In this document: piece by piece, positions 1-64,000 of the stretch
Position numbering within the stretch: the first letter of the stretch is position 1
Layout of the letters: the number at the start of each line of letters is the position of its first letter
Origin: Actinocorallia sp. API 0066
GTDB taxonomy: Bacteria; Actinomycetota; Actinomycetes; Streptosporangiales; Streptosporangiaceae
Length of the DNA: 64,000 bases
Assembly (NCBI RefSeq): GCF_020991275.1
Contig: NZ_JAJLQY010000004.1
Coordinates: 310,001-374,000 of the forward strand
Reading direction: 5' to 3'
Notes under the pieces: generated by a model
Seen by the model: the letters and a program-made list of their open reading frames with translations, nothing else
Databases searched by the model: none
Told to the model about the DNA's origin: nothing
Translations under genes and position numbers: made by a program

Positions 1-1160
<1,160 letters not shown>

Positions 1161-1164
<4 letters not shown>

Positions 1165-2051
1165 ACCTGCCCGAGAGCGTCACCATCTACGAGGTCGGCC
1201 CGCGCGACGGCCTCCAGAACGAGAAGACGGCGGTGCCCGTCGCGGTGAAGGCCGAGTTCCTGGCCCGGCTCGCGGACGCGGGCCTGCGCGTCATCGAGAC
1301 GACGAGCTTCGTGCACCCGAAGTGGGTGCCGCAGCTCGCGGACGCGGGCGAACTCCTCGCCGTCATGGACCGGCGCGACGGGGTCAGCTACCCCGTCCTG
1401 GTGCCCAACGAGCGCGGCCTTGACCGGGCGCTGGAGGCGGGCGTCACGGACATCGCGGTGTTCGGCAGCGCCACCGAGACGTTCGCGCGCAAGAACCTCA
1501 ACCGCTCGATGGCCGAGCAGTACACGATGTTCGAACCGGTCGTCGCGCGCGCGCTGGACGCGGGCCTCAGGGTGCGGGGCTACCTGTCGATGTGCTTCGG
1601 CGACCCGTGGGAGGGGTCCGTCCCGATCCCGCAGGTGGTCGAGGCGGGGCGGCGGCTGCTGGACATGGGCTGCTACCAGCTCAGCCTGGGCGACACCATC
1701 GGCGTCGGCACCCCCGGACACGTCCAGGACCTCGTCGCCGCCTTCGGCGCGCCCGACCCGCTCGCCGTGCACTTCCACGACACCTACGGGCAGGCGCTCG
1801 CCAACACCCTCGCGGCCCTCCAGGTCGGCGTCACCACCGTGGACTCCTCGGCGGGCGGCCTGGGCGGCTGCCCCTACGCCGAGTCCGCCACCGGCAACCT
1901 CGCCACCGAGGACCTCGTGTGGATGCTCGACGGCCTCGGCGTCGCGCACGGCGTCTCGCTGGACGCGCTTGTGGAAACCAGCGTCTGGATGGCCGAAAGG
2001 CTCGGCCGCCCCTCCCCCTCCCGCGTCGTCACCGCAAGGAGCAGCAAATGA
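1161..2051 (+). CDS. Hydroxymethylglutaryl-CoA lyase
   Basis: A 296-residue enzyme that cleaves HMG-CoA to acetyl-CoA and acetoacetate, the last step of leucine catabolism. The DRE-TIM signature GPRDGLQNE begins at residue 13 (catalytic Arg15, metal ligand Asp16), and the family active-site loop GLGGCPYAESATGN with its catalytic Cys is near residue 235. Length matches the bacterial family. The GTG start overlaps the stop of the carboxylase gene (GTGA), and its own stop overlaps the next ATG, so translation is probably coupled through the operon. The open frame extends upstream as a shadow inside the carboxylase; the GTG was chosen because the protein homology begins there. Confidence 0.93.
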
Positions 2052-3193
2052 TCGACTTCAGCCTCACCGAGGAGCAGACGGCGCTGCGCGACACCGTCAC
2101 CGCGTTCGCGCGGGAGGCCGTCTCGCCCGTCATCGGCGACTACTACGAGAAGGGCGAGTTCCCCTACGACCTCGTGGCGGGCATGGGCAAGCTCGGCCTG
2201 TTCGGGCTGCCCTTCCCGGAGGAGTACGGCGGCCAGGGAGGCGACTACTTCGCTTTCTGCCTCGCCCTTGAGGAGCTGGGCCGGGTGGACTCCTCCGTCG
2301 CGATCACGCTGGAGGCGGGGGTCGGGCTGGGCGCGATGCCCGTCTACCGGTTCGGGAACGAGGAGCAGAAGCGGCGCTACCTGCCGGGCCTGCTTTCGGG
2401 GGTGCGCCTTGCCGCGTTCGGGCTGACCGAGCCCGGCGGCGGCTCCGACGTCCCCGGCGGCATGCGCACGACGGCCGTCCTGGACGGGGACTCCTGGGTC
2501 GTCAACGGGTCGAAGTGCTTCATCACCAACTCCGGCACCGACATCACCGAGTTCGTCACGGTGACGGCGCTGACCGGCGAGAACGAGATCTCCACCATCA
2601 TCGTGCCGAGCGGCACGCCCGGCTTCAAGGTCGGCCCCGAGTACTCGAAGGTCGGGTGGCGCGCCTCGGACACCCGCGAGCTGTGGTTCGACGACGTCCG
2701 GGTGCCCGCCGCGAACCTGCTGGGCGAGCGGGGCAGGGGCTACGCCCAGTTCCTGCGCATCCTCGACGAGGGCAGGATCGCGCTGGCGGCGCTGTCGGTC
2801 GGGCTCGCGCAGGGCTGCGTCGACGAGTCCCTGCGGTACGTGAAGGAGCGCGAGGCGTTCGGTAGGCCGATCGGCGCCTACCAGGCCATCCAGTTCAAGA
2901 TCGCCGACATGGAGCTGCGGGCCTGGACCGCACGGACCGCCTACTACGCCGCCGCCGCGAAGCTGCTGCGCGGCGAGCCCTTCAAGAAGGAGGCGGCGAT
3001 CGCGAAGCTGACCGCCTCCAACGCGGCGATGGACAACGCCCGCGACGCCACCCAGATCTTCGGCGGCTACGGCTTCATGAACGAGTTCGCCGTCGGCCGC
3101 TTCTACCGGGACGCCAAGATCCTGGAGATCGGCGAGGGCACGTCCGAGGTGCAGCGGATGATCATCGCGAGGCAACTGGGGGTGGGTGCTTGA
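2048..3193 (+). CDS. Acyl-CoA dehydrogenase (isovaleryl/short-chain type)
   Basis: A 381-residue flavoprotein with the normal acyl-CoA dehydrogenase layout: helical N-terminus starting FSLTEEQ, middle beta domain with AFGLTEPGGGSD, and C-terminal helical domain with REAFGRPIG and QIFGGYG. The C-terminal sequence IGEGTSEVQ carries the likely catalytic glutamate (about residue 363), the arrangement of short-chain/AcdA-type enzymes. It would form the alpha,beta double bond and pass electrons to ETF. The ATG overlaps the upstream stop (ATGA) and its stop overlaps the TTG of the hydratase. Its place between HMG-CoA lyase and a hydratase suggests isovaleryl-CoA or a related branched substrate; that specificity is inferred from position. 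Confidence 0.9.
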   Translation: MIDFSLTEEQTALRDTVTAFAREAVSPVIGDYYEKGEFPYDLVAGMGKLGLFGLPFPEEYGGQGGDYFAFCLALEELGRVDSSVAITLEAGVGLGAMPVYRFGNEEQKRRYLPGLLSGVRLAAFGLTEPGGGSDVPGGMRTTAVLDGDSWVVNGSKCFITNSGTDITEFVTVTALTGENEISTIIVPSGTPGFKVGPEYSKVGWRASDTRELWFDDVRVPAANLLGERGRGYAQFLRILDEGRIALAALSVGLAQGCVDESLRYVKEREAFGRPIGAYQAIQFKIADMELRAWTARTAYYAAAAKLLRGEPFKKEAAIAKLTASNAAMDNARDATQIFGGYGFMNEFAVGRFYRDAKILEIGEGTSEVQRMIIARQLGVGA

Positions 3194-3960
3194 TCACGCT
3201 GACCTGGCACGGCGGCGCCGTCGCCGAGATCACCCTCGACCGGCCGGAGGCGCTCAACGCGCTGTCCACCAAGATGGCCGAGGAGCTGATCCGGGTGTGC
3301 GGGGAGGTGGCCGCCTCGCGCGCGCACGCGGTGGTGCTGTCGGCCGCCGGGGCGAAGGCGTTCTGCGTGGGCGCCGACCTCAAGGAGCGCAACGGGATGA
3401 GCGACGCGGACCTCCTCGCGCAGCGGCCGGTGTTCCGCGCCGCGTTCGGCGCGGTGCTGGGCCTGCCACAGCCTTCCGTGGCCGCCGTGCACGGGTTCGC
3501 GCTCGGCGGCGGCACCGAACTCGCGCTCTCCTGCGACCTCGTCGCGGCCGAGCCGGGCGCGGTGTTCGGGCTGCCCGAGGTGTCGATCGGGCTGGTGCCG
3601 GGCGGCGGGGGCACCCAGCTCATGGCCCGCCGGGTCGGGCCCGCCAGGGCCGCCGACCTGGTGCTCACCGGCCGGAAGATCGGGTTCGAGGAGGCCGTCG
3701 CGCTCGGTGTCGTGGACCGGCCCGCCCCCTCGGGCGGCGCGCGCGAGGCGGCGCTGGAGACGGCGCGGGCGATCGCGGCGAACTCGCCCGTCGCGACCCG
3801 GGCCGCCAAGCGGGCGCTGCGCCACGGCGCGCCGCTCGATCTGGCGGCCGCCCTCGACGTCGAGGACAACGCGTGGCGGACGGCGGCCCTGTCTGCGGAC
3901 CGCCGCGAGGGCGTCGCCGCGTTCAACGAGAGGCGCGCCCCGGTCTGGCCGGGCGTCTAG
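3190..3960 (+). CDS. Enoyl-CoA hydratase (probable methylglutaconyl-CoA hydratase)
   Basis: A 256-residue crotonase-fold protein with a TTG start overlapping the previous stop. Both usual catalytic glutamates are present: one in ALGGGTELALSCD, the second in GLPEVSIGLVPGGGGTQ. The oxyanion-hole region is KAFCVGADLKER. In this operon it fits hydration of 3-methylglutaconyl-CoA to HMG-CoA, which links the carboxylase to the lyase; family membership is secure, the exact substrate is inferred. A 47-base gap with a good ribosome site (GAGGAGG) follows before the acetoacetyl-CoA synthetase. Confidence 0.88.
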   Translation: MITLTWHGGAVAEITLDRPEALNALSTKMAEELIRVCGEVAASRAHAVVLSAAGAKAFCVGADLKERNGMSDADLLAQRPVFRAAFGAVLGLPQPSVAAVHGFALGGGTELALSCDLVAAEPGAVFGLPEVSIGLVPGGGGTQLMARRVGPARAADLVLTGRKIGFEEAVALGVVDRPAPSGGAREAALETARAIAANSPVATRAAKRALRHGAPLDLAAALDVEDNAWRTAALSADRREGVAAFNERRAPVWPGV

Positions 3961-4007
3961 GAAGTCCAGCGAGCCCAGCAGGTCCGGAACATCCGAGGAG
4001 GAAGCGC

Positions 4008-5948
4008 GTGGACGAGGGTGCCGCCCTGTGGGAGCCGTCGGCCGGGACGATCGAGCGGGCGCGGATCACCGCGTTCCGCCGCGATCTCGGCCTGCCCGCG
4101 GACTACGCCGGGCTGTGGCGCTGGTCGGTCGCGGACGTCGACGGGTTCTGGGACACGGTGTGGCGCTGGTTCGACGTCGTCGGCGACCGGGGCGACGGGC
4201 CCGTCCGCGAGGGCGGCCCGACCCCGGTGGACGGGCTGCGGTGGTTCCCCTCGGCCCGGCTGAACTACGCCGAGAACGCGCTGAGGCACGCCGTGAGCCG
4301 TCCGGACGAGCCCGCGGTGGTCTACCGCACGGACGGGGCGCCGGGGGCCGTGCTGACGTGGTCGGAGCTCGCCGCGGCCGTCGCGGGCGCGCGGGCGGGG
4401 CTCGCCGCGCTCGGGGTGGGGCGCGGCGACCGGGTCGTCGGGTATGTCCCGAACCGGCCGGAGGCGCTCGTCGTCATGCTGGCGGCGGCGTCGCTGGGCG
4501 CGGCGTGGTCGTCGTGCTCGCCGGACTTCGGGGCGGCGAGCGTGGTGGACAGGTTCCGGCAGATCGAACCCAAGGTCCTGCTCGCGGTGGACGGGTACCG
4601 GTACGGCGCGAAGTCCTTCGACCGGCGCGACGTCGTGGCGCAGATCCGGGCCGAGTTGCCGAGCCTTGAGGCGACGGTCGTCATCCCCGTGCTGCGGGAC
4701 GGCGTGCCGGACGGGACGGTGCCCTACGCGGACCTGGCGCGGCCCGGCCCCCTGGAGTTCGCCAGGGTGCCGTTCGACCAGCCGCTCTGGATCCTGTACT
4801 CCTCGGGCACCACGGGCCTGCCGAAGCCGATCGTGCACGGGCACGGCGGCATGGTGCTGGAACACCTGAAGTCCCTCGCCCTGCACCAGGACATCGGGCC
4901 CGGCGACGTCTTCCTGTGGTTCACCACCACCGGGTGGATGATGTGGAACTACCTCGTGAGCGGCCTCATGGCGGGCGCGACGATCGTCGTGTTCGACGGC
5001 GCGCCCGTGGGCGACACGCTGTGGCGGATGGCGGCCGAGACCGGCACCACCCACCTGGGCCTGGGCGCGCCCTACATCATGGCGTCGCGCAAGGCGGGCC
5101 TGACGCCCGGCGCGGACCTCGACCTGGCAGCGCTGCGGCTGATCGGCTCGACCGGCTCGCCGCTGCCGCCCGAGGGCTTCGACTGGGTGTACGGGCACGT
5201 CAAGCGCGACGTGCTGCTCGGTTCGCTGTCCGGCGGCACCGACGTGTGCACGGGCTTCGTCGGCCCGGTACCGCTGCTGCCGGTGCGCGCGGGGGTGATC
5301 CAGTGCCGGGCGCTCGGAGCGGCGGTGGAGGCTTACGACGAGTCGGGCGAGCCGCTCATCGACGAGGTAGGAGAACTCGTCCTCACCGAGCCGATGCCGT
5401 GCATGCCCGTCGGCTTCTGGAACGACCCCGAGCGCGCGCGCTACCGGGAGGCGTACTTCGAGGACTTCCCCGGGGTCTGGCGGCACGGCGACTGGGTGAA
5501 GATCCTCCCGGACGGCGGCTGCGTCATCTACGGGCGGTCGGACTCCACGCTCAACCGGGGCGGCGTCCGGATGGGCACGAGCGACTTCTACCGGGTGGTC
5601 GAGGCGTTCCCGGAGATCGCCGACAGCCTCGTCATCGACACCGGGAGGCTGGGCGAGGAAGGCAGGCTGCTGCTGTACGTCCAGTTGGCGCCCGGCGCGG
5701 CCCTGGACGACGCGCTCCTCGGCCGGTTGAAGGCGGCGCTGCGGGCCGACCTGTCGCCCCGGCACGTGCCCGACGAGGTCATCGTGGTGCCGGGGATCCC
5801 GCGCACCCTGTCGGGCAAGAAGCTCGAAGTGCCCGTAAGGAAGATCCTCCAGGGCGCTGACCCGGCTCTGGCCGCCAACCGGGACTCGCTCGCCGACCCG
5901 GCCCTACTGGACCACTTCGTCCCGGATGAGCCAAACTCGTCCGCATGA
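4008..5948 (+). CDS. Acetoacetate-CoA ligase (acetoacetyl-CoA synthetase)
   Basis: A 646-residue member of the ANL superfamily. The AMP-binding motif YSSGTTGLPKPIVHG lies near residue 263, the WFTTTGWMMWN loop follows, and the C-terminal domain carries RTLSGKKLEVPV with the adenylating lysine. The N-terminal extension and overall length match acetoacetyl-CoA synthetases rather than short acyl-CoA ligases. The GTG at 4008 is preceded by GAGGAGG; the longer open frame upstream lies inside the hydratase gene. It would reactivate the acetoacetate released by HMG-CoA lyase to acetoacetyl-CoA, closing the leucine route. Its stop overlaps the next ATG. Confidence 0.92.
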   Translation: MDEGAALWEPSAGTIERARITAFRRDLGLPADYAGLWRWSVADVDGFWDTVWRWFDVVGDRGDGPVREGGPTPVDGLRWFPSARLNYAENALRHAVSRPDEPAVVYRTDGAPGAVLTWSELAAAVAGARAGLAALGVGRGDRVVGYVPNRPEALVVMLAAASLGAAWSSCSPDFGAASVVDRFRQIEPKVLLAVDGYRYGAKSFDRRDVVAQIRAELPSLEATVVIPVLRDGVPDGTVPYADLARPGPLEFARVPFDQPLWILYSSGTTGLPKPIVHGHGGMVLEHLKSLALHQDIGPGDVFLWFTTTGWMMWNYLVSGLMAGATIVVFDGAPVGDTLWRMAAETGTTHLGLGAPYIMASRKAGLTPGADLDLAALRLIGSTGSPLPPEGFDWVYGHVKRDVLLGSLSGGTDVCTGFVGPVPLLPVRAGVIQCRALGAAVEAYDESGEPLIDEVGELVLTEPMPCMPVGFWNDPERARYREAYFEDFPGVWRHGDWVKILPDGGCVIYGRSDSTLNRGGVRMGTSDFYRVVEAFPEIADSLVIDTGRLGEEGRLLLYVQLAPGAALDDALLGRLKAALRADLSPRHVPDEVIVVPGIPRTLSGKKLEVPVRKILQGADPALAANRDSLADPALLDHFVPDEPNSSA

Positions 5949-8005
5949 CTCTAGAACCGGATTCGGGTTTGTCGGAGCTGCGGCGCGCGGTCCGCGCCTT
6001 CACCGAGGCCGAACGCGCGGCCGGGGCGTTCACCCCGGGGTGCGACGCGTGGATGCGCGGCCACGACCCGGCGTTCAGCCGCGCGCTCGCCGCGCACGGC
6101 TGGATCGGGCTGACCTGGCCCGCCGAGTACGGCGGCGCCGGGCTGTCCCACCTCGCGCGGCTCGCCGTCACCGAGGAGCTGCTGCGGGCGGGCGCTCCGG
6201 TCGCCGCGCACTGGATGGCCGACCGGCAGATCGGCCCCGCCATCCTCCGCTACGGCACGCCCGAGCTGCGGCGGGAGTTCCTGCCTGGAATCACCTCGGG
6301 GAAAGTCACCTTCTGCGTCGGGATGAGCGAGACGGAGGCGGGCAGCGACCTCGCCGCCGTCAGGACGCGCGCCCTCCCCGTGGAGGGCGGATGGCTGCTC
6401 ACCGGACGGAAGGTGTGGACGAGCCACGCGCACCGCTCCACCCACGCCTACGTCCTCGCCAGGACCGACGCCTCAGGGCGCAAGCACGAGGGGCTCACCG
6501 AGTTCCTCATCGACCTGGACTCCCCCGGCGTCGCCGTCGGGCCGATCCTCGACCTCGCGGGCGAGCACCACTTCAACGAACTCGTCCTCGACGACGTGTT
6601 CGTGCCCGCGCGGCGCGTCCTGGGGGCGGTCGGCGAGGGGTGGACGCAGGTCACCGAGCAGCTTTCGTTCGAGCGGGGCGGCGCCGAACGCGTGCTCAGC
6701 ACCCATCCGCTCCTGGAGGCGTTCGCGGCGGGCCCGCACGACACGGCGTCCCTGCGGGTCCTCGGCAGGCTCACGGCGCGGCTGTGGGCGCTGCGGGGGC
6801 TCGCGCGGGACGTCGCCGCCGAGATGGACGCCGGGCGGGCGCCCGTCCGAGAGGCGGCCGTGCTGAAGCTGCTCGGGACGGCGTTCGAGAAGGACGTCGT
6901 CACCGCGGTGCGGGACACGACGGGCGCGATGCCCGACCCTGCGGGCGAGGGGCTGCCGCGGCTGCTCGCCGAGGCCCTGCGCGCGGCGCCGGGGTTCACC
7001 CTGCGCGGCGGGACCACCGAGATCCTCGGCACCGTCGTGGCCCGAGGGGCGGCTACCGGACCCGCCCCGTCGCTGCTGCGGAGCGTGACGCGCGACGTCC
7101 TGGCCCAGGAGGAGCCGGGCGCGCGCGCCGACCTGTGGGACCGGCTGGACTCCCTCGGATGGCAGCACGCCGAGGACGACGACCTCCTGGCCGTGCTGGA
7201 GGTGCTCGGCGAGCACGGGATCTCGGTACCGCTCGCCGAAACCGCGCTCGCCCACCAGCTCCTTCCGGGCCGCGACCTCCCGTCCGTCTGCACGGTCGCG
7301 CCCCTACCCGGTGACGAGCTGACGGTGGGCGAGGAAGACGGAGACCTCGTCCTGGACGGGTCCGTACGCGGGGTGCCCTGGGCCGTCGCGGCGGGCCTCG
7401 TGGTCCTCGTGCACAGGGACGAGCTCCTGCTCCTGGACGGCGACGTCATGGGCTGGAAGACCGAGCCGGGCCACGACCTCGCGGGCGAGCCGGTGAACAC
7501 GCTGCGGTTCACCGACTGCCTGGTCGACGCCGCGCACCGCGTCCCGTCGCCACTGCCGTCAGGCGCGGTGCTGGAGCGCGCCGCGCTGCTGCGCTCGGCG
7601 CGGACCGTCGGGGCGATGCGCGGGGCGCTGCGCCTGGCCCTCGCGCACACCGCCGACCGGACGCAGTTCGGCCGCCCGCTGCGCGACTTCCAGGCGGTCT
7701 CGCAGGGGCTGGCGCGGGCCGCCGCCCAGGTGGCGCTGGCCGAGAGCGCGCTCGCCCGCGCCCGCGACGGGTACGGCACCGCCGCGCTGCGGGTGGTGCT
7801 GGCGCGGGCCGCCGAGGAGGTGGCTACCGTCGCCCACCAGGCGCACGGCGCGATCGGCGTCACCCGCGAACACCGGCTGCACCACCTGACGCTGCCGCTG
7901 TGGGCCGCCCGCGACGACGGCGCGCCCCCGCACCACTGGACGGAGCTGCTGGGTTCCGCGGTCGCGGGCGACCCCGCGGCTTTGTGGGACCTGACCGGCG
8001 CATGA
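5945..8005 (+). CDS. Fused double acyl-CoA dehydrogenase
   Basis: A 686-residue protein carrying two acyl-CoA dehydrogenase units in tandem. The first (about 1-375) has an N-terminal helical part, the beta-domain sequence FCVGMSETEAGSDL and a C-terminal RGGTTEILG. The second (about 385-686) is shorter and more divergent but keeps DRTQFGRPLRDFQA and HQAHGAIGVTREH. Actinobacteria often use two-gene heteromeric dehydrogenases (FadE/IpdE type) for steroid side chains and other bulky acyl-CoAs; here the two halves appear joined in one chain. The ATG overlaps the preceding stop and the stop overlaps the next ATG, so it belongs to the same operon. Substrate is unknown. Confidence 0.85.
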   Translation: MTLEPDSGLSELRRAVRAFTEAERAAGAFTPGCDAWMRGHDPAFSRALAAHGWIGLTWPAEYGGAGLSHLARLAVTEELLRAGAPVAAHWMADRQIGPAILRYGTPELRREFLPGITSGKVTFCVGMSETEAGSDLAAVRTRALPVEGGWLLTGRKVWTSHAHRSTHAYVLARTDASGRKHEGLTEFLIDLDSPGVAVGPILDLAGEHHFNELVLDDVFVPARRVLGAVGEGWTQVTEQLSFERGGAERVLSTHPLLEAFAAGPHDTASLRVLGRLTARLWALRGLARDVAAEMDAGRAPVREAAVLKLLGTAFEKDVVTAVRDTTGAMPDPAGEGLPRLLAEALRAAPGFTLRGGTTEILGTVVARGAATGPAPSLLRSVTRDVLAQEEPGARADLWDRLDSLGWQHAEDDDLLAVLEVLGEHGISVPLAETALAHQLLPGRDLPSVCTVAPLPGDELTVGEEDGDLVLDGSVRGVPWAVAAGLVVLVHRDELLLLDGDVMGWKTEPGHDLAGEPVNTLRFTDCLVDAAHRVPSPLPSGAVLERAALLRSARTVGAMRGALRLALAHTADRTQFGRPLRDFQAVSQGLARAAAQVALAESALARARDGYGTAALRVVLARAAEEVATVAHQAHGAIGVTREHRLHHLTLPLWAARDDGAPPHHWTELLGSAVAGDPAALWDLTGA

Positions 8006-8790
8006 CCTACGACGACTTGGAGGAGACCGCCTTGGACGGCACGACCCTGCGGCTGGAGAAGCACGGCGACGGAGTACGGGTGCTCACCCTGGACGACCCG
8101 GCCCGGCACAACGCGCTCAGCCTGGCCATGCGCGACGAGCTCCTCGCGGCGGCCGCGGCGCTGAAGGCCGACGGGGAGGCGCGGGCGCTCGTCGTCACCG
8201 GCGCGGGCCCGTCGTTCTGCTCGGGCGCGGACCTGGGCGAGCTGTTCGGCGGCGGCCTCGACGTCGGCGACCTGCGGGCCCGGCTGAAGAGCGTGTACGC
8301 GGGCTTCCTCGCGCTGCGCGACCTGGAGATCCCGACGATCGCCGCGGTGCGCGGCCACGCCATCGGCGCGGGCCTGAACCTCGCGATGTGCTGCGACCTC
8401 AGGCTCGCCTCCCGCACCGCGAAGTTCAGCGCCACCTTCAGCAGGATCGGCCTGCACCCAGGCGGAGGCGCCACCTATTTCCTCGTGCAGGCGCTCGGCA
8501 AGCAGCGCGCTCTGGCGATGCTCCTGGAGGGCGGCACCTACGCGGGTGAGGACGCGGTCCGGCACGGGCTCGCGCTCTCGCTGCACGAGGACCCGCTCCC
8601 CGAGGCGCTCGCCCTCGCGCACCGGATCGCGGCGCTGCCTCCGGGCCTCGCCGAGGACATCAAGGCCGCCGTCGCGCTCACCGACGACGGGCTGGCCGCG
8701 ACCGTCGGCTTCGAGGCGTGGGCGCAGGCGTCGGCCGGGACGCGTCCGGCGGCTCAGGACGTGATCGCGGCGCGCGCGGCCAAGCGCTGA
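8002..8790 (+). CDS. Enoyl-CoA hydratase/isomerase family protein lacking both catalytic Glu
   Basis: A 262-residue crotonase-fold protein starting at an ATG that overlaps the previous stop. The fold motifs SFCSGADLGELF and GHAIGAGLNLAMCCDLRLAS are clear. However, the first catalytic glutamate of hydratases (GGGxEL) is Asn here (GAGLNL), and the second (PExxLG) is Ser (FSRIGLHPGGGAT). It is therefore unlikely to be a standard syn-hydratase and may catalyse another crotonase-type reaction or be a non-catalytic partner of the fused dehydrogenase next to it. Last gene of the catabolic operon; a terminator-like hairpin follows. Confidence 0.83.
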   Translation: MTYDDLEETALDGTTLRLEKHGDGVRVLTLDDPARHNALSLAMRDELLAAAAALKADGEARALVVTGAGPSFCSGADLGELFGGGLDVGDLRARLKSVYAGFLALRDLEIPTIAAVRGHAIGAGLNLAMCCDLRLASRTAKFSATFSRIGLHPGGGATYFLVQALGKQRALAMLLEGGTYAGEDAVRHGLALSLHEDPLPEALALAHRIAALPPGLAEDIKAAVALTDDGLAATVGFEAWAQASAGTRPAAQDVIAARAAKR

Positions 8791-8798
8791 CCTTCCGG

Positions 8799-8822
8799 GC
8801 CCCGCACCGCCCGGTGCGGGGC
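8799..8822 (+). terminator. Intrinsic-type hairpin after the catabolic operon
   Basis: A perfect 10-bp stem, GCCCCGCACC paired with GGTGCGGGGC, with a 4-base loop GCCC, begins 8 bases after the last stop of the operon. There is no U-run, as is usual in high-GC actinomycetes. It separates the catabolic operon from the ammonium transporter gene. Confidence 0.7.
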
Positions 8823-8976
8823 TCTCGCGCGTCCTGGGGAGCTTCCGGAAACGCCGTCGGCACAGAGCCGGGGGCGCGGAGGCGTCGGGGATACACAGAG
8901 TTCACCGCCCGCACCGGGCCGCGCAACACACCGGCCGTTAACTGCCATGCAACTCGGCACACTTACAGGAGACGGT

Positions 8977-10275
8977 GTGGACACTGGCAGTACAGCGTGG
9001 ATCCTGACGAGCGCGGCAGCGGTGCTCCTCATGGTGCCCGGACTCGCGCTCTTCTATGGCGGCATGGCGGGCACCCGCAGCATCCTCAACATGATCATGA
9101 TGACGTTCGGCGCCGTCGCCGTCGTCGGCGTCCTGTGGACGGTCGTGGGTTACTCCATGGCCTTCGGGGACTCCTACGGCGGCATCGGACTGCTCGGGAA
9201 CGTCACCGAGCACATCGGGCTCGGTGACCTCCTCGCGGAGGATCCGGACGCGACGGTGCCACCGGCGCTCTTCGCCGTCTTCCAGGCGCTCTTCGCGTCC
9301 ATCACCGTCGCCCTCATCTCGGGCGCGCTCGCCGACCGCATCAAGTTCGGCGCCTGGCTGGCGTTCGCGGCGCTGTGGGCGCTGCTCGTCTACTTCCCGG
9401 TCGCCCACTGGGTGTTCGCCTTCGACTCCGACACCGTCACCGGCGGCTGGATCGCCAACGACCTCGGCGCCATCGACTTCGCGGGCGGCACCGCGGTGCA
9501 CATGAACGCGGGCGTCGCGGCGCTGGCCGTGGTGCTGGTGCTGGGCCGCCGCTCCGGCTTCCCGTCGGTGCCCAAGCCCGGCAACCTGCCTCTCATGATG
9601 CTCGGCGCGGGCATCCTGTGGTTCGGCTGGATGGGCTTCAACGGCGGCTCCGCTCTCGCCGCGGGCAACACGGCGGCCGTCGTGCTGCTCAACACGTTCA
9701 ACGCCACCTGCGCGGCGATGCTGGCCTGGATGCTCGTGGAGAAGCTCCGCGACGGCCACGCCACCACGCTCGGCGCGGCGAGCGGCGCCATCACCGGCCT
9801 CGTCGCCATCACGCCGTCCTGCGGCGCGGTGACGCCGGTCGGCGCGCTGGCGCTCGGCGCGGTCGCGGGCGTCGTGTGCCCGCTGGCGGTCAGCCTCAAG
9901 TACCGGCTCGGCTACGACGACGCCCTCGACGTCGTGGGCGTGCACATGGTCGGCGGGCTCGTCGGCACCGTCCTCATCGGCCTGCTGGCCAGCGCGGACG
10001 CGCCCAACGGCGCGGACGGCCTCCTCTACGGCGGCGGCTTCGGCCTCCTCGGCACGCAGACGGTCGCCGCGCTTGCGGTGCTCGCCTACTCGTTCACCGT
10101 GACGTTCGCGATCGCGTTCGTCCTGGACAAGGTGATCGGACTGCGTGTCGAGGGCCATGTGGAGGCGTCGGGTATCGACTTCGCCGTCCACAAGGAACTG
10201 GCTTATGACCATCTGGTGATGCCGGAGGCCCCCGAGGTCACGGAAGACTCCGCCAAGGAGAAGGTCGACGCCTGA
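8977..10275 (+). CDS. amtB: Ammonium transporter
   Basis: An integral membrane Amt/MEP/Rh channel of 432 residues from this start, with about 11 hydrophobic segments. The twin pore histidines are visible in GGTAVHMNAGVAAL and VGVHMVGGLVG, and the conserved FYGGMAGTRS follows the first membrane helix. GTG at 8977 was chosen because AGGAGA lies just upstream and family N-termini begin close to this MDTGSTAW-like sequence; an ATG at 8947 would add 10 residues but lacks a good ribosome site. The neighbouring genes handle glutamine/glutamate-type nitrogen chemistry; the transporter may import ammonium or methylammonium. No PII gene is adjacent. Confidence 0.93.
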   Translation: MDTGSTAWILTSAAAVLLMVPGLALFYGGMAGTRSILNMIMMTFGAVAVVGVLWTVVGYSMAFGDSYGGIGLLGNVTEHIGLGDLLAEDPDATVPPALFAVFQALFASITVALISGALADRIKFGAWLAFAALWALLVYFPVAHWVFAFDSDTVTGGWIANDLGAIDFAGGTAVHMNAGVAALAVVLVLGRRSGFPSVPKPGNLPLMMLGAGILWFGWMGFNGGSALAAGNTAAVVLLNTFNATCAAMLAWMLVEKLRDGHATTLGAASGAITGLVAITPSCGAVTPVGALALGAVAGVVCPLAVSLKYRLGYDDALDVVGVHMVGGLVGTVLIGLLASADAPNGADGLLYGGGFGLLGTQTVAALAVLAYSFTVTFAIAFVLDKVIGLRVEGHVEASGIDFAVHKELAYDHLVMPEAPEVTEDSAKEKVDA

Positions 10276-10305
10276 CGTCGGTCGCGCCCGGCTTTCCCCG
10301 CACAG

Positions 10306-10343
10306 CCGAACCCCCGTCCGGAGCGCCCCGGGCGGGGGTTCGG
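10306..10343 (+). terminator. Hairpin after the ammonium transporter gene
   Basis: An 11-bp perfect inverted repeat, CCGAACCCCCG and CGGGGGTTCGG, separated by 16 bases, starts 30 bases after the amtB stop. It is a likely terminator, making the following glutamine-synthetase-like gene the start of a new transcript. Confidence 0.65.
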
Positions 10344-10466
10344 CGCGTTCGCGCGCCCGCGCGCGTTTAACGGCACTGTTACGCCGGAGCCCTTGCCAGG
10401 CAAAGTCCCGGTGGTTCACTGCAAGGCAACTAAGGTTCATGACAGTGAACACCCGAGAGGTGAACG

Positions 10467-11789
10467 ATGAGCATGCTGGCCACCCCCCGCGCGGCCACGC
10501 TCACGGACCTGGTCGAGGCCGAGGGCATCCGCTTCGTGCTCGCCACGTTCGTCGACATGGCGGGCAAACCGTGCGCCAAACTCGTCCCCGCGTCGGCCGT
10601 CGGCATGCTGGAGCGCGACGGCGTCGGCTTCGCCGGCTACGCGGCCGGCTCCATCGGGCAGCAACCCTCCGACCCCGACCTCATCACGCTCCCGGACGCC
10701 GCCTCCTTCACCCCGCTGCACGAGATCAAGCCCGGACTCGCGATGGTCCAGTGCGATCCGCACGTCGAAGGCGAGCCCTGGAAGTACGCGCCGCGCGTCA
10801 TCCTCAAGTCCGTGCTGGCCCGCCTCGCCGCGCGCGGCATCACCGCGAAGGTCGGGGCCGAGGCCGAGTACTTCCTCGTCCGCCGTGACGCCTCCGGGGC
10901 CCTGGCCGTCGCCGACGAGAAGGACACCTCCGCGCAGCCCTGCTACGACGCGCGCGACCTCACCCGCATGTACGACCACCTCACCGAGGTGTCCACCCTC
11001 CTCAACGCGCTCGGCTGGGCCAACTACGCCAACGACCACGAGGACGGCAACGGGCAGTTCGAGCAGAACTTCGAGTACGCCGAGGCGCTCACCACCGCCG
11101 ACAGGCTCGTCACCTTCCGGTACCTCGTGCAGACCCTCGCCGAGCGGCGCGGGATGACCGCCACCTTCATGCCCAAGCCCTTCACCGACCGCACGGGGTC
11201 GGGCCTGCACATGCACATGTCGCTGTGGGAGGGGGACACTCCGCTGTTCCCGTCCTCCGGCGACCCGCGCGGTCTCGGCCTCTCCACGACGGCCTACCGG
11301 TTCGTCTCGGGGCTGCTCACCCACGCGGCGGCCCTCTCGGCCGTCGTGACGCCGACCGTCAACTCGTTCAAGCGGACCACCGCCGCCACCACGGCGTCCG
11401 GGGCCACCTGGGCGCCGCGCAAGGCGACCTACGGAGGCAACGACCGCACCCACCTCGTGCGCGTCCCCGACGGCGACAGGGTCGAGGTGCGCCTGTGCGA
11501 CGGCTCGGCCAACCCGTACCTGGCGATGGCAGCCCTGCTCACCGCGGGCCTCGCCGGGATCGACGCCGAAGCCGACCCCGGCGACCCGGGCACGGGCGGC
11601 ACCGACCTCCCGCCGACCCTCCTGCACGCCGTGGAGGCCCTCGAAGCCGACCCCGTCGTCAGCGGCGCCCTGGACTCGGCGGGCCCCGGCGTCGCCGCCT
11701 ACTACGGGGGCGTCAAGCGCGCGGAGTTCCTCGCCTGGCACAGCCAGGTGAGCACCTGGGAGACCGACACCTACCTCACCGCCTTCTGA
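10467..11789 (+). CDS. Type III glutamine synthetase / gamma-glutamylmethylamide synthetase-like
   Basis: A 440-residue glutamine synthetase fold enzyme. The beta-grasp N-terminus (FVDMAGKPCAK) is followed by GAEAEYFL, the metal-binding HEDGNGQFEQNF, GSGLHMHMSLW and NSFKR. It joins the glutamate gamma-carboxyl to an amine using ATP. Ordinary GlnA is longer and differs in these motifs; GlnT/GlnIII and gamma-glutamylmethylamide synthetase (GmaS) belong to this shorter class. The three genes downstream equal a split glutamate synthase, the arrangement seen in gmaS-mgsABC (methylamine) and glx/glnT clusters. That context favours methylamine or another small amine over ammonia, but the sequence alone does not settle it. 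Confidence 0.82.
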   Translation: MSMLATPRAATLTDLVEAEGIRFVLATFVDMAGKPCAKLVPASAVGMLERDGVGFAGYAAGSIGQQPSDPDLITLPDAASFTPLHEIKPGLAMVQCDPHVEGEPWKYAPRVILKSVLARLAARGITAKVGAEAEYFLVRRDASGALAVADEKDTSAQPCYDARDLTRMYDHLTEVSTLLNALGWANYANDHEDGNGQFEQNFEYAEALTTADRLVTFRYLVQTLAERRGMTATFMPKPFTDRTGSGLHMHMSLWEGDTPLFPSSGDPRGLGLSTTAYRFVSGLLTHAAALSAVVTPTVNSFKRTTAATTASGATWAPRKATYGGNDRTHLVRVPDGDRVEVRLCDGSANPYLAMAALLTAGLAGIDAEADPGDPGTGGTDLPPTLLHAVEALEADPVVSGALDSAGPGVAAYYGGVKRAEFLAWHSQVSTWETDTYLTAF

Positions 11790-11825
11790 CGCCCGCCTTC
11801 CGACCCCAGCCTTCGAGGAGGAACC

Positions 11826-12506
11826 ATGTGCGGCATCGTCGGCCTGCACCTGAAGGACCCCGCCCTTGAGCCGCAGCTCGGCGCGCTGCTGAGCGGGATG
11901 CTCGCCCAGGTCCGCGAACGCGGCCCCGACTCGGCGGGCGTCGGCGTCTACGGCCCCGGCGGCCTCGCCGTGCGCAAGGGCGTCGGCGACCCCGTCGCGC
12001 TCGCCGAGGAGTTCGGCCTCGCCGGGATGCGCGGCCACCAGGCCGTCGGGCACACCCGTATGGCCACCGAGTCCGCCATCACCGTCGAAGGCAGCCACCC
12101 GTTCTCGCCGCGGCCCGGCCTCTGCCTCGTGCACAACGGCTCGTTCGCCAACCACGCGACCGTCAGGCGCGCCCTGGAAGCCGAAGGCGTCGTCTTCGAC
12201 ACCGACAACGACTCCGAGGTCGCCGCCCGGTTCGTCGCGCACCGGCTCGACCGCGGCGACGACCTCGACAAGGCGCTCCGGCTCGTCTGCGACGTCTTCG
12301 ACGGGTTCTACACGCTGCTCGTCACCACCGACGACGAGTTCGCCGTCGTCCGCGACGCGGTGGCCTGCAAGCCCGCCATTCTCGCCGAGACGCCCGCGTG
12401 GGTCGCGATGGTCTCCGAGTACCGGGCCCTGGTCGGGCTGCCCGGATTCGCCGCCGCACGGGTCTTCGAGCCCGGCCCCGAGGAGGTGTGCCTGTGGAAG
12501 CGCTGA
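11826..12506 (+). CDS. Class II glutamine amidotransferase subunit (GltB1/MgsA-like)
   Basis: A 226-residue N-terminal-nucleophile amidohydrolase. Removal of Met1 exposes Cys2 (MCGIVGLH), the catalytic nucleophile; RERGPDSAGVGVYG and GHTRMATES are the glutamine-site motifs. The protein equals the first domain of glutamate synthase and would hydrolyse or hold the gamma-glutamyl substrate and channel the released ammonia or amine to the FMN subunit. A GAGGAGG ribosome site lies upstream. It overlaps the next gene by 13 bases, so the three split subunits are probably made together. Confidence 0.87.
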   Translation: MCGIVGLHLKDPALEPQLGALLSGMLAQVRERGPDSAGVGVYGPGGLAVRKGVGDPVALAEEFGLAGMRGHQAVGHTRMATESAITVEGSHPFSPRPGLCLVHNGSFANHATVRRALEAEGVVFDTDNDSEVAARFVAHRLDRGDDLDKALRLVCDVFDGFYTLLVTTDDEFAVVRDAVACKPAILAETPAWVAMVSEYRALVGLPGFAAARVFEPGPEEVCLWKR

Positions 12507-13162
12507 CCGGAGAGGTCCGGGCGATCAACCGCGCGCTGCGCGCCCTGCCCGACGGCGCCTCGGCGCTCGTCGCCGACCCGCGCGGCAGGCACAACCTCGC
12601 CGTCGGCCTGGACGCCGACGTGCGGATCACCCTGGACGGGCCCGCCGGGTACTACACGGGCGGGCTCGGCAAGCGGGCCGACCTCACCGTCAACGGGCCC
12701 GTCGGATGGGGCGTCGGGGAGAACCTGATGTCCGGGCGCATCCACGTGAAGGGCGACGCCAGCCAATCGGCAGCGGCTACCGCGCACGGAGGGCTCGTCA
12801 TCGTGGACGGGGACGCCTCACTGCGCGCAGGCATCTCCCTGAAGGGCGGCACGCTCGCCGTCGGCGGGGACGTCGGCGCCTACTGCGGGTTCATGGCCCA
12901 GGCCGGGACCGTCCTCATCGGCGGCGACGCGGGAGACGGCCTGGGCGACTCGCTCTACGAGGCCGTCATCTACGTCTCAGGCAGGATCGCGGGCCTCGGC
13001 ACCGACGCGCGGGTCGAGGACCTCACCGAGGACGACGTGCGCAAGGTACGGGACCTCGCCAAGACCTGCGGCTTCGACCACGTCGACCCCGAGAACGTCA
13101 CACGCGTGGCCTCCGCCCGGACGCTCTACCACTTCTCCACCCAGCACCACGCCGCCTACTGA
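12494..13162 (+). CDS. Glutamate synthase GXGXG-domain subunit (GltB3/MgsB-like)
   Basis: A 222-residue right-handed beta-helix protein equal to the C-terminal GXGXG domain of the glutamate synthase large subunit. Repeated turns such as GKRADLTVNGPVGWGVG, HGGLVIVDGDA and AGTVLIGGDAGDG give the pattern. It probably has a structural role that transmits signals between the amidotransferase and FMN subunits. GTG at 12494 is preceded by GAGGAGG and lies inside the previous coding region. The C-terminal 50 residues (from VEDLTEDDVRKV) follow the helix as in GlxC proteins. Confidence 0.83.
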   Translation: MEALTGEVRAINRALRALPDGASALVADPRGRHNLAVGLDADVRITLDGPAGYYTGGLGKRADLTVNGPVGWGVGENLMSGRIHVKGDASQSAAATAHGGLVIVDGDASLRAGISLKGGTLAVGGDVGAYCGFMAQAGTVLIGGDAGDGLGDSLYEAVIYVSGRIAGLGTDARVEDLTEDDVRKVRDLAKTCGFDHVDPENVTRVASARTLYHFSTQHHAAY

Positions 13163-13181
13163 CGCGTCCGCAGGAGCCACG

Positions 13182-14498
13182 ATGAACCACACCTTCCCGC
13201 CCTCGGTCATCGCCGAGATCCAGGAGCGCGCCGCCCTCGGCAGATACGCGATCCGCGGCCTCGGCGCGCGCCGGGCCGTGCCGTCCTTCGACGACCTGCT
13301 ACTGCTCACCGCCAGCGCGTCCCGCTACCCGTTGGAGGGCTACCGGGAACGGTGCTCCACCACGACGGTGCTGGGCGCGCGCAACGCCTCCCAGCCCGTC
13401 GTGCTGGACATCCCCATCACCATCGCGGGCATGTCCTTCGGGGCGTTGTCGGCCGCCGCCAAGGACGCGCTCGGCCGGGCCGCCTCCGAGGTCGGCACCT
13501 CCACCACGACCGGGGACGGCGGCATGACCCCGGAAGAGAGGTCGTCGTCCAAGACACTCGTCTACCAGTGCCTGCCTTCACGGTACGGATTCAACCCCGA
13601 CGACCTGCGCAAGGCCGACGCCGTGGAGATCGTCCTCGGACAGGGCGCCAAGCCGGGCGGCGGAGGGATGCTGCTCGGGCAGAAGGTCGGGCCGCGCGTC
13701 GCCGCCATGCGGACCCTCCCTGAGGGCATCGACCAGCGGTCCGCCAGCCGTCACCCGGACTGGACGGGCCCCGACGACCTCACCATCAAGATCCTCGAAC
13801 TGCGCGAGGCGACCGATTGGCGCATCCCCGTGTACGTCAAGGTGGGGGCGACCCGCGTGGAGCACGACGTCAAACTCGCGATAGCGGCGGGCGCGGACGT
13901 CGTCGTGGTGGACGGCATGCAGGGCGGCACCGCGGCCACCCAGAGCGCGTTCATCGAGCACACCGGCATCCCCACCCTCGCCGCCGTCCGGCTCGCCTCC
14001 GACGCGATCGCCGAGGTCGGCGCGGACGTGCAGCTCATCGTCTCCGGAGGGGTCCGCAGCGGGGCCGACGTCGCCAAGGCGCTCGCGTTGGGCGCGGACG
14101 CCGTCTCCATCGGGGTCGGCGCCCTCGTCGCGCTCGGCTGCAACGACTCCGCCTACACCGCCGAGTCCGGGGAGCGGGTGGACGTCACCGGGGACTACCG
14201 GAAGCTGAAGGTGCTGCCAGGAGACTGCGCCCACTGCCACACCGGCGCGTGCCCCGTCGGGATCGCCACCCAGGACCCCGTCCTGGAACGGCGCCTCGAC
14301 CCCGACACCGGCGCCGAGCGGGTCGCCAACTACCTGCGGTCGCTCGCCATGGAGACGACGATGCTCGCGCGGGCCTGCGGCAAGTCCGACGTGCACCGGC
14401 TCGAACCCGAGGACCTCGTGGCGCTCACCGTCGAGGCGGCGGCCATGGCGAGGGTGCCGCTCGCCGGAACGTCCTGGATCCCGGGGGTGACCGGGTGA
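13182..14498 (+). CDS. FMN-binding glutamate synthase-type subunit (GltB2/MgsC-like)
   Basis: A 438-residue TIM-barrel protein matching the FMN domain of glutamate synthase. The phosphate/FMN region GQGAKPGGGGMLLGQKV and the loop VDGMQGGTAATQ are clear, and DCAHCHTGACPVGI supplies cysteines for the 3Fe-4S cluster. With the two preceding subunits it would build a three-protein glutamate synthase or N-methylglutamate synthase in which the imino acid formed from 2-oxoglutarate and the transferred amine is reduced. Electrons must come from ferredoxin or another donor, since no GltD homologue is next to it. The stop overlaps the next GTG. Confidence 0.87.
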   Translation: MNHTFPPSVIAEIQERAALGRYAIRGLGARRAVPSFDDLLLLTASASRYPLEGYRERCSTTTVLGARNASQPVVLDIPITIAGMSFGALSAAAKDALGRAASEVGTSTTTGDGGMTPEERSSSKTLVYQCLPSRYGFNPDDLRKADAVEIVLGQGAKPGGGGMLLGQKVGPRVAAMRTLPEGIDQRSASRHPDWTGPDDLTIKILELREATDWRIPVYVKVGATRVEHDVKLAIAAGADVVVVDGMQGGTAATQSAFIEHTGIPTLAAVRLASDAIAEVGADVQLIVSGGVRSGADVAKALALGADAVSIGVGALVALGCNDSAYTAESGERVDVTGDYRKLKVLPGDCAHCHTGACPVGIATQDPVLERRLDPDTGAERVANYLRSLAMETTMLARACGKSDVHRLEPEDLVALTVEAAAMARVPLAGTSWIPGVTG

Positions 14499-15670
14499 GC
14501 CGGGACGTCGTGATCGTGGGCGGCGGACTCGAAGGCGTGTCCGCCGCCCGCTCCCTCGCCGCCCGAGGCGTCACGGTGACGGTCCTGGAACGCGCCACGG
14601 TCGGCTCCGGCGGCACGGGCAAGTCCAGCGGGATCGTCCGCTGCCACTACGGGGTGCCCTCGCTCGCCGCCATGGCGTGGAAGAGCCTCACCGTGTTCGA
14701 GAACGCCCCCGAGGAACTCGGCGACGTCGGGTTCCGGCGGACCGGCTACGTCGTCGGGGTCGGCGAGCGCAACGCGGCCGCCCTGCGCGCGAACCTCGCC
14801 ATGCACCGTGGCCTCGGCATCGAGGCCCACGAGATCGGCCACGACGACGTCAAGGAGCTGTGGCCCACCGCCCGCACCGACGACTTCGCCGCGTTCGGGT
14901 ACGAGCCGCGCGGCGGCTACGGCGACGCGTACTCCACCGCGCAGGCGTTCACGGCGGCCGCGCGGCGGGACGGCGCCGTCATCCGGCAGGGCACGCCGGT
15001 CGTCGCGATCGAGGCGCCCGCCGGACGGGTGACGGGCGTGCGGGTCGCGGACGGCTCGTTCGTCCCGGCCGGGACCGTCGTGCTGGCGGCCGGGCCGTGG
15101 TCTCCGGCGCTGGCCGCGCCGCTCGGCGTCGAACTGCCGATCCGGGCGATGCGCGAACAGATCATGCTCATCGACCCGGGTGAGGATCTGGGGGACGTTC
15201 CGGTTCTTTCGGATCTGGTGGCGCTGCAATATGTACGGGCGGAGACGGGCGGGAAACTACTGTTCGGGAACAGTGACCTTTCCGCTCCGGAATGGGCGGA
15301 TCCCGACTCCTATCGGAACCGGGCGGAGGAGTCGTTCATGGAGCGGACCGCCGCGCGGCTCGAACACCGTTTTCCCGGACTCATCCACGCGGGATTCACC
15401 GGGGGGTATGCCGGGTGTTATGACGTGACGCCCGATTTCAACCCGATCATCGGGACGACCGGCGTCGAGGGGCTCGTCGTCGCCGCCGGGTTCTCCGGGC
15501 ACGGGTTCAAGATCGCCCCGGCGGTCGGGGAACTCGTCGCGGATCTTGTCGTCGCGGGGGACAGTCTCGACCCGTTTGTCCCGGCTTCCGACTTTAGATT
15601 GTCGCGCTTTGTTGAGGAATGTCCGTTGACTAGTTTGCACCCGTATGAGGGGGCGGGGGAAATGCGCTGA
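14495..15670 (+). CDS. FAD-dependent oxidoreductase, sarcosine oxidase beta/N-methylglutamate dehydrogenase-like
   Basis: A 391-residue DAO-family flavoprotein with the FAD motif GGGLEGVSAARSL at the N-terminus and the C-terminal signature YDVTPDFNPIIG. The sequence TGKSSGIVRCHYG resembles the FAD-contact segment of heterotetrameric sarcosine oxidase beta chains. It would oxidise an N-methyl amino acid, giving formaldehyde, which matches the formaldehyde dehydrogenase gene downstream. The other sarcosine oxidase/N-methylglutamate dehydrogenase subunits are absent here. From about 15180 to the stop, codon use shifts toward A/T-containing third positions compared with the first two thirds of the gene. 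Confidence 0.82.
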   Translation: MSRDVVIVGGGLEGVSAARSLAARGVTVTVLERATVGSGGTGKSSGIVRCHYGVPSLAAMAWKSLTVFENAPEELGDVGFRRTGYVVGVGERNAAALRANLAMHRGLGIEAHEIGHDDVKELWPTARTDDFAAFGYEPRGGYGDAYSTAQAFTAAARRDGAVIRQGTPVVAIEAPAGRVTGVRVADGSFVPAGTVVLAAGPWSPALAAPLGVELPIRAMREQIMLIDPGEDLGDVPVLSDLVALQYVRAETGGKLLFGNSDLSAPEWADPDSYRNRAEESFMERTAARLEHRFPGLIHAGFTGGYAGCYDVTPDFNPIIGTTGVEGLVVAAGFSGHGFKIAPAVGELVADLVVAGDSLDPFVPASDFRLSRFVEECPLTSLHPYEGAGEMR

Positions 15671-15819
15671 CTGAGTTTTCCACAGGCGGGATCGCCGATT
15701 GTCAGAGATCGGTGGCATGATCGGTGCGAGTCGTCCGACCGGGCGGCCGCGGCGCGGAATTCGTTTCGCACGCGGCGCCGGACGGCGGCGCACCACCCCC
15801 TTGTGGAAGGAGTCAGGTC

Positions 15820-16905
15820 ATGGCACAGCGCGTACGCGGAGTCATCGCCCCCGGCCGGGACGAGCCCGTGCGGATCGAGACGATCGTCGTCCCCGATCCA
15901 GGGCCCGGCGAGGCGGTCGTGCGGGTGCGGGCGTGCGGGGTCTGCCACACCGACCTGCACTACAAACAGGGCGGCATCGGTGAGGACTTCCCGTACCTGC
16001 TCGGGCACGAGGCAGCCGGGATCGTCGAGTCCGTCGGCGCGGGCGTCACCGAGGTCGCGCCCGGCGACTTCGTCGTCCTCAACTGGCGTGCCGTGTGCGG
16101 GGAGTGCCGGGCCTGCCTGCGCGGCCGCCCCTGGTACTGCTTCGACACCCACAACGCGCGGCGGAAGATGACCCTGGAGGACGGCACCGAGCTGACGCCC
16201 GCGCTGGGCATCGGCGCCTTCGCCGACAAGACGCTCGTGGCGGCCGGGCAGTGCACCAAGGTCGATCCAGGGGTGCGGCCAGAGGTCGCGGGGCTGCTCG
16301 GATGCGGCGTGATGGCCGGGATCGGGGCCGCCGTCAACACCGGCGGCGTCACCCGCGGCGACTCCGTGGCGGTCATCGGGTGCGGCGGCGTCGGCGACGC
16401 GGCGATCGTCGGCGCGCGGCTGGCCGGGGCCCGGCGGATCATCGCGGTGGACATCGACCCGCGCAAGCTCGACAAGGCACTGGAACTCGGCGCCACCCAC
16501 GCGGTGGACTCCCGGGAGACGGATCCCGTCACCGCGATCCGCGACCTCACCGAGGGGTACGGCGCCGACGTCGTCATCGAGGCGGTGGGGCGGCCGGACA
16601 CCTACGAGCAGGCGTTCTACGCGCGCGACCTCGCCGGAACCGTCGTGCTCGTCGGGGTGCCGACCCCCGAGACGCGGATCGAACTGCCGCTGCTCGACGT
16701 GTTCGGGCGGGGCGGCGCGCTCAAGTCGTCGTGGTACGGCGACTGCCTGCCCTCCCGTGACTTCCCCATGCTCATCGACCTGCACCTGCAGGGCCGTCTC
16801 CCGCTGGAGGAGTTCGTGACCGAGACCATCGCCCTCGAAGACGTCGAGGCGGCCTTCACCAAGATGCACAACGGCGAGGTGCTCCGCTCGGTGGTGGTCC
16901 TGTGA
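15820..16905 (+). CDS. S-(hydroxymethyl)mycothiol dehydrogenase (mycothiol-dependent formaldehyde dehydrogenase)
   Basis: A 361-residue zinc-dependent medium-chain dehydrogenase, the usual length of mycobacterial MscR. The catalytic zinc site is in [11 protein letters not shown] and GHEAAG, the structural zinc cysteines are in [15 protein letters not shown], and the Rossmann motif is GCGGVGDA. Hydroxymethylmycothiol, formed from formaldehyde and mycothiol, is oxidised to S-formylmycothiol with NAD+. The ATG at 15820 follows GGAAGGAG; the open frame reaches 15724 but without homology. The gene sits 149 bases after the flavoenzyme and overlaps the metallo-hydrolase gene by four bases (GTGA), as in the Rv2259-Rv2260 pair of mycobacteria. 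Confidence 0.92.
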
Positions 16906-17531
16906 GCGCGCCCGTCACCCGCCTCGTCACCTCCGGCACCTTCTCCCTGGACGGCGGCACCTGGGAGGTGGAGAACAACGTGTGGATCGTCGGCGACGAC
17001 ACCGAGGCGGTCGTCATCGACGCCGCCCACGACGCCACCGCCATCGAGCGGGCGCTCGCGGGCCGCCGTCTGAAGGCGATCGTCTGCACCCACGCGCACG
17101 ACGACCACGTCAACGCCGCGCCCGCCCTCGCCGACGCCACCGGCGCCCCGATCCTGTCGCACCCCGCCGACCGCCCCCTGTGGGATCTCACCCACCCCGG
17201 CCGCGCCCCCGACGGCCCGCTCGCCGACGGCCAGTCCCTCTCGGCGGGCGGCGTCACCCTCACCGTGCTGCACACTCCGGGCCACGCGCCCGGCGCCGTC
17301 TCCCTCTACTCCCCCGACCTGGAGGCCGTCTTCACCGGCGACACCCTCTTCCAGGGCGGCCCCGGCGCCACCGGCCGCTCCTACTCCGACTTCCCCACCA
17401 TCATCACCAGCATCCGCACCCGCCTCCTCCCCCTCCCACCCAAGACCACGGTCCACCCCGGCCACGGCCCCGACACCACCATCTCCACCGAATCCCCCCA
17501 CCTCCAGGATTGGATTAACCGTGGCCACTAA
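16902..17531 (+). CDS. MBL-fold metallo-hydrolase, partner of mycothiol formaldehyde dehydrogenase
   Basis: A 209-residue glyoxalase II-like metallo-beta-lactamase fold protein with the metal motif THAHDDH, then [16 protein letters not shown] and a C-terminal HPGHGP. The GTG start overlaps the dehydrogenase stop. It is the probable S-formylmycothiol thioesterase that frees formate and regenerates mycothiol; this role is inferred from the gene pairing and the glyoxalase II-like fold. The last third of the gene becomes extremely C-rich. Confidence 0.85.
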
Positions 17532-17554
17532 CCCGAGTTTCGGAGGTCCCCCCA

Positions 17555-18082
17555 ATGATCATCTGGCTGAACGGCCCCTTCGGCGTAGGCAAGACCACCA
17601 CCGCGCTCGAACTCACCGCCCTCCTCCCGGGCTCCGCCCTGTTCGACCCGGAACAGGTCGGCTCCATGCTCCGCCACGTCATGACCCCCGCCGAGCCCGT
17701 CACCGACTTCCAACACTGGCGCCCCTGGCGCACCCTGGTAGCCCAGACCGCCATCACCCTCCACACCCACCTGGGCGGCCCCCTCATCGTCCCCCAGACC
17801 GTCCTGGTCGAGCACTACTGGAAAGAACTCCACACCGCCCTCACCGCCGCCGACATCCCCGTCCACCACTTCCTCCTCCACGCCGACCAACCCACCCTCA
17901 CCCACCGCATCACCACCGACCAGACCCCCGGCTCCCACAAAGCCCGCCCCTGGCGCCTAGCCCACCTCCCCCACTACCAACAAGCCCTCCCCTGGCTCCG
18001 CACTTCCGCCACCCTCCTCCCCACCACCCCCCACTCCCCCACCCACCTGGCCCACCTCATCCTCACCACCACCCACCCCTAA
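17555..18082 (+). CDS. P-loop NTPase/kinase, TmrB-like
   Basis: A 175-residue ATP-binding protein starting MIIWLNGPFGVGKTT, a Walker A at the very N-terminus typical of AAA_18/TmrB-type small kinases. The family includes tunicamycin-resistance ATP-binding proteins and shikimate-kinase-like enzymes; substrate is unknown. A GGAGGT site lies upstream and the gene starts 23 bases after the metallo-hydrolase. The C-terminal half is unusually rich in Pro, His, Thr and Leu because the DNA is almost all C, A and T on this strand, so the tail may have drifted. Confidence 0.75.
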   Translation: MIIWLNGPFGVGKTTTALELTALLPGSALFDPEQVGSMLRHVMTPAEPVTDFQHWRPWRTLVAQTAITLHTHLGGPLIVPQTVLVEHYWKELHTALTAADIPVHHFLLHADQPTLTHRITTDQTPGSHKARPWRLAHLPHYQQALPWLRTSATLLPTTPHSPTHLAHLILTTTHP

Positions 18083-18595
18083 CCCCACCCAGAGACGCGA
18101 GCAAAGCCGGACGACCCCAGCGCAGCCCAGCGGCGCTGCCGGGATGTCCAGCGTCGGCGCTGCCGGGCACCAGCGACTACAGCCCGCGTTCGACGAGCCC
18201 AGAGGACAACCGCTCCGCAACCCCGACTCCGCCGAGAACGACCACCCCCACACCGCGTTCGACGAGCCCAGAGGACGACCGCTCCGCTGCCCCAACCTCG
18301 TCGGGAACGACCACCCCTGGACAGTGTTCGATGGGCCCGGAGGACGGCCGCTTCGCGACCCCGACTTCGTCGGGAGCGGCCGCCCCCCGGACAGTGTTCG
18401 ATGGGCCCGGAGGACGGCCGCTTCGCGACCCCGACTTCGTCGGGAGCGGCCACCCCCCGGGCCGGGTTGGCGGCTCCGGGAGGTCGGCGCGGGCGGTGTC
18501 GGCGCGGGCGGTCTCGGCGCAGACGGGTGGTTCCGTGGCGGTGGGTGGCGGTTGGGGAGGCTTGGAGGTGTTGGTGGGGCAGGCGGTTGAGGGGC
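18083..18595. other. Gene-free interval containing tandem repeats
   Basis: Open frames across this 513-base interval are low-complexity and lack a ribosome site or family resemblance. Apart from the tandem repeat reported separately, nothing functional is visible. Confidence 0.6.
18183..18470. repeat. Tandem repeat, four copies of about 69-70 bp
   Basis: Units begin near 18188, 18257, 18326 and 18396, judged by the recurring GTTCGA. The last two are almost identical over 70 bases (CAGTGTTCGATGGGCCCGG onward); the first two are diverged 69-base copies (GCGTTCGACGAGCCCAGAGG). The change of period from 69 to 70 breaks any shared reading frame, so it is probably a non-coding minisatellite between the P-loop gene and the converging TetR gene. 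Confidence 0.8.
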
Positions 18596-19183
18596 TTAGG
18601 GGGTGGGGGTGGGTGGGGTGAGGGTGTCGAGGATGAGGGTGGTGAGGTGGGGGCGGCGGGTGGCGATGGGGGTGGGTTGGTCGGCGATCCAGGCGAGGGC
18701 GCCGATGAGGGTGAAGAGGTCGGTGCCGTCGAGGTCGGGGCGGGCGGCGTTGTGCGCCTGGGCGCGGGTGAGGAGGGCGGAGCCGGCTTCGCGCAGGGCG
18801 GAGCAGGAGGCGTAGAGGGGGGAGGTCTCGTCGGCGAGGACGGCGACGAGGGAGGCGGACAGGCCGCGGTGCAGGGCGACGCCGTCGGCGAGTTCGGTGA
18901 GCCAGGCGCGCAGGGCGGCGCCCGGGTCGGGGGCGTCCAGGAGGACGCGGGCGCGGGCCGTCAGACGGTCGAAGCCCGCACCGAGGAGGGCCTCCAGCAG
19001 CGCGTCGCGGTTCGGGAAGTGGCGGTACAGGGTGCCGAGGCCGACCCCGGCACGGCGGGCCACGTCACGCAGCGACGCCTGCGCGCCCTGCTCGGCGACG
19101 ACCTCGCGCGCGGCGGACAGGAGCCGCTCGCGGTTGCGGCGGGCGTCGGCGCGCGGCTCGCGCGGCTGCGGATCACCGGACAT
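18596..19183 (-). CDS. TetR/AcrR family regulator
   Basis: A 195-residue repressor with an N-terminal helix-turn-helix (ASLRDVARRAGVGLGTLYRHFPNRDALLEALL) and a helical C-terminal ligand domain. It is divergent from a quinone oxidoreductase gene; the 90-base gap holds a promoter and two matching inverted repeats, so it probably represses that gene and itself. The ligand is unknown. Confidence 0.9.
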   Translation of the reverse strand: MSGDPQPREPRADARRNRERLLSAAREVVAEQGAQASLRDVARRAGVGLGTLYRHFPNRDALLEALLGAGFDRLTARARVLLDAPDPGAALRAWLTELADGVALHRGLSASLVAVLADETSPLYASCSALREAGSALLTRAQAHNAARPDLDGTDLFTLIGALAWIADQPTPIATRRPHLTTLILDTLTPPTPTP

Positions 19184-19202
19184 GCGTGTTCCTCGCTGGG
19201 CA

Positions 19203-19249
19203 TTGACAAACGGAGCACCGCTCCGCTTAGTATGCGGAGCAGTGTTCCG
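19203..19249 (+). promoter_or_regulatory. Promoter with two TetR-type operators
   Basis: TTGACA at 19203-19208 and TAGTAT at 19228-19233 (spacer 19) form a sigma-70-like promoter reading toward the oxidoreductase. The spacer contains a perfect inverted repeat, CGGAGC-ACC-GCTCCG (19211-19225). A second, imperfect copy, CGGAGC-AGT-GTTCCG (19235-19249), lies just past the -10 with centres 24 bp apart. Binding by the adjacent TetR protein would block both promoter elements. Confidence 0.75.
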
Positions 19250-19273
19250 ATTCTAGCGGCACAGGAGGAAACG

Positions 19274-20239
19274 ATGGCGGAGAAGACGATGAAGGCGATC
19301 CGGGTGCACACCCGGGGCGGGCCGGAACAGCTCGTCCTGGAGGAGGTGCCCCGGCCCGTGCCGGGTCCGGGCGAGGTGCTCGTGCGGGTGCGCGCGGCGG
19401 GCGTCAACCCGCCCGACTGGTACCTGCGCGGCGGCATGCCGCTCATCCCCGCGGAGCTGCGGCCCGCCGTCCCGCTGCCGTTCACACCGGGAACCGACGT
19501 CTCGGGCGTCGTCGTCGCGCTCGGCCCCGGCGCCACGGGCCTCACCGAGGGCGACGAGGTGTTCGGCCTCCTGCGCTTCCCCGGAACGCCCGGCGGCGCC
19601 GCCGCGTACGCCGAGTACGTGACGGCCCCCGTCGGCGACCTCGCCCGCAAGCCGGAGCGCCTCAGCCACGTCGCGGCGGCCGCCGTCCCGATGGCGGGCC
19701 TCACCGCACACCAGTACCTGTTCGAGATAGCGGGCCTGGAGAAGGGTTGGACGGTCCTGGTGAACGGGGCGGCGGGCGGCGTCGGGCACTTCGTCGTGCA
19801 ACTCGCGCTCGCGCACGGCGCGCGGGTGATCGCCGTGGCGTCAGGACGGCACACCGCCTTCCTGCGCGGCCTGGGCGTCACCGAGGTCCACGACTACACG
19901 ACGGGCGACCCCCTGGCGTCCGTGCGCGGCGTCGACCTCGTCGTGGACACCGTCGGCGGCCCCGACGGCCACCGCTTCCGCCCCGTCGTCCGCGACGGCG
20001 GCGTCATCACGCCCGTCTTCTACGGCGCCTACGAGGCCGACGACGGCCGCGACATCGCGCTGCGCGGCGGCCAGGTCCGCTCCGACGGCCGCCGCCTCGC
20101 CGCCCTGGCCCAGCTCCTCGACGACGCCCGGCTCCGTCCCGCCGTCGAGCAGGTCTTCCCGCTCGCCCGCGCCGCCGCCGCCCACACCCGAGGAGAAGCC
20201 GGCCACCTCCAAGGCAAACTCGTCCTGGAAGTCCCCTGA
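19274..20239 (+). CDS. NADP-dependent zinc-less quinone oxidoreductase
   Basis: A 321-residue medium-chain dehydrogenase/reductase of the quinone oxidoreductase group: GroES-like N-terminus (GVNPPDWYLRGG), Rossmann motif NGAAGGVGHF, and no zinc-binding Cys/His set. It would reduce quinones or enones with NADPH. The ATG follows AGGAGG, and the upstream operators indicate control by the divergent TetR. The longer frame to 18401 runs through the TetR gene and is spurious. Confidence 0.9.
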   Translation: MAEKTMKAIRVHTRGGPEQLVLEEVPRPVPGPGEVLVRVRAAGVNPPDWYLRGGMPLIPAELRPAVPLPFTPGTDVSGVVVALGPGATGLTEGDEVFGLLRFPGTPGGAAAYAEYVTAPVGDLARKPERLSHVAAAAVPMAGLTAHQYLFEIAGLEKGWTVLVNGAAGGVGHFVVQLALAHGARVIAVASGRHTAFLRGLGVTEVHDYTTGDPLASVRGVDLVVDTVGGPDGHRFRPVVRDGGVITPVFYGAYEADDGRDIALRGGQVRSDGRRLAALAQLLDDARLRPAVEQVFPLARAAAAHTRGEAGHLQGKLVLEVP

Positions 20240-20272
20240 GGCGCCTTCAACGGTCGGTCTGGGTGGGCGGGG

Positions 20273-21514
20273 TCAGAAGATGTCGGGGCACCAGGGGCGA
20301 CGGGGGGTGGGGAAGAGGAGGTCGGCGCGGGTGAGGGCGTCCGGGGTGTGGGGGGTGAGGCGGGCGGTGGCGGAGAGGCGGTGGGCGGAGTCGTCGCCGA
20401 TCCAGAGGGTGGCCAGGGCGCCGACGTCGAGGGTGAGGTCGGCGGTGCGGGTGGTGGGGGTGCAGGAGGCGCCGTCGGGGGTGGCCTGGAGGAGGAAGCG
20501 GCCGGGGGTGAGGCCCTGCGGGTCGTGCACGTCGAGCACGAGGTCGGCCTCGGCCGGGTAGGCACGGGACTCCAGGAGGCGCGGGACGTCGAGGGGACGG
20601 AGCCAGAGGGAGTCGTAGTAAGTCCGGACAACGGCGGCGCGGGGATCGCCGAGCCAGTGCGGAAGTGTGTCGTCGGGGGCGCGGCCGCCCGTCTCGACGG
20701 CGACCGCCCAGTCGATCGAGCACAGGTGCCGCCACAGGGCGCGCTCGGCGGCGGGCGTCGTCGCGATGAGGTCCTGCACGGTGAGCGTCGCGGCGGGGCG
20801 CGAACCCTCCCATTTCCCATTGGACCGGTAGGTGGCGAGCCCCTCGACCGTGCCGTCGTCGGCCGTGTAGAGCAGGTGGACGGGCGTCGTCCACCGCTCG
20901 TCGGACGGCCGGTACAGGCCCGCGAGCCGCCGCCACCACGGCAGCGGCCGGGTCACCACGCCGTGCCGCAGCGCGCGCATCCGGTCGTGCAGGGCGGGCC
21001 CCTCGGCCATCACCCGTTCGGGATCGACGTGCGCGAGCGTGCCCTCCTCGGGCACCGACCAGCGCGACGTCGCCCCGGCCCGTGGCAGGTCGACGCGGTA
21101 GTCGGCGAGCCAGGCGGCGGGCCCGAACCCGAACCGCCCGTAGATCGGGTACTCGGCGGCTATGAGCGACGCGAGGATCTCGCCCCGCTCCCGTGCCACC
21201 CGCAGATCCTCCGTGATCATCCGGGTGAGCAGGCCGCGCCGCCGGTGGGTGGGCGTCACCGTCACCCGCGACACCGCGTTGGACGGCACGAACGCGCCGC
21301 CGGGCGCCGTCACCTCGTGCGGGAAGCTGTGATACGTCGCGACGCACCGGCCCCCGTCGAAGGCCCCCAGCAGCTCTCCGGGCCGCGTCAGCAGCGCCGC
21401 GAGGTGCTCGATGTCGGCCTCGGTCGCCGACGGCTCGTGATGGAACCCCACGGCCTCCGCCCGCCGGAACTCCCCGAGCTCCGCTACCCCCACCTCACGA
21501 ATCTCCACAGCCAT
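20273..21514 (-). CDS. GNAT N-acetyltransferase, Eis-like
   Basis: A 413-residue protein with the Eis layout: N-terminal GNAT domain with the acetyl-CoA loop VTPTHRRRGLLTRM, a second degenerate GNAT domain, and a C-terminal sterol-carrier-like domain ending in a free Phe (CPDIF), the residue that acts as base in Eis enzymes. Eis proteins acetylate amines on aminoglycosides and proteins. ATG at 21514 was chosen over an upstream in-frame ATG because GAGAGGGGGG precedes it. It converges with the oxidoreductase and diverges from the nitroreductase. Confidence 0.88.
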   Translation of the reverse strand: MAVEIREVGVAELGEFRRAEAVGFHHEPSATEADIEHLAALLTRPGELLGAFDGGRCVATYHSFPHEVTAPGGAFVPSNAVSRVTVTPTHRRRGLLTRMITEDLRVARERGEILASLIAAEYPIYGRFGFGPAAWLADYRVDLPRAGATSRWSVPEEGTLAHVDPERVMAEGPALHDRMRALRHGVVTRPLPWWRRLAGLYRPSDERWTTPVHLLYTADDGTVEGLATYRSNGKWEGSRPAATLTVQDLIATTPAAERALWRHLCSIDWAVAVETGGRAPDDTLPHWLGDPRAAVVRTYYDSLWLRPLDVPRLLESRAYPAEADLVLDVHDPQGLTPGRFLLQATPDGASCTPTTRTADLTLDVGALATLWIGDDSAHRLSATARLTPHTPDALTRADLLFPTPRRPWCPDIF

Positions 21515-21707
21515 CACGCGCCCCCCTCTCCCCACCGACGTTACCGACCCCGTCCACCGGTTTTCCGCCCCACCCGGTCGGCCGGGACGTCGGGGCGGCC
21601 GTGCCTGCTCTCGTTGGGGCTGGAGGGCGCGGGGTCAGTGGTCCAGGCGGAGGTGGGCTCGGTAGGCGGTGGGGTGAGGGTGGCACGGGGCGTGGGAGCA
21701 TGCGGGG

Positions 21708-22397
21708 ATGGAGCTGCTTGAGGCGTTGCGCGGGACCGCCGCGATCCGTGAGTTCACCCGTGCGCCGGTCTCGGACGAGGCGCTGTACCGGGTGCTGGAC
21801 TCCGCGCGGTTCGCGCCGAGCGGGGGCAACCAGCAGGGCTGGCGGGTCGTCGTCGTCAAGGATCCGGGGCTGCGGCGGGAGCTGCGCGACCTGTACGCGG
21901 GCGCGTGGCGGGACTACGTGGCGATCGGGCAGGCCGGGCTGCGGGCCTGGTCGCCGACGGCGGACCGGGCGGCCGAGGCGGCCGCGATCGCCGCGGGGCC
22001 GTCGGGCGACCCGGCCGGGGAGTTCGTGAGGCACCTCGACGAGGTGCCCGCGATGCTCGTCGTGCTGGGCGACCTCGACGTGCTCGCCGCCGTGGACCGC
22101 GACCACGACCGCTACACCTTCGCGGGCGGCGGATCCCTGTATCCGTTCGTCTGGAGCCTGCTGCTCGCGGCGCGCGAGGAGGGGCTCGGAGGGGTCATGA
22201 CGACGATGCACGTCCGGGAGGAGGAGGCCGTGCGGAGCCTTCTGGGGGTTCCGGAGAACTTCGCCATCGTCTCGACCGTGCTTCTCGGCTACCCGGCGCG
22301 AAGGCCGACCCGGTTGAAGCGCACGAAGGTCGAGGACTTCGCTTGGATCGACTCCTTCGGCGGGCCGCCTCTCACCCCCGAAGTTACCGGACCGTAG
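21708..22397 (+). CDS. Nitroreductase family flavoprotein
   Basis: A 229-residue FMN-dependent nitroreductase fold protein. The FMN-binding signature AIREFTRAPVSDEALY, the substrate-side FAPSGGNQQGWR and the C-terminal GVPENFAIVSTVLLGYP are all present. It probably reduces nitro or related compounds with NAD(P)H. It is directly followed (one base) by a thioesterase gene, and the three genes 21708-23436 may form one transcript. Confidence 0.9.
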   Translation: MELLEALRGTAAIREFTRAPVSDEALYRVLDSARFAPSGGNQQGWRVVVVKDPGLRRELRDLYAGAWRDYVAIGQAGLRAWSPTADRAAEAAAIAAGPSGDPAGEFVRHLDEVPAMLVVLGDLDVLAAVDRDHDRYTFAGGGSLYPFVWSLLLAAREEGLGGVMTTMHVREEEAVRSLLGVPENFAIVSTVLLGYPARRPTRLKRTKVEDFAWIDSFGGPPLTPEVTGP

Positions 22398-22398
22398 G

Positions 22399-22818
22399 AT
22401 GCCGGGCGTGACTTACCGGTATTGGGTGGACGTTCCCACGCGGTGGAACGACAACGACTGCTACGGCCACATGAACAACGTCATCCACTACGAGATGATG
22501 GACACGGTCGTCAACACGTGGCTGATCCGCGAGGCGGGCTTCGATCCGCGCAAGGACGACGTCATAGGCATGTGCGTGGCCTCGCGCTGCGAGTACAAGG
22601 CCGAGGCCGCGTTCCCGGAGACGCTCAGGGTCGGGATGCGGATCGGGAAGCTCGGCACGTCGAGCGTGCGCTACGAGGTCGGGCTGTTCCGCGCGGACGG
22701 CGAGACCCTCATCGCGAGCGGCGATTTCACGCACGTGTTCACCGACCGCGTCACCCGGCGTCCGGTGCCGATCGCGGGCCGGATGCGTGAGGCGATGGAG
22801 CGGCTCGCCGTGTCCTGA
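22399..22818 (+). CDS. Acyl-CoA thioesterase, hotdog fold (4HBT)
   Basis: A 139-residue hotdog protein with the 4HBT signature TRWNDNDCYGHMNNVIHYEMMD; the Asp in WNDNDCYGHMNN is the usual catalytic residue. It hydrolyses acyl-CoA or a related thioester. An in-frame GTG at 22408 is an alternative start that would give a protein beginning near MTYRYWVDVPT. It follows the nitroreductase without a gap. Confidence 0.87.
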   Translation: MPGVTYRYWVDVPTRWNDNDCYGHMNNVIHYEMMDTVVNTWLIREAGFDPRKDDVIGMCVASRCEYKAEAAFPETLRVGMRIGKLGTSSVRYEVGLFRADGETLIASGDFTHVFTDRVTRRPVPIAGRMREAMERLAVS

Positions 22819-22842
22819 CCGCCGGGCTGGGAGGAAACCGCC

Positions 22843-23436
22843 ATGACCGACATATGCGACAACGCCTCGACCGGGGTGATCGTCGCGGACGCCGCGGGCC
22901 GTCTGGTGCTGCTCACCCGCGCCCAGCCGCCCGCGGGGATCGCGCCCGCCGCCGGGCACGTCTTCGACGACCACGCGGTGCTGCGCCCCGACGGGACCGT
23001 CGACGAGGACACGTCCTTCCGCGCCGCGGCGGTGGCCGAGGTCGAGGAGGAGCTCGGGCTGACGGTCGCGGTGGCCGATCTGGAGGAGGTCACGCGCGGC
23101 TGGCGGATCTCGCCCTGCCGCCGTCCCCTCCTGCCGGGACGGGAGCCGGGCCATGCGTGGCGCGTCTACCGGGCGCCCGCGACGGGCCTGCTCACGCCCT
23201 CTCCTACCGAGACGCGCGGGGCCCGCTGGTACACACCCGCTGAGGTCCAGTCCCTTGCGGACCGGACGGCCGCCTTCGCCTGTGGTGATGTCAGCGAGGC
23301 TGCCTTCGACGCCTCCCCGGGCCTTCAACCCGTGTGGGTGCGTTGGCTCGTCGACGCCGCGCTGGTCACCGTCTCGGCCGCCGCGCTCACCGCGATCGAC
23401 GCGCTGCTGCACCACCAGGCGCACACCTGCCGCTGA
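22843..23436 (+). CDS. NUDIX hydrolase
   Basis: A 197-residue protein whose NUDIX box is recognisable around residues 44-80, ending AAVAEVEEELGL. The usual GX5E part is expanded (GHVFDDHAVLRPDG), so the loop is longer than the canonical box. Substrate unknown; nucleoside diphosphate derivatives are typical. A GGGAGGAAA ribosome site precedes the ATG, 24 bases after the thioesterase gene. Confidence 0.78.
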   Translation: MTDICDNASTGVIVADAAGRLVLLTRAQPPAGIAPAAGHVFDDHAVLRPDGTVDEDTSFRAAAVAEVEEELGLTVAVADLEEVTRGWRISPCRRPLLPGREPGHAWRVYRAPATGLLTPSPTETRGARWYTPAEVQSLADRTAAFACGDVSEAAFDASPGLQPVWVRWLVDAALVTVSAAALTAIDALLHHQAHTCR

Positions 23437-23512
23437 CCCGTGGCTCTTTGACGGCCCGCGCACCTCCCGTCCGGCGCCTGACGAAGGCTCAGGGGAACCC
23501 CAAAGCAAGGCG

Positions 23513-24160
23513 TCAAGGGGAAGTGCCCACCCGGAGACGGCGTAGGTGCTCGGCGTGGAAGAGCAGTGCCAGCGTCACCAGCAGCGCGGGCAGGAACGCC
23601 ACGAGGCGGCTTCCGGCCATGATGAGGATCCCTGCGGCGGCCGCCCCCGACAGGAGCCCGATGAGCTGGAGGGGGATCGCCATCCTGTCGTTGAAGGTGC
23701 CGCGCGCGAGGTCGCGTAGGGCGACGGTGAGCCCGCCCGTCAGGTAGGTCGTGGGAGCGGGGACCCGCAGGGCGGTGATGCTCTGCCCGCCGAGCGCGAA
23801 CGCCCCCGTCGCGAGGAGAAGCGCGCCCGTGACGGCGCCCGGCCTGCCCTCGGCCGCGATCCAGCCGAAGCCGAGCACCAGAAGCAGGCCGAGCTGGGCG
23901 AGCAGCGGCGCCACCAGCACCCGCGACTCGCCGCGCCACGCCCACGCCCACGTCAGCGCGCCCACGCTGAACGCGAGCACCGCGATGGCCGCCGACGCCG
24001 CAGGCCCCCACTTGCCCATGCAGATCCCATAGACGATGTTCACGAGGTTCCCGGTCACGATCCCGGCGAAGGCTCCGCCCAGCGACGTCAACGACAGCAG
24101 GTCCACCGCTCCCGCGCACGCCGCCAACGTCACCGCCGCCGCCCGCTGCGGCCCAGACAC
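23513..24160 (-). CDS. DUF1275 (YoaK) family membrane protein
   Basis: A 215-residue membrane protein with about six hydrophobic segments and the family motifs AGAVDLLSLTSLGGAFAGIVTGNLV and LGGQSITALRVPAPTTYLTGGLT (each given in shorter form within the family as D-x-x-S-L and T-Y-x-T-G). Function unknown; the family is often annotated as a transporter. GTG at 24160, preceded by AGGGAG, is preferred; the frame extends to an ATG at 24238 through sequence unlike the family. Confidence 0.8.
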   Translation of the reverse strand: MSGPQRAAAVTLAACAGAVDLLSLTSLGGAFAGIVTGNLVNIVYGICMGKWGPAASAAIAVLAFSVGALTWAWAWRGESRVLVAPLLAQLGLLLVLGFGWIAAEGRPGAVTGALLLATGAFALGGQSITALRVPAPTTYLTGGLTVALRDLARGTFNDRMAIPLQLIGLLSGAAAAGILIMAGSRLVAFLPALLVTLALLFHAEHLRRLRVGTSP

Positions 24161-24337
24161 CTCCCCCACTCCCTGAACCCTCCCCCGCCACGCCCACCCC
24201 AGAACTCCAAGAAGCCCGTGCGCGAGGAACTCGACCACGAGGCGACCCAGGACGCGCCGGATGGGAACCGCCTCCGCGCGCTCGGGGTGCCTGCCGCGTA
24301 CGGGGCGGGTGTTCTACCGGACCTGTCAGGGCCGTCG

Positions 24338-24949
24338 TCAGGCGGGCGGGTGGAGCATGCGCAGGGACAGGTGCGTGTAGGACGCCGCGATGTCCGTGGG
24401 GGTGCGGCGGCGCTGGGTGGGGAACCAGCGGGCCACGTCGATGGCAAGCGAGAGGATCGCCACGGTGGCGGTCGGCGCCTCCTCGGGGTCGAAGACGCCC
24501 TGCGCGACCCCGTCAGCCACGGCGTCCGCGAGAAGCGAGTCGGTCTCGCGGCGGAGCTTCAGCAGCGCCCGCTGGTGGTCGTCGGTGAGCGACGGGTGTT
24601 CGTGCTGGATGACGCGGGCGAGGCTGTGGTGCTCGGCGTGGAAGAGCACCGACGTCTGCACGATCGCGGCGACGCGCGCCGACGGGTCCGGACCCGCCGC
24701 CTCGGCCGCGCGGCGCACCAGCTCCAGATGCACCTCATGCCCGGACTGGGCGATCTGATAGAGGATTTCCTCTTTTGTCGGGAAATGCATGTAGAGGGCG
24801 GCGGGGCTCATGCCCGCGCGCACCGCGATCTGCCGCGTCGACGCGCCGTGGTACCCGTGCTCGCCGAACGCCTCGATCGCCGCCCTCAGCAGCCGCTGGG
24901 CGGTCGCGGGCAGCTCCTCCCACGCCTCGGCCAGGGTGACCGCCGCCAT
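24338..24949 (-). CDS. TetR/AcrR family regulator
   Basis: A 203-residue repressor: helix-turn-helix around residues 27-55 (STRQIAVRAGMSPAALYMHFPTKEEIL) and a C-terminal domain like those of acyl-CoA-responsive TetR proteins (VLFHAEHHSLARVIQHEH). It lies 16 bases after the stop of an SDR gene on the same strand and is probably co-transcribed with it. The ligand is unknown. Confidence 0.88.
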   Translation of the reverse strand: MAAVTLAEAWEELPATAQRLLRAAIEAFGEHGYHGASTRQIAVRAGMSPAALYMHFPTKEEILYQIAQSGHEVHLELVRRAAEAAGPDPSARVAAIVQTSVLFHAEHHSLARVIQHEHPSLTDDHQRALLKLRRETDSLLADAVADGVAQGVFDPEEAPTATVAILSLAIDVARWFPTQRRRTPTDIAASYTHLSLRMLHPPA

Positions 24950-24965
24950 CGCCCGTCCGTCCCGC

Positions 24966-25721
24966 TCAGGCGACCGTGAGGCCGCCGTCCACGGGGATGA
25001 CCGCCCCGTTGACGTACGCGCCGGCCCGGCTCGACAGGAACACGGCGACGCCCGCCATGTCGTCGGGACGGCCGATGCGCTTCACCGGGACCGCCTGCGC
25101 GACGAGGTCGCCGAACGCGTCGAGCGTCGCCGCCATCATCTTGGACTCGAACGGCCCCGGCGCCACCGCGTTGACGGTGATGGCCTGCGGCCCGAGCTCC
25201 TTGGCCAAGACCCGGGTGAGCTGATGGATTCCCGCCTTGCTCGCGGTGTAGGAGTAGCGCTCGCCCGGCGTCATGATCCCGTCGATGGAGCCGATGTTGA
25301 TGACCCGCGCGGGGTCGTCCGGCGTGGCCGCCTCCCGCAGGTTCGGCAGCAGGGCGCGGGTCAGGAAGAACGGCGACTTCAGGTTGAGGTCGAGCACCTT
25401 GTCCCACGCCGACGCCGGGAACTCCTCCAGCGGCGCGCCCCAGGTGGCGCCCGCGTTGTTCACGAGGATGTGCAGCGGCCCGTCGATAGCGGAGGCGAGC
25501 TCCTTGCACGCCTCCTCGGTGGAGACGTCTGCGGGCACCCCCTCGACGTCCCCGTACCGCGACAGCTCCTTGACGGCGGCCTCCACCGCGTCGGCCTTCC
25601 GAGAACTGATCACGACCTTCGCCGCCCCCGCCTGGAGCAGCCCCCGCGCGATCATCAGCCCGATCCCCCGAGTCCCCCCGGTGACCAGCGCCTTCTTCCC
25701 ATCCAACCGAAACAGATCCAT
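24966..25721 (-). CDS. SDR family oxidoreductase
   Basis: A 251-residue classical short-chain dehydrogenase: cofactor motif TGGTRGIG, NNAG, catalytic Ser in NIGSIDG, YxxxK in YSYTASKAG, and PGPFES. The start MDLFRLDGKKALVTGG resembles RhlG/gluconate-5-dehydrogenase-type SDRs; the exact substrate cannot be called. ATG at 25721 is preceded by GGGAG; the frame extends to 25799 through C-rich DNA without homology. Followed by a TetR gene in the same operon. Confidence 0.88.
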   Translation of the reverse strand: MDLFRLDGKKALVTGGTRGIGLMIARGLLQAGAAKVVISSRKADAVEAAVKELSRYGDVEGVPADVSTEEACKELASAIDGPLHILVNNAGATWGAPLEEFPASAWDKVLDLNLKSPFFLTRALLPNLREAATPDDPARVINIGSIDGIMTPGERYSYTASKAGIHQLTRVLAKELGPQAITVNAVAPGPFESKMMAATLDAFGDLVAQAVPVKRIGRPDDMAGVAVFLSSRAGAYVNGAVIPVDGGLTVA

Positions 25722-25843
25722 ACCGTCTCCCGCCCTACCCGTGATCACCCCGAAGTCTAACCAGCCCCCTCCCCCCACCCCCCTCCCACCCCCACCCAAA
25801 CTAACCCACGGGTTACTTCACCCCCGAAACGGGATTAGAAAGA

Positions 25844-25860
25844 GACGTCTGTAAGACGTC
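25844..25860. promoter_or_regulatory. Perfect inverted repeat, possible operator
   Basis: GACGTCT-GTA-AGACGTC is a 7-bp perfect palindrome with a 3-base centre, about 120 bases upstream of the SDR-TetR operon start. The size suits a TetR-type or similar dimeric regulator. No partner site was found in the window. Confidence 0.4.
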
Positions 25861-25952
25861 AGTAGCCCGGACACGGTTACTGATCGTTACTACCGCGAGG
25901 AATCGCACGATCTCCGTAGCTTCCTAGTGCTTGTCCGATGCACCGCTTCACC

Positions 25953-26060
25953 CTCCCGAAGCCCGGGACGGTCCACCGCAACGGTCTGATGCTCCCGAAG
26001 ATCCGAGGCGATCCACCGCGACGGCTTGGTGCCTTCGAAGGCCCGAAGCGATTCACGTCG
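25953..26060. repeat. Imperfect 39-bp direct repeats
   Basis: TCCCGAAG recurs at 25954 and 25993 with similar following sequence (GTCCACCGCAACGG versus ATCCACCGCGACGG), and a decayed third copy begins near 26041 (CCCGAAGCGATTCACG). A 39-base period equals 13 codons on the reverse strand, so this could be a remnant of a repeat-coding tail. Confidence 0.5.
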
Positions 26061-26107
26061 GGGTGTCCTCCCATGGTGGTCTCTGATGTGGGTGGCTGCT
26101 CCGAGGA

Positions 26108-26590
26108 TCAGGATCGGGTGGAGCCGGTGGGCCAGAGGATGGTGACGGGCTTGTCTTCGGTGCGGGCGTGGGTGACGACGTCGGCGGTGCCTCCGTGGCC
26201 GCCTGAGGGGCCTCCGTCCCAGACGGCGAAGAGGTGGTCTGAGAGGGCAGTGAGGATTCTGCTTGCCGCCATGTAGGCGGGGCGGCCGGAGGTGGGGTGG
26301 TCGGTGTAGTGGACGGTTTCGGCCTTCGTGAGGAGGGTGTCGAAGGTCTTGAGGTTGTCGGGGGTTACCTTGCGGTCGCGGTAGTCGGGGGCCGGTAGGA
26401 CGACCTCCAGGCGGCCTCCGACGTCTAGGACGACCTGGGCGAAGATCTGGTCTGCGCCGACGGCGAGGCATGAGATGCCGATGAGGTCGGGGCCTGTGTG
26501 AGGGGCGAGGGCTTCGCGGATGGCCTCGTAGACGAGATCGGCGGTGGCGTCGGTGAGGTTGGAGTGGCCGGTGATGCCGATCCGGGTCAC
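26108..26590 (-). CDS. SLOG/LOG-like Rossmann protein
   Basis: A 160-residue protein resembling the SLOG superfamily (DprA/LOG-like nucleotide-ligand binders): GITGHSN at the N-terminus, SCLAVGADQIFA, VVLPAPDYRDR and a C-terminal VWDGGPSGGHGGTADVV. SLOG proteins bind nucleotides or nucleotide-derived signals and appear in several bacterial conflict systems; a role here is inferred. The GTG start overlaps the stop of the TPR gene (GTGA), so the two are translationally coupled. Confidence 0.65.
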   Translation of the reverse strand: MTRIGITGHSNLTDATADLVYEAIREALAPHTGPDLIGISCLAVGADQIFAQVVLDVGGRLEVVLPAPDYRDRKVTPDNLKTFDTLLTKAETVHYTDHPTSGRPAYMAASRILTALSDHLFAVWDGGPSGGHGGTADVVTHARTEDKPVTILWPTGSTRS

Positions 26591-27774
26591 GCTGTCTCCT
26601 TGAGGGTGGCGGCTCTGGTGCGGAAGCGTTCGGCGAGTTCGCCGCGTAGGTCTGCGATCTCGGTTGAATCCTTGTACCTGGCGGACTCGCGGTGGAAGTC
26701 ATGGAGGCGGCGTTCCACGCGACCGGAGTTAATGGCGTCTTCGATCGTGACGGCCTGGCGGATGACGTGGACGGCTTCCTCTCGCTCGTTGAGCAGGAGG
26801 TGAGCCCGTCCGAGTCCGATGAGATCGAAGGCCCGATTGCGGAGGCGTCGGGGTGCTCGGAGTTCCAAGGCGCTGGTGATGTAGGTGGCCGAACGCTGAG
26901 CGAGATCGGTGTAGGGGCGACCTTCACGGGCCTGTGCGAGAGCGAGGTCTCGGTACCGGCCGCCGATGACCCCCGCGAGTTCGGAGGCGTCGAACGGGGT
27001 GATCCAGTAGGGCAGCCGGGTGGTTACGGGCTCGTGGAACGTCTCTTCCGCCTGGCCCACCGCACGGTGGAACGCCTGGACGCGGCCGGTCTTGGCGTAG
27101 GCCCATCCTTCTCGGGTGCGGAGCATGGACAGGACGCGTCCAGGGGCGTCGGTGCGCACTCCGTCCAGGGCGAGGCGGATGAGGTCCAGGGCGTCTTCGG
27201 GGCGGCCTAGGTCGAGCATCTGGCGGGCCATCGCGGCGAGGATGTTCGCTCCGAAGAGACGGCCGGATTCGCCGGAGGCGTGGGCGGCTCGGAGTGATAG
27301 CCGGTAGTACCGCTGGGCGAGGGGGTGGAGCCCGGCGTCATAGGACATGGACGCGGCAATCTTCGCGAGTTCGGCGAGAACTTCGAAGAGTCGGCGGGCG
27401 ATGTCGGGGGCCTGGTGCTCGCGGAGGAGTTGGGCCACCTCGTTCATCTGGCCGACGACGGCTTTGCGGCGGATGCCCATGCGGAACCGCCGGTCCCAGT
27501 GGCGGAGTGCCTTGGTCGTCGTCTCGATACGTCGGATCTCCTCTTCGTCCACGCTGCCGGGGCGGCTGAGCGTGGGGAGAGGACGGCCTCTGAGAACCCA
27601 GTGTTCCAGCGGCTCGGTGAGGGCGACTCCGAGGAGGAGAGCGCCTATCTGCTGAGTGGCTTCGCGTCGGTCAAGCATGAGATCGGTGAGGGTGAAGCGG
27701 GCGATGTCCTCAACCGTACGTGCTGCCTGCCAGAGTTCGGGGCCGGAGGTCTCCGTGAGTTCCTGCCTGGTCAT
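26587..27774 (-). CDS. TPR-repeat protein, like C-terminal half of actinomycete XRE-TPR regulators
   Basis: A 395-residue helical-repeat protein. Its first 60 residues (DIARFTLTDLMLDRREATQQIG ... LTEPLEHWVL) match the linker that, in many actinomycete proteins, follows an N-terminal XRE helix-turn-helix, and the rest forms TPR-like repeats (ALDLIRLALDGV, RNRAFDLIGLGRAHLLLNEREEAVHVI). The helix-turn-helix is missing. The open frame runs on to 27858 without homology, directly into the 5' end of the truncated polymerase gene on the other strand. ATG 27774 was chosen; 27804-27806 is an alternative. Coupled to the SLOG-like gene downstream. Confidence 0.7.
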   Translation of the reverse strand: MTRQELTETSGPELWQAARTVEDIARFTLTDLMLDRREATQQIGALLLGVALTEPLEHWVLRGRPLPTLSRPGSVDEEEIRRIETTTKALRHWDRRFRMGIRRKAVVGQMNEVAQLLREHQAPDIARRLFEVLAELAKIAASMSYDAGLHPLAQRYYRLSLRAAHASGESGRLFGANILAAMARQMLDLGRPEDALDLIRLALDGVRTDAPGRVLSMLRTREGWAYAKTGRVQAFHRAVGQAEETFHEPVTTRLPYWITPFDASELAGVIGGRYRDLALAQAREGRPYTDLAQRSATYITSALELRAPRRLRNRAFDLIGLGRAHLLLNEREEAVHVIRQAVTIEDAINSGRVERRLHDFHRESARYKDSTEIADLRGELAERFRTRAATLKETA

Positions 27775-27919
27775 GGTGGCCTCGTGAGGCGTCTCACCGG
27801 GGGGCATCGACGGTAAGCGGACCTTCATCGGGTTCACGGCGATAGAGGAAGGCCGCAAGGGCTATCGCGGCAGGTTCCTGGACGTCCGGACCCTCACGTT
27901 CGCTCTCACCGGCAAGAGC

Positions 27920-30460
27920 ATGTCTCTCGCGGACGCGTGCCAGGCGTTCGGCGTCCACGAGGGCAAGGGCGACCCTGGCGGCGGGCACGGCGTCATCACC
28001 CCCGCCTACGTCGATTACTGCCGACGTGACGTGCTGGCCACCGCCGGACTCATGGCGGCGACGCTCGCGGAATTCGAGCGACACCCCGTCAACCTAACGG
28101 CCCCGTACGCCTACTCACCCGCGTCCATCGCGAAGGCGTACCTGGACGCCATGGGGATCATTCCGCCCCTGGAACGCTGCCCCGACTTCCCGCCGCAGAT
28201 CCTCGGGCACGCCATGTCGGCGTTCTTCGGCGGACGCTCCGAATGCCACATCCGCAACACCCCCGTGCCCATCTCGCTCGTGGACTTCACCAGCATGTAC
28301 CCCACCGTTGACGCCCTGCTCGGACTCTGGCCCCACCTGACGTCATGCACCATCACCGCGACGGACGCCACCGCCGACGTAGCCGCCTGGCTCGACAGCC
28401 TCACCCTTGACGATCTGTTCCGGCCCGAGACCTGGCCCCAGCTCGTTGGCATCGCACAGATCAAGCCGTCCGGCGACATCCTTCCCGTCAAGGCCAGGTA
28501 CGGCACCGACCGCTCATGGTCCAACGCGGTCAACCCCCTCTACAGCCCCGAACCGCTCTGGTTCACCCTCGCGGATCTCGCAGCGTCCAAGATCCTCACC
28601 GGCCACGTGCCGGAGATCCAGGCCGCGTTCCGCTTCGCCCCCGAAGGCACCGCCGACGGCCTCAAGCCCGTCAACCTCCGGGGTGTCCTTCCCGTGGACC
28701 CCGCTGACGGAGACTTCTTCCGCGAAGTCGTCCAGGAGCGCCAGCGACTCAAGACGGCGACGCGGGACCACGATGCCCCGTGCGGGTGCGCTGGCTGCCG
28801 GACGCACGCGTTCCTCAAGATCCTCGCCAACGCGGGAAGCTACGGCATCCATGTGGAGATGCACAGGGAACGGGCATCCGGCCGCAAGCTCACCCCCGTC
28901 CGGGTATACGGCGCTCCCACCGAATCGTGGACCACCCGCGTGGACCGCCCCGAGGCACCCGCCGAACGCTGCTTCCCGCCCCTGGCCGCGTGTATCACGG
29001 GCGCTGGCCGCCTGCTGCTCGCGATGCTGGAGAAGTGCGTCACCGACTCCGGCGGCGTGTGGGCGCTCGCGGATACCGACTCCATGGCGATCGTGGCCGA
29101 CGAGCACGGAACCCTCATCCCGTGCCCCGGCGGCCCCCACCTCACCGACGACGGACGCCCCGCCGTCCGAGCCCTCACCTACAGCCAGGTAGAGCAGATC
29201 AGGCGACGCTTCGACACCCTCAACCCCTACGACCCGGACACCGTGCCCGAACTACTCAAGCACGAACTCTCCGCGTGGTGCCTGGCGATCTCCGCGAAGC
29301 GGTACGCCTGCTACCAACTCCGGCCCGACGGCACGCCCCGCGTGCTCGATCTCCCCGACGACGAGCCCGGCGGCATGGTCAAGCACAGTGAGCACGGACT
29401 CGGGCACCTCCTGAACCCCACCGACCCCGACAGCCCTGATCGGGACTGGATTCGCCAGCTCTGGGAATTGATCATCGCCGATGTCCACGGCGTCAAGGTC
29501 ACCGAACCCGCATGTCTCGACCGACCCGCCCTGTCCCGCACCACGATCACGCGACCCGCCCAACTGCGAGCGTTCAACACCGACCCCGGCCCCTACCGCG
29601 ATCAGATCAAGCCCTGGGGCTTCATGCTCACCGCTCATCTCTCGCTGAACGGACGCCCGGCCAGCGTCGCCCCTGACGCTCCCTTCCTCCTCGTCGCCCC
29701 CTACAACCCCGACCCGTCCACCTGGAACACCCTCGACTGGCGCAACCGCCACGCCCCCGACCAAGGCCCCTACAAGCTCACCACCGACCCCGACGCCTAC
29801 GACGAGACCAACCGCCCGCCCGACACCGCCCGAGCCCGCACCTACCGCGAAGTCCTCAACGCCTACCGGCGACACCCCGAACGCAAGGCGGCGGCCCCCG
29901 ACGGAACCCCCAGCACCCAGGACACCACGGGCCTACTCCGACGCCTCCCCGTCCGAGCCCCCTCCCTCCACCACCTCGGCAAGGAAACCAACGATCTCCA
30001 CGAGGTACAGGCCGGACTGATCAGCGACCCCGACGAAGTACAGGCCGACTACACCGAGCCCGATGCCGCCTGGCGCTCCCTGGCCCTCCGCCTCCTGTCC
30101 CGCATCCCTGCCGACCAACTAGCCCAGTTGATCACCAACGATCCGACGATCAAGGCCACCGTCACCGACCGCACCATCTACCGCATCCGAGCAGGAGCCG
30201 AACCCCAGCCCGACCTACGCCACGCCCTCACCCTCACCGCCCTACGCCTGGCCCTCACCGACCTACCGGACATCCCCACCCGCACCCCCGAACATCCCTG
30301 GCCGTCCGTACTCGGCTACTGGCGAGACCACCACCCCGAACCCACCACCCCCGCCCGAACCTGCCCGTGCGGCTGCGAGACCCCCCTCACTGGCCGCCAG
30401 AGCTACGCCTCCGACACGTGCCGCAAGAGCGTCAGCCGCCGCAACAAGACCACCACCTAA
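27920..30460 (+). CDS. Family B DNA polymerase, N-terminally truncated
   Basis: An 846-residue protein with the family B polymerase motifs in order: exonuclease III-type YCRRD (residues 33-37), motif A DFTSMYPT (Asp122), motif B K300xxxN304xxxYG, motif C DTDS (385-388) and the KRY motif (460-462). A Cys-rich tail (CPCGCETPLTGRQSYASDTC) suggests a zinc site. Homologous sequence continues in frame upstream to a stop at 27785-27787 (for example YRGRFLDVRTLTFALTGK at 27863-27916), but no start codon exists there and the exonuclease I and II motifs are missing, so the 5' end has been lost. Such polymerases are typical of phages, plasmids and linear elements. Whether the fragment is expressed is unknown. 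Confidence 0.75.
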   Translation: MSLADACQAFGVHEGKGDPGGGHGVITPAYVDYCRRDVLATAGLMAATLAEFERHPVNLTAPYAYSPASIAKAYLDAMGIIPPLERCPDFPPQILGHAMSAFFGGRSECHIRNTPVPISLVDFTSMYPTVDALLGLWPHLTSCTITATDATADVAAWLDSLTLDDLFRPETWPQLVGIAQIKPSGDILPVKARYGTDRSWSNAVNPLYSPEPLWFTLADLAASKILTGHVPEIQAAFRFAPEGTADGLKPVNLRGVLPVDPADGDFFREVVQERQRLKTATRDHDAPCGCAGCRTHAFLKILANAGSYGIHVEMHRERASGRKLTPVRVYGAPTESWTTRVDRPEAPAERCFPPLAACITGAGRLLLAMLEKCVTDSGGVWALADTDSMAIVADEHGTLIPCPGGPHLTDDGRPAVRALTYSQVEQIRRRFDTLNPYDPDTVPELLKHELSAWCLAISAKRYACYQLRPDGTPRVLDLPDDEPGGMVKHSEHGLGHLLNPTDPDSPDRDWIRQLWELIIADVHGVKVTEPACLDRPALSRTTITRPAQLRAFNTDPGPYRDQIKPWGFMLTAHLSLNGRPASVAPDAPFLLVAPYNPDPSTWNTLDWRNRHAPDQGPYKLTTDPDAYDETNRPPDTARARTYREVLNAYRRHPERKAAAPDGTPSTQDTTGLLRRLPVRAPSLHHLGKETNDLHEVQAGLISDPDEVQADYTEPDAAWRSLALRLLSRIPADQLAQLITNDPTIKATVTDRTIYRIRAGAEPQPDLRHALTLTALRLALTDLPDIPTRTPEHPWPSVLGYWRDHHPEPTTPARTCPCGCETPLTGRQSYASDTCRKSVSRRNKTTT

Positions 30461-30470
30461 GGAGCACCCG

Positions 30471-30677
30471 ATGCGCAAGAACGCACCCCACAAGCCCAAG
30501 CAGGCCCGCCGACACAAGCCCTACGCCTGGGAACGCGGCAGAGTCCCCAGCGAGACCCCTCCCGGCGAACGCCTGAGAAAGTGCCTCGCCTGCAAGACCG
30601 AACGCAAGGCCCGACACCTCCGTCTCGGCTACTGCCCTTCCTGTTGGAATCCCGAAAACATCCCCCACAACACCTAG
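30471..30677 (+). CDS. Small zinc-ribbon protein
   Basis: A 68-residue basic protein with two CxxC pairs (CLAC and CPSC, 15 residues apart), a zinc-ribbon arrangement. It starts 10 bases after the polymerase stop with AAGGAG just upstream, so it is probably co-transcribed and may be part of the same replication module. No specific family is recognised. Confidence 0.65.
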   Translation: MRKNAPHKPKQARRHKPYAWERGRVPSETPPGERLRKCLACKTERKARHLRLGYCPSCWNPENIPHNT

Positions 30678-30804
30678 CCACGCCCCGGCCCTCCGGGGGT
30701 GCTCAGGGTTCGTGTCTGGCTCCTCTGTCCCGCACATCCCCCCACAGAACGCCGCATACTCCTAGAGTTCGGGGAGAAAGCCGGGAGATGCTGAGGAGCT
30801 AGGC

Positions 30805-31302
30805 GTGGGTGGTATGGGTGAGGCCGAGATCAAGCGGACGTTGGGAATCGACTCGTTTCGGAACGTGTCTAAGGACAAGATTCTCAAGTTTGCGGCGATG
30901 ATGCCCGATCTCGATACCGAGGTCGCCATCAAGATCATCGAGCAGTTCCCGGTGTTCAAAGAGTTCGCCGCTGGAGCCCTGAACACCTTGGAGCGGACGC
31001 ACTCCGCCACGCTCATCGCCAACATGCACAGCCAGGACGCCTTCCACGAAGACCTCCGGGAGACCCGGGAGATCTTCAAGGCGCAGCTGACCGACGATAT
31101 GCCCTCCGAGGACAGGAGGGACATCAACGAGAAGCTCATAGAGCTGGCCCAAATGTCGTACAAGAAGGATTCTGAGAACAAGAAGTCCCTGTCGGAGAAC
31201 CTCAAGACGGTAGGCGTCGTGGTCGGGGTCGTCGCCGGATCAGTCCTCGCTGCCCTCGGTGGCAAGGCCGTAATCGATAGCCTCTCCGACTCGGATAGCT
31301 GA
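30805..31302 (+). CDS. Hypothetical protein with C-terminal membrane segment
   Basis: A 165-residue acidic/helical protein of unknown function. Residues about 130-155 (TVGVVVGVVAGSVLAALGG) form one membrane helix followed by a short Ser/Asp tail; the N-terminal 125 residues are charged and helical, so the bulk is probably cytoplasmic. GTG at 30805 has GAGGAG six bases upstream; ATG at 30814 is an alternative. Base composition is clearly less GC-rich than the core genes, a sign of transfer. Confidence 0.65.
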   Translation: MGGMGEAEIKRTLGIDSFRNVSKDKILKFAAMMPDLDTEVAIKIIEQFPVFKEFAAGALNTLERTHSATLIANMHSQDAFHEDLRETREIFKAQLTDDMPSEDRRDINEKLIELAQMSYKKDSENKKSLSENLKTVGVVVGVVAGSVLAALGGKAVIDSLSDSDS

Positions 31303-31604
31303 CCAACGCAGCGAGAGCCTGTTCCGAGTACGGAGGACCAGGATCTGACCAGTGACGACACGGAGCCCGCAAAGGGCCGTCGCGGTGGGCAGCCTCGGGC
31401 CTCCGCAACCACCAGCCCGTCGCCGTGAAGTCGCCTCCGGCCTCCGGGAGCGCAGGCCGTTAGCGGAGGCAACTCAAGCAATCACGATCACGTTCAGTGG
31501 TGTGTCCGCCTTCACTGACACTCGATCAAGGCTTATCCCTTATCCCCTTCACCCCCGAAACCCGCGCAGCGGCCCGTCCCACCGTGGCGTCCCGAGCCCC
31601 CTCC
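31303..31604. other. Upstream region of the Crp-cyclase cassette
   Basis: This 302-base interval has no supported gene. It contains an inverted repeat, TCAGTG (31494-31499) and CACTGA (31513-31518), about 90 bases before the Crp-type gene. A dimeric regulator such as the Crp protein itself could bind it; this is only a suggestion. Confidence 0.35.
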
Positions 31605-32252
31605 ATGAGACACAGAGTCATGCAGACCGCTTCGAAGGAATGGATGACCCTCTTCCACCACGGCTCACCGCGCACCTACCTTCCCGGCCGCCCCTTGATG
31701 CGCCAAGGCGAGTCGGCCACCCATGTTCTCGCCGTCGTGTCAGGCCAGGTGAAGGTCCTCCAGACGCAGGAGGACGGATCAGAGCTGCTCCTCGCGGTAC
31801 GCGGCCGCGGCGAACTGCTCGGCGAGTACTCGGTGCTCGGCGGCTCGACGCGTTCGGCGACCGTGACGGCGCTGACCCGCGTCGAGGCCAAGATGCTCAC
31901 CGCCGACCGGTTCGTCGTGCTCCTCCAGCGCCACGGCCTCTCCTGGGACCTCCTCCGGCACGCCTACGGGCGGGTCCGCGAGGGCGAGGCGTGGCGCGCC
32001 GAGATGGCGACGCTACCCGCCGGCCGCCTGCTCGCCCGCGCGCTCCTGCGCCTGTCCCAGGCGACCCCCGGCGAAGTCCCCCTGGACCAGACCGACCTCG
32101 GCAGTGCGACCGGCCTGGCGCGCAGTACCGTCGCGGCGGAACTCGGCACGCTGCGTGACCTCGGCGTCGTCGTGACGCTGCGCCGGAGGGTCCGCATCCT
32201 CGACGGCGACGCCCTGGCCGCGCTGGCCGGGCTGAGCCAGCCGAACGTCTGA
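31605..32252 (+). CDS. Crp/Fnr-family cyclic-nucleotide-binding regulator
   Basis: A 215-residue protein with an N-terminal cNMP-binding barrel and C-terminal winged helix (ATGLARSTVAAELGTLRDLG). The phosphate-binding cassette is intact: GEYSVLGG with Gly73-Glu74, followed by Arg83-Ser84-Ala85-Thr-Val, the residues that hold the ribose and cyclic phosphate in Crp. No iron-sulfur cysteines are present, so it is Crp-like rather than Fnr-like. Starts at 31605, 31620 and 31644 are possible; 31644 has the best ribosome site (GAAGGA). It precedes a class III cyclase-like gene by 62 bases, suggesting a local second-messenger circuit. Confidence 0.82.
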   Translation: MRHRVMQTASKEWMTLFHHGSPRTYLPGRPLMRQGESATHVLAVVSGQVKVLQTQEDGSELLLAVRGRGELLGEYSVLGGSTRSATVTALTRVEAKMLTADRFVVLLQRHGLSWDLLRHAYGRVREGEAWRAEMATLPAGRLLARALLRLSQATPGEVPLDQTDLGSATGLARSTVAAELGTLRDLGVVVTLRRRVRILDGDALAALAGLSQPNV

Positions 32253-32314
32253 TTTCAGACATTCCCCGACAGACCGTCGCCGGAAGGTGGAAGCCCCAAT
32301 GAAAGGGCTCCACC

Positions 32315-33073
32315 ATGCACCCGTACCGAGGTCTGTTCGCCGTCGACATCGAGGACTACAGCGGCAACTCCGACAACGAGCTGCCCGTTCTGCACCGCGC
32401 GATGCTCGCCGCCCTCGACACCGCGTTCTCCGGTGCCTCCCTGGCGGACGTATGGGAGGCGGGCCGCCCCCAGACGGCTGGGGACAGTGTCTTCCTACTC
32501 GTTCCGCACGAGGCGCTGCCGCCGCTCGTCCACCCTTTCCCGGATCTGCTGCAGGGCGCGCTGTCAGAACGGGCGCGCGCCCTGCGTGCGGACGGGCTCG
32601 GCCTGCGCCTGCGGATGGCGCTCCACGTGGGGGCGGTGGACGACACCGACCCGGTGACGGCGGGGATCTCCACCGCGACGAACGAAGTGCACCGGCTCCT
32701 GGACTGCGAGCCGGTCCGGGAGGCGCTGAAGGGAAGCCATCCCGACGTCACCCGGCTCGCGGTCTGCCTCTCGGCGCGGGTTTATGAGGACGTCGTCGTC
32801 TCGGGTGCGTCCGGACTGCATCCGAGCCGTCTGGAGCCCGTGCGCGCGCGGGTGAAGCGCTTCGATCAGACCGCCTATCTTTACGTTCCCGTCCCGTCCC
32901 GGCGGGAGCCGCCGTCTCCGGCCGCAGGACAGACGGCCGAACCCGATCCGGCCCCCTCCGGCCCGCTGCCGTCCGGCTTGCCTTCGTGGGGGCCGATCAG
33001 CGTGCAGGGCGACGGCGTGAACAACGCGGTAGGCAACTGGACGCAGGGCAGCTTCCACCAGGGGCGGTCGTGA
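32315..33073 (+). CDS. Class III nucleotide-cyclase-like protein with C-terminal Gly/Asn/Gln motif
   Basis: A 252-residue soluble protein. Residues 5-170 fit a class III nucleotide cyclase domain: FAVDIEDYS with the first metal Asp (11), TAGDSVFLL with the second metal Asp (57), RMALHVGAV, and TNEVHRLLD with the transition-state pair Asn123/Arg127. The usual base-selecting Lys is Gln53 and the usual Asp is replaced (near Ala116), so adenine specificity is not expected. A Pro-rich linker (195-225) leads to the tail VQGDGVNNAVGNWTQGSFHQ, whose core AVGNWT recurs at the start of the next protein. The stop overlaps the next GTG. It could be an active cyclase of unknown base or a ligand sensor. 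Confidence 0.7.
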   Translation: MHPYRGLFAVDIEDYSGNSDNELPVLHRAMLAALDTAFSGASLADVWEAGRPQTAGDSVFLLVPHEALPPLVHPFPDLLQGALSERARALRADGLGLRLRMALHVGAVDDTDPVTAGISTATNEVHRLLDCEPVREALKGSHPDVTRLAVCLSARVYEDVVVSGASGLHPSRLEPVRARVKRFDQTAYLYVPVPSRREPPSPAAGQTAEPDPAPSGPLPSGLPSWGPISVQGDGVNNAVGNWTQGSFHQGRS

Positions 33074-35064
33074 GCACCGCGTCCGCTTTCGCCGGCCCGG
33101 TGGACGCGTCAGGCGACGACTCGTTCTTCGCCGTGGGCAACTGGACGGGAGGAGACTTCGTCCAGCAACAGATCAAGATCATGCGCGGGAACCCGAGCCT
33201 CACGGTGGGCGACGGGCACATCGCGGAGATCCTCTCCTTCCATGTGCCGTGCGCGAACCATGACACCGTGGTCAAGGTGCTCGCGGCGGAGGGCGCGGTC
33301 CTGCTTACCGGACCCGTTGGCGGCGGCCGGCGGACGACGGCGGTCGCCGCCCTGCGGGCCGTCGCGCCGGGTGTCCCGATCCGCGCGTTCTCGCCCGGCG
33401 CGGACGATCCGGAGGAGGTCTCGGCCAATGGGCGGCACGGGTATCTCGTCGCGGCTCCCGACCTGTCCTCGGAATCCGCCAGGACGGCCCTGCTCGACTG
33501 CCTGGAGCGGGCCGGGGCGGTGGGCGCGCACGTGGTCGTGCTCGGCCGCGCGCAGGACACGGCGCGGCTCGACGGGTGGCTCGTCCCCGTCGAGATAGAT
33601 CCGCCGTCCGCGCTCGCCGTGTACCGCCGCCACCTGCGCGCAAGGAGGCTGCCCGACGGGTGGACGTCCTGGGAGGCCGCGGCGAGGCTGCTGGACGGGC
33701 TGCTTCCGGTGGACGGAGGCAGGCTCGCCGAGATCGTCGCGGGCGTCACGCGCAAGGGTGGCCCGCCCGAGGCGCTGCGCGAGGAGGCCGAGCGCTCGTT
33801 CGCGCGTTGGGGCAGCGAGCTGACCGCCTGGTTCTCCCACCATCCCGACCCGTGCGAACGGGCCCTGCTGGCCGCCTCAGCGGTTCTCACGCCCGTCCCG
33901 GCGGACGCGGTGTACGGACCGGCCCGCGCCCTCGCCGCCCGCTTCTCGGTGACGGTGAACGGCGACGGTCTGGTGTGGCCGCCCGTGTCGGCGCTGCGCG
34001 GCCTGCTCGCCGCCGACGAGGCGGCCGACGACGCCGACGGGATCGCCTTCGCCCGGCACGGGTACGCGGCCGCCGTCCTGCACCACCTCTGGACGGAGCA
34101 GCCTCCGGCGCGCGAGCCCCTCCTGTCCTGGTACGCGACGGTACCCGGCGACCCGCAGGTCCCGGAATCGCGGCGGGAGGACCTGGCGCGGGCGTTCACG
34201 GAGTTCGCCGCCGCGCACGGGGCCGCGGCCTTGATCACCGCGACGGCTCGTCGTTGGGCGAGCGCGGGAAGACCCCGGCTCGCCTTCGTCGCACTCGCCT
34301 ACGCCTGCGTGGACAGGAACGCGGGGGCGACCGTACGTCGCGCGCTGTACGAGTGGGCTCGGGCGGCGCGTACCCCGCAGCCGCTCAAGTTGGTCGTGGC
34401 GGCGGTGTGCGAGGTACTCGGGCAGGTCTATCCGACGATGGCCCTCACCCGCCTGAAGCATCTGGCGACCCACGGCGACGACCAGGTCGCGCACGCCGTC
34501 GTGCGGGCGGCGGCCGGGATCGCCTCGGCCGGGCGGCCCGGCCTCGCGCTCGGCGCGGCTTTCGTGTGGTGCGCGCCCGGCGGCGGCGGGCTGTCAACGA
34601 TCGGGCGGACGCGCCGGACGCGTGCGGGGGCGCTGCTCTTCCTGACGCTCACCGCGCCCGACGCCGCACCCGATCCCCTCGACGTGCTGGACCGGCGCGA
34701 CCCGCGCGAGCCGGGTGCGGTGTGGCGGGCCGCGGTGCGGCTGGACGGCGGCCTGTGGCGGCCGGTGCTGCGGCACTGGCTCGACGCGGCGCTCGCCGAT
34801 CCGGAACGGCGCGCCGCGGTGGTGGCCGCCTTGCACGAGGTGCCCTGGGATCCGCTGACCGGGGTGCGTGAGGTCGCCCATGAGGGCCATCCGACCGCCG
34901 CCGCGATCGTCGTTGGCGCGGTGCGGGCGTGGGCCGCCGAGCGCCCCCGTGACCGGGAGCGCAGACGGCTCAGGGAAGACGTCGTCGTGCCTCTCATCGA
35001 ACCGTGGTGGACTCGTCTTCTTCTGGCCGCCTACGTCCGCGTCCGGAGGTTCGCCACGGGGTGA
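33070..35064 (+). CDS. Large helical protein with degenerate P-loop and N-terminal adapter motif
   Basis: A 664-residue protein. Residues 15-34 (GDDSFFAVGNWTGGDFVQQQ) repeat the motif found at the C-terminus of the cyclase-like partner. A P-loop-like strand follows, VLLTGPVGGGRRTTA (77-91), in which the Walker A lysine is Arg; a Walker B-like GYLVAAPDL lies near residue 137. The remainder is alpha-helical, and a basic, tryptophan-containing C-terminus (EPWWTRLLLAAYVRVRRF) may be amphipathic. The layout resembles inactive STAND-like conflict NTPases of actinobacteria. GTG at 33070 overlaps the cyclase gene stop (GTGA). Function unknown; nucleotide hydrolysis is unlikely. Confidence 0.65.
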   Translation: MSTASAFAGPVDASGDDSFFAVGNWTGGDFVQQQIKIMRGNPSLTVGDGHIAEILSFHVPCANHDTVVKVLAAEGAVLLTGPVGGGRRTTAVAALRAVAPGVPIRAFSPGADDPEEVSANGRHGYLVAAPDLSSESARTALLDCLERAGAVGAHVVVLGRAQDTARLDGWLVPVEIDPPSALAVYRRHLRARRLPDGWTSWEAAARLLDGLLPVDGGRLAEIVAGVTRKGGPPEALREEAERSFARWGSELTAWFSHHPDPCERALLAASAVLTPVPADAVYGPARALAARFSVTVNGDGLVWPPVSALRGLLAADEAADDADGIAFARHGYAAAVLHHLWTEQPPAREPLLSWYATVPGDPQVPESRREDLARAFTEFAAAHGAAALITATARRWASAGRPRLAFVALAYACVDRNAGATVRRALYEWARAARTPQPLKLVVAAVCEVLGQVYPTMALTRLKHLATHGDDQVAHAVVRAAAGIASAGRPGLALGAAFVWCAPGGGGLSTIGRTRRTRAGALLFLTLTAPDAAPDPLDVLDRRDPREPGAVWRAAVRLDGGLWRPVLRHWLDAALADPERRAAVVAALHEVPWDPLTGVREVAHEGHPTAAAIVVGAVRAWAAERPRDRERRRLREDVVVPLIEPWWTRLLLAAYVRVRRFATG

Positions 35065-35120
35065 GGCTTCGGCAGGCGAAGGCATCGCCGCAGTTGGCGC
35101 GCTGCCGGGAGACGGCGAAG

Positions 35121-35146
35121 GGTGACGGCCGGGAGGGGCCGTCACC
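35121..35146. terminator. Hairpin between convergent genes
   Basis: A perfect 10-bp stem, GGTGACGGCC and GGCCGTCACC, with a 6-base loop lies between the plus-strand cassette (ending 35064) and the minus-strand BMP lipoprotein gene (ending 35162). It can serve either direction. Confidence 0.75.
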
Positions 35147-35161
35147 CTGGTGGGGTGGGGG

Positions 35162-36154
35162 TTAGGGGAGTTTGATGTCGCCGTTGGTGAGGGCTTCCTT
35201 GACTTCGGTCATCTTTGTCGCGGTTTCGGGGGTGGGGTCGCAGAGGATGATGTCGGTGGCGTTGGTGCCGGAGGCCATGCCGAAGGGGACCTGGGCGGCC
35301 TTGTAGGTGCCGTCCAGGACGGCGTTGACGGCGTGTTCGAGTTCGGCGCCGGTGTCGCTCTTGACGTAGCCGGCGTAGCCGGGCTCGGAGCCGCACTCCT
35401 TGACCAGGGGGCCTCCGATGACGGTGGCGTCTCCGTTGAGGGCGGCCTGGACGAGGCCCTGCTTGCCCAGGTTGAGCTGCTGGCCGAACGCCTGGGCGCC
35501 GCCGCCTACCATGGCCTGCCCTGCCTGGCGGGCCTTGGCGACGTCGTTGAAGTCGCCGACGTACTGCGGCTTGAGCACCTCGACGTCGGGGCGGACGTGC
35601 TTGGCGCCCTGCGCGAACGCCTCGGCCGTCTTGACGATCGCGGGCAGCTCCATGCCGCCGACGAACCCGACCTTGCCGTCCTTGCTGATGAGGGCGGCGT
35701 AGGCCCCGGCGAGGAAGCCGCCGTCGGCCTGGACCGGGTCGTAGTAGGCGAGGTTCGTGAGCGGGACGGCGTCGGACGGGCCGCCGATCTCGACGAACTT
35801 GACGTCGGGGAACGTCGGGGCGACCTGCCTGAGCACGGAGTCGGTCTGGCCGCCGAACGAGACGACGAGGTCGGCGCCGGTCGCGAGGCGGGTGAGGACC
35901 TGCTGGTAGTCGGCGGCGGCGACCTGCTCGACCTTGGTGAGCGCGACCTTGTCCGAGAGGTTCTTCTCGATCCGCTGGTAGCCCTCGTAGCCGGACTGCA
36001 TGAAGCCGTCGTCGGACAGCGAGCCGGGGAACATGACGCCGACCTTGATCTTGTCGGCGCCGCCGTCCGCGTCGGAGCCGGAGTCGCCGCCGCAGGCGGT
36101 GGCGGTGAGTCCGACGGCGAGCAGGGCCGCCGCGGCGAGGGAGGTCTTGTGCAT
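35162..36154 (-). CDS. BMP-family ABC transporter substrate-binding lipoprotein
   Basis: A 330-residue secreted lipoprotein: signal peptide ending TATAC with lipidated Cys21, a short Gly/Ser/Asp linker, then a basic-membrane-protein fold (KVGVMFPGSLSDDGF, VVSFGGQ, KVGFVGGMELP). BMP proteins bind purine and pyrimidine nucleosides for uptake; an analogous small ligand is expected here. An 18-bp palindrome identical in core to that before the ABC operon lies 25 bases upstream of the start, so it has its own GntR-controlled promoter. It is separated from the amidohydrolase gene by 83 bases. Confidence 0.9.
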   Translation of the reverse strand: MHKTSLAAAALLAVGLTATACGGDSGSDADGGADKIKVGVMFPGSLSDDGFMQSGYEGYQRIEKNLSDKVALTKVEQVAAADYQQVLTRLATGADLVVSFGGQTDSVLRQVAPTFPDVKFVEIGGPSDAVPLTNLAYYDPVQADGGFLAGAYAALISKDGKVGFVGGMELPAIVKTAEAFAQGAKHVRPDVEVLKPQYVGDFNDVAKARQAGQAMVGGGAQAFGQQLNLGKQGLVQAALNGDATVIGGPLVKECGSEPGYAGYVKSDTGAELEHAVNAVLDGTYKAAQVPFGMASGTNATDIILCDPTPETATKMTEVKEALTNGDIKLP

Positions 36155-36178
36155 CGGGGGTCTCCTCTGGCCAGAGCC

Positions 36179-36196
36179 TTAGTGGTATACCGTTAA
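36179..36196 (-). promoter_or_regulatory. GntR-type operator before the BMP gene
   Basis: TTAGTGGTATACCGTTAA is a near-perfect palindrome centred on GGTATACC. It differs by one base from the site at 41879-41896. FadR-subfamily GntR proteins bind such TGGTATACCA-like sites, and the GntR gene at 41999 is the obvious candidate. Confidence 0.8.
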
Positions 36197-36237
36197 GTCA
36201 AGTGGGCGATCGTTTCGGCGTGGTTTCACCGACGTAA

Positions 36238-37404
36238 TCAGCGTGAGACGACCACTCCGGCACGCAGAACGAGCCTGGACGACGGCCTGGACATCACGGC
36301 CTCAGCCACAGTGCGCGCCTCGACGATGACAAGGTCGGCGGCGACCCCGACGGCGGTCCCGTGCGCGGGCAGCCCGAGGGCGCGCGCTCCCCCGTGGGTC
36401 GCCGCCGTGAGCGCCAGCTCGATCTCCGGATCGGCGTACAGCTCGGCCCGCTCGGCGATCCGATGCGCGCGCGCGAGCATGTCCCCGTCTCCGTAGGGCG
36501 ACCAGAGGTCCCGGATGCCGTCGTTGCCCGCCGCAAGGTTGGCGCCCGCCTCCGCCATCGCCAGGATCGGCAGGACAGGGTCGGAGTGCGCCGCGCACGT
36601 CACCACGCTGATCCCGGCCTCGGCCAGCCCGCTGACGAGCTCGGCCTGACGCGGCCCGGAGACGTCGCCGAGCGCGTAGCCGTGCCCGATCGTCACCCGC
36701 CCCGACATTCCGGTGGAAAGGGTCCGCTCGATGATCAGCTCGTACTCGTAGGCGCCGAGCGAACCCCTGTCGTGCAGGTGCAGGTCGACGGGGACGCCGT
36801 GCTCGGCCGCGAGGCCGAACACCACGTCGAGGTGGCGCACCGGGTCGCGTTCCAGCCCGGCCGGGTCGATCCCGCCGACGACCTGGGCCGCGCCCGTCCG
36901 CAGCGCCTCGGCCATCAGCTCGGCGGTGCCCGGGTTGGTGAGCATCCCGTACTGCGGGAACGCGACCTGCTCGACGGTGACGAGGTCGGCGACCCGGTCG
37001 GCCGCCGCCCGGACCGCATGGAACCCGTCGAGTCCGAACTCGGGGGAGATGTCGGTGTGCGTCCGGACGTGTGCCGTCCCGAGGGAGGCGACGTGCCGGA
37101 GCAGCGCCTCGATCCGGTCCGCGGACGGCACGGCGAACTCCGCGCGCCGCCGCCGGGTGTAGTCGATCTTGTCCTGAAGGTGCGGCCCCGCCGTGTTCGG
37201 CACCCAAGGCCCGCCCCACAGCGTCTTGTCCAGATGGCAGTGCGCGTCGACGAACGCGGGCAGGACCAGCCGCCCGCCTACGTCCAGCTCCGGAGCCCCG
37301 GAAGGCAAGTCGGCGCCCTCGGCTGCCACCAAGCCGTCGGAGAGCAGCAGATCCGTGAGCGCCGTACGGCCGGGCAGCAGGGCGCCGCGTAGTAGGAGGT
37401 CCAT
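36238..37404 (-). CDS. Amidohydrolase, cytosine-deaminase-like
   Basis: A 388-residue metal-dependent hydrolase of the CodA/AtzC-like group. Metal and catalytic motifs are HCHLDK (HxH), DLHLHD, TIGHGYALG, CAAHSDP and AGNDGIRDLWSPYGDGD. Such enzymes deaminate or hydrolyse nitrogen heterocycles. ATG at 37404 was chosen; the frame continues to 37764 inside the upstream gene. It starts two bases after the ornithine cyclodeaminase-family gene and is the last gene of the ABC operon. Position suggests it acts on the imported compound. Confidence 0.85.
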   Translation of the reverse strand: MDLLLRGALLPGRTALTDLLLSDGLVAAEGADLPSGAPELDVGGRLVLPAFVDAHCHLDKTLWGGPWVPNTAGPHLQDKIDYTRRRRAEFAVPSADRIEALLRHVASLGTAHVRTHTDISPEFGLDGFHAVRAAADRVADLVTVEQVAFPQYGMLTNPGTAELMAEALRTGAAQVVGGIDPAGLERDPVRHLDVVFGLAAEHGVPVDLHLHDRGSLGAYEYELIIERTLSTGMSGRVTIGHGYALGDVSGPRQAELVSGLAEAGISVVTCAAHSDPVLPILAMAEAGANLAAGNDGIRDLWSPYGDGDMLARAHRIAERAELYADPEIELALTAATHGGARALGLPAHGTAVGVAADLVIVEARTVAEAVMSRPSSRLVLRAGVVVSR

Positions 37405-37406
37405 CG

Positions 37407-38378
37407 TCACTCCGCGAGGTCGATCTCGGTGCCGATCCCGCGCGCGCGGGCGGCGTCGATGAGCAGGCGGGCGGCGGCCAAGTCCTGGAGGCCGACGCCC
37501 AGCGAGTTGAACAGGGTGATCTGCTTGCGGTCGGTGCGGCCGGGACGCGCCCCGGTGAGCACCTCTCCCAGCTCGTCCTCGAAGTGGGACGGGCCGATCG
37601 CGCCTTCGGCGAGCGGGATGAGCACGTCTCCCGACTCGTGCAGGGCGGTCAACCGGCTGTCGACGACGACGCGCGCCCTGCGGATCCCCTCGGTGTCGAT
37701 CTCCCGATGGTCGGCCCTGGGCGGTGCCCCTACCGCGTTGACGTGCAGGCCGGGACGGAACCATTTACCTTCCACGAGAGGTTCCTTGGACGGGGTGAGC
37801 GTGCACAGCACGTCGCAGGAGCGCACCACCTCCTCGGCCGTCGGCAGGGCCCGCGCGCCGTTCTTGGCGGCGAAAGCACGTGCCGTCGCCTCCGTCCGGC
37901 TCCAGACGATGACCTCGCTGAACGGCATGACCGAACGCAGCGCTTCGAGGTGCGCATGGGCGAGCGCCCCCGCACCGACGAAGCCGAGGACCCTGCTGCC
38001 GGGACGTGCCAGCGCTTGGGTCGCGACGGCGGAGGCGGCAGCCGTGCGGAACCGGGTGACGGCGCCGCCGTCCACGAGCGCCTCGCAGCCTCCGTCAGCG
38101 GCCGACACCGCCAGGATCGCCGACCTCTGCACGGGCAGCCCGCGCGCGCGGTTGGCGGGCACGTCGGCGAGCAGCTTGACGGTGGCGAGCCCGGCGGGCC
38201 GGGAGGCGGCGGCCATGACGAGGAACGCGGCGTCCGACCCCGGCAGCCGCAGGGCGGGCGGCGCGGGCAGCACCGCCTGGCCGCGCGCCAGGTCCTCGTG
38301 CGCGCGCCGGACCGCCGCGATGACCTCCGGGTACGCGATGAGCGCGAGCACGTCGGAGCGGGTGAGGATGAGGGTCAT
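37407..38378 (-). CDS. Ornithine cyclodeaminase/mu-crystallin family enzyme
   Basis: A 323-residue Rossmann-fold protein: FLVMAAASRPAG and KLLADVPANRARGLP near the N-terminus, the cofactor motif GFVGAGALAHAHLEAL, and GAPPRADHREID. The family includes ornithine cyclodeaminase, ketimine reductases and N-alkylamino acid dehydrogenases, so it is called to family level only. The start overlaps the stop of the second permease gene by one base and the gene is embedded in the importer operon, pointing to a catabolic role on an amine- or imine-containing substrate. Confidence 0.87.
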   Translation of the reverse strand: MTLILTRSDVLALIAYPEVIAAVRRAHEDLARGQAVLPAPPALRLPGSDAAFLVMAAASRPAGLATVKLLADVPANRARGLPVQRSAILAVSAADGGCEALVDGGAVTRFRTAAASAVATQALARPGSRVLGFVGAGALAHAHLEALRSVMPFSEVIVWSRTEATARAFAAKNGARALPTAEEVVRSCDVLCTLTPSKEPLVEGKWFRPGLHVNAVGAPPRADHREIDTEGIRRARVVVDSRLTALHESGDVLIPLAEGAIGPSHFEDELGEVLTGARPGRTDRKQITLFNSLGVGLQDLAAARLLIDAARARGIGTEIDLAE

Positions 38379-39298
38379 CAGGCGCGTGCCTCTCGGGCGA
38401 AGGGGCGGGTGAGCCCGGCGGGCGCCCTGCTGGCGCCGACCAGGCCGCTCACCGCGACGACGGCGAGCAGATAGGGGGACATGACAAGGACGGCCGTCGG
38501 GAGGTGGATGCCGAAGGCGGGCGCGGCGAACTGGAGGGCCTGGGCGAGGCCGAAGAACGCGCAGGCGGCGAGGGTCGGCCAGGCCCGCCAGCGTCCGGCG
38601 ATGACCGCGGCGACCGCCAGATAGCCCGCCCCGGCCGTCAGATTGTCGGTGAAGGCGTGCACGTCGGCGAGGGCCAGGTGGGCCCCGGCGAGCGCCGACG
38701 TGACGCCCACGAGCAGCACGGCGCCGAACCGGACGGCGTTGACGGGCAGGCCCGACCGGTCGGCGGTCTCGGCGTCGGCGCCGATCGCGGTGACGGCGAG
38801 GCCGAAGCCGGTGCGGCGGCCGAACAGCACGGCGAGGAGGACGGTGAGCAGGACGCAGCCGTAGCCGAGCACGCTCTGGTCGAACAGCGCGGGCCCGATG
38901 ACGGGAATGTCGGACAAGAGGGGAAGCGCCACCGGGTCAAAGCCGGGCACCGTCCGTCCCTCGGTGAAGTACAGGCGGGCGCCATAGGTCGTCGCGCCCA
39001 GGGCGAGCGCGTTGGCGGCGACCCCGGTCACGATCTGGTCGGCCCGCAGCGTCACGCTGAGCACCGCCTGGAGCGCCGCCGCCAGCAGCCCCGCGACGAG
39101 CGCGCACAGCAGGCCCGCCGAGGCGCTGCCCGTCGTGTGCGCGCCGACCGCGCCCGCGAACGCCCCGGTCAGCATGATCCCCTCGACGCTCATGTTGAGC
39201 ACCCCGGCACGCTCGCTCACCAGCTCGCCCGCCGACGCGACGAGCAGCGGGATCGCGAGACGGACGCCGCCGTCGACGAGTTCGGCGAACGCGCTCAT
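38378..39298 (-). CDS. ABC transporter permease, nucleoside-type (second)
   Basis: A 306-residue branched-chain/nucleoside-type permease with about eight to ten membrane helices and the family start PLLVASAGELVSERAGVLNMSVEGIMLTGAF (given here only as landmarks: ERAGVLN and EGIML). It pairs with the permease upstream, overlapping it by four bases. The longer open frame to 40216 is an artefact of composition. Confidence 0.9.
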   Translation of the reverse strand: MSAFAELVDGGVRLAIPLLVASAGELVSERAGVLNMSVEGIMLTGAFAGAVGAHTTGSASAGLLCALVAGLLAAALQAVLSVTLRADQIVTGVAANALALGATTYGARLYFTEGRTVPGFDPVALPLLSDIPVIGPALFDQSVLGYGCVLLTVLLAVLFGRRTGFGLAVTAIGADAETADRSGLPVNAVRFGAVLLVGVTSALAGAHLALADVHAFTDNLTAGAGYLAVAAVIAGRWRAWPTLAACAFFGLAQALQFAAPAFGIHLPTAVLVMSPYLLAVVAVSGLVGASRAPAGLTRPFAREARA

Positions 39299-40326
39299 CG
39301 CGCCGCCCCCTTCCGGAAGATCACGGCGCCCGCGACGCAGATGATGAGCACGCTCTGCACGACCTGCACCGACGCGGCGGGCACCCCGGCCGCGAGCTGG
39401 AGGTTGATGCCGCCGGAGGCCAGGAGCCCGAAGGCGAGGGAGATCCCCGCGACGGCGGTAAGGCTGCCCCGGGCCAGCAGGCCGACGACGAGGCCGGTGA
39501 ACCCGTACCCGGAGGTGAAGTGCTCCGCGAGCACGTAAGGCACCGTCGCGATGAGGGTCGCGCCCGCGACCCCGGCAAGGCCGCCCGCGACGGCGAGGGA
39601 TCCCGCCTGGAGCCGTCCGACGGGCAGGCCGAGGCGGGCGGCGGCGGGCTCGGACATCCCGACGGCCGTAAGGCGCGTCCCGGTGGCGGTGTGCCGCAGG
39701 AGCAGCGCGGCGACGATGACGGAGACGGCCGCAAGCACGATCGCGATGGTCGCGGGTGATTCGGGCGGTCCAAGAAGCGGCAGCCGAGCGGCCTCGACAA
39801 GCGGCTCGGACTGAGGCAGCGTGTCCGCTGACGTGACCGGCTGGCGGAGGAGCGCCTCCTCGTGCACGGCGAGCAGGACAAGGCACAGGCCGACGAAGTT
39901 CAGCAGCAGCGTCGTGATGACCTCGTTGACGCCGCGCCGCACCCGCAGCCAGGCGGCGACACCCGCCCACAGGGCGCCGCCCGCGAACCCGGCGATAAGC
40001 AGAGCCGTCAGGGCGAGTACCGCCGGGGTACCCGCAGGCAGGGAGACGCCTACGGCCGTCGCAGCGATCCCGCCCAACGCCATCTGCCCTTCGCCGCCGA
40101 CGTTCACCAGGCCCGCGCGGTGCGCGATGGTGAAGCCGGTCGCTATGAGCGCCAGGACGGCGGTCGTGTTGAGCGCGCTGCCGAACGCGTAGGGGGAGCC
40201 GAACATGCCGTCCCACAGCGCCCGCCCCGCGACGTCCGGGGCGGCCCCGCCTCCGGCCGCCAAGGCGAGCCCGACCAGGACGGCGACGAGTACCGCGCCG
40301 CCGTAGACCAGCAGATCCCTTCTCAT
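39295..40326 (-). CDS. ABC transporter permease, nucleoside-type (first)
   Basis: A 343-residue inner-membrane permease of the same class, with landmarks HRAGLVNVGGEGQMALGG and the cytoplasmic loop RHTATGTRLTAVGMSEPAA that contacts the ATPase. The ATG at 40326 overlaps the stop of the ATPase gene by four bases. Together with the BMP lipoprotein, double ATPase and second permease it makes a complete RnsABCD/BmpDEFG-type importer. Confidence 0.9.
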   Translation of the reverse strand: MRRDLLVYGGAVLVAVLVGLALAAGGGAAPDVAGRALWDGMFGSPYAFGSALNTTAVLALIATGFTIAHRAGLVNVGGEGQMALGGIAATAVGVSLPAGTPAVLALTALLIAGFAGGALWAGVAAWLRVRRGVNEVITTLLLNFVGLCLVLLAVHEEALLRQPVTSADTLPQSEPLVEAARLPLLGPPESPATIAIVLAAVSVIVAALLLRHTATGTRLTAVGMSEPAAARLGLPVGRLQAGSLAVAGGLAGVAGATLIATVPYVLAEHFTSGYGFTGLVVGLLARGSLTAVAGISLAFGLLASGGINLQLAAGVPAASVQVVQSVLIICVAGAVIFRKGAAR

Positions 40327-41864
40327 GTCGCCGCTCCGAGCATCAGCTTTCCGATCTCGTCGCGCGCGCCGGGCGCGTCGGGGGCGACGGGGCCGAGGAG
40401 ACGGCCCCGGTAGGCGACCATGACGCGGTCGCACAGGGTGAGCAGCTCCGCGAGTTCGCTGGAGACGACGAGGACGGCCGCCCCGCGCGCGGCGGCGTCG
40501 CGGACCCGGGTGAGGACGGCGTCCACGGCGCCGATGTCCAGGCCGCGGGTGGGTTGCGCGGCGATCAGGAGGCGCAACGGGTCCAGCGCGAGTTCCCTTG
40601 CGACGACCACCTTCTGCTGGTTGCCTCCGGACAGCGTGTGCAGGGGCGCGTCCGGCCCGGAGGCGCGGATGCCGTGCTCGGCGACGGCCCGCGCGGCACC
40701 GGCGCGCATCGCCTTACGGTCCAGGAGGCCGAACCTGCGGAACTCGCGAAGGCGGCCGAGGAAGAGGTTCTCCGCAACCGACATGCCCGTGACGCACCCC
40801 TCGTGGTGCCGGTCCTCAGGGATGACGCCGAGTCCCGCCGCCGTCCGCACGGCGGGGGCCGCCCGGGTGAGGTCGACCCCGTCGAGCTCGAACACCCCCT
40901 CGTCGGCGCTGAGCGCGCCGGAGAGGACCGCGACCAGCTCACTCTGCCCGTTGCCCTCGACCCCGGCCACCCCGACGATCTCGCCCGCTCTGAGCTCCAG
41001 GTCAACACCGTCCAGCACATCCGGGCCGTGATCGGAGCGCAGCCGGAGGCCGCGGAGCCGGGCGACGGGTTCGCCTGCGGTCTCGCGCGGTGTGCGGGGC
41101 GCGGGCGCCTCGGTCGCGTCGAGGCCCGCGGCGAGCAGCGGGTCGAGGTCGGCGAGTTCTCTGCCGACCATGAGCCTGACGAGTTCGTCGCGGCTGAATC
41201 CGGCGAGCGGGCCGCTCCCGGCGACCTTCCCGCCGCGCAGGACGGTGGCGGCGTCTCCGGCCCGCTCGACCTCGCCGAGCTTGTGCGTGACCAGGACGAC
41301 GGCGCGGCCCGTCTCGGCGACGCGGCGGCAGGTCGCCAGCAGCGCGCGCACCTCGGCGGGGCCGAGCACCGCGGTCGGCTCGTCGAGGAGCAGCAGCCGG
41401 GGGTCGCGCAGCAGGCACTTGACGATCTCGACGCTCTGCCGCTCGCCCACGGGCAGGCCGGCGACGGGCGCCGCGAGATCGACGGCGAGGCCGTACTCCT
41501 CCTCGATCGCCTTGACGCGTCCGGTGAGGTCGGGCGGGCGCAGCCGGGCGCGCTCGGCCAGCAGCAGGTTCTCCCCGACCGTCAGTTCGGGCACGAGGCT
41601 GAAGTGCTGGTGCACCATCGCGACGCCGAGCCGTAGCGCCTCGGCGGGCCTACGCGGCCGGTAGGGCGCGCCGTACAGGCGCATCTCCCCCTCGTCGAGG
41701 GCGGCCGAGCCGAAGACGAGGTTGCACAGCGTCGACTTCCCGGCGCCGTTCTCGCCGAGCACGCAGTGCACCTCCCCCGCGCGGACGGTCAGGTCGACGG
41801 CGTCGAGGGCGCGGACCTCTCCGAACGTCTTTCCGACGCCGGTAAGCTCCAGAGCAGGCTCCAC
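40323..41864 (-). CDS. ABC transporter ATPase, double nucleotide-binding domain, nucleoside-type
   Basis: A 513-residue protein with two ABC domains. The first has GENGAGKST, the signature region VGERQSVEI and LLLDEPTAVL; the second has GVEGNGQSE in place of a canonical Walker A, LSGGNQQK and AAQPTRGLD. Degeneracy of the second site is usual in this family. GTG at 41864 has AAGGAGGGAGG upstream; the frame continues to 41987 across the operator. It heads the importer operon (41864 down to 36238), with the GntR-type palindrome 15 bases before the start. Confidence 0.9.
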   Translation of the reverse strand: MEPALELTGVGKTFGEVRALDAVDLTVRAGEVHCVLGENGAGKSTLCNLVFGSAALDEGEMRLYGAPYRPRRPAEALRLGVAMVHQHFSLVPELTVGENLLLAERARLRPPDLTGRVKAIEEEYGLAVDLAAPVAGLPVGERQSVEIVKCLLRDPRLLLLDEPTAVLGPAEVRALLATCRRVAETGRAVVLVTHKLGEVERAGDAATVLRGGKVAGSGPLAGFSRDELVRLMVGRELADLDPLLAAGLDATEAPAPRTPRETAGEPVARLRGLRLRSDHGPDVLDGVDLELRAGEIVGVAGVEGNGQSELVAVLSGALSADEGVFELDGVDLTRAAPAVRTAAGLGVIPEDRHHEGCVTGMSVAENLFLGRLREFRRFGLLDRKAMRAGAARAVAEHGIRASGPDAPLHTLSGGNQQKVVVARELALDPLRLLIAAQPTRGLDIGAVDAVLTRVRDAAARGAAVLVVSSELAELLTLCDRVMVAYRGRLLGPVAPDAPGARDEIGKLMLGAAT

Positions 41865-41878
41865 CTGGGCCTCCCTCC

Positions 41879-41896
41879 TTAGTGGTATACCGCTAA
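41879..41896 (-). promoter_or_regulatory. GntR-type operator before the ABC operon
   Basis: TTAGTGGTATACCGCTAA, centred on GGTATACC, has 9-base half-sites with one mismatch. It is one base different from the site at 36179-36196. It lies in the divergent interval between the ABC operon and the GntR gene and could control both. Confidence 0.82.
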
Positions 41897-41998
41897 AGGT
41901 GGTGCCTGCCCATGGCAGAGGTGTTGCGTGAATGTTTCGACCGTGCAAACCCGGAATCGGGAGACTCCTGTGACCGGGCGCTATCACTGTGAGGTGCC

Positions 41999-42697
41999 GT
42001 GTCTGAACCGGGCTCCGTACGCGACCTCGCCTACGCGACGCTCCGGCGGCGCATCGTCGAGGTGGCCCTGAAGCCCGGAGAGCGCCTCGTCGAACGTGAC
42101 CTGGCGGCCGAGCTGAACATCTCCCGCATCCCCCTGCGCGAGGCGATGCGGATGCTCGCGGCCGAGGGCCTCGTCGTGCTGGTGCCCGGCAAGGGCGCGC
42201 TGGTCTCGCCGTTCACGCCCGCCGACGTCCGCGACCTGTTCGACGTCCGCGAGTCGCTCGAGTCGCTCGCCGCACGGCTCGCCGCCGCGCGCGCCTCCAC
42301 CGAGTCCGTCAAGGCGCTGGCGGACCGCCTGGCCGAGTGCCGCGCCGCGACGGAGGCCCGTGACGTCCCGCGCATCGCCGCCGCGAACGCCGCGTTCCAC
42401 GCCGAGATCATCGCGCTGGCGGGCAACCCGCTGCTCACCTCGATCATGACGCCGCTGGCCGCCCGCACCGAGTGGCTGTTCCGCCTGACGTCCTCGCGCG
42501 ACCCGGCCGAGCAGTGCACCGAACACGAGGTGCTGTTCGACCTCATCGCCTCCGGCAACGCCGACGCCGCCGCGGCCGCCGCCTACGCCCACATAGCCGC
42601 GGGCCGGGCCCCCTCCCTGGCCCTGGCCTCCACCTGGTCCGAACCCCACCTCGACCCCGAAGCCATAGCCCGAACCCGCCGCCGCCGCAAACCCTGA
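41999..42697 (+). CDS. GntR/FadR-family regulator with FCD domain
   Basis: A 232-residue regulator: winged helix at residues 5-70 (LAYATLRRRIVEVALKPGERL ... ISRIPLREAMRMLAAEGLV) and an FCD ligand domain (RDLFDVRESLESLAARLAA, NAAFHAEIIALAGNPLL), whose His residues usually bind a metal and a carboxylate ligand. Divergent from the importer operon. The two GGTATACC palindromes in front of the importer genes are its likely targets; the imported compound or a product may be the inducer. GTG start at 41999. Confidence 0.9.
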   Translation: MSEPGSVRDLAYATLRRRIVEVALKPGERLVERDLAAELNISRIPLREAMRMLAAEGLVVLVPGKGALVSPFTPADVRDLFDVRESLESLAARLAAARASTESVKALADRLAECRAATEARDVPRIAAANAAFHAEIIALAGNPLLTSIMTPLAARTEWLFRLTSSRDPAEQCTEHEVLFDLIASGNADAAAAAAYAHIAAGRAPSLALASTWSEPHLDPEAIARTRRRRKP

Positions 42698-42774
42698 CCC
42701 GCGTCCGGACGCGTTCCGTGTTGTGCGTTCGGGGGGTGAGGTAGCCTCGTCCGACCCGGGGGATGGGGGCTTTG

Positions 42775-43710
42775 ATGGGATTTACTCGGGCGTTTGTGGT
42801 GGGTGTGTCCGTTGTCGCGCTGACGGCCGGGTGCGGTGAACTGACGGCGGGGGCGCCCGTTCGGCCCACGGCGAGCCCGGCGACGGAGACACCGCCGCCC
42901 TGTCCGCCGTCGGGGTTCCAGCTGCGCGAAGGCGGTGCCAACGCGGCGATGGGGTTGCGGGTCGTGCAGATCGACCTGCACAACTGCGGCACCGAGCCGA
43001 TCACGCTCAACGGCTATCCCGAGCTCACCCTCCTCGACGCGCAGGGCGCGGAACTCAAGGTGGACGTCGGGCACGGCTCGAACGGCGTCGCCACCGTCGA
43101 GGCGTTCGACGTGCCGCCGAAGCCGGTCACCGTAGCCCGCCGCTCGACGGCGAGCGCGAGCATCCTGTGGCGGAACCTGGTCGAGGGCGGCGAGAGCCTC
43201 CGCGCCGACCGCGTGGTGGTCACCCCCGCGCCGAAGCTCGAACCGCGACGCGTGGACGGCCTGAACATCGACCTCGGAACCACCCGCAAGGTCGGGGTGA
43301 GCCCATGGACGCTCACCCATGTCCCGCAGACCGGCGACGGCGCCCCACACCACGCCGAGAACAACGGATGGAAGCAGCGCCGCGACCTGACCCCGGCCCA
43401 ACAGGCCGTAGGCGAGGCCGCCGCCACCCGCTTCCGCCCCGTCCTGGACAAGCTACACAAAAACGGCGATATCACCCCGAACAGCGTCCACAAGGCCCTC
43501 CTCGCCGCAGGCGCCGAACCCGACCGCCTGTTCGTGAGCCCACTAAGAGCCTCCGCCGCCACGGACGCGCCCCCGCCACCCGGCGCGGTCATCGACTACC
43601 GCCCCGACGACGGCATCTGCGTCACCGGCTCCGTCACGGAGACCGCCGTCGACCTCCAGGTAAGCGGCCCGAACGGCGAAGGCACCTGCATCGAAGCCTT
43701 CGCCCACTGA
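42775..43710 (+). CDS. DUF4232-containing lipoprotein
   Basis: A 311-residue exported lipoprotein with a clear lipobox (LTAGC, Cys20 from this start). After a Pro/Thr linker, residues about 40-165 match DUF4232: CPPSGFQLREGG, VVQIDLHNCGTEPITLNGYPELTLLD. The C-terminal part (ENNGWKQRRDLTPAQQ onward) is a separate domain with two Cys near the end, probably a disulfide. ATG at 42763 is an alternative start. Function unknown. Confidence 0.82.
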   Translation: MGFTRAFVVGVSVVALTAGCGELTAGAPVRPTASPATETPPPCPPSGFQLREGGANAAMGLRVVQIDLHNCGTEPITLNGYPELTLLDAQGAELKVDVGHGSNGVATVEAFDVPPKPVTVARRSTASASILWRNLVEGGESLRADRVVVTPAPKLEPRRVDGLNIDLGTTRKVGVSPWTLTHVPQTGDGAPHHAENNGWKQRRDLTPAQQAVGEAAATRFRPVLDKLHKNGDITPNSVHKALLAAGAEPDRLFVSPLRASAATDAPPPPGAVIDYRPDDGICVTGSVTETAVDLQVSGPNGEGTCIEAFAH

Positions 43711-43917
43711 ACCACCCGAACGCATAACCCTCGCAGCAGCACCACACACGCACAGCCCCCGATGGCTCCGCACCCCGGCGACGCCGCCCTTCGCCCGCCG
43801 GAGGAATCGGACGGAAGCGGCCGTTCCTTAACGGGCCCGGCGATCTTCGCGTAAGCCAACGCCCCGGCCGCGCGGCGCGACGGTACGGCCAGTGAGATCT
43901 TCCTCGTGGAAGTAGAT

Positions 43918-43936
43918 TTAGGTAAGGCTCGCCTAA
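43918..43936. promoter_or_regulatory. IdeR/DmdR-type iron box 1
   Basis: TTAGGTAAGGCTCGCCTAA is close to the 19-bp actinobacterial iron-box consensus TTAGGTTAGGCTAACCTAA and has strong dyad symmetry. It lies 256 bases before the isochorismate synthase start. Iron-loaded IdeR/DmdR1 would repress from here. Confidence 0.88.
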
Positions 43937-44016
43937 TGAACCTGGGAGGTCGTTACCGAAGATCCCGAGCTTTGCTTCGACTCCCGACTTGACGATCACC
44001 ATTGGCGCGGCCGAAG

Positions 44017-44035
44017 ATAGGCAAGCCTAACCTTA
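44017..44035 (-). promoter_or_regulatory. IdeR/DmdR-type iron box 2
   Basis: On the reverse strand this reads TAAGGTTAGGCTTGCCTAT, again close to the iron-box consensus. It lies 99 bases from box 1 and 157 bases before the isochorismate synthase ATG. Two boxes imply tight iron control of this gene. Confidence 0.85.
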
Positions 44036-44191
44036 GTTGGGAAGGCCCTGGTCGAGGAGGACGGCGGTCATGGTGGCGCTCGTCAGTGGGGCGGCGACGA
44101 CGAACGGGCGACACGGGAGCCGGTGCGACACCGTCCGCCCCGTGTCACGGACACGTCCACGCCGCGCGCCCGACGGGAACGGAAGACCCCT

Positions 44192-45364
44192 ATGAGCATC
44201 ACGACGCAGTCAAGCCCCGGGCTCGATCTGCTCGCCGAGTACCGTCCGCACGGGTCGTTCTTCTTCAGGTCGCCCCGGCACACGCTGCTCACCCGCGACG
44301 TGCTGGCCACCGTGCCGAGCTGCAACGCGCACGACCCGGCGACGACGCTGACGCGGGTGCGCGCGACGCTGGACGAGGCGGCCGCCGCCGGGCATCCGAA
44401 GCCGATCGTTGTCGGCGCGGTCCCCTTCCACGAGCGGACGCCGGCCCGGCTGACCGTCCCGCGGACGGTGCACTGGGCGGGGCCGGGAGCGGCACGGCCG
44501 GAACCGGACACGGTTGTGGTCTCCTACGGCTCGGTCGGGCAGGTGCCGTCACCGGGGGACTACCTGCGCGGCGTCGCGACGGCGCTGGAGCGGATCGCCT
44601 CCGGGCCGCTGGAGAAGATCGTCCTTGCGCGGTCCCTGCGGCTCCAGGAGGTGCGCGGCGCGGACACCGCGGCCCTGCTGCGCCGGCTCGCGCACAACGA
44701 CCCGCAGGCGTACGTCTTCGCCGTTGACCTGCTCGGCGGCCGGGTCCTGCTCGGCGCGAGCCCGGAGCTGATGGTCCGCCGCACCGGCCCGACCGTGTCG
44801 TCCTCCCCGCTGGCGGGCTCCTCGCCGCGCCTGCGCGACCCCGGGCTCGACGAGGCCGCCGGACGCGCCCTGCTCGGCTCGGCGAAGGACCTGCGCGAGC
44901 ACGAGGTCGTCGTCGCGGCGGTCGCGGAGGCGCTGCGCCCGTTCTGCGCCGAGCTGACCGTGCCCGAGCGGCCGTCGCTGGTGAAGACGGCGACGATGTG
45001 GCATCTCGGCACCGAGATCACCGGACGGCTGGCGTCGCCGGAGACGTCGTCCCTGGAGTTGGCGTTCGCGCTGCACCCCGCCCCCACGGTCTGCGGCACC
45101 CCGACCGCGCAGGCCCGCCGCGCCATCAGCGAGATCGAAGGGTTCGACCGCGGCTTCCACAGCGGCACCGTCGGTTGGTGCGACGCCTCGGGCGACGGCG
45201 AATGGGCGGTCACCCTCCGCTGCGCCGAGGTCTCCCCCTGGGAGATCCGCCTATTCACCGGCGCAGGCATCACCCCCGACTCCACCCCCGAAAGCGAACT
45301 CACCGCCACCACCACCAAGTTCCGCACCCTGCTACAAGTACTCGGCATCGACCACAACCTGTAG
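44192..45364 (+). CDS. Isochorismate synthase
   Basis: A 390-residue chorismate-utilising enzyme of the DhbC/EntC group. The C-terminal domain shows KIVLARSLRL, GASPELMVRR, KDLREHEVVVAAV, HLGTEITGRL, HPAPTVCGTPTAQA and GWCDASGDGEW, which line the Mg2+/isochorismate site. It converts chorismate to isochorismate, first step toward 2,3-dihydroxybenzoate or salicylate in siderophores. Two iron boxes upstream support that role. The other dhb genes and an NRPS are not in this window, so it is an orphan here or the cluster lies elsewhere. Confidence 0.9.
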   Translation: MSITTQSSPGLDLLAEYRPHGSFFFRSPRHTLLTRDVLATVPSCNAHDPATTLTRVRATLDEAAAAGHPKPIVVGAVPFHERTPARLTVPRTVHWAGPGAARPEPDTVVVSYGSVGQVPSPGDYLRGVATALERIASGPLEKIVLARSLRLQEVRGADTAALLRRLAHNDPQAYVFAVDLLGGRVLLGASPELMVRRTGPTVSSSPLAGSSPRLRDPGLDEAAGRALLGSAKDLREHEVVVAAVAEALRPFCAELTVPERPSLVKTATMWHLGTEITGRLASPETSSLELAFALHPAPTVCGTPTAQARRAISEIEGFDRGFHSGTVGWCDASGDGEWAVTLRCAEVSPWEIRLFTGAGITPDSTPESELTATTTKFRTLLQVLGIDHNL

Positions 45365-45589
45365 CCGACCCAACGAGGCCAAAGCCTCATCCGCCGTCGT
45401 CACCGGTGCCGGACGCCGGACACCCGCGCGACACGGCTGGAGCTGGTCCTACGCGCCCACCGAGCACCCCGGGTTCGTGCACCTTGCGCGGCACGCGGAG
45501 GCCGTCGCCTCCGGGCCAGTCCAACACAGCCAGGGGGCGGCTGCTCACGGCGGGGCGGGGAAGCGCCCGGCCTCAGGGCACAGGAACGG

Positions 45590-45628
45590 CCCGGATCCGC
45601 AGGGCTCCTCCTCCGCCGCGGATCCGGG
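45590..45628. terminator. Long hairpin, possible terminator
   Basis: CCCGGATCCGC and GCGGATCCGGG form an 11-bp perfect inverted repeat with a 17-base loop, 226 bases after the isochorismate synthase stop. It could end that transcript or act in the leader of the SecY-like gene. Confidence 0.5.
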
Positions 45629-45686
45629 TCCGGTCCCCGAACCGGTCGGGCGTGACGGGCGTCCCAGGAGACGGGTCGCGCTCGAC

Positions 45687-45716
45687 TATATATAAACATA
45701 GTTGTATTTTTGTATC
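45687..45716 (+). promoter_or_regulatory. AT-rich promoter-like island before secY-like gene
   Basis: About 30 bases (TATATATAAACATAGTTG then TATTTTTGTAT) are almost pure A/T in a very GC-rich genome, directly before the GTG at 45718. TATATA or TATAAA could be a -10 element. No Shine-Dalgarno sequence is visible between it and the GTG. Confidence 0.45.
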
Positions 45717-45717
45717 C

Positions 45718-47037
45718 GTGCACGGGATTACAGAAGCGTCCCGATGGTGGACAAAAGCAGCGGTCACGGTTCTCGCCATCGTCCTCTACCGGGTGGGGCA
45801 GGCGCTGCCGAGCCCCGGTGTCGATGTCGCGGCGCTCAGCGCGGCCGCCGACGCCGCCGTCCGTACCGACCCCTTCTACGGGCTCGCCGAGCTGTTCAGC
45901 GGCGGCGGACTCCTACGGCTCTCGGTGTTCGGGCTCGGTGTGCTGCCCTTCGCCGCGGCGACCTTCATCGTCCAGCTCCTCGTGCTGACCGTGCCGCGCA
46001 TGCGGGCGCTCGCCACCGCCGGACGTCCCGGAATCGCCCGGATCGAGCGCTACATCCGCATCCTCACCCTTGTGCTGGGCGCGCTCGCGGGCACCGGCGT
46101 CGCGTTCGCCGCCGCGCAAGGCCACTTCCCCGGCGGCGAGGTCCTGACCGGCACCGGCGTTCCCGACATCCTGCTCATCGCGGCCTGTATGACCGCGGGC
46201 ACCGCCGCCACCACGTGGCTGATCAGGCTGATCTCGGTGCGCGGCTTCGGTGACGGGCTCACCGTGCTGTTCTTCGTGCAGCTCGCCGCCGTCTTCCCCG
46301 GCCTGCTCCTCGACGTCAGGGCGACCGACGGGGACGGCGTGTTCGTCGCCGCGTCCCTGGCCGTCCTCGTCTCGGCGGCGCTCGTCGTCGTCGCGGTGAC
46401 GGTGCTCGGCCGGGCGGAGCGGCGGGTGCCCGTCCAGTACGCGAGGCGCATGATCGGACGGCGCACGCACGGCGGGACCCCCACCTACATCCCGATCCGC
46501 GTCGACGACGCCGGGCTCTTCCCCATGCTCACCGTCGCGGCCCTCCTGCACGTACCCGCTGTCACCGCCCGGCTGTGGCCCGGCGGCGGCCTCCCCGACG
46601 GCGTCTGGACGCTGCCCAGGCAGGCCAGCCTCTGGTTCCTGGCAGCCCTGTTCGTCCTCGTCGCCCTCCTCACGTTCCTGCGCGCGCCGACCGTCACCGA
46701 CCACCACGCCCTCACCCGGCGGCTCCAGCGCGAGGGCGCGTTCGTCCCCGCCATCCGGCCGGGCCGCCCCACCGCCGAGTACCTCGACTACGTGCGCACC
46801 CGCGTCGGCGCCCTCACACCGCTGACCCTCGGGGCCGTCGCGGTGCTGCCGTACGCGGCGCTCGCCCTCGCCGGAGCCGGCGCGACGGCCCCCGTCACCG
46901 GGACGGCCGTCCTCGTCCTCGTCAGCTCCGCGCTGACGACCGTCTCCCGTGTCCTCGGCCAGGCGGGCATCGAGCGCCAGATCCGCCTGTTCGCGCCCTT
47001 CCTCCCGCCCAGCCCGAGAACGACGGGCGACGGCTAG
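45718..47037 (+). CDS. SecY-family protein (accessory/orphan copy)
   Basis: A 439-residue polytopic membrane protein with about ten helices and SecY landmarks: LYRVGQALPSPGVD at the first helix, GLGVLPFAAATFIVQLL, RERR-like GRAERRVPVQYARR in the cytoplasmic loop, and GTPTYIPIRVDDAGLFPM. The canonical secY sits in the ribosomal protein operon; here the neighbours are unrelated, so this is an accessory translocon channel homologue. No SecE, SecG or SecA2 gene is nearby. GTG 45718 gives a family-like N-terminus (VHGITEASRWWTKAA). Its stop overlaps that of the next, convergent gene. Confidence 0.8.
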   Translation: MHGITEASRWWTKAAVTVLAIVLYRVGQALPSPGVDVAALSAAADAAVRTDPFYGLAELFSGGGLLRLSVFGLGVLPFAAATFIVQLLVLTVPRMRALATAGRPGIARIERYIRILTLVLGALAGTGVAFAAAQGHFPGGEVLTGTGVPDILLIAACMTAGTAATTWLIRLISVRGFGDGLTVLFFVQLAAVFPGLLLDVRATDGDGVFVAASLAVLVSAALVVVAVTVLGRAERRVPVQYARRMIGRRTHGGTPTYIPIRVDDAGLFPMLTVAALLHVPAVTARLWPGGGLPDGVWTLPRQASLWFLAALFVLVALLTFLRAPTVTDHHALTRRLQREGAFVPAIRPGRPTAEYLDYVRTRVGALTPLTLGAVAVLPYAALALAGAGATAPVTGTAVLVLVSSALTTVSRVLGQAGIERQIRLFAPFLPPSPRTTGDG

Positions 47038-47780
47038 AAGCGGGACGCTCGTAGCCAGGCGTCCAGGATCGTACGATCGCCGAACACCTCAAGGGTGGCG
47101 TCGTCCTGACGGCCGAACGTGTACAGGAGCAGGTCGCTCAGCGGGCCTCGCACGGCGGCGTCGCCCTTGACGTGGCCGCGCTCCCAGGCGTACCCGCCCG
47201 GACCGCCGAACGTGACCGTCCACTCGCCCTCCGCGTCCGTCGCGTGCAGATGGAGCGTTCCCGCGGTGAGCGCGGCGATGAGCGGGCCGCTGTTGCGGCC
47301 GTACGGGATGTTGGTGAGGAACTCGTCGATGGCGTCGGCGGCGTCCCCCGGATCGAAGTACGGTGACTTGCCTCCCGCCCCCTCGGCGTCCGCCCGGTGC
47401 ACGAGCGTCTCGTGGAACTGCCTGCGCGACCAGAACAGCATCCGGTGGTCCGGCCCCCACGTCCACACGGGCGCGTCGCCGTCGACGTCCCGCAGCGCCG
47501 CCACGAGGCGGAGCCCGCCCTCGGCGACCCAGGCGGGGTAGTCCGCCCACTCCGCCGGGAACTCGACGGGCACGTCCCGGAAGGGGACGCGGTCGGTCGC
47601 CGCGGTCTCGACGATCCGGATCGTCCAGCGGTGGATGAGTCCGATGTGCTGGGCCAGGTCGAGTGCCGTCCAGTCCTCGCAGCCCGGCACCAGCGCCTGC
47701 GGATCCGCCGTGGCGAGCGCCTCGGCCAACCGGTCGACCTCTGACTCCAACAGGGTGCAGTAAGCGGCGTGATCCCTCAT
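47034..47780 (-). CDS. Mycothiol-dependent maleylpyruvate isomerase-family protein
   Basis: A 248-residue protein of the DinB-related MDMPI family (TIGR03083-like). The N-terminal four-helix bundle has LAQHIGLIHRWTIRIVE and RRQFHETLVHRADAE, supplying the His/Glu/His metal ligands; the C-terminal domain (WTVTFGGPGGYAWERG) is SCP2-like. Members transfer or isomerise via mycothiol. Substrate unknown. Convergent with the secY-like gene, the stops overlapping in CTAG. Confidence 0.87.
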   Translation of the reverse strand: MRDHAAYCTLLESEVDRLAEALATADPQALVPGCEDWTALDLAQHIGLIHRWTIRIVETAATDRVPFRDVPVEFPAEWADYPAWVAEGGLRLVAALRDVDGDAPVWTWGPDHRMLFWSRRQFHETLVHRADAEGAGGKSPYFDPGDAADAIDEFLTNIPYGRNSGPLIAALTAGTLHLHATDAEGEWTVTFGGPGGYAWERGHVKGDAAVRGPLSDLLLYTFGRQDDATLEVFGDRTILDAWLRASRF

Positions 47781-47824
47781 GGCCGCACCCTAACTCCGTG
47801 AGACGTTCACGGGTAGGGCAGTGC

Positions 47825-48967
47825 TCATCCCGTGTCCTTAACACCACCGTCATGTGAGCCGAGGTCCGTCAGCGGATGCTCCTCCACTTTGTACCGTCGT
47901 ACGTAGACTGTCAGGAATGCCTGGATCGTCGCGCCCGCGGGTAGCGCGAGGACGGCGCCGGCGGGACCGAGCAGGGCGGCGCCCGCGATCACCATGCCGA
48001 AGGCGACGGCCGGATGCATGTCCATGCTGCGGGCCGTCACCTTCGGCTGGAGCACGTAGTTCTCGAACTGCTGGTAGGCGACGATGAACAGCAGCACCCA
48101 CAGGGCCGTCGACGGGCTCTGCGCGAACGCCACCAGCACGGGCACCGCCCCGGCGATGTAGGTGCCGACCGTCGGGATGAACTGCGACACGAGGCCGACG
48201 AAGATCGCCAGCGTCACCGCGTTCGGCACGCCCAGCAGCCGCAGCGCCGCGAAGTGCGCCACCGCCGAGAAGATCGCCAGGACGAGCCGCGAATACAGGT
48301 AGCCGCCCGTCTTCTCGATCGCGATCTCCCACGCGCGCAGCACCTCGCGCTGCCTGGACGGCGGCAGGACCGCGCAGACGGTACGGCGGAAGCGCGGCCC
48401 GTCAGCGCACAGGTAGAAGGTGAACAGCGCGACAGCGAGCGTCTGAAAGAGGACGGAGATCGCGCCCGTCCCGATACCCCACACATTGCCCGCTACCGAG
48501 GTGAAATAGGACTCGATGACTGTCCGCGTCCGGGTGAGCTGTGCCGTCATGTCGGCGGCCGAGACGTCCAGGTGGAAGGTCTGGTTCACCCAGCCGATCA
48601 CCGCGTCCACCCGGTCCGGGAAGTCCCCGACGATGTTCTGGACCTGTTCGACGAGCAGGTTGCCCAGCAGCGCGACAAAAGCGGCGAACGCCACAAGGAT
48701 CAGCAGGAAGATCAGCCCGGTGGACAGCCCACGCGGCCAGTTCAGCGCCGCCAGCCGGTTCACCGCGGGCTCGATCGCGAACGACAGGAACAGCGCGACG
48801 AGCACCAGCAACAGGAGCCCCTGGAGCCGCTCCAGCATCCACAGCACCGCGAGGAAAGCCAGCGCCGTCAGCGCCGCCAGTCCGTAGGCCCGCGGCAGCC
48901 ACACAGGCATCCGCCCTCCCATCAGGCCAACATAACCCGAGGCCAGGTGGGCGTCCGGCTCCGACAC
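47825..48967 (-). CDS. AI-2E family transporter
   Basis: A 380-residue membrane protein of the AI-2E/PerM exporter family with about eight helices: FLSFAIEPAVNRL, the central amphipathic part VNQTFHLDVSA, and the conserved C-terminal FIPTVGTYIAGAVPVLVA and NYVLQPKVTARSMDMHP. The family exports small molecules or acts as Na+/H+ antiporter; the solute is unknown. An internal ATG near 48922 (MGGRMPVW) is an alternative start. Confidence 0.87.
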   Translation of the reverse strand: MSEPDAHLASGYVGLMGGRMPVWLPRAYGLAALTALAFLAVLWMLERLQGLLLLVLVALFLSFAIEPAVNRLAALNWPRGLSTGLIFLLILVAFAAFVALLGNLLVEQVQNIVGDFPDRVDAVIGWVNQTFHLDVSAADMTAQLTRTRTVIESYFTSVAGNVWGIGTGAISVLFQTLAVALFTFYLCADGPRFRRTVCAVLPPSRQREVLRAWEIAIEKTGGYLYSRLVLAIFSAVAHFAALRLLGVPNAVTLAIFVGLVSQFIPTVGTYIAGAVPVLVAFAQSPSTALWVLLFIVAYQQFENYVLQPKVTARSMDMHPAVAFGMVIAGAALLGPAGAVLALPAGATIQAFLTVYVRRYKVEEHPLTDLGSHDGGVKDTG

Positions 48968-49123
48968 CGTGCGGCGGGATGCCCGGTATGCGACTTCGCA
49001 CCGCGCGCTGGGCCCGGGTTGCCTAGAGTGGCGTCCGTCGGGTCGTGCCCCCGGCTGCCGGGAGCGCCAGACGGTACGGGAGGATATGTCCCCGCGTCGT
49101 CAAGGGCCGGGAGGGAGCATCCA

Positions 49124-49669
49124 GTGAGTCGCCGACTGCTGCAGGTGGGTGTGCGACTGCACCCCGACAAGGGCATGTTCCGCGTCCACGACCTCGGCGC
49201 CGACCCCACCGGGATCCAGGCGCCGCCACCGCCCGGCAACCACCTCCTGAGCGTCGGCTACGACCAGATGTGGATCGGCAGCCTCCAGGACGACGTGGAG
49301 ATCACCCTGCTGCTCGAAGAGTGGGACGGGATGCCTCCGCCGTCCGGGCAGGGCCCGTGGGAGCAGGAGGCGTTCAGCGAGCTGTACCTGCGCGGCGCCG
49401 TCGCCGTCGCGGGCGCCACCGGCGAGCCCGTCCTGCACGGCGTGCGCCTCGCGGGCGGCGTCGGCCGCTACCACATGGCCGTCCGCGCCCGGCACCGCGC
49501 CGAGATCGCCCGCCTCTACGACGAACTCCTCGACCGCTTCCGCGACGGCTTCAGCGCCTCCTTCCAGGCAGCCCTCCGCGAACTCCACGGCGTCGAGCAC
49601 TACCTCGTCCAGCTCTGGCCCGCCCAACCCACGGGCCCCCTCCGCGTCATCCCCGACACCCCCATCTGA
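49124..49669 (+). CDS. Hypothetical protein
   Basis: A 181-residue soluble protein without signal peptide or recognised family. It begins VSRRLLQVGVRLHPDKGMFRVHDLG; the C-terminal half (RARHRAEIARLYDELLDRFRDGFSASFQAAL) is an amphipathic helix, possibly coiled. A GGGAGGGAG site precedes the GTG. Convergent with the STAND-type NTPase gene; the two stop codons sit in the arms of a shared hairpin. Function unknown. Confidence 0.72.
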   Translation: MSRRLLQVGVRLHPDKGMFRVHDLGADPTGIQAPPPPGNHLLSVGYDQMWIGSLQDDVEITLLLEEWDGMPPPSGQGPWEQEAFSELYLRGAVAVAGATGEPVLHGVRLAGGVGRYHMAVRARHRAEIARLYDELLDRFRDGFSASFQAALRELHGVEHYLVQLWPAQPTGPLRVIPDTPI

Positions 49670-49698
49670 CCCGCGCGGGGCGGGATCCCGGCGGGTCA
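49667..49698. terminator. Bidirectional hairpin containing both stop codons
   Basis: TGACCCGC (49667-49674) pairs with GCGGGTCA (49691-49698); the loop contains the inner palindrome CGGGATCCCG. The TGA of the plus-strand gene and the TGA (read on minus) of the facing gene form the outer ends of the stem. Confidence 0.65.
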
Positions 49699-52092
49699 TT
49701 CGGCGGGGTGGGGGGCGCCGGTGAGGTCGGCGCAGATGGTGCGGGCGCCGAAGTCGAAGGCGCTGCGGGTGGCGACGCAGGCGACGGCGGCGGGGCCGCC
49801 CTCGCGGGCCGTCTCGATGAGGTCGCGGGTCATGGTGAGGGTGCAGGCGGCCGCTTCGGGGCCCTCGTCGCAGCCGTACCAGACGGGGGTGCGGTCGACC
49901 GTCGCCGGATCGACGAACCTGCCCTTGGCCGGGACCTGGCCGCCGATGACGGCGGTGAGCGTCACCCGTCTGCCGACGGTCAGGCGGAACTCGCCGCAGC
50001 GGCGCTTGCCGGTGATCGGGTCGAAGGCCGAGCCGATCTCGTCGGTGCCGTGCGCGCAGGCCACCGGCGCGCCCTCGACCGACACCTTCCACTGGGTGGG
50101 CGCGGCGAGCGACACAACGCCGGACGCGGGCCTGCCCGTCGCGGCCTCCTCGGTGAGCGCGGCGCACTCGGCGCGGGCGTCGGCGTCGCGGGGGCTCACG
50201 GTCGTGGCGCAGACCGTGCGCTCGGCCTCGGCCGTCACGGTGCAGGTGCGGGACTCCGGGCCCTCGTCGCAGCCCCAGTAGCGCAGGTCTACGACGCCGG
50301 ACGGCAGCGCGGGCCGCACGACGACGAGGCGCGGCTCGCCCTTCTCGGCCCGGATCACCGAGGTGCAGTCGGTGCCGCCCGCCGCCGCGTCACAGGTGGC
50401 GTCGCCGGGCAGCTCCGCGCTCAGCACCGCCGTCCGCACCGCGAGCTTCACCGCGACGGTGTCGGACGCGGCGACGGCGACCGCCGCGTAGCCGCCCGCG
50501 ACGGCGGCCAGCGCCAGGCCGCCGCCGACCACGAACCTGAACCCCCTGCCCGTCGAGGGGACGGCGTGCTTCGCCCGGCTGCCTCCGCCGCTGCGGGGTG
50601 CGGCGTGCGCGGGCGTATGCGGCTCCGGCGCGCTCCGCTCCGCGCGCGGCTCGGGTACCGGCTCGGGCCGCCCGACGGGCTGGAGGTCGGCGACGGACGC
50701 GCCGTGCCGCAGCACCTCGCGCGCCTCCTCGGTGCGGACCGCCCCGGCCGGATCGCCGAGCTCCCGCCACAGCACGGCCGCCGCCGCGAGCGCCGAGGCC
50801 GACGCCGCGCGCCGTCCGGCGAGCAGCAGCCTCACCCCGTCCTCGTGCAGCAGATAGGCGAGGGTGCGCCTATCTCCGGCCCGTTCGGCGGCCGCCTTGC
50901 CCTGCTCCAGGATCCTGCCCCAGGCCCCGAGCCTCAACGACGTCGCGGCCCCCGGGGAGGCCGCCCGCGCCAGCAGCCCGCCGGACTCGGCGTCCCCGGT
51001 CCGCGAGGCCGCCGCGGTGACGGCGGCGAGGAGGTCGGCGTGCGCGGCGATCTCCTCGGGTGTGCGGTCCGGCGCCAACGCCCAGGCCCGCAGGACCCGC
51101 GCCGTCGCCCGGATCTCGGCGGCCGCGGGGTTCGGCGCGGTGACGGGCCCGGCGGCGATCCGGTGCCCGTCGACCGTCTCCACCGCGAGCCCCATCCGCG
51201 CGAGCCGCTCGGCCGCCGCCCCGCCCATCGGCACCAGGTCGTCGAGCAGGCTCGGCCGGACCGCCCCGCAGCCGGGCAGCCCCAGCAGGGCCAGCACCCG
51301 CAACGCCGCCTCGTCCAACGTGGCGATGAGCGTGGGCACAAGGTCGGCGACCCTCCCGGGCGGCGGCAACTCCCCTCCTATCGCCCCCGCCGCGGCCCTC
51401 AGCAGCCCCAGCGGCTCCCCTCCGGTGGCGTTCCAGACCGCCTCCGCCCTACTCCTCTCCCCGAGCTCCCCACCCAACACCGCCGCCAGCAGCGCGATAG
51501 CCGGATCCCTCCCAAGCCCGCCAAGGTCAAGCACCTGCACGTCCCCGTGATCAGCCCGCGACGCCCCGGAGAACACCACCCCACCCCGAGGCACCGCGTC
51601 CAACACCCGATCGACGGCCGCCGCCGCCAGATCATCGATCACCAACCGCACCGGCGCCTCCGCCAGCAACCTCCGCAGCTCCGCTTCCCCCGGCCGATAC
51701 CCCTCCGCGTAAAAACACGCCTCAAAGACGTCCTGCAGCAGATCCCCCGTCTCCTTCCCACCCGCCTCCAAAAACACAAGATCCTTCCGCCGATACAACC
51801 CAGCCCCCCGCCGCAACAACGCGCTCTTCCCCACCCCGGCCACCCCCGTCACCTGCACCCTCCGCCCTCCCTCCAACCCCCGAACCACCTGCCCCGCCTC
51901 CGCATCCCTCCCCAAAAACAACAACGCCCCCTTGGGCACCACCCCCTCCACCACCGCCCTCTCCCTGGGCCCCGACCTCTCCCCCTCCCCCAACACCCCA
52001 ACCCTCGACCCCTCCCCCTTCACCCTGACGAGGTACTCCCCCACCACAACCCCAACCCCCTTCATCCCAACTCCCCCGTTCATCCCACCCAC
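49696..52092 (-). CDS. Membrane-anchored STAND-type NTPase with duplicated extracytoplasmic domain
   Basis: A 798-residue protein. After FLGRDAEA comes a Walker A, TGVAGVGKSALLRR, and a Walker B, VRLVIDD, in a STAND/NB-ARC-like NTPase; a helical region with WNATGGEPLGLLRAAAG and TPR-like segments follows. One membrane helix (about 518-542) separates it from an extracytoplasmic part with two similar Cys-rich units, marked by YWGCDEGPESRTCTVT and YGCDEGPEAAACTLT. Signal input outside and NTPase inside is the simplest reading. Starts at 52101 (GTG), 52092 or 52065 are possible. Upstream DNA is degenerate and C-rich. Confidence 0.75.
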   Translation of the reverse strand: MGGMNGGVGMKGVGVVVGEYLVRVKGEGSRVGVLGEGERSGPRERAVVEGVVPKGALLFLGRDAEAGQVVRGLEGGRRVQVTGVAGVGKSALLRRGAGLYRRKDLVFLEAGGKETGDLLQDVFEACFYAEGYRPGEAELRRLLAEAPVRLVIDDLAAAAVDRVLDAVPRGGVVFSGASRADHGDVQVLDLGGLGRDPAIALLAAVLGGELGERSRAEAVWNATGGEPLGLLRAAAGAIGGELPPPGRVADLVPTLIATLDEAALRVLALLGLPGCGAVRPSLLDDLVPMGGAAAERLARMGLAVETVDGHRIAAGPVTAPNPAAAEIRATARVLRAWALAPDRTPEEIAAHADLLAAVTAAASRTGDAESGGLLARAASPGAATSLRLGAWGRILEQGKAAAERAGDRRTLAYLLHEDGVRLLLAGRRAASASALAAAAVLWRELGDPAGAVRTEEAREVLRHGASVADLQPVGRPEPVPEPRAERSAPEPHTPAHAAPRSGGGSRAKHAVPSTGRGFRFVVGGGLALAAVAGGYAAVAVAASDTVAVKLAVRTAVLSAELPGDATCDAAAGGTDCTSVIRAEKGEPRLVVVRPALPSGVVDLRYWGCDEGPESRTCTVTAEAERTVCATTVSPRDADARAECAALTEEAATGRPASGVVSLAAPTQWKVSVEGAPVACAHGTDEIGSAFDPITGKRRCGEFRLTVGRRVTLTAVIGGQVPAKGRFVDPATVDRTPVWYGCDEGPEAAACTLTMTRDLIETAREGGPAAVACVATRSAFDFGARTICADLTGAPHPAE

Positions 52093-52128
52093 GATTCCTC
52101 CCTTTCATCCCTTTCCCCAGAAGCCCTC

Positions 52129-52518
52129 TCACCGGACCCCCAAACCACGCCCGCTCCCCGGACACCCCCAAACAATAAGCCACCCCACCGCACCACACCC
52201 CCCCTTTTCCCCATTTCCCAAACCCCACCATCCTCCCCCTAATTCCCATAAACACCCCCACCCCCAACATTTCCCACCCCAGCCCCAGGCCACATTTCCC
52301 CCATTCCACCCGACCCCCACCAACACCCCCAAATCCCCCAGCCAAACCCCCTCAAAATGCAGTTCTATCCCCCCACTAGCACACCGCACTGCTAAAGACT
52401 TGCGCGGCCAACTGCCGTTAATGAGCGAAACACCACTCACCGAGCCATCATCATGAACATGCAAACAGAGCACCGGATGGAACTGGCAGTCCTCATAGAG
52501 GTCACCCACACCTATCAT
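52129..52518 (-). CDS. Small immunity-like protein, C-terminus degenerate
   Basis: The first 60 residues (MIGVGDLYEDCQFHPVLCLHV ... SLINGSWPRKSLAVRC; landmarks GDLYEDC and SLINGSWPR) look like a conserved actinomycete family often found beside polymorphic toxins. After about residue 65 the frame turns into Gly/Trp-rich low complexity, because the DNA becomes almost pure C on the plus strand; the tail is probably not original. Likely a decayed immunity-type gene. Confidence 0.5.
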   Translation of the reverse strand: MIGVGDLYEDCQFHPVLCLHVHDDGSVSGVSLINGSWPRKSLAVRCASGGIELHFEGVWLGDLGVLVGVGWNGGNVAWGWGGKCWGWGCLWELGGGWWGLGNGEKGGCGAVGWLIVWGCPGSGRGLGVR

Positions 52519-52673
52519 TCTCACTACCGCACCCACAAGAAAGTCACACCCGAACCATAACTGTCAATCCCGCCTGGCCGCTCCACAAGACGGAACTCGC
52601 CATCCGGGAACTCATACCGCAACATACACGCCCACGACTCAGCAAGTAATCCAACCACTTCCTTCATACTCGA

Positions 52674-52817
52674 ATGACCGCCCAACGCGCCCTGCGTGAA
52701 CTTCAGAACCGCGGCGTGGTCTACTGCGTCGCCATCCGCTTCGAGCCTGAGGGGTTCCAGATGTGGGTGTTCGTGGCGCCGGAGGCGTGGGTATTGCCGT
52801 TGAGATCACCTCATTGA
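52674..52817 (+). pseudogene. Short gene remnant (47 codons)
   Basis: A small open frame MTAQRALREL ... FEPEGFQMWVFVAPEAW ends at 52817. It reads like a coding fragment rather than random sequence but is too short to place. It lies in the decayed toxin-immunity zone. Confidence 0.3.
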
Positions 52818-52829
52818 GCAGCGACCACC

Positions 52830-53363
52830 CTACCGATCATCAACCTCCTGAAGCAATCCCCAAGCAAACCTCAAGAACAGCCGCTTACCACTTTCTCCAT
52901 GCCAAGCATGGCAGGTTGAATAGTGACCCCATTCATCAATAAATTCCACTCCACTAAACTCATTATCGAGGTCACCGATGACGAAACCCCAGGGCTCGAT
53001 CGGCCCTCCAGTCCGAGGACCACCAGAGGCCCTGCCAAATCCCGCCTTCTCAATGAAGAGTCCGGAGCTGTCAATTGCCAACCAGAAAACAAACTCCGGC
53101 CACAGGGAAAGCCTGTATCCCGAAACAATATTACCCCCGGAACCATCCTCACTCACAAGTGAATCACGTAGCATCGCCTTGAGAGAATGGGGCGAACCCG
53201 AGATAGGCTTCATCAACTCGGAGACCGAGCCATAACTGACCTTCATGCCTCCCCGATCAGAGCCCAGAACGCCCAGGGACGAATCGAGCAGGGGAGTTGG
53301 GGGATCCATTGTTTTCAGAAGATATAGCTGGAAATCGTCTTTATCCAACCCGTAACCCACCAT
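52830..53363 (-). CDS. Hypothetical protein, moderate GC
   Basis: A 177-residue protein starting MVGYGLDKDDFQLYLLKT, without signal peptide. No family is recognised; size, acidic character and location between toxin-locus remnants suggest an immunity-type protein. Composition is far less GC-rich than the core genome. Its start codon abuts an IS5-type transposase fragment on the other strand (from 53365), so the 5' end or promoter may have been cut by the insertion. Confidence 0.55.
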   Translation of the reverse strand: MVGYGLDKDDFQLYLLKTMDPPTPLLDSSLGVLGSDRGGMKVSYGSVSELMKPISGSPHSLKAMLRDSLVSEDGSGGNIVSGYRLSLWPEFVFWLAIDSSGLFIEKAGFGRASGGPRTGGPIEPWGFVIGDLDNEFSGVEFIDEWGHYSTCHAWHGESGKRLFLRFAWGLLQEVDDR

Positions 53364-53364
53364 C

Positions 53365-53643
53365 AGGGCGCTCGCCGCGTGCGGGCTGATCGTCCTGACC
53401 GACAAGGGCTACGTCAGAGCCGACCCAGCGACCTCGACCCCGTACAAGGACAAGAACAAGCCCGCTTCGCAGAAACAGGCCAACCATGCTCACGCCAAGC
53501 TCCGTGGACCCGGCGAACGCGCGGACACGCAGCTCAAGTCCTGGAAAATCCTCACCAAGCTCCGCTGCCACCCCTTCCGCGCCGGCCACCTCGCCAAGGC
53601 CATCAGCGTCCTCCAGAACCGAGAAGCCTCAGCTCACACATGA
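53365..53643 (+). mobile_element. IS5-family transposase C-terminal remnant
   Basis: The frame reads LTDKGYVRADPATSTPYKDK, then SQKQANHAHAKLRGPGERAD, QLKSWKILTKLRCHPFRAGH and a final LQNRE before TGA. This is the end of a DDE_Tnp_4 (IS5-group) transposase, including the last catalytic-domain region. The N-terminal two thirds are absent and no inverted repeats were identified, so it is a dead fragment. It sits at the junction between two remnant genes. Confidence 0.85.
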
Positions 53644-53698
53644 TGGAAAAGGCTCGCTGAACCTTGGAGTAAAACCCGCTCCAGGCGAGCTTATCGAA

Positions 53699-54129
53699 CT
53701 ATTCATGAGGCACAACGAGGTTGAGGAATTCTGGATGCCCAGTGTTGCTGGAACTTGGCAGAATTAACCATTCGTGTTCACCGTGTCGGCCCCATAGACG
53801 AGGCCAACGCTCGCTGAATCCTTCTTTCGTGATCGGCCAGGTGGGTCCATTCGGATGTGGGCTGAGATCAATTTTATCGTAGATGTCGTAGAACTCATCA
53901 TCATCTTCGATTTCTTCCAGCCCAGGACCCGCATGTAGGCGTCCCGCGCGATGCTCAGCGGCAGCTCAATGGCTTCCCCCGCATCTTCAAGGGGAATACC
54001 AAGCTCTGCGAGTGAGTCCGCGAGCACCTCACTCCCCGCGACCCCACCTTCATCTCTCATCCCACGAACCGTCAACCCCTCCACCTCCGCCGTCTCGTCA
54101 CCCGGACACCCACCGACTCCACCGCTCAC
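53699..54129 (-). pseudogene. Frameshifted small gene, immunity-like
   Basis: Two frames together look coding. The 5' part (EVLADSLAELGIPLEDAGEA ... SIARDAYMRVLG) ends near 53935, then a different frame continues as EEIEDDDEFYDIYDKIDLSP, GPTWPITKEGFSERW and EHEWLILPSS, ending in TAG at 53699-53701. No start codon exists for the second frame alone. A frameshift around 53935-53960 is the simplest explanation. Acidic small proteins here are probably immunity-type. Confidence 0.6.
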
Positions 54130-54513
54130 CGGCCCGCCTCCGCAGCCTTGAAGTCAGTGACCCCAGGCTATAGCGCAGAGCCCAACCGCCAGGCTAATGA
54201 GGACTTCCCGTACGTCTTCAAGGGCGACCCGCTCCGCGGGCCGCCGACTACCCGCGCGGCCCGCGCCGGGCTCCGGCCCCTCCGGGGCCGACCCGGCCCA
54301 GCCGCCACACAGCTCGACACAAACGGAACCTTCGACGCAGATCAGGCCAAGTTGGAGAGTTCCTACAAACGCCCTCTCTCCGTGACGGCAACGCCGACGG
54401 CAACAGGAGCGACCATCTACCCCTCGCAGCAGCCTCCAGCACGGACCCCGAAGGAAATATCTCCGCAGCCATGCATAGCTGCTGGCGATTCGTTCGGCAG
54501 CTGCGAAGCAGCT
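54130..54513. other. Gene-free interval in toxin-immunity zone
   Basis: No credible gene in 384 bases. A GC-rich hairpin, CGGCCCC-TCC-GGGGCCG (54274-54290), may be a terminator. The rest is moderate-GC sequence similar in composition to the flanking remnants. Confidence 0.45.
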
Positions 54514-54876
54514 TTACATTGAAGTCCGACCTCCCCCCAGCAAGCCGAGCCATCTCAGCGCAAACTCACAGGAGATCGGTTCAAATATCTCAGGAGTGGA
54601 GGCTTCGAATAGGAACTCGAGGATCAGATCTTCACTTTCAGATCCACTCTCGACTTGGACTTCATCCAAGCCATGAATGAGCTCGGCCCAGTCCACGAGT
54701 TGTTCACCTCCGATCTCTCCATCCAGATACTTTTCAAGTACCCGGATAAGATCTGCTCGGCCCACCTGCACAAGCTCCGGACCATCAACAACTCGGTCAC
54801 GGAGCGCCGCCGCCATGAGCTCCTCATAGCGCCCATCCAGGCCGACGAACCTCCTGAACGTATCCTCTTTGGCCAA
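54514..54876 (-). CDS. Probable immunity protein for the Rhs toxin tip
   Basis: A 120-residue acidic protein: RFVGLDGRYEELMAAALRDR, GRADLIRVLEKYLDGEIGGE, then a C-terminal FLFEASTPEIFEPIS. It resembles small helical immunity proteins. It starts 14 bases after the end of the toxin-tip frame (TTG at 54876, preceded by TTGGAG) on the same strand, the usual toxin-immunity order. It is intact although the toxin gene is not. Confidence 0.65.
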   Translation of the reverse strand: MAKEDTFRRFVGLDGRYEELMAAALRDRVVDGPELVQVGRADLIRVLEKYLDGEIGGEQLVDWAELIHGLDEVQVESGSESEDLILEFLFEASTPEIFEPISCEFALRWLGLLGGGRTSM

Positions 54877-54890
54877 GAGACCAACTCCAA

Positions 54891-57800
54891 CTACTTTGTC
54901 TTTGTATGGGCTATCGAACCATCAGGAAGCACAGTTGTCTTATTTGCAAACAGAGTGACTCCGTCGGTACTTACACGCTTCCGATAGATAGCATAGGAAC
55001 CCGGCACTCGCCCGGGAACTTTATAGCTAAAGTCAACCGCTCCATCAGCAAGCCGTGTAATCACTGGAATTTCGGCACCGGCTGGACTTTTTTTGCATGA
55101 ACTTCTTGAGACTGGCAAGCTGACCTGAGCTAAGAGAATCCAAACCTCCCGCCGCACGCATCTTGTCCATGTGGGTCATATTCTCGCAACTCGCGTTATG
55201 CACGAGAACGGGCGCGGACCCTGCGAGTACATAGTAGGTGTGGAGGGTGGGGATGGTTAGGTCGTAGGTGGTTTGGGTGGACTTGTAGTGGTGGGTGGAG
55301 AGGACGGTGGCGGGGGTGCCGTTGGGTTGTTGGAGCTGGTCGCCGGGGGTGATGGCTTCGGCGTCTACGAAGGAGGACTGGGTGATGTTGTAGAACTTGT
55401 GGTGGGCGGTGGTGGTGAGCTTGCCTACGGAGGGAGGGGCTCGGCCCTGTTCGGGGGTGGTGATCTTGAGGTCTACGTAGTCTCGGTCGGCCTTGGTGAC
55501 GATGACGGCTTCGACGGTGTGGATCTCGGGTTCGTCGTCGCCCGGGACGGAGCTTTGGACCTTGTCGCCCACCTTGATCTCGCTGATGGGTTTGGTGGAG
55601 CCGTCAGCCATCAGCACCAAGGTGGAACCGATAAAACTGTTCTTTCGTGGGCAGACGGTTGGCTTTTTGGGCTTGTTTCCTCCGTTGAGGAGGTCGCGGG
55701 CTTCCTGGGTGACCTTCGCATCGTCCTTCTTTCCACCGGAACCAGCGATGATCTTCGCTAGTGCAGCTGCTTTAGGACCGAGGAATGAAAGCAGTTTGAC
55801 GAGCTTGCCCGCAGGGATGAGACTCAGGCCCGCCATCGCGCAGGTGCCCAGCGTCGGAGACTTCAGACAGTGATAGAAATCTGCGAACGTCAGCTCCCAG
55901 GCCAGTTCTGCCAGAATTTTCAACGCATCGCCGATGCCGAAACTTGCCGGATTGATATTGACGCCGACAGGATCTTTGTTGGATTTTGCCGTCTTGACGG
56001 GACCGCGGCCGACCGGCTGCTGTTTGGCCTTCTTGACCGCAACCTTCTTTGCTGGCTTCTTGGCGTCGACGATCTTCTTTGAGTTGGTTTTCTTGGCGCG
56101 TGTCTGCTTGAGCTTGTTTTCGGCGGCCTTGAGCTTTTGGAGTGTCTTGGCTTCTTCGGCGGCCTTTTTGGCGGCGGCCTGGGACTTCTTCGTGTTGACG
56201 GGGGTGGTGGTGGTGAGGGCGCCTCGGCCGCCGGTGTTGGCGGTGGGGATGGCGGCGTGGCCGTCGGGGTCGAGCATGGTGAGGGGGTTGGCGTCGGCGT
56301 AGGCGAAGGCGTTGGCGGAGATGGAATTGGGGATGGGGCTTAGGGCGACGGTGTCCTTGTTCTGGAAGAGGCCCAGGGACGGGGTGTACCAGCGGGCGCC
56401 CATGTTGACCTTGCCGGTGGCGGCGTCGGTCCAGTCGGACTGGTAGCCGAGGTTGCCTTCCATTCCGGCGGTGGAGGTGACCTTGCCCAGGGGGTCGTAG
56501 GTGCGGGAGCCCGTCAGGCCCGTTGTCGGTTTGAAGTTCGCGACGACATCGTCATGCAGGTCGGTGAGAGCGAGGACGCCGTTCCCGGTGGGCGTCGCCG
56601 GGCCGATACCGATCAGGCCGTCGCCAGGGTCCCGCGTGTAGGTGTGGGAGCCGTCGGACGCGGCGTTGTTGCCCTTGCCGGAGTAGGCGAAGGTGATGTT
56701 CCCGGCGGGGCCGGAGGCGGAGACGTTACGGCCCAGGGCGTCGTTCACGTAGGTCTGGGTGCCGCCGGTGAGGGTGGCCTCCGTGATCTGCTGGCCGTAG
56801 GCGTCGCTCGTGTAATTGACGGTGTTTCCGGCCTTCGTGGACGTCAGGAGGGTGCCGCGCGCGGAGTACGTGTAGGTGGCTTCACCGTCGGACGTCAGTT
56901 GGTTGCGCGCGTCGTAGGTGAAGACGTCCGCGCCGAGCCGTACCCGGTTGCCTGAGTCGTCGTACTCGTAGACGGTCGTGGTGCTTCCGGTCGTCCAGTT
57001 GGTCAGCCGGTCGGCGAAATCGTAGGTGTAGGTGTTGGCGGACGCCCCGGAGACGCCGGTGGTGGTCTTGGAGGTGACGTTGTCGTTCAGGTCGTAGCCG
57101 TAGCTGACGGAGGCCAGGGTGGTGCCTCCGTTGTTCTTCAGCGTGTCGCCGGTGAGGCGTTGCAGCGGGTCGTAGTCGAAGGTGCGGGTGTTCGCGCCCG
57201 TCCCGTAGGAGATCGTCTGGAGCCGCGAGACGGTGTCGTAGTTGTAGGTGAGGGTGCTTCCGGACGCCGGGTCCTGGAGGGTCGTGAGGCGCTGCCCGGT
57301 GTCGTAGCCGTAGGTCGTGGTGCCGGCCGCGTCGGTGCGGGACGTCAGGAGGCCGTCGGCGTTGTAGGCGAAGGAGCTCGATCCGGCGGAGCCCGCCGTA
57401 GTGAGGAGGTTGCCCCGGTCGTCGTAGGTGAACGTCGTGTTCGTGGCGGGGACGGACATGCCGATGGACGAGGTGTTCACGGTGAGCACGCGCCCGTCCG
57501 CGTCGTAGGTGAAGCTCCGGTTAGCGGTCGCGGCCTCGGCGCCCGTGCCGGTCTGCCCGGTGACGGCCCCGAGCGCGTCGTACTGGGTGGTGGCGACCAC
57601 TCCGCCGGGTGACGTACGGGTGATCTCGCGGCCGTTGGCGTCGTAGCCGAAGGAGACGACGATGCCGTTGGACGCGTCCACGGGTTCGGTCTGGCTCGTC
57701 ACCCGGCCGAGGGCGTCGTTGGTGAAGGTGGTCGTGTGTCCCTTGGCGTCGGTCTCCGACAGCTTTGTCCCGGTGCCGTCGTAGGTGGCCGTCGCGGTTC

Positions 57801-58643
57801 TGAGGACGGTGCTTCCGTCGGTGTCCGTCTCGACGACGCGGACGGCCTGGTCGAGCAGGTTGTAGCCGAACCGGGTGACGGTGCCGTCGGCCCGCTCGAC
57901 CCGGTAGACCCGGTAGACCCGGTAGACCCGGCCAAGCTGGTCGTAGGCCGTCTCGGTAACGACACCCGCAGGGTCGGATGCCGCCGAGCGGGTCGGTCCT
58001 CGACGACCTGGCCGACGTCGTTGTACTCCCACGTGTGTTCGGCCTCGATCGGCGAGGAGCCTCCGGGCGGCGTGTAGTTCGGTCTGGTGACGCTGGTCCT
58101 GCGCCCTGCGGCGTCGTACGCGGTCGTGACGACGTTGCGTCATCTGGCCGTTGCCGGCGTTGTAGACGCCGACGAGGTGTGTCCACGTTCCGGCGGCGGG
58201 GGTGGTGGTGCCGGTGGCGACGACGCCCTGTGGATTGACGACGTCGCCGCTCATCCGCTGGAAGGTCCATTTGCCGTTCCAGCCGCCGTACTGCAGGTAG
58301 AAGCCGCTCTGCTGGACACCGTCCTGGCTGACGAGGGTCTGAGTGTTCCCACCGAGCGTCGTCGGCTTGATCCAGGCCGACACGGTGAAGCTCTGTGTCG
58401 TGTCGACGACCGGGCCGTTGGTGGCGATCTGGGTGCCCGCCGCGCCGGTCATCGAGGCGGCGGAGTCGGCCCAGGTGACATTGTCGCTAGCGGTGGCCGT
58501 CGCGCCGGTCCCGGAGGAGTCGGTGACCTGGCGGCCCGACGTCTGGTCGAGCTTCCACCAGCCGACGGGGTGCCCCGGCTCGTCCCCCGCGAGCGACTCG
58601 CTGGTCTTGCGGCCCATCGCGTCGTAGGTGAAGGACGTGACGA
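54891..58643 (-). pseudogene. Rhs/YD-repeat polymorphic toxin, truncated and frameshifted
   Basis: The sequence starts directly after the neighbouring stop with VVTSFTYDAMGRK, so the 5' part is missing. A LamG domain (GWWKLDQTSGRQ, SFTVSAWIKP) is followed by YD repeats in three frames between about 58140 and 57960, then one long YD frame, the Rhs core end (ANPLTMLDPDG), a Lys-rich linker, and a pretoxin HINT domain (STLVLMADGSTKPISEIKVG to APVLVHN). After LKKFMQK a seven-A run (T at 55088-55094) shifts the frame: the long frame stops at 55045, while the toxin tip (SPAGAEIPVITRLADG, VPGRVPGSYAIY) continues to 54891 in the +1 frame. Not functional as read. Confidence 0.82.
57902..57928. repeat. 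9-bp microsatellite, three copies
   Basis: CGGTAGACC is repeated three times in tandem, giving Tyr-Arg-Val repeats inside a YD unit on the minus strand. Expansion keeps the frame. Confidence 0.85.
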
Positions 58644-61600
58644 CTAGGTGGGGATTTCGGTGGCTATGCCTTGGACGTCGGTGGGGGTGAGGGTGAAGCC
58701 GTTGTTGTTGAGGACGGCGAGGGTGTCGTCGGCGGTGCCCAGGTGGCGGGTGCAGGAGCGGTCCAGGTAGGTCTCGACGAGGCGGGCGTTGACAAGGCGG
58801 CCTCGGCCCTTCAGGGGGGCCAGTTCCTGGCGGATGATGGGCCAGGACTCGTCGGCGACGGTGACGAAGCGTTCGGCGGCCAGGAGGGCCAGGAGGTTGA
58901 GGCGGGCTTCGCCGTCTTCGAGGTCCGGGAGGCGGACGGTGCGGAAGTCGGTGACGAGTTCCGGGTGCGCGGCGGCGAACTCCTCAAAACGGTCGGGGTG
59001 GACGGAGGCGACGATCGTCGTTGTGGTGACGCCTTCGGCCCGGACCCGGTAGAGGGCTCGGGCGTAGGAGGCGCCCTGGCCGTCGTCGAGGACGAGTTCG
59101 TCCAGGCCCTCGATGAGGACGGTCTCGCCGCTGTGCGCGGCGAGGAGGGCGTCCAGGCCGTCGGGGCCCGCCTCGCGGACCTGCTCGACGTGGACGGTGC
59201 GGACGCGCTCGCCGCTGAACCCGACCTCGGCGAGGGCACGGGCGATCATCCGGGCGAGGCGGCGCTGGCCCGTCGAGGGGGCGCCGACGAGCAGCACCGC
59301 CGGCGCGGACGCGCTCGACACCTCCTGGCCGCGCAACTGCTGCGCCCACTTGCCGCGCCGCCGCACCTCGGTGAGCATCCGGTCGATGTCGTCGACCCCG
59401 GAGAGGAACTTGATCCCGTACGCCTCGACCACAGTCCCGCCCCCCGGCGCCCCACCCGAGCCACCGGAAGCCGAAGACCCGGACCCGAACGACTCCCCCT
59501 GAGCGCCCGCTGACGGGCCGCCCGGCGCGGAGCCGAAGGGCTCGCCCTGGACGCCCGGAGCCGCGCCCGCTGGCGGGGTGCTCGGGGCGGGGCTGAAGGA
59601 GTCGGCGGGCGGGAGGTGAGTGGCGAAGGTCGGGAGGTAGGGGGCGGTGGCGTCGGCCGGAGGGCGTGGGGCGTCCGGGGTGTAGGTCTGGCCGGAGGGA
59701 CCGGCGGGGGGGATGCCGTGTTGGGCGGCGGGGCCCGATGGGAGGGGCTGGGCGTAGGCGTCGAAGGGCGGGGGCTGGGGCTGGCCGTACGCGTCGTAGG
59801 CGCCAGGTTGCGGACTGCCGTAGGGGGCGGACGGGTCATAGGCGGTGGGCGCGGGTGCGCCGGGGCCGCCGTAGGAGACGGGACGTGCCGACGGGTCGTA
59901 GGGCGGCGGCGTGGACGGGCCCGCCTCGGGCACGTCGCGGCCGAACGGGTCAGGACGCACCTCGCCGGACGACGTGCCTGGACGGGTGCTGAACGGGTCG
60001 TCCTCGAAGCCCGGCGCGGGCGACGGCGGCGGCGCGCCGTACGGCTGCCCCGCACCGGCCTGCCCGGCGCCCCACCCGCCCGGCGCGCCCGCGTCCGCCG
60101 GGATCCCGGGCTGCGCCGCACCCCAGCCCGCGTCGCCCGACGCGGGCTGAGCACCACCCCAAGGCCCGCCAGGCTGGGCCGCGTCAGCACCCTGCCCGGC
60201 ATCCCCCGGCTGGCCGCCCCAGCCGCCCGCGCCCGGCTGCGCCACGTCAACGCCCGGCTGGGCGCCGCCCCACGCGCCACCCGGCTGTGCCACGTCGGCA
60301 CCCGGAGTCGCGTCGGGACCGCCGGACGGGCGGGAGCCCCACCCACCGGCACCGGGCTGCGCCGCGTCGGCACCCGGCTGGGCTCCGCCCCATGCGGCAC
60401 CGGCCGCGTCGGGCTGGGCCGCGCCCCAGGGACCGGCGCCCGGCTGGGCCGCGTCGGCACCTGGCTGGGCGTCACCCGGCGCGCCGCCTGGTTGTGCGGC
60501 GTCGGCGGGGCTGTGGGAGCCCCAGGAACCGGGGGCAGGCTGGGGTGAGTCGGCCTGGGGGGCGGGGGTGTTGGTGGCGGTGGAGCCTCGTTCGTCGGCG
60601 AGGTGGCGGCGGGCGTTGTTGATGATCTCCCAGGCGGTGGCGCTGGTGGCGCGGGGGCGGCTGAGGGCGGGGGTGCCGAGTTCGGCGGCGCACGCGGCCG
60701 GGACGACGAACTCCATGTGCTGCGGGACGGTCTGGGAGAGGCGGCACGCCGTCATCGCGAGGGTGTGGGTGAGGGCGAGCAGCGCGCGGACCTTGCCGGG
60801 GTCGGTGCTGCTGAGGCTCGGCGGGAGCCGCACGCCCTGCGGGAACAGTTCGCGCAGCGGGTGCCCGGCCTGGCCGAGCACCTCCTGGACGGTGCGGGCC
60901 GACTCGGGGTCGAGCCACGGCAGCACCGCGGGCACCGCCTGCGGGATGGTCTGGAGGTCGGCGGCGAAGACGGCGGCGGCCGAGCGGCGCAGCTCGGCGG
61001 GCGGCCGCGCGGGCCCCTCGCTGATGTCCCCGTACACGAGAGCGAGGTCGTACAGGGCGAGCCGCAGGAACTCGCCGGGAGACGCCTCGCGCATGATGGG
61101 CGCCGCGTATTCGGCGGGGCACCTGCGCAGCCACTCTTTCGCGACGGTCTGCGGCCCGTAGGCCATCGCCTGCTGGTCGGCCTGGACGTACTGGAGCGTC
61201 GTCGCGCAGATCGAGGCGAGCGCGGACGCGCCGGGCTGGAACGCGCGGTCGGCGGCCAGCGCCCCCGCCAGCTCCCCCATCATCCGCACGACGAAGGCAG
61301 CGCCCACAGGGTCGCCGGCGCCGAGCCGATCGGTGTAGTAGACCGCGAGACGCGTGATGTCAGGCGCGATCATCCAGCGCAGGTGTTCGGCGGGCACCGT
61401 CAGGTAGGGCGCGAACATGGCGACGAGCGGGTGGTCGGCGAGCACGACGGGGGTGCCCGCGCTGAACAGGACGGCGCCCCACAGCGCGGCGACGGTGGTG
61501 GGGGTGCCGGGCTGGAACGCGGGGTCCTGCATGGCGAACTGGTGGGGGTCGACCGCGATGGCGGTGACGAGGGTCTGCTGGACGCGCGCGACGAGTTCGG

Positions 61601-61979
61601 CGGACGGCCCCTCGCCGAGCAGCCCGGCGTTCGCCATGAGCCCGGCGGCGATGTCCGGACCTGTCGGGATGAGCTGGGGCGGAACCGGCGGGTTGCCCAC
61701 TCCGGGCGGGGCGGGCGCGAGCACCCGGCGCGCGGCGGGGTCGGCGGGCGGCGGCGACGGGTGCCAGTGCCCGTCGAGGCCGCAGCGGTACCACCGGCCC
61801 CACGCCCCGAACAGCCACCACTCGCCGGGCCCTGCCAGCAACCGGGAGACCACCTGTTCGGCGCGCTGCCGCAGCGCGGCGGTCTGCCACCACGCCGAGG
61901 AGGTCATCGCGCGGACGTCGGCCTCTGCCGTGGCGAAGGGGTCATCTGCGGGGGCGCCGCCGGAGGTCTGCCAGTTCAC
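58644..61979 (-). CDS. Large low-complexity protein with degenerate AAA-like C-terminal module
   Basis: A 1111-residue protein from GTG 61979 (AGGA upstream; the frame runs to 62063). Residues 1-500 are a folded, mostly helical domain with Trp-rich start (EWWLFGAWGRWYRCGLDGHW). Residues about 485-850 are Ala/Gly/Pro/Gln-rich, with many AQPG and GWG repeats. The end is an AAA-like module: VLLVGAPSTGQRRLARMIAR has no Walker A Lys, but LIEGLDEL looks like Walker B. This resembles CbxX/SpoVK-type ATPases that have lost nucleotide binding. No membrane segment. Function unknown; its stop touches the truncated Rhs gene. Confidence 0.7.
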   Translation of the reverse strand: MNWQTSGGAPADDPFATAEADVRAMTSSAWWQTAALRQRAEQVVSRLLAGPGEWWLFGAWGRWYRCGLDGHWHPSPPPADPAARRVLAPAPPGVGNPPVPPQLIPTGPDIAAGLMANAGLLGEGPSAELVARVQQTLVTAIAVDPHQFAMQDPAFQPGTPTTVAALWGAVLFSAGTPVVLADHPLVAMFAPYLTVPAEHLRWMIAPDITRLAVYYTDRLGAGDPVGAAFVVRMMGELAGALAADRAFQPGASALASICATTLQYVQADQQAMAYGPQTVAKEWLRRCPAEYAAPIMREASPGEFLRLALYDLALVYGDISEGPARPPAELRRSAAAVFAADLQTIPQAVPAVLPWLDPESARTVQEVLGQAGHPLRELFPQGVRLPPSLSSTDPGKVRALLALTHTLAMTACRLSQTVPQHMEFVVPAACAAELGTPALSRPRATSATAWEIINNARRHLADERGSTATNTPAPQADSPQPAPGSWGSHSPADAAQPGGAPGDAQPGADAAQPGAGPWGAAQPDAAGAAWGGAQPGADAAQPGAGGWGSRPSGGPDATPGADVAQPGGAWGGAQPGVDVAQPGAGGWGGQPGDAGQGADAAQPGGPWGGAQPASGDAGWGAAQPGIPADAGAPGGWGAGQAGAGQPYGAPPPSPAPGFEDDPFSTRPGTSSGEVRPDPFGRDVPEAGPSTPPPYDPSARPVSYGGPGAPAPTAYDPSAPYGSPQPGAYDAYGQPQPPPFDAYAQPLPSGPAAQHGIPPAGPSGQTYTPDAPRPPADATAPYLPTFATHLPPADSFSPAPSTPPAGAAPGVQGEPFGSAPGGPSAGAQGESFGSGSSASGGSGGAPGGGTVVEAYGIKFLSGVDDIDRMLTEVRRRGKWAQQLRGQEVSSASAPAVLLVGAPSTGQRRLARMIARALAEVGFSGERVRTVHVEQVREAGPDGLDALLAAHSGETVLIEGLDELVLDDGQGASYARALYRVRAEGVTTTTIVASVHPDRFEEFAAAHPELVTDFRTVRLPDLEDGEARLNLLALLAAERFVTVADESWPIIRQELAPLKGRGRLVNARLVETYLDRSCTRHLGTADDTLAVLNNNGFTLTPTDVQGIATEIPT
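60060..60530 (-). repeat. Coding low-complexity repeat (AQPG/GWG units)
   Basis: Irregular tandem units of about 17-20 codons, such as AQPGADAAQPGAGGWG, occur roughly eight times within the large protein. Units differ at many third positions, so the repeat is old or selected at protein level rather than a recent slippage product. Confidence 0.7.
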
Positions 61980-62091
61980 ACTTTCGGATCCTAGTCGGGT
62001 TCGCGCGCGCTTGGCCGGGCCTGCCCCGAGCTGTGGATAACTCCGGTGACGCCCGGTGCGCACGGCCTCCGGGGCCGTGGCGCGACGGGCG

Positions 62092-62526
62092 TCAGGAGGC
62101 CAGACCGCTGACGACGCGGGTGAACCAGACGGTCTTGCCGTGCGGGTCGGTGCGGCAGCCGGTGTCGGCGGAGAGCGCGGCGACGAGGAGGAGGCCGCGG
62201 CCGTCCTCGGCGTCTGTCTCGCGTTCGGTGCGCGGTTCCGGTGGGCGGATGAAGGACTCGTCGGTGATCTCGCCGCGCAGGAGCAGACCCTCCAGCAGCA
62301 GGCTCAGGTGGATCGGTCCCTTGCCGTGCACGACGGCGTTGGCGACGAGCTCGTCGACCATGAGGACGATCTCGTCGATGTCGGCGGGGTCGGCGAGGTG
62401 CCAGGCCGCCAGTTCCCCCCTGGTGAGTTCGCGCGCCCTGCCCGGGGCGCGTAGGTCCGGTGACAGCTCCCATGCCGCGGCGCGGGCGCCGGACCGGCCG
62501 ACCAGTCCGAGGCGCGGTGCGTCCAC
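62092..62526 (-). CDS. ATP-binding anti-sigma factor-type protein (HATPase_c_2)
   Basis: A 144-residue protein with the GHKL ATP-binding fold: N-box VDELVANAVVHGKG and G-box EDGRGLLLVAALS. Such single-domain proteins (RsbW/SpoIIAB-like) act as anti-sigma kinases or regulators in Streptomyces-type actinomycetes. GTG at 62526 has GGAGGAG seven bases upstream; the long upstream frame is spurious. No anti-anti-sigma gene is adjacent. Confidence 0.85.
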   Translation of the reverse strand: MDAPRLGLVGRSGARAAAWELSPDLRAPGRARELTRGELAAWHLADPADIDEIVLMVDELVANAVVHGKGPIHLSLLLEGLLLRGEITDESFIRPPEPRTERETDAEDGRGLLLVAALSADTGCRTDPHGKTVWFTRVVSGLAS

Positions 62527-62995
62527 TGCCCGTCTCCTCCCGTGCGACGTGCGTTGCGATGGCGGCCGAGGCCCCCCGGCCCTCATCTTCGGATGTTCCC
62601 CGTCCGGCGGAGGAAAATTGCCGTCGGGGGCCGGTATGGCCGAAACGGCAGTCTTTCGTGTCGGGTGGCGTGCCGATCCGGACGGGGGCTGCGATTCCGC
62701 CAAGAGCCCCTCCTCCCTGGCGTTCCGGTCTTTCGTCACAAGTGGGACGCCTGGCCTCGCCCTTCGGAGTACGTGACGGGTATCACAGCCGCCCGGACGG
62801 CCCCGGTGAGGCGGCGCGCAGGCACGGCGGGACGGGCGGGATGCGTGGGGCATCGGCGCGGAGCGGTTAAGCTGGCTGTGCCGGTGTGGCCAGTGTCCCC
62901 GGGCCGCATCTAACGCCTTCACGGAATACCGTTCGGCTGGAGCCGTGTTGTGCCATCCGCCGAGAGGCGACCACCACACCGGCCTTAGGCATGAC
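62527..62995. other. Gene-free interval
   Basis: This 469-base interval shows no supported gene or RNA. It includes the promoter region of the anti-sigma-type gene (right to left) and ends at the terminator for the DUF3040 gene. Confidence 0.5.
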
Positions 62996-63028
62996 GAGGG
63001 CCCCGGCGCACAGCGCGCCGGGGCCCTC
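62996..63028 (-). terminator. Strong hairpin after DUF3040 gene
   Basis: A perfect 14-bp stem, GAGGGCCCCGGCGC with GCGCCGGGGCCCTC, and a 5-base loop starts 8 bases beyond the stop of the minus-strand DUF3040 gene. The strongest terminator-like structure in the window. Confidence 0.85.
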
Positions 63029-63036
63029 GCACTCCT

Positions 63037-63240
63037 TCAGGAGAAGAACACCGCTATCGCCGTGCCGACCGCGGACACCAGGCCCAGCAGCCCGATCACC
63101 ACGGCGGTGACGATCCGCTGCGCCCGGCTCCTGCGCGCCCGGCCGAACCGCTCCAGCCTGGCCGCGAGCGCGGGGTCGTCGCGGCTCAGCCGCGAGGCGA
63201 TCTCGGTCAGGATCCGCTCCTCGTCCATTGAGAGAGCCAT
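63037..63240 (-). CDS. DUF3040 membrane protein
   Basis: A 67-residue protein starting MALSMDEERILTEIASRLSRDDPALAARLERFG, the DUF3040 N-terminus, followed by a basic stretch and one membrane helix (TAVVIGLLGLVSAVGTAIAVF). Usual members are slightly longer with two helices. Function unknown; common in actinobacteria. A GGAGGTGCGCC ribosome site precedes the ATG. Confidence 0.85.
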   Translation of the reverse strand: MALSMDEERILTEIASRLSRDDPALAARLERFGRARRSRAQRIVTAVVIGLLGLVSAVGTAIAVFFS

Positions 63241-63315
63241 GGCGCACCTCCGGGGGTCACATTGCGGTCTTCCTCCCCCGCCGCGCGCCGTTCTACTCGC
63301 CGGACGTGACGCGGA

Positions 63316-64000
63316 TCACGGCGTGTGGACGACCCCCGCGCCGGGCGCGCTCTCGTGCTGGTTCCTGTCCAGGGCCGTCACCCGGTAGGTGTAGGTCTGG
63401 CCGGTTGCGGCGGTGGTGTCGTTGTAGGCGGTGCCCCTGAGCGTCCCGATGAGGTCGGCGGGCTTGACGGGCCCGCACTTCGCGCCCTTGCCGGCGCTGC
63501 GGTAGACGGCGTAGGACGTACCGTCGCCCTTCCAGGTGACCTTGATGTCGCCGGATGTGCCGGTGACCTTGACGTCGGTGGGGGCGGCCGGAGCCTGCCC
63601 GGTCTTCCATGGCGGGATGAGGGCGGGCCGCTGGTAGTGCTCGCGCAGCAGGACGGTGAGGAACCCGCCCTTGTTGCGGGCGACGTCGGCGGAGCTGAAG
63701 TAGACGTCCCCGCGCACCTCGGGGTACTTGCGGTTCAGGGTGAGGTGGCGGCTTATCTCGTCGGGCTTCTTCCAGACGGAGTCCGCGCCGATCCGGTAGG
63801 CGCCCTGGCCGATGAACAGTCTTACGTCGGTGCCGCGCACGAGGTTGGACCACCAGGGGACGAGGACGCGGTAGTCGGCGCGCGGGTCGCCGATCGGCCA
63901 GTAGAGCTGCGGGAGCACGTAGTCGAGCCAGCCCTGGCGCACCCACTTGCGGGCGTCGCCGTAGATCGAGGCGTAGGCGTCGAGGCCGTTGGTGTCGGAT
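63316..64000 (-). CDS. GHL10-type glycoside hydrolase with FnIII domain (5' partial)
   Basis: The C-terminal 228 residues of a larger protein whose start lies beyond the right edge. YGDARKWVRQGWLDYVLPQLYWPIGD is the end of a YngK/GHL10 (glycosyl-hydrolase-like 10) barrel (landmarks VLPQLYW and VPWWSNL), and the last 90 residues (APAAPTDVKVTGTSGDIKVT to YRVTALDRNQHES) form a fibronectin type III module. Probably exported and acting on a cell-wall or environmental glycan; the signal sequence is outside the window. Confidence 0.82.
   Translation of the reverse strand, partial: SDTNGLDAYASIYGDARKWVRQGWLDYVLPQLYWPIGDPRADYRVLVPWWSNLVRGTDVRLFIGQGAYRIGADSVWKKPDEISRHLTLNRKYPEVRGDVYFSSADVARNKGGFLTVLLREHYQRPALIPPWKTGQAPAAPTDVKVTGTSGDIKVTWKGDGTSYAVYRSAGKGAKCGPVKPADLIGTLRGTAYNDTTAATGQTYTYRVTALDRNQHESAPGAGVVHTP

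What the first reader, a model, noticed from the sequence alone, without database searches (positions are those of the whole stretch)
31605..35064. Self-contained Crp - nucleotide cyclase - degenerate P-loop cassette
Seen: three consecutive genes encode a Crp-type regulator with an intact cNMP phosphate-binding cassette (Gly73-Glu74, Arg83-Ser84-Ala85), a class III cyclase-like protein with its metal Asp pair and Asn/Arg pair, and a coupled 664-residue protein with an unusable P-loop. Known: CBASS and Pycsar defence systems pair a cyclase with a receptor/effector; Crp proteins bind cyclic nucleotides. Inference: this is a local second-messenger circuit, possibly stress or anti-phage signalling, with the large protein as sensor or scaffold. 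I cannot judge novelty without a database search.
Basis: partly seen in the sequence, partly recalled or inferred. Interest (0 to 1): 0.82.

Follow-up and report, generated by a model that had tools for sequence, protein, structure and literature searches.

The report
Cyclase and inactive sensor sharing tag
Three neighbouring genes in a soil-type actinobacterium form a conserved signalling cassette in which a dead-ATPase immune-receptor-like protein and a cyclic-nucleotide-making enzyme carry the same short, co-evolving tag, probably letting the receptor switch on the enzyme, whose product is then read by a gene regulator.

Summary
A Crp-type regulator, a class III cyclase-like protein and a 664-aa protein with a degenerate P-loop lie at 31605-35064. 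The cassette is conserved: 46 non-redundant loci carry all three genes, in Streptosporangiales and Streptomyces. Flanking genes vary.

It differs between lineages but matches within each locus (0 of 10,000 permutations). In the 7.0-Mb genome only these two places match it.

The large protein is a STAND-like, HEAT-repeat protein whose Walker A lysine is lost in 54 of 55 homologues. Elsewhere the same family sits directly behind a TIR protein, also with matching tags; 16 such loci without the cyclase have no Crp, against Crp at 55 of 64 cyclase loci. The effector slot is thus swappable: TIR, or cyclase plus Crp.

Best reading: a BASS/RHIM-like adaptor-coupled sensor-effector signalosome, probably immune-type, in which the STAND-like protein templates and activates the cyclase and Crp converts cNMP into transcription. 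Amyloid formation, cyclase activity and the trigger are inferred. It is not CBASS or Pycsar. New variant of a known kind.

The parts
31605..32252 (+). Crp-family regulator, 215 aa (start may be 31620)
   Evidence: Pfam cNMP_binding 3.3e-20, HTH_Crp_2 1.4e-11; CAP and Crp/Fnr chains of the PDB match the profile at 1e-25 to 1e-31
31821..31862 (+). cNMP phosphate-binding cassette G73-E74...R83-S84-A85-T86
   Evidence: G73 54/54, R83 54/54, T86 53/54, E74 46 E + 4 D of 54 homologues
32315..33073 (+). class III nucleotidyl cyclase-like protein, 252 aa
   Evidence: AF2 pLDDT above 90 over the domain; Foldseek/VIA best matches are class III cyclases; D11, D57, R127 conserved
32990..33061 (+). adaptor motif at the cyclase C-terminus (residues 226-249), GPISVQGDGVNNAVGNWTQGSFHQ, after a Pro-rich linker
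   Evidence: shared with the large protein's N-terminus; own-pair local score 67, rank 1 of 55; pLDDT under 50
33070..35064 (+). 664-aa degenerate STAND-like protein with C-terminal helical (HEAT-like) repeats
   Evidence: Foldseek: SAMD9, a STAND-TPR protein (6mfv), AVAST5/Avs4; VIA AAA+ Z about 13 over residues 44-248; homologues match Pfam nSTAND3 (4/22) and HEAT_2 (3/22)
33094..33165 (+). adaptor motif at the N-terminus of the STAND-like protein (residues 9-32), GPVDASGDDSFFAVGNWTGGDFVQ
   Evidence: 13/24 identical to the cyclase motif; best match of the whole genome to the motif profile even with window rows left out
33310..33339 (+). degenerate Walker A (GPVGGGRRTT, residues 81-90)
   Evidence: Lys replaced by R/V/A/Q/T/N in 54 of 55 homologues
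33199..33813 (+). AAA+/STAND-like domain (residues 44-248)
   Evidence: AF2 and VIA-align

Best explanation
An adaptor-coupled sensor-effector cassette. (1) The 664-aa protein is an NLR/STAND-like sensor whose NTPase site is dead and whose HEAT-like repeats probably sense a trigger (inferred). (2) Its N-terminal ~24-residue motif pairs with the matching motif at the cyclase's C-terminus, most likely by homotypic, BASS/RHIM-like (cross-beta) templating (motif sharing and co-variation shown; amyloid nature inferred). (3) Clustering brings class III cyclase domains together; such enzymes work as dimers with active sites at the interface (established knowledge), so clustering should switch on synthesis of a 3',5'-cNMP of unassigned base (inferred). 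(4) The adjacent Crp protein binds the product and changes transcription (binding site conserved; binding inferred). In sister loci the same sensor family carries a TIR effector instead, which points to an immune or conflict role.
For: Three-gene unit conserved with stop/start overlaps, flanks variable; congruent divergence, Mantel r 0.90. Shared motif: own-pair score 73.1 against 39.7 for mismatched pairs, 0 of 10,000 permutations, 49 of 55 pairs above the 99th percentile of shuffled tails; between distant loci mismatched pairs fall to the shuffled level (28.7 against 26.5) while own pairs stay at 75; own pair beats the nearest relative's partner, Wilcoxon p 4e-4. Streptomyces and other held-out loci: 5 of 6 again share a motif. 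Whole-genome motif search finds only the two places. TIR swap with motif sharing and no Crp there (0 of 16, against 55 of 64). Catalytic Asp pair and Arg, and Crp cassette, retained. Paralogues of the cyclase in the same genome carry EAD2 (Pfam 5e-17), or a RHIM-like tail beside STAND and NB-ARC/TPR genes. AF2 leaves the motifs unstructured, as expected of adaptors outside an assembly.
Against: No experiment. The motif matches no profile that I could run, and BASS1-10 profiles were not available. Walker A/B loss argues against ATP-driven oligomerisation of the canonical NLR kind, so how the sensor would switch is unclear. Base-specifying residues of the cyclase are non-canonical and N123 is not conserved. 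In ~10 Actinomadura species the cassette sits at a syntenic site, more like a resident regulatory system than a mobile defence island. Phylogeny contributes to the motif match: among close relatives own pairs win only 64-78%.
Confidence: 0.62

Rival explanations
1. The shared motif is an ordinary folded docking or co-assembly element, not an amyloid: the cyclase is bound all the time to the STAND-like scaffold, which regulates it allosterically.
For: No amyloid assay; motif is Gly/Asn-rich but not scored by a trained detector. Constitutive GTGA-coupled translation would suit a stable complex.
Against: Position (effector C-terminus, sensor N-terminus), length, locus-specific co-variation, disorder in AF2, the effector-side GGD / sensor-side SRD asymmetry that parallels GND/ARD in a fungal amyloid motif (PMC9815663), and RHIM-like VIQAG..GG tails in distant members all resemble amyloid signalling motifs.
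Confidence: 0.25
2. A resident stress or developmental regulator, not immunity: cyclase, sensor and Crp tune expression in response to a physiological cue.
For: Crp output is transcription, not a toxin; syntenic in ~10 Actinomadura species; no PADLOC model for the window proteins.
Against: Same sensor family carries TIR proteins elsewhere; patchy presence; cyclase paralogues with EAD2 and RHIM-like tails beside STAND genes; motif diversification typical of conflict systems.
Confidence: 0.3
3. The cyclase domain is catalytically dead and serves only as a nucleotide binder or structural partner.
For: Base-specifying Lys is replaced (Q/E) and N123 is not conserved; inactive cNMP cyclase domains are reported in vWA components of ternary conflict systems (PMC7159879).
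Against: D11 63/64, D57 64/64 and R127 64/64 are kept over wide divergence, and a Crp with an intact cNMP site accompanies the cyclase but never the TIR variant.
Confidence: 0.12

Closest known systems
BASS (bacterial amyloid signalling sequence) NLR-effector signalosomes (Dyrka et al. 2020, as described in PMC7889193 and PMC8086366)
   Same: Adjacent or overlapping genes; motif at the C-terminus of an effector and the N-terminus of an NLR-like protein; pairwise similar motifs; actinobacteria; TIR effectors are known there and are found in our sister loci.
   Different: Effector is a class III cyclase with an added Crp regulator (BELL, CHAT and TIR are the effectors named in the reviews read); STAND site is degenerate; the window's motif was not tested against BASS1-10 profiles.
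VMAP and iSTAND ternary conflict systems (Kaur et al. 2020, PMC7159879; 2021, PMC8195603)
   Same: Inactive STAND protein; cNMP cyclase domains as signal generators; effector-associated adaptors; multicellular actinobacteria. A paralogous cyclase in this genome has EAD2.
   Different: No MoxR or vWA gene in the cassette; adaptor is a short motif, not a folded EAD; a dedicated Crp is always beside the cyclase.
Pycsar
   Same: Class III cyclase next to a cNMP-binding protein; fold match to a cUMP synthase (Z 14.8).
   Different: Receptor is a DNA-binding Crp without TIR or membrane effector; extra STAND-like gene; no PycC profile match to the cyclase.
DUF2652-type class III cyclase-like proteins with Crp neighbours (PMC4886424)
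   Same: Divergent soluble class III cyclase-like proteins in Actinobacteria, some near cNMP-binding genes.
   Different: No STAND partner and no shared adaptor motif described.

Membership tests
BASS-type amyloid NLR signalosome | adjacent or overlapping effector and NLR-like genes | tested here: met
   GTGA overlap in the window; 40 of 55 pairs have the same 4-base overlap, the rest lie within 10 bases
BASS-type amyloid NLR signalosome | similar short motif at effector C-terminus and NLR N-terminus | tested here: met
BASS-type amyloid NLR signalosome | functional NTP-binding NLR (NB-ARC/NACHT with Walker A Lys) | tested here: not met
   STAND/AAA+ fold and repeats present but Walker A Lys lost in 54/55
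BASS-type amyloid NLR signalosome | motif belongs to a described BASS1-10 profile | not testable with these tools
   profiles not held
BASS-type amyloid NLR signalosome | motif forms fibrils and cross-seeds | not testable with these tools
   needs peptides
class III nucleotidyl cyclase | fold | tested here: met
   Foldseek and VIA
class III nucleotidyl cyclase | two metal Asp and transition-state Arg | tested here: met
   D11, D57, R127
class III nucleotidyl cyclase | canonical base-specifying Lys/Asp pair and transition-state Asn | tested here: not met
   Lys replaced by Gln in the window, Glu or Gln in relatives; Asn in 21/64
Crp/CAP | cNMP-binding domain with phosphate-binding cassette plus Crp winged helix | tested here: met
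Pycsar | cNMP-gated toxic effector (TIR or membrane) | tested here: not met
   receptor is a Crp with HTH only; no fourth conserved gene
Pycsar | PycC profile match of the cyclase | tested here: not met
   no PycC match for the window cyclase at E up to 1 or for 27 homologues at E up to 0.1
CBASS | CD-NTase fold cyclase | tested here: not met
   class III cyclase fold instead
iSTAND/VMAP ternary system | MoxR and vWA partner genes | tested here: not met
   no further gene family conserved at more than 11 of 46 loci; flanking window genes examined are unrelated
STAND NTPase | Walker A Lys and Walker B Asp | tested here: not met
   K in 1/55; Walker B D in 26/55 and A in the window: works like, but not as, an active STAND

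The most novel reading that the evidence does not exclude
A modular signalosome in which an NTPase-dead STAND sensor uses a cognate amyloid-like tag to switch on a class III cyclase, turning an immune-receptor-like event into a cyclic-nucleotide-driven transcriptional programme through a dedicated Crp; the same sensor scaffold is re-armed with TIR enzymes in sister loci. This would be an amyloid-gated cNMP pathway, not described in the papers I could read.
Probability: 0.4. Interest if true: 0.85.

Novelty: new variant of a known kind. Interest (0 to 1): 0.66.

Why it matters
Bacterial NLR-like systems are known mainly as triggers of cell death or NAD loss. This cassette would couple the same receptor logic to a cyclic nucleotide and a transcription factor, so that an infection- or stress-sensing receptor reprogrammes genes. 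The TIR-for-cyclase swap on one sensor family makes the adaptor tag directly testable by tag exchange. A family-wide loss of the Walker A lysine also asks how a STAND-like sensor works without ATP.

Tried and rejected
CBASS and Pycsar membership: tested and not met. Plasmid or phage carriage: five Streptomyces/Embleya plasmid records with ~32% identical cyclase-like proteins only, no phage match. Shared Crp operator upstream: no palindrome common to the loci; small groups of close relatives share one (CGGTGTA-N4-TACACCG in L119 and L130). A fourth conserved gene: none at more than 11 of 46 loci. Shared motif as a recent DNA duplication: only 569 of 882 identical residues use the same codon (507 expected), a slight excess that allows an old duplication or occasional conversion but no recent copy. 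In the leave-window-out motif search the cyclase-side copy fell below the first-look filter; only the STAND-side copy was found. One held-out locus (L151) shows no shared motif. The cassette itself has no Rfam, Pfam, NCBIfam or PADLOC name for the cyclase; Rfam was not run.
Full report
Observation. The three genes are present as described. The large protein starts with GTG at 33070, inside the cyclase stop (GTGA), giving 664 residues. The Crp has cNMP_binding and HTH_Crp_2 domains. The cyclase has no Pfam, NCBIfam, PADLOC or PHROG match, but its AlphaFold2 model (mean pLDDT 81; catalytic domain mostly above 90) has class III nucleotidyl cyclases as Foldseek's top 50 and as all VIA rows shown (Cya2 Z 16.0, rmsd 3.7 over 168; a Pycsar cUMP synthase 7r65 Z 14.8; Ma1120 14.7).

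Conservation. A search of 151 genomes of the family found relatives of the cyclase in 96. With 40 neighbourhoods from there and 30 named loci from GTDB genomes (Actinomadura, Spirillospora, Actinocorallia, Streptosporangium, Nonomuraea), 70 cyclases scored above 190 bits: 52 had a Crp directly upstream and the STAND-like gene directly downstream, 9 only Crp, 9 only the STAND-like gene. Six loci are duplicates; 46 non-redundant complete trios remain. Distances between the three proteins are congruent (Mantel r 0.90 for each pair; permutation maxima 0.26-0.42). Flanking gene families are shared by at most 11 of 46 loci, a syntenic Actinomadura group. Streptomyces and another family also have it.

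Residues. Over 64 non-redundant cyclases D11 is kept in 63, D57 in 64, R127 in 64, N123 in 21. Over 54 Crp proteins with the region, G73 and R83 are invariant, E74 is E or D in 50. Over 55 STAND-like proteins the Walker A lysine is kept in one and the Walker B aspartate in 26. So enzyme and receptor sites are under constraint, and the P-loop is degenerate as a family trait. The base-specifying residues of the cyclase are unusual, so the substrate cannot be assigned.

The large protein. The AlphaFold2 model (pLDDT 84) shows an AAA+/STAND-like domain at residues 44-248 (VIA Z about 13 to AAA+ proteins) followed by helical repeats. Foldseek's best rows include SAMD9, a STAND-TPR protein, AVAST5 and Avs4 (only the first is below E 0.001). 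Homologues match Pfam nSTAND3 and HEAT repeats. The overall shape is that of an NLR-like sensor; what it senses is unknown.

The shared motif. The cyclase ends, after a proline-rich linker, with GPISVQGDGVNNAVGNWTQGSFHQ; the large protein begins with GPVDASGDDSFFAVGNWTGGDFVQ (13 of 24 identical). Such pairs occur throughout the family, with lineage-specific sequences (for example GDGAQSAFGNTV in both proteins of L040, GEHGIQ.YN in both of L074, DQIGGASHRA / DDIGGASHRA in L075). Over 55 loci the own-pair local score averages 73.1 against 39.7 for mismatched pairs, higher than all 10,000 permutations; 49 of 55 exceed the 99th percentile of shuffled tails. For loci whose catalytic domains are 25-40% identical, mismatched pairs score 28.7, the level of shuffled sequence (26.5), while own pairs score 75.1. 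With one representative for each 60% cluster (n = 10) the result stands (no permutation reached it). Shared ancestry contributes among close relatives, but own still beats the partner of the nearest relative (35 against 19; Wilcoxon p 4e-4). Six loci not used to form the idea gave the same picture in five. In this genome the motif profile matches only these two places (E 1e-9 and 1e-8; next 3.6); with the window's own rows left out, the N-terminus of the STAND-like protein is still the only match (E 0.008). Codons differ at about a third of identical residues, so this is kept at the protein level.

What it resembles. Bacterial amyloid signalling sequences sit at the N-terminus of an NLR and the C-terminus of an effector encoded next door (PMC7889193). 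More distant members of our set have RHIM-like tails (VIQAG..GG), like BASS3. In 13 pairs the effector side ends GGD and the sensor side SRD, the same asymmetry as GND/ARD reported for a fungal amyloid motif (PMC9815663). Whether the window's motif forms amyloid is not shown.

The swap. The STAND-like family is in 77 of 151 family genomes. At 16 loci without the cyclase, twelve have a TIR-like protein directly upstream (Pfam TIR_2 in eight of eight tested), whose C-terminus matches the STAND-like N-terminus (own 49.1 against 36.7, 0 of 10,000 permutations for 14 pairs, two of them with an unidentified upstream protein). No Crp was found at any of the 16, against Crp at 61 of 70 cyclase loci (Fisher p 7e-11 computed for 0 of 15). 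On the tree the TIR-type sensors nest with five cyclase-type sensors in one supported clade, so effectors have been exchanged. This places the cyclase in the effector slot and ties Crp to the cyclase.

Same genome, other wiring. Three cyclase paralogues exist. One ends in EAD2 (Pfam 5e-17), the adaptor of known conflict systems. One has the RHIM-like tail VIGTLIQAGEIVGGF and overlaps a gene whose product starts LEVHGSVDAAVQVGRLV and has an intact P-loop, with an NB-ARC/TPR gene on its other side.

Mechanism and limits. Shown: three-gene unit, retained catalytic and cNMP-binding residues, degenerate STAND site, cognate motif pairs, effector swap. Inferred: homotypic templating, activation of the dimer-dependent cyclase by clustering, cNMP identity, Crp regulation, immune purpose. 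Papers read do not describe a cyclase-plus-Crp effector with such a motif, but the founding BASS paper (Dyrka 2020) was not in the library, so priority is not certain.

Noticed in passing
L036 5606-7164 (G000 contig C3): Cyclase paralogue with a RHIM-like tail overlapping a STAND-type gene that has a RHIM-like N-terminus and an intact P-loop, beside an NB-ARC/TPR gene: a likely second signalosome in the same genome.
   Followed up: partly
L044, L119, L122, L127, L129, L130, L133: A second cyclase-like gene of the type ending like the EAD2 paralogue lies about 1.4-2 kb upstream of the trio in several Actinomadura.
   Followed up: no
L163 and L175: The STAND-like gene follows an unidentified protein (no Pfam hit) whose C-terminus shares its motif: a possible third effector type.
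   Followed up: no
L058, L060, L064, L066, L069: Crp plus cyclase loci without the STAND-like gene; the cyclase ends in a different conserved tail (VVFEAVPDA-like) and the next gene is another conserved family.
   Followed up: no
window 27920-30460: 846-aa protein weakly like family B DNA polymerase (Pfam 0.11) with no plasmid match, near an NsdA-family TPR regulator at 26587-27858: possible remnant of a mobile element.
   Followed up: partly
window 49696-52092 and 55045-58617: A STAND-like protein with an intact P-loop and an RHS/YD-repeat-type ORF flank a GC dip (52-56 kb, 57-59% GC).
   Followed up: no
L119 and L130, upstream of Crp: Palindrome CGGTGTA-N4-TACACCG that could be a Crp operator in close relatives.
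   Followed up: no
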